IMG/VR virus record: IMGVR_UViG_3300009481_002368
Location: 1 to 20,238 of that record
Source of the DNA: a virus
Strand: one strand, 5' to 3'
Length of the DNA: 20,238 bases
The position numbers and the translations under genes were made by a program. Position 1 is the first letter of the stretch. Each line of letters begins with the position of its first letter. This document shows, in pieces, positions 1-20,238 of the stretch. Below the pieces are notes generated by a model. It did no database searches and was not told where the DNA came from. It saw only the letters and a list, made by a program, of their open reading frames with translations.

Positions 1-1246
1 ATCCGTGTGCATTAGCTGAATCAATGTTCATACTGTAGATACGACCGGTCTCCAGCCTTTCTCTAGCGAAGATTTCTGCTATTTTTCTGGCTGGGACTTT
101 CTTTTTGAACTTCAAAGATCTGGCATTCTCGTACTTGACGTACAGCTCTTCAAATTTTTCGTTGTCACCAAATGCCTCATAGAGGCCAGACGCTTCATCG
201 GGGCTGAATAGGGTTACGTCCTCGTTAGCAATGAGGCGGTCATAAAAGAGCTTACAAAACTGAATACTGTAATCTAGTTTACGAACGCGGTTGTCGTCTG
301 TCCCCGCGTTGTTCTTGAGAACCATTACGTCTTCGACCTCGTAGTGCCAGAATGGTACGTGAACTGTAGCTGATCCACCACGAAGGCCGTTCTGACTGGT
401 GGACTTGACAGCCGACTCAAAGTTTTTCAGGTACGGAATTAAGCCCGTGTGTATCACCTCACCACCTCTGATGGGAGAGTTGATGGGTCTCATTCTTCCG
501 ATGTTGAGTCCAATTCCCGCTCGTCTCGCAGTATACTTACCAACCGCATGAATACTAGAAAATATAGCGTCGAGATTATCAGCAACGTCCACCAAAACGC
601 AACTGGCGAATTGACGTATATTAGTCCTAACACCAGCCATGATAGGAGTGGGCAAGTTGATCTTGAATGTCGAATAGCAGTCATAAGCCTTTTTAACCTC
701 TTCTCTCGTATCAAATAGGCACATGGCGATACACATGTACGCAAACTGGGGAGTTTCGTATATTGCGCCAGAACTCCTGTTTTTTACAAGGTATTTATCT
801 ATTAATTGTTGGAGTCCAGCAAAGGTGAATCTGTCGTCTCTGGAGTGATCTATATATTTACCAAACAGGTCTATATCTTCTTCAGACCATTTTTCTAGAA
901 TGGTGGGGTCGTAGACACCATTGTCTACATTCCGTTGCAGGAATAGCAAAAAGTCTGTTGCCCTGTCTCCATATCCCCAGACCTGCTTTCTGAGCTGCAT
1001 GTTGAGTAGTCTGGCGGCAACATATTGATAATTAGGTGTTGATTCTGAGATTAAATCATTTGCGGATTTTATTAGTACCTGATGAATGTCTGAGCTGGAA
1101 ATCCCATCGTAAAGAGATAGGTTTGCGTTCATTTCGATATCTGAGAAGGAAACTCCGTTAATACCTTTTGTAGCCCATTGAACGACTTTATGGATTTTTT
1201 CTACGGAAAAATCTTCTTTTTCTCCGTTTGTTTTAGTAACTTGCAT
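1..1246 (-). CDS. nrdA: Class I ribonucleotide reductase large subunit (partial)
   Basis: This is the N-terminal 415 residues of the alpha subunit, which reduces ribonucleotides to deoxyribonucleotides with a small NrdB partner. The gene runs off the left edge. Residues 1-90 look like an ATP-cone allosteric domain (starts MQVTKTNGEKEDFSVEKI). The catalytic barrel begins with NLPTPIMAGVRT and contains the redox cysteine in ASCVLVD, matching E. coli Cys225. It continues with the family motifs RRAGIGLNIGR, SPIRGGE and VLKNNAGTDDNRVRKLDY. The active-site loop with the radical cysteine (E. coli Cys439) lies beyond the edge and cannot be checked. The start ATG is preceded by AAGGA and by a consensus promoter, with about 36 nt of leader. 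nrdB is not in the window. The family assignment is very secure; whether the enzyme is complete is unknown. Confidence 0.97.
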   Translation of the reverse strand, partial: MQVTKTNGEKEDFSVEKIHKVVQWATKGINGVSFSDIEMNANLSLYDGISSSDIHQVLIKSANDLISESTPNYQYVAARLLNMQLRKQVWGYGDRATDFLLFLQRNVDNGVYDPTILEKWSEEDIDLFGKYIDHSRDDRFTFAGLQQLIDKYLVKNRSSGAIYETPQFAYMCIAMCLFDTREEVKKAYDCYSTFKINLPTPIMAGVRTNIRQFASCVLVDVADNLDAIFSSIHAVGKYTARRAGIGLNIGRMRPINSPIRGGEVIHTGLIPYLKNFESAVKSTSQNGLRGGSATVHVPFWHYEVEDVMVLKNNAGTDDNRVRKLDYSIQFCKLFYDRLIANEDVTLFSPDEASGLYEAFGDNEKFEELYVKYENARSLKFKKKVPARKIAEIFARERLETGRIYSMNIDSANAHG

Positions 1247-1288
1247 CTAAAGTGATATCCTTGTCTAAAAGCAGTGTTTACGCTGCCC

Positions 1289-1317
1289 ATTATATATTAA
1301 CCAAAGGTGGTTGTCAA
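1289..1317 (-). promoter_or_regulatory. Sigma-70 consensus promoter for nrdA
   Basis: TTGACA (1317-1312), a 17-nt spacer and TATAAT (1294-1289): both hexamers match the consensus exactly. Transcription should start near 1282, giving a short leader before the nrdA ATG at 1246. It lies just beyond the terminator of the preceding operon, which fits an independent transcription unit. Confidence 0.88.
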
Positions 1318-1329
1318 GTGTCTAGATAG

Positions 1330-1361
1330 AAAAACCCCGCAATAATGTGCTTAAAGCGGGG
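1330..1361 (-). terminator. Rho-independent terminator of the 4860-1367 operon
   Basis: On the minus strand CCCCGC (1361-1356) pairs with GCGGGG (1340-1335) around a 15-nt loop and is followed directly by TTTTT (1334-1330). It sits 6 nt after the last stop codon of the operon and before the nrdA promoter. Confidence 0.88.
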
Positions 1362-1366
1362 CGGTG

Positions 1367-1540
1367 CTATCTGGTAATCTTTATTTGTACATTGTCTCCG
1401 ACCTGTACAAGGATGATATCTTTGCCGTTCTCCTTTGTAAAAGTAACCATGTCTAATATTTCTGTGGCTTTGTCTATGTCTTCTTGGTCTATATTTAGTT
1501 TTTCTAAAATAGTACCAATGATACTTTCTGTAACCCCCAT
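1367..1540 (-). CDS. Small hypothetical protein, 57 aa
   Basis: I do not recognise this protein. It starts MGVTESIIGTILEKLNIDQ and is soluble-looking, with a predicted helical N-terminal half and a beta-rich C-terminal half (DIILVQVGDNVQIKI). An upstream ATG at 1582 lies in frame but inside the preceding gene. I prefer the ATG at 1540 because it overlaps the preceding stop codon as TAATG, the translational coupling used repeatedly in this window. It is the last gene before the terminator at 1330-1361. Confidence 0.72.
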   Translation of the reverse strand: MGVTESIIGTILEKLNIDQEDIDKATEILDMVTFTKENGKDIILVQVGDNVQIKITR

Positions 1541-2010
1541 TATTGATGTACACTCCAAGCAATTGCGTCTAGGCAGTCGCACAGGTCTTTTCTTTTTTTC
1601 TCTGTGAGTTCGCTATCCTCTAGGCCGAGCGACTGGGCTATGACAGAGTCTATTTCTTCTCCCAGTTTAGGGTATTTATCTTTAAGTTCTAGTCCTGCAA
1701 AATTAAGGCCACCGGACTTAACGTTGAACTCCCTGAAGACTCCGGTGGATCTTATAAAGCCCGGATCTGATTTAACTACGTCAGAAACCTCAGCAAAGAA
1801 GTCTGAAATTTGACTAGCATCCTCCTTTTCTATGTCAATGTCTACGATCTTTTGAACCAGTGTCTTATATGAGATTGTTGGTTCAACAACGTCCACGGAT
1901 GGGGTATTAATGACCTCTACATTAGCTTTGATAAACTCTACGAATTGCTCACCAAGCAATGCAACTACCACCAAAACCCCCATAAGGATAAGTCTTACTT
2001 TTTTAGACAT
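1540..2010 (-). CDS. Membrane-anchored hypothetical protein, 156 aa
   Basis: I do not recognise this family. Residues 6-26 (after MSKKVR) form a hydrophobic segment that should anchor the protein with a short cytoplasmic N-terminus. The remaining 130 residues are acidic and look like a globular domain (YKTLVQKIVDID, IDSVIAQSLGLEDSEL), with a CDC motif near the C-terminus. It sits one base from the stop of the next upstream gene and overlaps the next downstream gene by one base. The neighbours are other short proteins with one N-terminal membrane segment, downstream of a holin-like protein and a papain-like protease. A cell-envelope role is only an inference from context. Confidence 0.8.
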   Translation of the reverse strand: MSKKVRLILMGVLVVVALLGEQFVEFIKANVEVINTPSVDVVEPTISYKTLVQKIVDIDIEKEDASQISDFFAEVSDVVKSDPGFIRSTGVFREFNVKSGGLNFAGLELKDKYPKLGEEIDSVIAQSLGLEDSELTEKKRKDLCDCLDAIAWSVHQ

Positions 2011-2313
2011 TTACGCCCCCTTTGGTGGAATCAAGTTGGGCTTGCTTCTTTTGACGAGTAGCGGGAAGATTGCTTCCAGCTCTTTCTCAGCATCTCTCAA
2101 TTCCGCATCGCCGCAAGCCTTCTTTAAGACTTCCCAATGATTAACAATTTCAACTAAAGAGGGTTCCACATCAGACCTATTACCCAAATCTTTTAAGGGT
2201 ATTATTTTCTTTGTGAGGATGTTGTCTTTTATAAAAGACCAAACTGGGCTAACAAAGACGCTCAAGCCTAAAGCGGCTGCGAGAGCTATCATTACTATTT
2301 GAAAAGTATTCAT
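2011..2313 (-). CDS. Membrane-anchored hypothetical protein, 100 aa
   Basis: I do not recognise this protein. Residues 4-28 are hydrophobic (MNTFQIVMIALAAALGLSVF) and should form a signal anchor. The rest is a charged domain of about 70 residues (VEIVNHWEVLKKACGD, AEKELEAIFPLLVKRSKPN). Its stop codon directly abuts the next gene (starts at 2010), which has a similar one-segment architecture, suggesting that the two products are made together at the membrane. Confidence 0.78.
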   Translation of the reverse strand: MNTFQIVMIALAAALGLSVFVSPVWSFIKDNILTKKIIPLKDLGNRSDVEPSLVEIVNHWEVLKKACGDAELRDAEKELEAIFPLLVKRSKPNLIPPKGA

Positions 2314-2321
2314 ATATACTC

Positions 2322-2660
2322 CTAAATGCTATCCATTAATTGGTACAACTCCGTTTCCGATAAAGAGGCTCCTGCCTCAAAAAAACTATTAATTAAAGCC
2401 TTTCTCTGAGTCTTGTCCTTGAATCTCCTTCTAACCTCCCTCTTAAGGAGGATTCTATGGAGAATACTGTTCGTTTTGATCGCGCTGGCAACTGATTCTC
2501 TTGAGTAACACATATATAATAGCTTACAAACCGATATAATGCAATTACAAATTGCCATAATAGTCCACGGATCAAAGGAAAAACTTTCTTCTTTCGCTTG
2601 CGCATAAGCCAAAACCTTTCTGGCAATCATGAGCTGTATTTCTGGGTTACCTTCGTTCAT
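2322..2660 (-). CDS. Hypothetical protein with one hydrophobic segment, 112 aa
   Basis: The family is unrecognised. A hydrophobic, cysteine-containing stretch at about residues 31-51 (PWTIMAICNCIISVCKLLYM) is flanked by an acidic N-terminal helix and a strongly basic central helix (ILLKREVRRRFKDK). The C-terminus is a short polar helix (LSETELYQLMDSI). The start ATG has GGAG about ten bases upstream. A further ATG 26 bases upstream would give only a ten-codon frame. It belongs to the same run of small genes as its neighbours. Confidence 0.75.
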   Translation of the reverse strand: MNEGNPEIQLMIARKVLAYAQAKEESFSFDPWTIMAICNCIISVCKLLYMCYSRESVASAIKTNSILHRILLKREVRRRFKDKTQRKALINSFFEAGASLSETELYQLMDSI

Positions 2661-2735
2661 TTTTGAACTTCTCCGTCATGGTAGGTTAAATACTGCTGAT
2701 TTATCTTCGACCGAAGAGTGCCTTTATCCTTGGCG

Positions 2736-3122
2736 TCAGCCGAAGCACTTTTTTTTTACACCCTTGTCTGATCCTACTGGTACTTTTTCGCAATCACATC
2801 TTCCGTACGTTGGGATGCAGTTACAATAGGTTGTATTGGTGTTGCATTTGCATGTATATTTTACCTCTGGCTTTACCGGCTCAGGAGTTTTATCTTCACA
2901 GGCAGTGCAGCCCGGACATTCTGTCTTATGACCATCCCCGTGGGTTATCCACCCGGAGCCATCACACTTTTCTACTACCTCGTCCTCCCTGTCGGACATG
3001 ATGGTGTGGGCTATTCTCGTTGATATATACGGTCTATAGTTGGTGTTCGTTGAAGTTGTAGAATATGGAAGGTTAAACGTCATGAGTGCTGACGAAAGGA
3101 TTACTGGGATTAAACTATTCAT
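2736..3122 (-). CDS. Cysteine-rich, probably exported protein, 128 aa
   Basis: I chose the ATG at 3122 because AGGAG lies seven to eight bases upstream; the longer in-frame extension would run into the protease gene. The N-terminus (MNSLIPVILSSALMTF) resembles a signal peptide. The rest has eleven cysteines, clustered as C53, C69-x2-C72-x2-C75 and then C91, C93, C100, C102, C109, C111 and C126. The first cluster (CDGSGWITHGDGHKTECPGC) resembles the CxGxG zinc-binding repeats of DnaJ-type zinc fingers. The second is dominated by CxC pairs. A Pro/Lys/Glu linker joins them. Binding zinc or forming disulfides are both possible. Its gene follows the papain-like protease gene by 10 bases, so a substrate, partner or inhibitor role is conceivable but unproven. 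Confidence 0.75.
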   Translation of the reverse strand: MNSLIPVILSSALMTFNLPYSTTSTNTNYRPYISTRIAHTIMSDREDEVVEKCDGSGWITHGDGHKTECPGCTACEDKTPEPVKPEVKYTCKCNTNTTYCNCIPTYGRCDCEKVPVGSDKGVKKKCFG

Positions 3123-3132
3123 AGTAGTTCTC

Positions 3133-4059
3133 CTACAAGTAAGAAGTTGTACCGTAATTAGGTAGATCTCTAGCCGGAAAGCCATCTACATCACTAAATA
3201 CCCAAGATCCTTGCTGTGCCAACATACCTCTGGCATCCTTCTCTCTTATCCAAAAACTTCCCTCTGGTTGTCCGTGTACTCTGGGGCCACTATTCCATTT
3301 ACCCCAACTATTTTGTACTAAGAATAAGTTTTCTTTGAACCTTTCCCTCGTGTCGTCACAAGCTATCCACGCCATTGCGTGGTTCCAGCCATCACCCCGC
3401 TTTGCTATTCCGTTAGAGTCTCTGCGAGAGCTAAATCCATAGCCCGAACATACAGATATAGAATAACCATTCGCTAGGGCGTCTCTAGCCTCTTGTACTG
3501 TAGTTATCATAGATACAGTGTTTACCTGATGCTTTTTGGCTTCGCCTGCATAGACACTTTTAGGTATCTTATGCCTAGCACCCAAGCTAGAATCATACTG
3601 GGAAAGATCTACAGAGCCGTAGTCTTTTCTTAATAATATTCCGCCCTTAGAATGGACGTACTTGGCGGCTCCAGAGCAAGTCATACCCTGCCCCCTGTGC
3701 CCGCGCGATTGATAGATTGCTTCTGTTGCGCCGCGAGTCTCAAAAGATTCTGACTCACCTTTAATATGAATCTCCACTGCTCTAGTTATATCAACAGCGT
3801 TTCTAGTGGAGTGAGCAACGCAATCTCCCGTTGTTTGCCTTTCAGAAGGCCCGAAGTATTTGTCAAACCTTAATAAAGACTTAAACGGTAGGGAGAGCTT
3901 TCCCTCTCCGCTACCGTAAAGTCTAAAAGCGGTCGTACCAAACAATGGAGTCTTCAGTTTCGCTAGGAGTTCTGCCGTCTCTTCAGGGTCGCAGATACTC
4001 CCCTCGAAACCATTTCTGTAGGCATTCAACAATTCTCTCGGACTGCTGAATGTTTCCAT
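3133..4059 (-). CDS. Papain-like (C1-type) cysteine protease, 308 aa
   Basis: The three papain-fold landmarks occur in the right order: a glutamine and the nucleophile in QTTGDCVAHS (Q75, C80), the histidine in WNHAMAWIACDD (H227), and the asparagine in VQNSWGKW (N250), followed by a GSFWIREKD strand as in papain's C-terminal sheet. The usual C-W-A-F after the nucleophile is replaced by CVAHS. No signal peptide is visible. The first 70 residues could be a propeptide or a separate domain. The start has AGGA upstream. The gene lies between a holin-like gene and a cysteine-rich exported protein, so roles in lysis, virion processing or cutting a host protein are all possible. Catalytic residues appear complete. 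The fold call is confident; the substrate is unknown. Confidence 0.85.
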   Translation of the reverse strand: METFSSPRELLNAYRNGFEGSICDPEETAELLAKLKTPLFGTTAFRLYGSGEGKLSLPFKSLLRFDKYFGPSERQTTGDCVAHSTRNAVDITRAVEIHIKGESESFETRGATEAIYQSRGHRGQGMTCSGAAKYVHSKGGILLRKDYGSVDLSQYDSSLGARHKIPKSVYAGEAKKHQVNTVSMITTVQEARDALANGYSISVCSGYGFSSRRDSNGIAKRGDGWNHAMAWIACDDTRERFKENLFLVQNSWGKWNSGPRVHGQPEGSFWIREKDARGMLAQQGSWVFSDVDGFPARDLPNYGTTSYL

Positions 4060-4061
4060 TA

Positions 4062-4274
4062 TTATTCCTCGTCTTTATTGTCTCTAAGCCACTTGATGGC
4101 GGTGTCTAAGCCGACAGCCACGATGGGCACAAAAAGAGTGCCGAGGGTGCCTAAGTCTATTTGATCTAGACTACCAGCCACATAGGTTAGGGCCGCTGCC
4201 CCACCTACTAGTAAAGCGTTTCTTCCAATTTTAACGAGGTCACCTACGTTAAGAGTAAACTTTTTAGAACCCAT
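4062..4274 (-). CDS. Holin-like small membrane protein, 70 aa
   Basis: The protein has a basic N-terminus, two hydrophobic segments (about residues 17-34, ALLVGGAAALTYVAG, and 43-58, LGTLFVPIVAVGLDTAI) and a charged C-terminal tail (KWLRDNKDEE). This size and topology are typical of small phage holins that permeabilise the inner membrane. No family-specific motif is visible, so the call rests on architecture and on its place next to a peptidase gene. A strong AGGAGA ribosome-binding site precedes the ATG. It could equally be a scaffold or anti-holin-like membrane protein. Confidence 0.5.
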   Translation of the reverse strand: MGSKKFTLNVGDLVKIGRNALLVGGAAALTYVAGSLDQIDLGTLGTLFVPIVAVGLDTAIKWLRDNKDEE

Positions 4275-4275
4275 A

Positions 4276-4860
4276 TTAGTTCTCCTTATAAATGTTGATT
4301 AAGAATCCTTCGTGTTCCTGATCCGTAATCCGATACGGATACCCCAAAAAATGAAATTTGTCGTCGCCAATGGAGTTTGTTACGATATCAATCTTCCTAT
4401 TCATCTCTATGCAAGATGTTATCTCCTTAACAAACTCCTCTCTTTCACTTTCGTCTACAATATTTACCCAATCAAATCCTTCTTTTGGGTTGTCACATCC
4501 TTCAGATATCTCCTCAAACTTCTCGTTGAACCAAGAGATTCTCCCAAAGCTGTCTACTTCCAATAAAGCCCTGTCATGATAATGTAGAGACGCCTTTGAC
4601 CTTTGGTCTAGCACCTTTTGGCTTCTCTCTATGTTACTGCATGTCTTCCTTAGACAGTTAATAGCGTCTTTCATTGAGCCGCCACCGTTGGGCGTAACCT
4701 CGCCCTTGATGGTCTCGATAGATTTTTTAATGTCCTCTTGGTCATCTAAAAATTTTATTGCTGGCTTTACTAACTTTCTCCACATGAAAATGCCTACTGA
4801 AGTTAAAATCCCAGCAATCGTACTTGCTAAAGCTAAACCTTCTGCATCAAAGGAAAACAT
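4276..4860 (-). CDS. Membrane-anchored PAS-domain protein, 194 aa
   Basis: A hydrophobic segment at residues 8-27 (LALASTIAGILTSVGIFMW) is followed by a charged, probably coiled linker (residues 35-90). A PAS-like fold follows from about residue 93 to the C-terminus. It shows the typical PAS opening (DRALLEVDSFGRISWFNEKF), the middle FDWVNIVDESEREEFVKEI and a closing strand pair (FHFLGYPYRITDQEHEGFLI). PAS domains bind small ligands or proteins and usually transmit a signal to an output domain. None is present here, so the protein would have to act by binding. Its GGAG ribosome-binding site sits immediately after the terminator hairpin of the preceding gene, so expression probably depends on read-through. 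The PAS call is fairly sure; the ligand is unknown. Confidence 0.72.
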   Translation of the reverse strand: MFSFDAEGLALASTIAGILTSVGIFMWRKLVKPAIKFLDDQEDIKKSIETIKGEVTPNGGGSMKDAINCLRKTCSNIERSQKVLDQRSKASLHYHDRALLEVDSFGRISWFNEKFEEISEGCDNPKEGFDWVNIVDESEREEFVKEITSCIEMNRKIDIVTNSIGDDKFHFLGYPYRITDQEHEGFLINIYKEN

Positions 4861-4871
4861 ATCAAACTCCC

Positions 4872-4905
4872 AAAAAAAGGTTCCCCCTGCGAACAGAGGG
4901 AACCT
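4872..4905 (-). terminator. Rho-independent terminator after the Gly/Ala-rich protein gene
   Basis: AGGTTCCC (4905-4898) pairs with GGGAACCT (4885-4878), with further pairing inward, followed by a run of seven T (4878-4872). It is one of the strongest hairpins in the window and lies 20 bases after the stop of the gene ending at 4926. The next gene's start (4860) is only 12 bases beyond the T-run. Confidence 0.9.
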
Positions 4906-4925
4906 GATTACAGCAAACTAAAATA

Positions 4926-5645
4926 TTAAGAAGACGTATCAGTTTCGTCTTCGTAAGCATCTTTAGCTTTATAAGCGTCAGTCGTAGGCTTGGCTTGACC
5001 ACCAAAGTGGTAGGTCAATTCGCCGGGAACTGCGCGAGTTGGGAAGATTTCAGTTGAAACAGCGGCTGTACCATCTGCTGGGTTAATCATAGTGGTAGCG
5101 TTTCCAGCATTTGAACCTTTGGTTCGACCGGGAACAATTTCAGTGCTTGGTCGAGCCATGGTGTCAAACGCTTCATCGGACTTATCACCAATCAACCGAT
5201 CAGCGATAGTGCCATGAGTATTGTCATATCGACCGTCACCAATAGTACCACCGAATTTTCTAATAGCAGTGTTGGAGTTTCCTCCGAGGTTCTCTGCTAC
5301 GCCTCTAATCACCCAGTCAGTTGCACTGGCGTTGAATGCAAGTGTGGCGTTATCAGCTACGCTTCCAGCAATCGCTCCGGAAATACCGACTCTATCAGTG
5401 GTAGAAGCGCCAGTGCCTACGTTACCAAGAACTTTGGAACCATAATCACTTCTGTCGCCAACATTGTCAGCAAGCGTGTCGATTGAAAGAGCGCTAGTCA
5501 CCGGACTGTCAGAAGCCTTGTTTCCAGCCTTAATAATGGTTCCTCCATCGACAACACCACTGTTATCAATGTCGTAGCCAGCAGCAAAAGTTGCACCTTT
5601 GGTTCCAACTAAAAAAGCTGAACCATATCTTTCAGGTAATGCCAT
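4926..5645 (-). CDS. Gly/Ala/Thr-rich probable structural protein, 239 aa
   Basis: No family is recognised. The composition is rich in Gly, Ala, Ser, Thr, Asn and Asp with few long hydrophobic stretches, and it contains recurring short turns (GNVGTGASTTDR, ISGAIAGSVADNAT, KGSNAGNATT). Cysteine is absent. This is typical of extracellular, beta-rich virion components such as decoration or fibre proteins, but it is not diagnostic. The gene stands alone: a leader of 77 bases with a strong TAGGAGAT ribosome-binding site precedes it and a strong terminator follows, an arrangement that favours high independent expression. It lies immediately downstream of the sigma-like gene, which may control it. 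Confidence 0.7.
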   Translation of the reverse strand: MALPERYGSAFLVGTKGATFAAGYDIDNSGVVDGGTIIKAGNKASDSPVTSALSIDTLADNVGDRSDYGSKVLGNVGTGASTTDRVGISGAIAGSVADNATLAFNASATDWVIRGVAENLGGNSNTAIRKFGGTIGDGRYDNTHGTIADRLIGDKSDEAFDTMARPSTEIVPGRTKGSNAGNATTMINPADGTAAVSTEIFPTRAVPGELTYHFGGQAKPTTDAYKAKDAYEDETDTSS

Positions 5646-5721
5646 AAGATTATCTCCTATAGATAAAGAAAAAAATTAGTTATTCTCCGGTTCCCTTATA
5701 GCAGTCCAATTTTCCTACTTG

Positions 5722-5752
5722 ATTATACACTTTTTGAGAGCGAATTTCTCAA
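5722..5752 (-). promoter_or_regulatory. Possible promoter for the Gly/Ala-rich protein gene
   Basis: TATAAT (5727-5722) is exact, but the best upstream hexamer, TTGAGA (5752-5747), is 19 bases away rather than 17, and both lie in the end of the sigma-like gene. The gap down to the ATG at 5645 holds no gene and would be the leader. This could be a weak sigma-70 promoter or a promoter of a different class. Confidence 0.3.
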
Positions 5753-6256
5753 CTTTTTTAAATTTTTATTTATTCTTATGCGGATAGTTTCACCGCAAAC
5801 ACCCCTGCTTTCCGCTATTTCCTTGATTGACATGTTTTTGTAGAACCTATCAAGAATCAGGCTGGGATCTTCGCAGGCAAAATTTATTTCGTCGAGCATG
5901 TCTACTTGATCGTAATGCTTCTTGGAGTCTTCAATATTTGCGTGTATCTTGCCGCCAAAGCTCAACTTGTTCTTGTTAAACTTCTTTTGGCTGAGGCATT
6001 CCATTACTACCCCTTTGTAGAGGTAGGTGGTGAACTTGCATCTAGAATCTACTGAATATCTATCGAGAGCCTTCCATAAAGCATTCATGCAACATGTAGC
6101 AATCTCATCTTGAGAAAGATTGTATCTAAATGTAGAACATGCCTTCTGGAGGATCTTAATGATGTCCTCGCTGTCTATATTGTTGCTTTCGGCAATCTCT
6201 TTAAAAACTCCCGCTTCTAAAACTTCTTTCAACTCTTGTTTTTCAAAATCTGTCAC
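5723..6256 (-). CDS. Phage sigma-70-family-like factor, 177 aa
   Basis: Residues 48-90 resemble sigma region 2: an acidic-hydrophobic helix (SQDEIATCCMNALWKALDRY) followed by the aromatic, basic core-binding and -10 recognition stretch (CKFTTYLYKGVVMECL). Residues 140-170 form a helix-turn-helix like region 4 (YKNMSIKEIAESRGVCGETI then RIRINKNLKKLR). The protein is short, about the size of ECF-type or phage late sigma factors, with an unusual N-terminal 45 residues. It starts with GTG, which overlaps the preceding TGA as GTGA and has AGGAG upstream. It probably binds host RNA polymerase to redirect it, perhaps to late genes such as the structural-like gene just downstream. The fold is likely; the target promoters are unknown. 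Confidence 0.8.
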   Translation of the reverse strand: MTDFEKQELKEVLEAGVFKEIAESNNIDSEDIIKILQKACSTFRYNLSQDEIATCCMNALWKALDRYSVDSRCKFTTYLYKGVVMECLSQKKFNKNKLSFGGKIHANIEDSKKHYDQVDMLDEINFACEDPSLILDRFYKNMSIKEIAESRGVCGETIRIRINKNLKKLRNSLSKSV

Positions 6257-6699
6257 TTTTGCTCCTCGTTAATAGCACTTAGTTTATTCTCAATGTCCTC
6301 CCTCACTTCAGTGAAGTTAAACATCTTTCCGATACCTATAAAAAATCTATATCTGGTGCAGATTCTCATGATCTCCACGCCAGCTATTTCATCTAAAGTA
6401 TTTTTAATCTTTGGGGTTATGTCAAAATTAGTGTACCCCATCCAGCAGTCGTAATTGGTTGCCAAGAGGATTTCCTTTGAGAAATCTTTGTCCAAAACCA
6501 CTTTAATGTCTTCTATAACTTCTTCGTGCTGTACCATCATTTCTTCATCTGCAAAATCAGCGTCACTGGGGAATAAGTCTTCGTCCTTGTTTAGGTTTTC
6601 CATGACATTCTGGTACAATTGCTGGGCGAGGGGGCAGTTAATTTGCCCATCAAGCACATCTTCATACTTTTGCCAGCCGATTTTCTGTGATTTTTTCAT
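6253..6699 (-). CDS. Conserved-looking phage hypothetical protein, 148 aa
   Basis: I do not recognise a named family. I use the ATG at 6699 (MKKSQKIGWQKYED) because AGGGAG precedes it and the longer frame would run inside the upstream gene. The protein is acidic in the middle (DEDLFPSDADFADEE) and ends in a mixed domain with many aromatic residues (CWMGYTNFDITPKIKNTLDE, CTRYRFFIGIGKMF). The latter suggests a compact alpha/beta fold. Its stop codon overlaps the start of the sigma-like gene as GTGA, so the two are translationally coupled. A function linked to transcription is possible but rests on position only. Confidence 0.72.
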   Translation of the reverse strand: MKKSQKIGWQKYEDVLDGQINCPLAQQLYQNVMENLNKDEDLFPSDADFADEEMMVQHEEVIEDIKVVLDKDFSKEILLATNYDCWMGYTNFDITPKIKNTLDEIAGVEIMRICTRYRFFIGIGKMFNFTEVREDIENKLSAINEEQK

Positions 6700-6709
6700 A
6701 TCTAGCTCC

Positions 6710-7033
6710 CTAGAATAGGTCTGAAGGTTTAATACAAGGTTCTTCCTCCTGTCCTTTTTTAAAAATTGAAGAGCTTTCATTCTTAAAGTTATCCGTTGTT
6801 AGCTCAGTAACCTTGGTTAAAAACGGATCAACCTTGTTTGGTATAGACTCCATCAATCCGCTTGTAGCCATCTCCAACGCCTCTAGCTGAAGCTGTATAG
6901 TACCAAGAGACGAGATCATCTTTGCGAAGTTATCTATTGATGTGTCGCTATAATCCTCAAGGTTGATGTCCATAAAAAGTTCACCATCCTCTGACATGGA
7001 GAATACAATCCGTGAAGATATGTTATCTGGCAT
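6710..7033 (-). CDS. Small acidic hypothetical protein, 107 aa
   Basis: The product is unrecognised. Translation most likely starts at MPDNISSRIVFSMSEDGELF (7033), overlapping the end of the glycosyltransferase gene by 11 bases. A longer frame from 7093 lies wholly inside that gene. The N-terminal half is beta-like and acidic, the middle an amphipathic helix rich in Leu and Met (IQLQLEALEMATSGLMESI), and the tail polar with a lone cysteine. No catalytic motif or membrane segment is visible. It is followed after 10 bases by the gene starting at 6699. Confidence 0.68.
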   Translation of the reverse strand: MPDNISSRIVFSMSEDGELFMDINLEDYSDTSIDNFAKMISSLGTIQLQLEALEMATSGLMESIPNKVDPFLTKVTELTTDNFKNESSSIFKKGQEEEPCIKPSDLF

Positions 7034-8069
7034 ATTCAAGCACTCTTTCTGCTGTATTGTCCCAGCTAAATTTTTTCGCTGTTTCCACACCAAAAGTATT
7101 GACAGTGCCCTTTTTCTCTACTGTGAACTTAGACATTTTCGTGTATAAATCCAGCTCTGCATGGGGGGTTATCTTAGCCCAATTTCCTTGACCAAAGAAC
7201 CACTTACCGTCAAAAGCTGGTTCAACACCATCAATATCCACTAGTCCGCAATTTTTGGTGGTGCAAAATTCAGTATGCGCTGAGTAGTTTGTGGCGATAA
7301 CGTGCTTTCCAGCCGCCATCATTTCCAAAAGCTCTAAATTCCATCCTTCACCTCTGGAAGGAAATACGCCGCAGTCTACCTGCGACATTATATTATACAC
7401 TTCTTGCTGTGTCTCAGCTCTAGGAATTAACTTCACTTTTGGGTGGTTGTAAAGCTGGTGCCACTTGGCATCTTCTTCAGGTGAATTGAAGGGGTTGCCG
7501 CACATCATCCACAACTCAGCGTCTATCCCGTGATCCAACATCATCTTAAATGCTTTTATTAGGATATCATGCCCCTTTCTGATCTCCCACTTGCCGCAAT
7601 TGAAGAAGATAGTTTTATTGTTATTTCTTACTGGGGCTGGCTTAAAAATCTCCATGTCTACACCAAGCGGTACCACGTTAGTTGTCCACGGGAAAGTAGA
7701 TGTGTTTTGCAGCACGTCCTTTGCCCACTGAGAACAAACAAACAATCTATCACAAGAGTCTAGGTGGTGTTTCTCTAAGTCAGTAAACGTATCCAACTCA
7801 AAGATGGGAAAGCCAATAAAAGTGCCTCGTCCCACACGTTCTGCCATCTGGTTCTGATGCCAGATTTTGATACAGGGTGCTTCTGGATCAAACATCTTAG
7901 ATGTTTCTATACCTTTTGTTACAGCCTCTGCGTCTGCTTGGTTGGTAACTTGGGGTTGCCCTATCATGTGTAGGGATACATTTGCCTTGCGTTGCAATGC
8001 CTTCAGTATATTTAGTCCAGCGACACCGTATCCGAGTTGATTAATTGGCGTCATTAAATTGATGTTCAT
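7023..8069 (-). CDS. GT4-type (GT-B fold) glycosyltransferase, 348 aa
   Basis: The protein transfers a sugar from a nucleotide-sugar donor to an unknown acceptor. The C-terminal half has the classic GT4 features: a nucleotide-binding strand and loop (FFNCGKWEIRKGHDILIKAF, residues 155-174), then the EX7E motif in SRGEGWNLELLEMMAAG (E241 and E249), followed by HVIATNYSAHTEF. The N-terminal acceptor domain begins MNINLMTPINQLGYGVAGLN. The glycine-rich loop, length and order of motifs are normal for the family. It starts inside the stop of the RuvA-like gene (ATGA) and lies in a different operon from the sugar-phosphate genes farther upstream. It could glycosylate a virion protein, host surface glycan or phage DNA; the sequence does not say which. 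Confidence 0.92.
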   Translation of the reverse strand: MNINLMTPINQLGYGVAGLNILKALQRKANVSLHMIGQPQVTNQADAEAVTKGIETSKMFDPEAPCIKIWHQNQMAERVGRGTFIGFPIFELDTFTDLEKHHLDSCDRLFVCSQWAKDVLQNTSTFPWTTNVVPLGVDMEIFKPAPVRNNNKTIFFNCGKWEIRKGHDILIKAFKMMLDHGIDAELWMMCGNPFNSPEEDAKWHQLYNHPKVKLIPRAETQQEVYNIMSQVDCGVFPSRGEGWNLELLEMMAAGKHVIATNYSAHTEFCTTKNCGLVDIDGVEPAFDGKWFFGQGNWAKITPHAELDLYTKMSKFTVEKKGTVNTFGVETAKKFSWDNTAERVLEYAR

Positions 8070-8506
8070 TTGTGAAATACCTCAAATACAACCTGTTCTG
8101 CTGTCATATTAGGATTATTGGTTAAGATATCGTCTACCAGCTTATTCGCATCGGATTTTTTGTATCCAAGTGAAACGAGACCTGAGACCGCTTCCCTTCC
8201 CTTATCAGTCCTCGAAGGCTTCGCGGGCTTACTGTTTGAGGGCTTGGGCTTTGCTGTGGCTGGAGGTGGATCTTCCTTAAGCACAAAGTGTGCGGTAAGA
8301 TATTCCTGATCGCCTGTAAGTGCAGCGTATATATCTTCTTCTTCTTCAATATACTCGGACACCTTCTCTGCAAGGCTAGTTTCTGTAGCTTGACTGCTTT
8401 TTGCAAAGAAGCCCTGCACAGCGGAAAAGAGAAAAATTAGGGCAAAAACCCAAGTGATTACATTTCCAATCATATGTGCGTTTTCCAGCCCGTTTGGATT
8501 ATACAT
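8066..8506 (-). CDS. Membrane protein with RuvA C-terminal-like domain, 146 aa
   Basis: Numbered from ATG 8506. Residues 13-33 (IGNVITWVFALIFLFSAVQ) form one membrane segment. An acidic helix (EYIEEEEDIYAAL) and a Pro/Lys linker (PPPATAKPKPSNSKPAKP) follow. Residues 103-146 (GREAVSGLVSLGYKKSDANK to the end, FEVFHK) match the three-helix domain III of RuvA, which in the branch-migration complex contacts RuvB. The DNA-binding part of RuvA is absent. An in-frame start at 8641 is excluded because the promoter at 8555-8583 lies inside that extension. The ATG at 8473 (MIGNVITW) is an alternative start. It heads the operon with the glycosyltransferase. It may hold an AAA+ protein at the membrane; the domain is also close to UBA folds, so other partners are possible. 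Confidence 0.72.
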   Translation of the reverse strand: MYNPNGLENAHMIGNVITWVFALIFLFSAVQGFFAKSSQATETSLAEKVSEYIEEEEDIYAALTGDQEYLTAHFVLKEDPPPATAKPKPSNSKPAKPSRTDKGREAVSGLVSLGYKKSDANKLVDDILTNNPNMTAEQVVFEVFHK

Positions 8507-8554
8507 AGTGCGCGTTATCCCGAAAGAACTAATTAATTGTAAACGTCTTGTGTA

Positions 8555-8583
8555 ATTATACTCTATATCGTCCTGTTTGTCAA
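8555..8583 (-). promoter_or_regulatory. Sigma-70 consensus promoter
   Basis: TTGACA (8583-8578), 17 nt, TATAAT (8560-8555), exact consensus. It drives the RuvA-like, glycosyltransferase and downstream genes. It shares a 14-base core, GGTTGACAAACAGG, with the promoter at 9683-9711, and it proves that the longest reading frame here is not the real start. Confidence 0.9.
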
Positions 8584-8646
8584 CCCCACTTGAGGAAATT
8601 GTCAAAATTTTGCCCTGAAATGTCGAGGTGACACGCATCATATGTA

Positions 8647-8683
8647 TAAAAAAGCCCCGTTCAGCGTCTTGCCAAACGGGGCT
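8647..8683 (-). terminator. Rho-independent terminator of the SSB operon
   Basis: AGCCCCGTT (8653-8661 on the plus strand) and AACGGGGCT (8675-8683) form a nine-base-pair stem. On the minus strand the stem is followed by TTTTTT. It lies about 70 bases past the SSB stop and before the next promoter. The 72 bases between SSB and the stem hold no gene I can support. Confidence 0.9.
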
Positions 8684-8755
8684 AAAGCAACTTTTTTTGT
8701 TCCCGTATCATCGTCCTAACGGGTCGCCGTAATAAAGGCAAGCTGCTAATATAAA

Positions 8756-9118
8756 CTAGAAAGGAGATCCAATCTCTTCAGCAGTATCTAGCTTTCTAGC
8801 TGCGAGACTTGCTGGATCGACACCAAGAGAAATTTCGTCAGCCATGATGCAGACCGAGCTTCTCTTGTTTTGATTCTCGTCTTCATAATCATCAATATTA
8901 AGTTTACCTTGAATTGATGCCTCTCTACCCTTTACGAGCTTTGGTTGCAGGCTTTCGGCCATTTTTCCAAAACAAAGAACATTGATAAAGAGTGTCTTGT
9001 CATTGCGTCGGTCGTTTACCGCCATTCTGAACTTAGACATTGGAGTTCCCTTCTTGGTAGTAGTAAACTCCGCATCTTTCGTGAGTCTTCCGACCCCATT
9101 CCAACAATTGCTATCCAT
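8756..9118 (-). CDS. ssb: Single-stranded DNA-binding protein, 120 aa
   Basis: The bacterial-type OB-fold SSB coats single-stranded DNA during replication and recombination. The pattern is complete: MDSNCWNGVGRLTKDAEFTT, then KFRMAVNDRR, TLFINVLCFGKMAESLQPKL and VKGREASIQGKLNIDDYED. It is short (usual SSB about 160-180 aa) because the Gly/Gln-rich linker is nearly absent. The last residues, EEIGSPF, still resemble the acidic-hydrophobic tip that recruits partner proteins in cellular SSBs. AGGAG precedes the start. It is the last gene of a three-gene operon with its own promoter and terminator. A bacterial-type SSB instead of a T4 gp32 homologue argues against a close T4 relationship. Confidence 0.95.
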   Translation of the reverse strand: MDSNCWNGVGRLTKDAEFTTTKKGTPMSKFRMAVNDRRNDKTLFINVLCFGKMAESLQPKLVKGREASIQGKLNIDDYEDENQNKRSSVCIMADEISLGVDPASLAARKLDTAEEIGSPF

Positions 9119-9119
9119 C

Positions 9120-9431
9120 TTAAACTCCTAGAGCTGATCTAATCTTTCCACGAACTACTTGAGAATTGCCACGATTCGACACAACTGTCGTTGCATTGTA
9201 AACATGACTTGTAAAATCACGAGTCAAGCCGAGTGCTTTTCCAGCCTTCAGCGTTTCTCGCTTATTGGTGCCGTAAACCGTTCCGGTGGCTTTGTATGCC
9301 AACGCTGTAACAGGATTCAGCTGTTCACCCTGAAATTGACCGCGAGTGATTTCACCAACAAGAGAACCTGTTTGGTTAAAATAACTCTTTGGCAACTTTG
9401 CTAGTGCCGTATAAAATTCACTACTTTCCAT
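9120..9431 (-). CDS. Small basic hypothetical protein, 103 aa
   Basis: I do not recognise this family. The protein is basic and polar, starting MESSEFYTALAKLPKSYFNQ and ending VVRGKIRSALGV, with repeated Thr/Gly/Asn patches (ATGTVYGTNKRETLKAGKAL). It lacks cysteines and membrane segments. A nucleic-acid-binding role would fit its charge and its place one base upstream of ssb, but no motif shows it. TTGGAGAA precedes the start. Confidence 0.78.
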   Translation of the reverse strand: MESSEFYTALAKLPKSYFNQTGSLVGEITRGQFQGEQLNPVTALAYKATGTVYGTNKRETLKAGKALGLTRDFTSHVYNATTVVSNRGNSQVVRGKIRSALGV

Positions 9432-9454
9432 AATTTCTCCAAAAACTATTAAAC

Positions 9455-9643
9455 TTATTCTTCAGAAGCCGCAGCATCACTTGCCTCGGAACTTTCCCCC
9501 TGAAGAGCTTCACTTCCGTCAACTAAATACTTATTTAGTGTATCAATTTCCTTTTCAATATCTGCCTTTCTCTGGGATAGATTTTGAATCTCTCGTTGTA
9601 CGTTCAGTAAATGGGCTTCCGCCATCTCCTTGATGGACACCAT
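9455..9643 (-). CDS. Short coiled-coil protein, 62 aa
   Basis: Residues 5-42 form a clear heptad-patterned helix (EMAEAHLLNVQREIQNLSQR, KADIEKEIDTLNKYL). The tail is low-complexity and acidic (GESSEASDAAASEE). It should be an oligomerising helical protein. GGAGGAAC before the ATG is one of the strongest ribosome-binding sites in the window. It is the first gene after the promoter at 9683-9711, so it is probably well expressed together with SSB. Its role is unknown. Confidence 0.8.
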   Translation of the reverse strand: MVSIKEMAEAHLLNVQREIQNLSQRKADIEKEIDTLNKYLVDGSEALQGESSEASDAAASEE

Positions 9644-9682
9644 GAGTTCCTCCTTTGCTTGTCTTGTCGGTTGATTTATACT

Positions 9683-9711
9683 ATTATAGTCTACGATGAC
9701 CTGTTTGTCAA
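9683..9711 (-). promoter_or_regulatory. Sigma-70 consensus promoter of the SSB operon
   Basis: TTGACA (9711-9706), 17 nt, TATAAT (9688-9683), exact consensus. The -35 begins only a few bases after the dCMP deaminase stop. The -10 context GTAGACTATAATA closely resembles that of the promoter at 19042-19070. Confidence 0.9.
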
Positions 9712-9718
9712 CCGGAAT

Positions 9719-10243
9719 TTAAAAAATTTCAAACTTTTCTGCGCTTTCAATAAGCAGACTATTATCTAGCTTGAGCTTCGATATGAATCTTATGTCCATG
9801 CGATGGCCTATCTCTTTTAAGACCATGTCGTATTTCTTCGTCCATATGTCACCCTTCGGCTGTGACAGATCAGAAAATACCACCTCTTTGACTCCACACT
9901 GCCAAAGCATCTGCAAGCAGGTCGTGCATGGTGCAGCGGTAATATAAGCACTAGCTCCCAGTGTACTTTTACCCTCTCTAGCGCAATTATAAATGGCGTT
10001 AGCCTCTGCGTGTATCATGTATGGATATTTTTCAGGCCTTGTGTTCGGCAGCCTAGTGTCGTCAATGTCCCTCATGAAGCCGTTGTATCCAGTTGCTATG
10101 CTAGTCTTGTTTTTGACAAGGATACATCCACATTGTGTCTGCGAATCGTGACTCCTCCTCGACCAAAGCACGGCTTCCGAAAAGAAAATATTATCCCAAT
10201 CTGTTGGATCTGCTCCATTTGCAACTATTAACTGAGACAGCAT
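9719..10243 (-). CDS. dCMP deaminase-like zinc enzyme, 174 aa
   Basis: The enzyme should convert dCMP to dUMP, feeding thymidylate synthesis by the ThyX encoded in the same gene run. The zinc site is complete: HAEANAIYN (H78, catalytic E80) and PCTTCLQMLWQCG (C106, C109), with the ATGYNGFMRDIDDTRLP loop seen in deoxycytidylate deaminases. I use the ATG at 10243, which has GGGGA upstream; the longer frame would extend into the tmRNA. Length and motif spacing are normal for the dCMP deaminase branch. A ComEB-like deaminase or a relative with another nucleotide substrate is the main alternative. Confidence 0.9.
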   Translation of the reverse strand: MLSQLIVANGADPTDWDNIFFSEAVLWSRRSHDSQTQCGCILVKNKTSIATGYNGFMRDIDDTRLPNTRPEKYPYMIHAEANAIYNCAREGKSTLGASAYITAAPCTTCLQMLWQCGVKEVVFSDLSQPKGDIWTKKYDMVLKEIGHRMDIRFISKLKLDNSLLIESAEKFEIF

Positions 10244-10261
10244 GATAAATCCCCAAAAAGT

Positions 10262-10451
10262 AAAAGAGGCCAGCTTGGGTAGCAAGGCGCTGGCCAAACC
10301 CCGTGACCTAAAAGGTCAGTTGGCAGCTAGGCCGCCAGTGCGAAATTCTTTTCGACACTTAAAAAGTCGATTAGATTTTTTACGTAGCCCTTCTAATCAC
10401 CTACGACATGCAGTCATTACCTACGCAACCAGTCGATACCATTACGCCCCC
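10262..10451 (-). ncRNA. tmRNA coding piece
   Basis: It begins with the acceptor-stem strand GGGGGCG at 10451, continues through the conserved GGTATCGACTGG, the P2 strand, the tag frame, a hairpin at 10318-10304 and a pseudoknot at 10301-10268. The pseudoknot's second stem is followed by TCTTTTACTTTTT, so it could also act as a weak terminator just before the dCMP deaminase. The 3' end is approximate. Confidence 0.85.
10327..10389 (-). other. Predicted tmRNA tag reading frame, 20 codons plus stop
   Basis: The frame GGC...GCC TAG encodes GYVKNLIDFL followed by SVEKNFALAA. The end, KNFALAA, closely parallels the E. coli tag end (ENYALAA), the ClpXP and SspB-type degron. The frame is bounded upstream by an in-frame TAG at 10395-10393, so the resume codon is GGC or the preceding AAG. 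The tag is longer than common tags of 10-15 residues. Confidence 0.75.
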
Positions 10452-10464
10452 GTAAGTTGGCAAG
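10452..10464 (-). other. Intervening segment of the permuted tmRNA
   Basis: Thirteen bases (CTTGCCAACTTAC) join the acceptor 3' end to the coding-piece 5' end. In characterised permuted tmRNAs such a segment is cut out by tRNA-type end processing. This one is very short. Confidence 0.8.
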
Positions 10465-10531
10465 TGGAGGCGGGGAGAATCGAACTCCCGTCCTGCTTTG
10501 TTTCAATAATAACGTCTACATGCTTATCCCC
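10465..10531 (-). ncRNA. tmRNA acceptor piece (tRNA-like 3' half)
   Basis: From GGGGATAAGCATGTAGACG to the discriminator A at 10465. It holds the T arm and the 3' side of the seven-base-pair acceptor stem. The AAGCATGTAG stretch is a hallmark of the tmRNA 3' region. The mature 5' end is uncertain; a CCCC-GTTT-GGGG hairpin (10538-10527) covers the likely processing region. Confidence 0.88.
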
Positions 10532-10539
10532 AAACGGGG

Positions 10540-10734
10540 CTAATCTTTTCTAAAAAACTTCTTGTATAACATCCAAAAAAAACTTTTGAACACACTCCTG
10601 TGAATCACTCTTCCATTTCTTTCAGCGAGGCCAAAGTGATCTAGTGAGCATTTGTCGCAAAACCAAAGAGAGCATATCCTACACTTATAACCATCGACAC
10701 ACTCAATGTTCTTGTCGCAATTACTGCATTTCAT
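10540..10734 (-). CDS. Small zinc-binding protein, 64 aa
   Basis: The first 35 residues carry a dense set of metal ligands: CSNCDKNIECVDGYKCRICS then LWFCDKCSLDHFG. This CxxC-x(6-7)-C-x4-CxxC pattern with CxxC and a nearby histidine resembles a B-box, AN1 or ZZ-type zinc finger binding one or two zinc ions. The C-terminal third is basic and aromatic (SVFKSFFWMLYKKFFRKD), possibly a membrane- or RNA-associating helix. I prefer the ATG at 10734, spaced from GGGATGAGG; an ATG at 10740 is also possible. It overlaps the upstream gene by 14 bases and ends nine bases before the tmRNA acceptor piece. Confidence 0.75.
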   Translation of the reverse strand: MKCSNCDKNIECVDGYKCRICSLWFCDKCSLDHFGLAERNGRVIHRSVFKSFFWMLYKKFFRKD

Positions 10735-11149
10735 CCTCATCCCTTTTGAAAAACTTTCTTATTTTCTTTGGTATGTCATGCCCAAGATCTTTTCCTAACT
10801 TTTTACCCTTTTTAGTCAAGCTGTAGTAAAAGTGTCCATCTTCCCCGATTAACTGATCGACTATGCCGTCTTTCATTAGTGAGACTATGATACGCTGGAC
10901 ATCATCTTCAGCTTTCCTTTGTTGTTTCTTTTGTGCCTTAAAAAAGTCTAGCATCAAAGGTCTTTCGTCTAGTGTATATTCAAAAATATCAAAAAAGTAT
11001 TGGCCTTCGATATTTGGAGATTGCTTCTCTAGCTTTTCTAGAAATTCAAAAGCAAGTTCCATACTTGAGTATACGCCGACAGGCTCTATTCCAAAATCTA
11101 CAGATCCCTCGTCACCAGTAATCATAACTAAAGCGTATATTTTATTCAT
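10721..11149 (-). CDS. Winged-helix-like hypothetical protein, 142 aa
   Basis: The N-terminal part (MNKIYALVMITGDEGSVDF to about residue 70) looks like a small alpha/beta domain. Residues 75-125 resemble a winged helix: a basic helix (AQKKQQRKAEDDVQRIIVSL), a turn, MKDGIVDQLIGEDGHFYYSL as the wing strands, then TKKGKKLGKDLG. That pattern is common in small transcription regulators of the PadR and MarR type. The call is by eye and moderate. The gene has a strong GGAGGG ribosome-binding site and a 30-base upstream gap containing a TATAAT, so it may have its own promoter. Confidence 0.7.
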   Translation of the reverse strand: MNKIYALVMITGDEGSVDFGIEPVGVYSSMELAFEFLEKLEKQSPNIEGQYFFDIFEYTLDERPLMLDFFKAQKKQQRKAEDDVQRIIVSLMKDGIVDQLIGEDGHFYYSLTKKGKKLGKDLGHDIPKKIRKFFKRDEDEMQ

Positions 11150-11168
11150 TATTCTGCCCTCCGGCGTA

Positions 11169-11198
11169 ATTATACACGATTAGCTAAAACTTTGTCTG
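11169..11198 (-). promoter_or_regulatory. Candidate promoter for the 11149-10721 gene
   Basis: An exact TATAAT (11174-11169) lies in one of the few gaps inside the long gene run. The best -35, CAGACA (11198-11193), matches four of six and is 18 bases away. It would start transcripts carrying the winged-helix-like, zinc-finger and tmRNA genes. Confidence 0.4.
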
Positions 11199-11425
11199 GC
11201 CGCTCCGTACCTAGCTGGATCAGCGTTGCCCGTGTCCAACCTGCTTTTAAGGGTCACATAAAATCCCACATCATCCTTGCAAAGTACCTGATTTTCCGAG
11301 AGAGCAAGGTTAAAGTCTTCCACCTCGGGATCATCGCAATCTACAACCATTGATGCGTGAGAACCAAACCAGCTTGGCGTGGTGATCCTTTTTCCTGTTT
11401 CATATCTTCCGCTTCTATTAGGCAT
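11180..11425 (-). CDS. Small hypothetical protein, 81 aa
   Basis: The product is unrecognised. I chose MPNRSGRYETGKRITTPSWF at 11425, which has GGAG ten bases upstream and overlaps the previous gene by eight bases; an ATG at 11440 is in frame. The protein mixes a basic N-terminus, an acidic centre (DCDDPEVEDFNLAL) and a polar C-terminus (DPARYGAARQSFS). No membrane segment or catalytic motif is visible. Confidence 0.7.
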   Translation of the reverse strand: MPNRSGRYETGKRITTPSWFGSHASMVVDCDDPEVEDFNLALSENQVLCKDDVGFYVTLKSRLDTGNADPARYGAARQSFS

Positions 11426-11645
11426 TTCCAGTTTCTCCAAAATAAATTTGTAGCATATCTAATCTGTCGTCCGCATCAGCAAGTTTTGATAAGGCTTCGT
11501 TTAGATTTTCATGTAAGTCACCGGTGCTATGATCTCCGATACCCGCTGGGTGGTCGAGCATAATCTTGAGGCTTGCTAGTGCCTCAGACTTATCCTTCAT
11601 TGCGTTATGCTTTAACGCTTCTAGTGCATTCTTTCTGAAAGTCAT
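11418..11645 (-). CDS. Small helical phage protein, 75 aa
   Basis: The protein is almost entirely helical: ALEALKHNAMKDKSEALASL, then KIMLDHPAGIGDHSTGDLHE and LNEALSKLADADDRLDMLQI. The central loop DHPAGIGDHSTGDL is distinctive and recalls short proteins I have seen in large marine tailed phages, but I cannot name a family or function. Its start overlaps the epimerase stop by four bases (ATGA), so it is coupled to the sugar genes in translation. Confidence 0.78.
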   Translation of the reverse strand: MTFRKNALEALKHNAMKDKSEALASLKIMLDHPAGIGDHSTGDLHENLNEALSKLADADDRLDMLQIYFGETGNA

Positions 11646-12529
11646 TTAATCTCCTTTATCCAATTTTCTAAACTAGTCTTTGGTTTCCATTTTAAAATAT
11701 CCTTAGCTTTACTAATGCCTGCTAATGTCTCTTTAGGTTCTATTCTTTTCTCTCCGAACACTTTATTTCCTCCGATCATCTCTGCTATTTCATTCACCGA
11801 GTAGTTTTTGCCACATCCTATATTTATACCGACGCTTCCTGTGTAATCAAGTTCCATAGCTTTAATGTTCGCATCTACTACATCTGACACATGGACAAAG
11901 TCTCTTCTCTGTTCCCCATCGTTTACTATGTTTAACGGCTTATTGTTTTGATGAGCTTCTAAAAATACACTGAGTACACTTCTGTATGCTCCGGTTGTTG
12001 TCATTCTATCGCCATATACATTGAAATACCTGAGCGAAACACTCTCTAATCCATAAAGCTCAAAAAACATTTTGCAATACTGCTCGCCCTGATACTTGCT
12101 TAGGGCGTAGGGGCTTTTGGGGTTAGCAGGGTTATCCTCATTGGTAGGTATCGTTGCATCACCGTAGATGGATGAAGAACTGCTGAAGACAACCTTTTTA
12201 ACCTTCAATCTCCTAGCTGTGTCTAGTACCCTTACCGTCGCCATTAAATCGTCTGTGGCAATCGCTGGGTAATCAATAGAGCCTTGTACACTTGGGTTTG
12301 CTGCCATGTGAAAAACATAGTCTGCACCTTCAAGCTCTCTGTATAGGTGACGACAATCGTTCAAGTCTATTACTCTAGCTTTTTTGGCATACTTTTGGGG
12401 TAAATTATTAACTTCTCCTGTAGAAAAAACATCTATGACGTGTACATCATATCCTAGCTCATCTAGCCTCTCAACTAAATGGCTACCTATAAAACCCGCA
12501 CCTCCTGTAACTACGCATCTACCTTTCAT
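11642..12529 (-). CDS. NAD-dependent sugar epimerase/dehydratase (extended SDR), 295 aa
   Basis: The protein should modify a nucleotide sugar. The Rossmann motif GGAGFIGS (residues 9-16), the SSSSSIYGD strand with the catalytic serine (116-124), the YALSK pair (Y141, K145) and SLRYFNVYG (about 165-173) are all present, as in UDP-glucose or UDP-GlcNAc 4-epimerases. QRRDFVHVSDVVDANIKA near residue 208 is the usual substrate-domain motif. It is slightly shorter than typical GalE (about 335 aa). It overlaps the thermonuclease gene by 11 bases. Neighbouring sugar-phosphate genes support a nucleotide-sugar path, but whether it acts as a C4 epimerase, a dehydratase or a decarboxylase cannot be settled by eye. 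Confidence 0.93.
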   Translation of the reverse strand: MKGRCVVTGGAGFIGSHLVERLDELGYDVHVIDVFSTGEVNNLPQKYAKKARVIDLNDCRHLYRELEGADYVFHMAANPSVQGSIDYPAIATDDLMATVRVLDTARRLKVKKVVFSSSSSIYGDATIPTNEDNPANPKSPYALSKYQGEQYCKMFFELYGLESVSLRYFNVYGDRMTTTGAYRSVLSVFLEAHQNNKPLNIVNDGEQRRDFVHVSDVVDANIKAMELDYTGSVGINIGCGKNYSVNEIAEMIGGNKVFGEKRIEPKETLAGISKAKDILKWKPKTSLENWIKEIK

Positions 12530-12833
12530 AAGGCCAAATCCTCGCTAGTTCATCGGTTACACCATGAATATGTACGATCCAGCGACCGTACTTACCTGTC
12601 TTCTCTGTTCTGATTATTATCTTACCCTCATAGGGGAAAGAGTCTGCGGCTTTGCTTAGTAATTCCCTGCACTTTTGGGTGGCAACTAGGAAATCAGGTT
12701 GTCCTCGTTCAGGCGTATCAACGCCAGCAAGTCTAGTCCGTATCTTCATGCCGACACTGAATCCTAGATCGACATAAAAGTCAACCGTATCCCCGTCTAC
12801 TACTCTATCAACTATTGCTTTGTATTCGTACAC
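12519..12833 (-). CDS. Thermonuclease-fold (SNase-like) protein, 104 aa
   Basis: The staphylococcal nuclease fold is clear: VVDGDTVDFYVDLGF (calcium ligands D13 and D15), TRLAGVDTPERG with R34 and E42, and GKYGRWIVHI with R84. These match nuclease Arg35, Glu43 and Arg87, so the active site is intact. No signal peptide is present, so it would act inside the cell, unlike most bacterial members. It is shorter than the family (about 140 aa) and lacks the usual C-terminal helix. It overlaps ThyX by 26 bases. Breaking down host DNA to supply nucleotides is a reasonable but unproven role. Confidence 0.88.
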   Translation of the reverse strand: MYEYKAIVDRVVDGDTVDFYVDLGFSVGMKIRTRLAGVDTPERGQPDFLVATQKCRELLSKAADSFPYEGKIIIRTEKTGKYGRWIVHIHGVTDELARIWPYER

Positions 12834-13497
12834 GAATTGTCTCCAGCGTATGTTTGAATGGTTGTCCTTCGATATTCTCTACTAAATTCCACATTGCCTG
12901 TGCAATGTCTCTGATCTCAACTTGTGCGTGTTCGCTGTCTCTCAACTCTATGAAGTTAGCAAAGCTACGCATGTTGAACATAATGTCTGCCTGAATCTGG
13001 CTGTTGTAAGTCTTAAAGAATCTTGCGGACTCTTTCGCTCTCTTTCTGCCTAATGTAGGCTCAATATCATTCATACATTGGTGATATAGTGAATTGCCTA
13101 GCTCTGTGTATCTTCTTAGGATTGTACCCCACTTTTGATGTTTCTCTCCGTTTGCGTCCACACGCAGGTTTGGATCGGAGTTCCTGACTTCAGCCCAGTC
13201 TTCGGGGAGATAATATTTATCTTCTTTTAATTCTTTATAGCGGGCTGATTCAGCATTAAGAGAGCTAATCCTATGTTTAAGAAGATGGATATGAGAAGCA
13301 ATCTCACAATCCACCAAGAAGTGTACAATACCCTTCTCAAAAGGAGTCTCGTGGCCTTCCCTCCACAGCATATTAATGAGTTTTCCAACTCTTGATCTTT
13401 TGTCATCCGTTAAGTCCCTTGATGTAGATGTCCACGCTGAACATGCAATAATCTCGTCTGAGCCGTAGTATCCTAATAACTCCACCTTGTTATTCAA
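12808..13497 (-). CDS. thyX: Flavin-dependent thymidylate synthase, 229 aa
   Basis: ThyX makes dTMP from dUMP using FAD, NADPH and methylenetetrahydrofolate. The signature RHRX7S appears as KHRISSLNAES (residues 74-84), so the first arginine is replaced by lysine. ESARYKEL follows, as in the family's nucleotide-binding loop, and SFANFIELRDSEHAQVEIRD (about 178-197) is the typical C-terminal motif with the conserved RxxxxAQxEIR pattern. Length is normal for ThyX. With the dCMP deaminase and ribonucleotide reductase it gives the phage a path to thymidylate. It overlaps the acetyltransferase gene by eight bases. Confidence 0.95.
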   Translation of the reverse strand: MNNKVELLGYYGSDEIIACSAWTSTSRDLTDDKRSRVGKLINMLWREGHETPFEKGIVHFLVDCEIASHIHLLKHRISSLNAESARYKELKEDKYYLPEDWAEVRNSDPNLRVDANGEKHQKWGTILRRYTELGNSLYHQCMNDIEPTLGRKRAKESARFFKTYNSQIQADIMFNMRSFANFIELRDSEHAQVEIRDIAQAMWNLVENIEGQPFKHTLETIRVRIQSNS

Positions 13498-13927
13498 AGT
13501 TAAACCTCATGCAGTTTTCTGAGTATGTAAACCCGCAAGACTGGTAGAATGGTATATTATCTTCTGAGCAATCTAGTATAGCTTTATAGCAAAACTTTTC
13601 TTCGCAAAAATCTAGACATGCGTTTATTAACCTTCTACCTACACCAGACAGTCTTGATTTGTTATCAACTACCACATCTTCAATATGTCCTACTCTAGAG
13701 CCATAGTGTAGCAATTTATTTTCTACTAGAACAGTAGATGTTCCTATTATCTTTTTATCGTGTTCAAATACAAAGGTCTGATGGTAGTCATTGTCTTCAT
13801 AGTTCGACCAAAATTCCACCGCAACCCCCCGAGGAATCGAACAACCCCTCTGATGCTCGCCACTTAACTGGCAAAGTAATTTGAAATAGCTATCGTTAAT
13901 ATCGAGCAACTCAAGCCCTCTGATCAT
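13490..13927 (-). CDS. GNAT acetyltransferase resembling GNA1, 145 aa
   Basis: The GNAT fold is clear, with acetyl-CoA loop SRLSGVGRRL (residues 91-100). The closest match by eye is glucosamine-6-phosphate N-acetyltransferase of the eukaryotic GNA1 type: GHIEDVVVDN (80-89), then CYKAILDCSEDN (113-124) and IPFYQSCGFTYSENCM (125-140). These parallel GHVEDVVV, CYK, LEC, N, FYKKFGY and SEENYM of GNA1. Its product would be GlcNAc-6-phosphate. Bacteria normally make this acetyl sugar by GlmU instead. The N-terminal 70 residues are less similar, so another amino-sugar substrate is possible. It overlaps its neighbours by four and eight bases. Confidence 0.8.
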   Translation of the reverse strand: MIRGLELLDINDSYFKLLCQLSGEHQRGCSIPRGVAVEFWSNYEDNDYHQTFVFEHDKKIIGTSTVLVENKLLHYGSRVGHIEDVVVDNKSRLSGVGRRLINACLDFCEEKFCYKAILDCSEDNIPFYQSCGFTYSENCMRFNFE

Positions 13928-14364
13928 TCGTTTACCACACTTCCTAATATCGTGCTAGACGATTGTGTCTTTTCTCCACCCACATTATAAATTAGGTTAA
14001 TCCCATTGTTTTCACAGAACTCCGATTCTGGAGTGTTACCATCTTTCCTGTCTCCACCATTCATAAAGCAGATACTGTCTATAAATGGGTCATCACAATA
14101 TTGTCTGAGTATTTCTCCGATAGAACGAACTACGGTTCCATCTTTATCAATAGATATCATAGCTCTATCTACAGATTGTAATGCAAGAGTTATTCTCAGT
14201 CTAGAATACTCATCCATGAACTTGGTGGAACCTTTTAGACCCACTTGATGATCGCTATTAACAATCACAAACAGCAAATCACATTTTTCTTTTGCGCCCT
14301 CAATATAATCTAAGTGTCCGGTATGAATAGGGTTGAAATATCCCGATACAATTCCTACTATCAT
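13924..14364 (-). CDS. HxGH nucleotidyltransferase, 146 aa
   Basis: This belongs to the cytidylyltransferase-like superfamily. FNPIHTGHLDYI (residues 10-21) is the nucleotide-binding HxGH motif. Near the C-terminus, KTQSSSTIL occupies the place of the SSSxI/LR loop. Length matches glycerol-3-phosphate cytidylyltransferase and the HldE/RfaE C-terminal domain. NSDHQVGLKG after the second strand resembles the family's NSDxSVxxLKG. I infer that it activates a sugar phosphate or polyol phosphate, given the flanking GNA1-like and PMI-like genes, but the substrate cannot be read off the sequence. FMNGGDRK is probably part of the second half of the site. Confidence 0.85.
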   Translation of the reverse strand: MIVGIVSGYFNPIHTGHLDYIEGAKEKCDLLFVIVNSDHQVGLKGSTKFMDEYSRLRITLALQSVDRAMISIDKDGTVVRSIGEILRQYCDDPFIDSICFMNGGDRKDGNTPESEFCENNGINLIYNVGGEKTQSSSTILGSVVNE

Positions 14365-14846
14365 TCTATTCTCCCGTACTCGTCTTTAATCCTAATAATA
14401 TCCTCTTCTTCGCAGACACCCCTCTGTAACTCTAGAATGACTAGCGGTTGTTCTGATACATTGGATACCCTATGGACTGCAAACTTATCTATTTGAATAG
14501 TGTCACCAGACTGAACAATCCATATCTTGTCTCCTAGTTGCATCTCGCCATGACCAGATAGTATGTGCCAGTATTCACTACGTTTTGTGTGTAGTTGCAG
14601 ACTGAGCTTCCCATCCCTGTTTACAACTATTTTTTTTACCTTGTATCCACATTCATCAATTAAAACTTCAAAGGAACCCCAAGGTCTCGTTTCTTCCCTC
14701 TTGTCGCCGGAAAAGCTGCCTATACGAATCACCCGTTCTTCCTTGTCTAACTCTTCTGCAAGGAAAGATGTTTCACCACAAACATGGCAGGAGTGTGGAA
14801 TTTTGGTGATTATTGCGCCGCAACAAGTTAGTTTAAATTGTCTCAA
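14361..14846 (-). CDS. Cupin phosphomannose isomerase (type II-like) with zinc knuckle, 161 aa
   Basis: Residues 54-160 match the cupin domain of type II phosphomannose isomerase, which interconverts fructose-6-phosphate and mannose-6-phosphate: RPWGSFEVL, YKVKKIVVNRDGKLSLQLHT (H86), KRSEYWHILSGHGEM (E91), FAVHRVSN (H125) and LELQRGVCEEEDIIRIKDEY. The stand-alone cupin lacks the GDP-mannose pyrophosphorylase half found in fused ManC/AlgA proteins. The N-terminal 25 residues add C8, C9, H18, C20, H21 and C23 (CHVCGE), a small zinc ribbon or knuckle that I do not know from the family. With the PMM-like gene at 15985 it would give mannose-1-phosphate. Both ends overlap neighbours by four bases. 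Confidence 0.85.
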   Translation of the reverse strand: MRQFKLTCCGAIITKIPHSCHVCGETSFLAEELDKEERVIRIGSFSGDKREETRPWGSFEVLIDECGYKVKKIVVNRDGKLSLQLHTKRSEYWHILSGHGEMQLGDKIWIVQSGDTIQIDKFAVHRVSNVSEQPLVILELQRGVCEEEDIIRIKDEYGRIE

Positions 14847-15328
14847 GTAGATATTCCTTTCAGTTTATTGATGGGCATGTTGTAGCAGTCCGCCTTAACT
14901 CTAAAGTTGTTGTTACCGTCTATATTGCCTTTTTTAAGGAACCTAGCGTCCTTAAAGTATTGTTCTTTGTTGTAGGAGCCTAGAATCCAAGCCCTTCCCC
15001 ATCTTCCTTTGACATTCTCTATTCTTACAAACACATAGTGATCGCATTTTTGTCTGGTGTTAAAGGCCGCTACAGAGCAGTCGTAGTAAGGCTTTGGCTC
15101 TGAGGTGCATCGCTTAGTTTTTACATCGTACTTCGTTTTACCCTTTACGATGTCGTAATCGTAGGTGTTGCTTATGTCTCCTTTAATTACAGTGTTTGCT
15201 ATTTCTTCCCCCAAGAAGCCCGCAATATTGCCATCTCCATGAGTGATGGAGTTATTTATCTCGCCCATCTCACGGGATTTTTTCCATGCTCGCTTTTTCA
15301 TTTCCTCTGTTATTTTTACTTCTATCAT
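14843..15328 (-). CDS. PD-(D/E)XK-like nuclease-fold protein, 161 aa
   Basis: The core resembles the restriction-endonuclease fold: a helix with glutamate (GFLGEEIANTVIKGD), then a strand pair ending KYDVKTKRCTSEP, where D-x-K (DVK) would be the catalytic pair. This is followed by a long basic strand region (CDHYVFVRIENVKGRWGRAW). A single gene without a methyltransferase partner argues against a classical restriction system; a DNA-repair, packaging or anti-host nuclease is as likely. Other similar proteins occur in large phages without known function. The assignment is moderate. It starts inside the stop of the preceding basic protein (ATGA). Confidence 0.62.
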   Translation of the reverse strand: MIEVKITEEMKKRAWKKSREMGEINNSITHGDGNIAGFLGEEIANTVIKGDISNTYDYDIVKGKTKYDVKTKRCTSEPKPYYDCSVAAFNTRQKCDHYVFVRIENVKGRWGRAWILGSYNKEQYFKDARFLKKGNIDGNNNFRVKADCYNMPINKLKGIST

Positions 15329-15546
15329 TTACCAATCCAAGATTTAATCCAACTCCACAGTGACTTCCTTCGCTTAGGCGCTCTGGCTTTCGCCTCATAT
15401 CTCCTCCTTCGCATTTCCATTTTACCATATTTTTCGAGTTTGTCAAGCTCATCCTTATGTTTTTCCAGAAAAAATTCTTGCGTCCTTACAAGCTGACTGT
15501 CTGACAGGCCGGAATCTCCTCTTACATTTGCTCTTATTTTACTCAT
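15325..15546 (-). CDS. Small basic helical protein, 73 aa
   Basis: The protein is highly charged and mostly helical, with a run EFFLEKHKDELDKLEKYGKM, then an Arg/Lys-rich segment (EMRRRRYEAKARAPKRRKS) and a tryptophan-rich amphipathic C-terminus (LWSWIKSWIGK). Binding nucleic acid or an anionic membrane would fit the charge. I recognise no family. It overlaps both neighbours by a few bases. A TTGACA/TAAAAT pair lies inside it. Confidence 0.75.
   Translation of the reverse strand: MSKIRANVRGDSGLSDSQLVRTQEFFLEKHKDELDKLEKYGKMEMRRRRYEAKARAPKRRKSLWSWIKSWIGK
15419..15446 (-). promoter_or_regulatory. Weak internal promoter candidate
   Basis: TTGACA (15446-15441), 16 bases, TAAAAT (15424-15419), with CTTGACAAAC context like the other promoters. 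It lies inside the coding region of the 73-aa protein, so the match may be chance; it would boost the PD-(D/E)XK-like gene and what follows. Confidence 0.3.
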
Positions 15547-15739
15547 CGTTTAAATCATCTCCTCGCTGCCATAATTTAAAATGTATGTCATCATCCTCTT
15601 CCGTGAAGCAAAGATTGAACTCCTGCTCGAATCTATCAAATAGGTGCTGTGGAAAAGATATGTGAATACCACTATCATCGGCAATATAGCTCGCCCTCTT
15701 TAGCATTTTTTCCCACGCTTCTTTCAAATCATAAAACAT
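15539..15739 (-). CDS. Small acidic hypothetical protein, 66 aa
   Basis: I chose the ATG at 15739 (MFYDLKEAWEKMLKRASYIA), which overlaps the preceding gene by 11 bases; a longer frame would lie inside that gene. The C-terminal half is acidic with alternating hydrophobics (EFNLCFTEEDDDIHFKLW), suggesting a small alpha/beta fold. The product is unrecognised. Confidence 0.7.
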   Translation of the reverse strand: MFYDLKEAWEKMLKRASYIADDSGIHISFPQHLFDRFEQEFNLCFTEEDDDIHFKLWQRGDDLNDE

Positions 15740-15992
15740 TTTTAGGCTCCACGTAAATTGGTGTTGACTCTCCGACCCAAGCATTTAGGGTATTATATTC
15801 TAAATATTCTAATGCTTCGTCATATGGGATACCAGCATCATTAAATAAAGTCTCTAGCATTTTGCCTATGCAGTATACTACTCTCGTTGTACCAAAGTCT
15901 TCGCAGACACCGATTATACAGTTGTCAAACCCGTCTGCAAATAATAGCGGCTCATCAAAGTTTTCCTGTAGTTGTTCTCTTATATTATCCAT
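15729..15992 (-). CDS. Small conserved-looking phage protein, 87 aa
   Basis: The protein shows a compact pattern that I associate with short phage proteins of unknown role: FDNCIIGVCEDFGTTRVVYC, then MLETLFNDAGIPYDEALEYL and EYNTLNAWVGESTPIYV. It is acidic and soluble, without membrane segments. I know no biochemical function. It starts eight bases inside the end of the PMM-like gene. Confidence 0.8.
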   Translation of the reverse strand: MDNIREQLQENFDEPLLFADGFDNCIIGVCEDFGTTRVVYCIGKMLETLFNDAGIPYDEALEYLEYNTLNAWVGESTPIYVEPKNVL

Positions 15993-16686
15993 AATGACTC
16001 TTTAAAACAAACATTGTTTCTGCCCATCCTGTTACTTTGTGGTATTTTTCTGATTGCTTTGCTATTGTATGGTCGTTGCCGCCCTCGAAGCACTTGTCAC
16101 CAAAGAAAATAGTTTTTCCTGTCATACGCCGTAGGGCTTGGCTCTTATCTCTACCCTTTGGATAGATATCAATACTTGTTTGGCCTCCAGATACGAACTC
16201 TAACTTGGGGTATCTCAAAGATAGCCAGTTGATATTGTTTTTTCTTTCCTGTGTAGCTTCGTCCCAGAGGGTGAATGCTTCCCTCCTTTGTTTAGACGCA
16301 TTTATTCCCACTGTGGCAAAGTTAGCCATTCCGATACGCTCCTCTATATTCACTATATCTTTCTTGTACCAAGGACTTTTCTCTGCAAGTATCATTAGGT
16401 CTAATCTTAGATGGGCTGAGATTGCCCAAGGAGATTCGTAAATTACGCTGTTTCTTACGATCAGTTGGTTAGCGCAATTTTGAAACACGCCATTCATTAG
16501 TCTATACATTGACAGACCAATCTGATTCAATGTTTTCTTTTTGTCTGATCCGGTAACTATAAAAACCTCATTGCCTTGTTCCTGAGTTTTTACTACCCAC
16601 TGTCCGAAGAACTTAGAGAACTTTGGGTTCATGGGTTCTCTGGCATTGGTTAGAGTTCCGTCTACGTCAAACAAAAATTGTATCAT
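15985..16686 (-). CDS. Eukaryotic-type (HAD) phosphomannomutase-like protein, 233 aa
   Basis: HAD phosphomannomutases interconvert mannose-6- and mannose-1-phosphate. Motif order is diagnostic: FDVDGTLT (D7, D9), VTGSD (44-48), ERIGMANFATVGINAS (116-131), SGGQTSIDIYPKGRDK (166-181) and FFGDKCFEGGNDH (194-206). These parallel RNGMLNVSPIG, GGQISFDVFP and FFGDKTMPGGNDH of human PMM2. The two nucleophile-motif aspartates and the GGNDH metal site are intact. Of the PMM2 substrate arginines, R123 and R141 align with R117 and R135, whereas R134 aligns with isoleucine 128. Length is close to PMM2 (246 aa). Bacteria normally use the unrelated ManB/AlgC family. A simple sugar phosphatase is the main alternative. 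It overlaps the membrane protein gene upstream by four bases. Confidence 0.88.
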   Translation of the reverse strand: MIQFLFDVDGTLTNAREPMNPKFSKFFGQWVVKTQEQGNEVFIVTGSDKKKTLNQIGLSMYRLMNGVFQNCANQLIVRNSVIYESPWAISAHLRLDLMILAEKSPWYKKDIVNIEERIGMANFATVGINASKQRREAFTLWDEATQERKNNINWLSLRYPKLEFVSGGQTSIDIYPKGRDKSQALRRMTGKTIFFGDKCFEGGNDHTIAKQSEKYHKVTGWAETMFVLKSHYG

Positions 16687-16868
16687 AGTTTCTTAAATAT
16701 CCCTATAAAAAAATCTATCAGGACTGGGTGGAAGAAGAATATAAAAAGAACCACGACGATAAAGAAGAACCCAGCCCAGTCTGTCTTGTCTTGCTCTCTG
16801 ACGGTTTCGAGCCAACGGTCGTAATCTCTTTTGGAATCAGTCTTTGGTGATTGATACGGGTTTTTCAT
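16683..16868 (-). CDS. Small membrane protein, 61 aa
   Basis: A charged N-terminal half (MKNPYQSPKTDSKRDYDRWL) is followed by one hydrophobic segment (WAGFFFIVVVLFIFFFHPVL) and a short basic end. It is probably a single-pass protein with its N-terminus in the cytoplasm. The product is unrecognised. It overlaps the upstream gene by 32 bases, the longest overlap in this run, and its ribosome-binding site is weak (AAGAAG). Confidence 0.65.
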   Translation of the reverse strand: MKNPYQSPKTDSKRDYDRWLETVREQDKTDWAGFFFIVVVLFIFFFHPVLIDFFIGIFKKL

Positions 16869-17127
16869 TCAACTTCTTGAGGTTAGAGGAGAATTCCTTG
16901 AATAACTTTAAGCCCTCTTCTCTGCTGACCCGTCTTGATATTGATTCCATTTCTCGTGGAGCGATCTCAACAAAGGTTTCTAGCATCAGATGTATATCGT
17001 TGATGTGTTGCTCTTGGTATACAAATGCTGACATCTGCATGTCTGCTTTCTTCTCCAGTCTATACGACTCCCAGCATAATAATCCCAGAAACAACAAGAT
17101 AACACAATTAAATTTATTTTCCTTCAT
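16837..17127 (-). CDS. Membrane-anchored helical protein, 96 aa
   Basis: Residues 6-20 (FNCVILLFLGLLCWES) form an N-terminal anchor. The rest is a charged helical region (QHINDIHLMLETFVEIAPRE, EGLKLFKEFSSNLKKLN) that may form a coiled coil. This layout recalls small phage inner-membrane or spanin-like proteins, but nothing specific supports either. GAAGGAG precedes the ATG. It overlaps both neighbours. Confidence 0.72.
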   Translation of the reverse strand: MKENKFNCVILLFLGLLCWESYRLEKKADMQMSAFVYQEQHINDIHLMLETFVEIAPREMESISRRVSREEGLKLFKEFSSNLKKLNEKPVSITKD

Positions 17128-17242
17128 CTTTCTTTCTCCTTCTAATAACCTTGTTTTCTTCGTGCATGAGCAGGAGAAACATAAGGGTAGCCATGATTAA
17201 CTCAATCGTCCATGCCAATAGGCCAGCTTTTACTGCATCCAT
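17114..17242 (-). CDS. Very small membrane protein, 42 aa
   Basis: The frame reads MDAVKAGLLAWTIELIMATL, continues with MFLLLMH, and ends in a basic tail (RRRKKDEGK). It is a single hydrophobic helix with positive residues at the C-terminus. It is easy to overlook because of its size. Support comes from a TAATG overlap with the gene upstream, the tight fit to the following start (14-base overlap) and the lack of any other frame in this gap. Confidence 0.7.
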   Translation of the reverse strand: MDAVKAGLLAWTIELIMATLMFLLLMHEENKVIRRRKKDEGK

Positions 17243-17523
17243 TATGTAAACTTAAAAACTAAGTAGCCAACGATTACAGCAGCGATGATTAAGAATAGCC
17301 ATTTTCTTTTTGCCGCAACTGCGTAAATTTTTTCTTTAAGAGCGTGTATCTTTTCAATTCGATAATTTCGCTTGGACTCACGTTTTTTTCGTCTGTCTTC
17401 CCATCGCTCACGGCGAGTCTCAAGTCTCTTCTCTCGCTTAGTCTTTTCTTCAGGGGTTTCGTCTTCTGTTGGAACTTCTAGGTCGTCGCCTCCTCGGATA
17501 AAATCTCCTATCCATTTGAACAT
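17242..17523 (-). CDS. Highly charged tail-anchored protein, 93 aa
   Basis: The first 20 residues (MFKWIGDFIRGGDDLEVPTE) are followed by an extreme charged helix (EEKTKREKRLETRRERWEDR, then RKKRESKRNYRIEKIHALKE). One C-terminal hydrophobic segment (WLFLIIAAVIVGYLVF) anchors the protein. Charge clusters may bind nucleic acid or a protein near the membrane. The family is unrecognised. It lies 12 bases downstream of the previous gene. Confidence 0.75.
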   Translation of the reverse strand: MFKWIGDFIRGGDDLEVPTEDETPEEKTKREKRLETRRERWEDRRKKRESKRNYRIEKIHALKEKIYAVAAKRKWLFLIIAAVIVGYLVFKFT

Positions 17524-17535
17524 TAACTTATCTAT

Positions 17536-17781
17536 TTATTCTCCTCTAAAAGAATTGTAGTTTTGTTTGTTATCGTCGTAATATTGTTTGTTCTCTAACA
17601 CAGAAGTTGCCTCATGCTCATGCTTGAAGTAATGCTTGAATTGCTTGTACAATGCCTTGACTTGCTCAAAAGCCTCGTTCTCATCAATTTTACCCCCCTG
17701 CTCTAGGTCACAAATAATTGACATCTGTATGTTAAAAGCCCTGAATGGATCGTCATACTTTTCAAATTTGAACTTACTCAT
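17536..17781 (-). CDS. Small soluble hypothetical protein, 81 aa
   Basis: The protein is helical and rich in Lys, Glu, Tyr and His (MSKFKFEKYDDPFRAFNIQM, then KALYKQFKHYFKHEHEAT). There are no membrane segments or clear motifs; a run of His and Lys near the centre may bind metal. It begins with a TAATG overlap of the M19 peptidase stop, so it is translated together with that enzyme. Confidence 0.75.
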   Translation of the reverse strand: MSKFKFEKYDDPFRAFNIQMSIICDLEQGGKIDENEAFEQVKALYKQFKHYFKHEHEATSVLENKQYYDDNKQNYNSFRGE

Positions 17782-19013
17782 TATCTCCAGCCTCCGCGCA
17801 ACACTCTTAAAGCATTACCTCCTAAAAACTTAGCTATCACCTCGTCTGAATATTTTTGTTTTCCACCCTTGCTTGTCAGGCACTTTAGATACTTAGTGAT
17901 CCTCGGTAGCTCTGCCATGTCTGTGATCTCGTCTGGTGGATCGGTGAAGCCATCAAAGTCCGTCCCAATCCCAACAATGTCTGACCCTCCGATCTTCATA
18001 GCATGTTCCAAGGTTCTCTCAATGTATTTGATGCCTAGAGGTGAGTCAACGGGACTGATCCAATAGTTCATAAAAATAATACCGAGAACTCCACCGTGAG
18101 TAGCAAACCATTCAAGCTCCCAGTCGTGCAGGTTGTATGGGTCTGGGTTTATCTCAAAAACTCCTGTATGGCTACTTATGACTTGGCTCTGCCTATCTCC
18201 AACTATGTCGTAGACTTCCGATCTAGCCTTCGGTGTGCAATGTGCAATGTCGATAATCATTTTGAGATCGCACATGCGCTCTACAACCTTCTTGCCGATG
18301 CTAGACAAGCCGATGTTCATGTCCCAAGCTCCCATGAGATGTTTCCAATTGCTACGTTTGATTCCGTAGTTGGGGTATGGGAATACTGGGTGGGCGAGCA
18401 TGTTGGGGTAGAAATGTGCGAGTGTCAGGTAGGCTACGCCTCTTTCAGCGAAGTAGTCAAGGTGCTGAAGTATCTCCGTCTCCTTGACCTTCATATCCGT
18501 AGAGGTTTCACAGTCAAGCCCAGAGAGGCTATGACCCCCCTCGATGGAATGTACTAGGGCTATCTGACCTTCTTCGATACATTTATTCATCTCGGTACTA
18601 TTGAGTACCACCCTGACTTCTTTTGCGTCTTCAGCCTTTATTTTGTTGTTGTATTTCAGCACATGGGCTTCCATATCATCCATCATGTTGACGGTGGCAT
18701 CAAAGTAGAACGGGTCAAAGACACGCTTTCTGACCTTCGGAGAAAATTTAAGGGCGAGTCTGACCAAGCTCTGGTCGTCAAGCCATTCTCTCTCTGGGAT
18801 GTAGCATGTTGAAAGCACAACGTCTGTGTTACCCTTCTCAATTAGCGGGAAGGTGCTACGCTGACTCAAAGGCCAAAAGGTTCGCTTAAAAAGTTTAGCC
18901 AAGAACTTAGGCTTACTGGCGGTCAAGTCCCTATCTAAAAGGAATCTTTTAAGAACAGCGTGGTTGTGCAGATCAACCACAGTGGACTGTTCATGTAAAT
19001 CTCTCCAATTCAT
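17781..19013 (-). CDS. M19-family (renal dipeptidase-like) metallopeptidase, 410 aa
   Basis: The family hydrolyses dipeptides and some D-residue or beta-lactam bonds with two zinc ions. Numbered from the ATG at 19013: DLHNH (14-18), VHSIEGGHSL (E158), LAHFYPN, IIDIAHCTPKARSEVYDI (H258), SSHTGV (H282), GIGTDFDG (D352) and FLGGNALRVL follow the family order. The first motif is HxH (H16, H18) where most members have HxD. There is no signal peptide, although cellular members are often exported. I chose 19013 because GGAG lies eight bases upstream; 19025 is in frame. It is first in the long operon, directly after a perfect promoter, so it should be strongly expressed. Its role in a phage is unclear. 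Confidence 0.93.
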   Translation of the reverse strand: MNWRDLHEQSTVVDLHNHAVLKRFLLDRDLTASKPKFLAKLFKRTFWPLSQRSTFPLIEKGNTDVVLSTCYIPEREWLDDQSLVRLALKFSPKVRKRVFDPFYFDATVNMMDDMEAHVLKYNNKIKAEDAKEVRVVLNSTEMNKCIEEGQIALVHSIEGGHSLSGLDCETSTDMKVKETEILQHLDYFAERGVAYLTLAHFYPNMLAHPVFPYPNYGIKRSNWKHLMGAWDMNIGLSSIGKKVVERMCDLKMIIDIAHCTPKARSEVYDIVGDRQSQVISSHTGVFEINPDPYNLHDWELEWFATHGGVLGIIFMNYWISPVDSPLGIKYIERTLEHAMKIGGSDIVGIGTDFDGFTDPPDEITDMAELPRITKYLKCLTSKGGKQKYSDEVIAKFLGGNALRVLRGGWR

Positions 19014-19041
19014 AATATACTCCATAAAATATAGCTACAGT

Positions 19042-19070
19042 ATTATAGTCTGCAATAGGTTATTTGTCAA
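19042..19070 (-). promoter_or_regulatory. Sigma-70 consensus promoter of the long operon
   Basis: TTGACA (19070-19065), 17 nt, TATAAT (19047-19042), exact consensus. Predicted transcription starts about 20 bases before the M19 start. It lies in the 65-base gap after the small gene ending at 19079. The -10 context GCAGACTATAATA matches that of the SSB promoter. Confidence 0.9.
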
Positions 19071-19078
19071 CTATTAAA

Positions 19079-19249
19079 TTAGTTTTTTTTAGTTTTGTCA
19101 TTGGAATTTTCGCATCCGAGCTTTTCGTACTTCCAGATTTCCTGTGCCAAGAAAGCTCTAGTAACCTTGCAGCCAATAGCCACTCGCTCGTTAATTTTTT
19201 TAGCCAGACACTCAAGCATCTTATTGTCAATTGTCACACTCCTAAGCAT
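19079..19249 (-). CDS. Small hypothetical protein, 56 aa
   Basis: The frame starts MLRSVTIDNKMLECLAKKIN, continues with CKVTRAFLAQEIWKYEKLGC and ends in a Lys-rich tail. It is predicted to be mostly helical, basic and soluble. Its ATG overlaps the stop of the DUF2452-like gene by eight bases, which supports it despite its length. Nothing else fits in this interval. Confidence 0.65.
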   Translation of the reverse strand: MLRSVTIDNKMLECLAKKINERVAIGCKVTRAFLAQEIWKYEKLGCENSNDKTKKN

Positions 19250-19667
19250 CCTCTACTTCCCTCCAGACATCGTGTGAGTCAATGGAGAAGCACCCTAGGA
19301 ATTCCAAATTGTCCATGTAATTGCTTCCAAATTCAGATGGGCTGATAATCGAAAGAAACCTTTGACCCTTCCTGTCGCCCCTGTAATCTGCTAACCTCTC
19401 ATATAAATAGTATGTTTTCCCAATAGCCGCCTTAAAATTGATCGCCGCTTCATTGATGGCTTTATTCATATTAAAATCATTCCTTAGTTTGTTATATTCT
19501 CCTTGTAGTTCGCTGACTCTAACTTTGAAATATTTTTCACTAGAGTCGTTACTAGAGTCCTTCCATTTCGCAACTTCACCCTGCGTGGAAGTAAACGAAG
19601 GGGAAAGCGTACTGTCTCCATAAGGTAGTGAAGACCTGTTCTTTGTCGGTTCATACTTTTCTTTCAT
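19242..19667 (-). CDS. DUF2452-like protein, 141 aa
   Basis: The C-terminal part has the pattern I associate with DUF2452: a helix (INEAAINFKAAIGKTYYLYE), then RLADYRGDRKGQRFLSIISP, SEFGSNYMDNLEFLGCFSID and WREVED. The N-terminus is polar and probably disordered (TKNRSSLPYGDSTLSPSFTS). The family occurs in bacteria and some viruses, and I know no established function. It overlaps the gene upstream by four bases and the one downstream by eight. Confidence 0.75.
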   Translation of the reverse strand: MKEKYEPTKNRSSLPYGDSTLSPSFTSTQGEVAKWKDSSNDSSEKYFKVRVSELQGEYNKLRNDFNMNKAINEAAINFKAAIGKTYYLYERLADYRGDRKGQRFLSIISPSEFGSNYMDNLEFLGCFSIDSHDVWREVEDA

Positions 19668-19855
19668 TCGATCTCCAGTAGGGAGTCCCTGACCAATGAA
19701 ACTAAGTCATTTAGTTCGTCTGGAGTCAATTCAATCCCCTGTTCAGCCATCTGCTCTCTTATATTATACCAGCAATCTTCATGCTGGGTTACTGCATACC
19801 GCAGGTTGTCTTTATTATTTCTGACAAAATCCAGCCAAAGTTCTCTATCACTCAT
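19664..19855 (-). CDS. Small acidic helical protein, 63 aa
   Basis: The protein begins MSDRELWLDFVRNNKDNLRY and ends in LTPDELNDLVSLVRDSLLEI. It is acidic and helical with no membrane segment. Its ATG overlaps the small gene upstream as ATGA. I recognise no family. Confidence 0.7.
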   Translation of the reverse strand: MSDRELWLDFVRNNKDNLRYAVTQHEDCWYNIREQMAEQGIELTPDELNDLVSLVRDSLLEIE

Positions 19856-19974
19856 TTGTCAAATCCTTTAGGTAATTCTGGTGGCCCACTAATAAATGCT
19901 AAAATGTATGCTATCGCTATTATACACACTATAATAAAACTGATTTTGAGAACCGTGTCTAATTTATCACTCAT
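19852..19974 (-). CDS. Very small membrane protein, 40 aa
   Basis: The frame reads MSDKLDTVLKISFIIVCIIA followed by IAYILAFISG and a short polar end (PPELPKGFDK). It is a single hydrophobic helix. ATGA overlaps at both ends, in the same phase as the flanking genes, support a real coding region despite its length. Confidence 0.68.
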   Translation of the reverse strand: MSDKLDTVLKISFIIVCIIAIAYILAFISGPPELPKGFDK

Positions 19975-20238
19975 TTATCAACTCCTTCTACATGTTCAGA
20001 GATTAAAAAGTTGAGTTGCGACAAAAGGTCTGTCTGGGTCTGAATTTGTTCTTCAAGCCGTTTAACTTCTGAGTTAAGTTTCTGAATTTTATCCCTTCTT
20101 TTAGTAAGAAGGTCTTCGAGTAGAACTTCGCTTTTGTCACGTACTCGTCTAGCGTCTACTTTGTACTGAACCTCTTTTGAACATTTTTTACAAAAGAAGT
20201 TGTCATTGTAGACATAGGTATATCCCGTTCCAACGACA
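19971..20238 (-). CDS. CxxC coiled-coil protein (partial, N-terminus outside window)
   Basis: Eighty-eight residues are visible before the stop; the start lies beyond the right edge. A CxxC pair (NFFCKKCSKEVQY) suggests half of a zinc ribbon or knuckle, whose other half is probably missing. It is followed by a long heptad-patterned coiled coil (EVLLEDLLTKRRDKIQKLNS, then EVKRLEEQIQTQTDLLSQL). It may be a small phage accessory protein; no function is recognised. Its stop overlaps the next ATG (ATGA). Confidence 0.72.
   Translation of the reverse strand, partial: VVGTGYTYVYNDNFFCKKCSKEVQYKVDARRVRDKSEVLLEDLLTKRRDKIQKLNSEVKRLEEQIQTQTDLLSQLNFLISEHVEGVDK

Follow-up and report, generated by a model that had tools for sequence, protein, structure and literature searches.

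A phage-borne circularly permuted two-piece tmRNA, its one-piece relatives, and an HNH endonuclease family at tmRNA genes

Circularly permuted tmRNAs of Alphaproteobacteria, Betaproteobacteria and Cyanobacteria are represented by the Rfam family RF04321. In their genes the acceptor half comes first and a short spacer separates it from the coding half, and G3:U70, the T arm, the P2 helix, the pseudoknot PK1 and the tag are all present. How and why two-piece tmRNA originated repeatedly is an old question, for which a duplication-and-loss model has been proposed (PMC3978253). Among phages, the methylophage Melnitz carries a permuted tmRNA; a 2022 report on marine phages counts 53 two-piece phage tmRNAs and finds the permuted form in 17 of 47 contigs of the Melnitz group (PMC9004378). 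A permuted phage tmRNA as such is therefore not new, and the novelty claimed for the present gene in an earlier interpretation made from the letters alone (the sequence-only reading) was overstated. Mobile genes are also known at tmRNA loci. LAGLIDADG endonucleases reside in T-loop group I introns of tmRNA, and the accessible portion of a survey of tmRNA forms lists one tRNA gene and one repeat, and no protein gene, in permuted spacers (PMC11915505). Further, in phage CBB a free-standing HNH gene is located where a tRNA gene ends (PMC5259590).

The window analyzed here is the whole 20,238-nt stretch of the viral record IMGVR_UViG_3300009481_002368, from a marine phage. Its minus strand contains, from 10540 to 10268, an intact circularly permuted two-piece tmRNA gene. 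The covariance-model search that the sequence-only reading had proposed as a check was run with cmscan, and RF04321 (tmRNA_permuted) matched 10523-10327 on the minus strand over the full length of the model (positions 1-213; 85.6 bits, E = 1.7e-15; gathering cut-off, 47 bits). The alpha_tmRNA model (RF01849) barely exceeded its cut-off in the window (50.5 against 50 bits). ARAGORN, which is independent of Rfam, also reported a permuted tmRNA (tmRNA*) with the tag VEKNFALAA. The parts of the gene and the genes on either side, in the direction of transcription, are as follows (basis in brackets).

10540-10734, minus: small zinc-ribbon protein gene immediately upstream of the tmRNA, ATG at 10734 or 10740 (sequence; homologues near tmRNA in several relatives)
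10465-10540, minus: acceptor (tRNA-like 3') half, comprising a 5' hairpin, the P2 5' strands, the T arm and the 3' acceptor strand (Rfam, alignment, sequence)
10528-10540, minus: 5'-terminal hairpin of the acceptor half, of the type GCCCC-GTTT-GGGG (sequence)
10473-10489, minus: T arm, GGGAG-TTCGATT-CTCCC (100% paired, covariation in two of five pairs)
10466-10472, minus: 3' strand of the acceptor stem, CGCCTCC, whose partner is 10445-10451 (alignment)
10465, minus: discriminator A (sequence)
10452-10464, minus: intervening spacer of 13 nt, CTTGCCAACTTAC (sequence; predicted to be removed by tRNA-type processing)
10268-10451, minus: coding half, comprising the 5' acceptor strand GGGGGCG, the P2 3' strands, PK1, the tag, hairpins and PK2 (Rfam, alignment, sequence)
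10368-10405, minus: pseudoknot PK1, CGTAG/CTACG with TGATTAGA/TCTAATCG (two-sided changes in 7 of 13 pairs)
10327-10356, minus: tag frame GTC...TAG, VEKNFALAA*, with resume codon GTC (ARAGORN)
10321-10337, minus: hairpin at the tag stop codon, TGGCGG...CTGCCA (covariation in the six sequences having it)
10304-10318, minus: hairpin TGACC-TTTTA-GGTCA (alignment)
10268-10302, minus: pseudoknot PK2, GGGGN/N'CCTT with GGCCAGC/GCTGGCC (alignment)
9719-10243, minus: dCMP deaminase gene (PHROG 174, 1.1e-33; start by sequence)

The exact pieces agree with the earlier description of an acceptor half preceding the coding half by a 13-base gap, and the T arm, inter-piece P2, tag frame and hairpin traced there are all present, on the minus strand (no strand had been named). 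The expected site of CCA addition, 10465, was also correct: the discriminator A is located there, and the gene-encoded 3' end (CCTCCA-C-TTG) lacks CCA, so that post-transcriptional addition is required. Two details needed amendment. The acceptor stem has seven pairs as claimed, but these include the G3:U70 wobble and are not all Watson-Crick; and the single H-type pseudoknot of that description is one of two, PK1 and PK2. G3:U70 is the alanine identity pair. The valine resume codon is unusual for tmRNA and was counted against a functional reading.

The last base of the TAG stop codon of the zinc-ribbon gene is the first base of the tmRNA 5' hairpin, leaving no gap, and the dCMP deaminase gene starts about 25 nt past PK2. 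The tmRNA is embedded among nucleotide-metabolism genes, which also include ribonucleotide reductase, ThyX and SSB. There was no promoter-like site between the tmRNA and position 11169, about 600 bp upstream, and the RNA is therefore probably cut from a longer transcript. The ribonucleotide reductase has at best 57% identity to cultured phages, and a relative's terminase, with an identity of only 24-33%, is remote from those of all cultured phages. A search for DNA similar to the tmRNA in 50,697 phage records gave no match.

The two-piece structure was evaluated in an alignment of 13 permuted tmRNAs from related phages, by counting the pairs of one named structure. Standard pairs occupied 93.6% of 785 pair cells, compared with 37-50% in controls with slid partners. 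Twenty-five pairs had changed on both sides, whereas shuffling gave a mean of 14.6 and none of 500 shuffles reached 25. The inter-piece P2, T arm, acceptor stem, PK1, stop-codon hairpin and PK2 all contained such changes, with helices 1-3, 6 and 7 representing P2 and PK1; the fifth S1 pair of PK2 (N:N') is U-A, A-U, G-C or U-G across the aligned relatives. The acceptor stem and T arm were 100% paired in all sequences, with G3:U70 (U-G) in 13 of 13. In contig L044, which is outside the alignment, the acceptor stem differs (GGGCCAU/AUGGUCC), yet it is fully paired and keeps G3:U70. The covariation and this compensated stem suggest, from sequence alone, that a two-piece RNA is maintained. The single-sequence fold of the window tmRNA was mildly better than that of shuffled sequences (z = -1.8), which is not decisive alone.

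Neighbor-based searches and one pattern scan detected permuted tmRNA in about 28 viral contigs of this group, mostly in the same gene slot. The sequences have diverged, and their tags are intact and nearly all end in LAA, MAA or LVA (families VEKNFALAA, VEENFALAA, GVENYAMAA, AEPCFALAA, AEPSFALAA, AKPSFALAA, ADESLALAA and AEETLALAA). The spacer is 5 nt long in L041 and L043, about 8-20 nt in others, about 70-130 nt in L036, L044, L103 and L107, and about 590 nt in L045. Beside the same genes in some close relatives (c27801, c12952, c20439 and c47668) no tmRNA was detected, and the tmRNA is therefore dispensable. Some of the permuted genes have further peculiarities. The spacers of about 120 nt in L103 (4660-4782) and L044 (3610-3732) have common ends, AGAAGCACACTA...TAGTGTGTTTCT, that are able to lengthen the acceptor stem helix; that of L107 (4435-4561) consists of two imperfect copies of AAGTTGGGTCAGGGTTCCCA...AAAACCCA; and the permuted tmRNA at L044:3733-4000 has an insert of about 100 nt in the PK1 region, bounded by an 18-bp inverted repeat.

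Compared with the bacterial RF04321 members, the core of the window group is closer to one-piece tmRNAs of Planctomycetota and phages, its 9-residue tags are of the VEKNFALAA/AEPSFALAA type, and part of the clade has an extra covarying hairpin at the stop codon. The Melnitz group likewise has a phage-borne permuted tmRNA in only part of its members, but that group is associated with SAR11 myophages, and a glutamine riboswitch accompanies its tmRNA (PMC9004378), whereas no riboswitch reached the Rfam threshold in the window. The T4-type capsid protein Gp23 had no match in the relatives of the window, in a search whose controls also gave no signal. The accessible part of the Melnitz study mentions no one-piece tmRNA at that locus (PMC9004378).

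In contrast, both topologies occur in the present phages. L039, L093, L096, L097, L109 and L170 have a one-piece tmRNA in the same gene order (L039 compared with the window), matching RF00023 at 90-119 bits where scanned. A second one-piece type is found in L099-L102, and a motif scan added further one-piece forms. At L194:2065-2452 and in its relatives, the one-piece tmRNA encodes a tag of 24 residues, AKTAKYKGHISARVSLVEETASVA, which lacks the AA ending. Parts of the tag are identical across topologies: GTCGAAGAGAATTTCGCACT, 20 nt, is common to L096 (one-piece) and L006 (permuted), and AACCTAGTTTTGC to L039 (one-piece) and L045, L103 and L107 (permuted). Tag cassettes therefore cross topology, by exchange or as an old shared polymorphism, unlike the PK1 sequence, which tracks topology. 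New here is that a single phage clade has one-piece tmRNA in some members and permuted tmRNA in others, at one gene slot and with tag cassettes common to both; this makes the question of permutation testable.

In a tree of the mature core from which the tag was left out, all 28 phage tmRNAs of both topologies formed one clade (100/97) adjoining the one-piece tmRNAs of Planctomycetota, and the permuted tmRNAs of Alphaproteobacteria were separate (100/100). The mean identity of the permuted phage core was 67.5% to one-piece phage tmRNAs, 58.9% to those of Planctomycetota and 46.3% to alphaproteobacterial permuted tmRNAs. In AU tests on 155 columns, neither a single permuted-phage clade (p = 0.45) nor a clade of phage-permuted and alpha-permuted tmRNAs (p = 0.29) was rejected. 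In a tree of four neighboring proteins the one-piece phages fell in two places. These comparisons indicate that the two topologies likely share their ancestry within phages.

The 590-nt spacer of L045 contains an ORF (4447-4977) that matches the endonuclease family PHROG 3322 (6.5e-23). An HNH-type gene was found within the permuted spacer in 10 contigs (L045, L053, L115, L186-L188, L190, L191, L256 and L261), the last two of which were added by a wider search. When three spacer-type HNH proteins were used as queries, ignoring tmRNA, 13 viral loci were returned: eight in a permuted spacer, four directly after a one-piece tmRNA and one facing such a tmRNA in convergent orientation. In the wider set, assessed by Rfam, ARAGORN, nhmmer, flank reading and whole-record checks, a tmRNA lay beside or around the HNH gene at 33 of 41 nearer viral loci (L256-L296, including two repeat contigs), whereas ARAGORN and nhmmer placed one at none of 39 more distant loci. 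Whichever the topology, the HNH ORF nearly always starts about 40-90 bp beyond the acceptor end. Its stop codon, in the main spacer clade, falls within the 5' acceptor strand of the coding half or shortly after it (GGGGGTGA and the like).

In the wider set, related genes occupy the 3' flank of one-piece tmRNA genes and other positions, among them the inside or the vicinity of the T-loop group I intron. An HNH gene is antisense within such an intron of tmRNA at L214:1471-2031 and in L215, L216, L218 and L277; these sequences come from crAss-like phages (L214, L215), Firmicutes MAGs and others. The idea that the crAss-type relatives are unrelated to tmRNA is rejected, as at least two sit in tmRNA T-loop introns. 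The HNH gene is 5' of a permuted tmRNA in L270, L278, L281 and L289. It directly follows tRNA-Ala, which also has G3:U70, at L266:2873-3534 and in L270, L271 and L288. The Marinimicrobia MAG L221 has a tmRNA-HNH pair in addition to the tmRNA that belongs to the genome itself, and this extra copy is therefore probably viral. PHROG 3322 matched nine of nine HNH members (best E = 2.3e-28), and the proteins have a conserved LDRxD..GY..N stretch in common with the PHROG 3322/endonuclease VII families and with the HNH restriction enzyme PacI (3ldy), which matched weakly (E = 0.079). No Pfam HNH model matched the tmRNA-associated proteins. A structure model reached a pLDDT of 60 and was set aside. 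The window itself has no HNH gene: the search for HNH remnants there gave weak matches only (best E = 0.029), of which none was persuasive and several overlapped the tmRNA coding half.

The HNH family is thus site-specifically associated with one kind of locus, tmRNA, and homing itself is predicted. Like the LAGLIDADG genes of tmRNA introns (PMC11915505), these are putative homing endonuclease genes parasitizing a tmRNA gene, but they are of the HNH type and lie in the permuted spacer or the one-piece 3' flank. Also new are the endonuclease gene in the permuted spacer and the finding that its nearer relatives mostly adjoin one-piece tmRNAs or occupy tmRNA introns. In the open-licence literature, no paper was found to report an HNH gene in the spacer or 3' flank of a tmRNA gene, or to describe an endonuclease family that parasitizes tmRNA in four ways, from the permuted spacer, a T-loop intron, the 3' flank or a site 5' of the permuted gene. 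The discarded spacer would act as an intron-like refuge for mobile genes. Further, ARAGORN missed several of these tmRNA genes, so that a short spacer cannot be presumed.

The HNH genes in spacers may also be regulated. Their read-through leaders are predicted to bury the ribosome-binding site in a hairpin, with energies of -12 to -26 kcal/mol and z of -1.7 to -6.1 in the six tested, and a TGTATAATA-like (-10) box lies within the hairpin, so that transcripts starting there would be without its 5' arm. By this folding model, the ribosome-binding site would be hidden in the long transcript and freed in one from the internal start. The endonuclease I-TevI of the phage T4 td intron is controlled in this way: a hairpin in the long transcript hides its ribosome-binding site, which is accessible in transcripts begun at an internal promoter. 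The predicted leaders match this logic, here with no intron.

What these endonucleases have to do with the permutation can be read in several ways. We lean slightly toward regarding them as homing endonucleases of an opportunistic kind, with the conserved acceptor/T-arm DNA of tmRNA and tRNA-Ala as their target and no role in the permutation. The spacer, 3' flank and intron are removed from or outside the mature RNA and, with the same slight preference, would be where such genes are tolerated. The occurrence of one family 3' of one-piece tmRNAs, in T-loop introns, in permuted spacers and after tRNA-Ala agrees with this, as does the sequestering hairpin around an internal -10 box, which resembles that of intron-encoded endonucleases. 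However, opportunism leaves the variation of topology within one phage clade unexplained.

More tentatively, the HNH gene may itself have caused the permutation, if the 3'-flank HNH of a one-piece tmRNA became linked to a second copy's coding half. Through tandem duplication or break repair, the order acceptor-HNH-coding would conceivably arise, and later loss of the HNH would leave a short spacer such as that in the window. The nearly constant distance from the acceptor end in both topologies, the stop codon at the 5' acceptor strand and the clustering of permuted and one-piece phage tmRNAs in the core tree are consistent with this route; further, nine of the spacer HNHs cluster in a single clade (99/98), and HNHs 3' of one-piece tmRNAs are its nearest neighbors (89/86). 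On the other hand, later invasion of an already permuted spacer fits the position equally well, several HNHs lie 5' of permuted tmRNA, and neither the protein tree nor the AU tests settle the direction of the topology change. Intermediates with a duplicated half were sought and none was found; we know of no described intermediates for the duplication-and-loss model. It is an attractive but doubtful possibility that phages are a place where tmRNA genes change their topology and that a tmRNA-specialized HNH family splits and re-orders the gene. If true, two-piece tmRNA would have arisen in phages independently of the three bacterial lineages known to have it, and the mechanism that has been missing would be at hand.

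It is unlikely that the permuted phage tmRNA was captured from an alphaproteobacterial or other classical permuted host lineage, the sister one-piece tmRNAs being unrelated replacements from other hosts. The alpha_tmRNA model does barely pass, the AU test leaves the joint clade unrejected, and the published Melnitz tree favors an alphaproteobacterial source (PMC9004378). Against capture stand the single phage clade beside Planctomycetota, the core identities and the tag cassettes common to both topologies, including the 20 nt of L096 and L006. The sequence-only reading had taken the gene to point to the host lineage or capture from it; capture from the alphaproteobacterial lineage is not supported, the nearest sampled bacterial tmRNAs being one-piece, although the AU p of 0.29 applies here too. 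A Planctomycetota host is possible, as judged from tag and core similarity in an uneven bacterial sample. Tags of Planctomycetota (L350, L361-L390) such as ANSNFALAA, AEPSYALAA and ADENLALAA resemble those of the phages.

Whatever its origin, the window gene very probably encodes a working phage two-piece tmRNA. That it is a decayed or decoy tmRNA, inactive in rescue, is very improbable given the intact tag, G3:U70 and helices covarying across 13 sequences. The proposal that the phage supplies ribosome rescue holds as a contribution, which is the best reading because the gene is operon-borne and conserved in about 28 related viral contigs. Trans-translation by the phage would not be self-sufficient: SmpB was found in none of 28 phage records, several of 120-174 kb and possibly incomplete, so that host SmpB must be borrowed.

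We infer the processing, charging, tagging and benefit of the window tmRNA as follows. Transcribed as part of a longer metabolic phage transcript, the RNA would be cut at 10451 and 10465 by host RNase P and 3' tRNA-processing enzymes (RNase Z), with loss of the 13-nt spacer. The host CCA enzyme would add CCA, the pieces would stay joined by the acceptor stem and P2, and G3:U70 would permit charging by host AlaRS. With host SmpB and EF-Tu, the tmRNA would enter ribosomes that have stalled and add (A)VEKNFALAA, whose LAA end would direct the product to host proteases. The likely benefit is that ribosomes stay available during infection, when host mRNA is degraded, and that the tag is one chosen by the phage.

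Other features were observed in these genomes. The window encodes, on the minus strand, a small protein with sigma-70 region 4 (5723-6256), a possible phage sigma factor, and a peptidase M19 (membrane dipeptidase; 17781-19025), which is rare among phage records (10 weak matches). Related phage contigs carry the manA RNA motif (RF01745) at L048:3154-3331 and L094:6843-7026.
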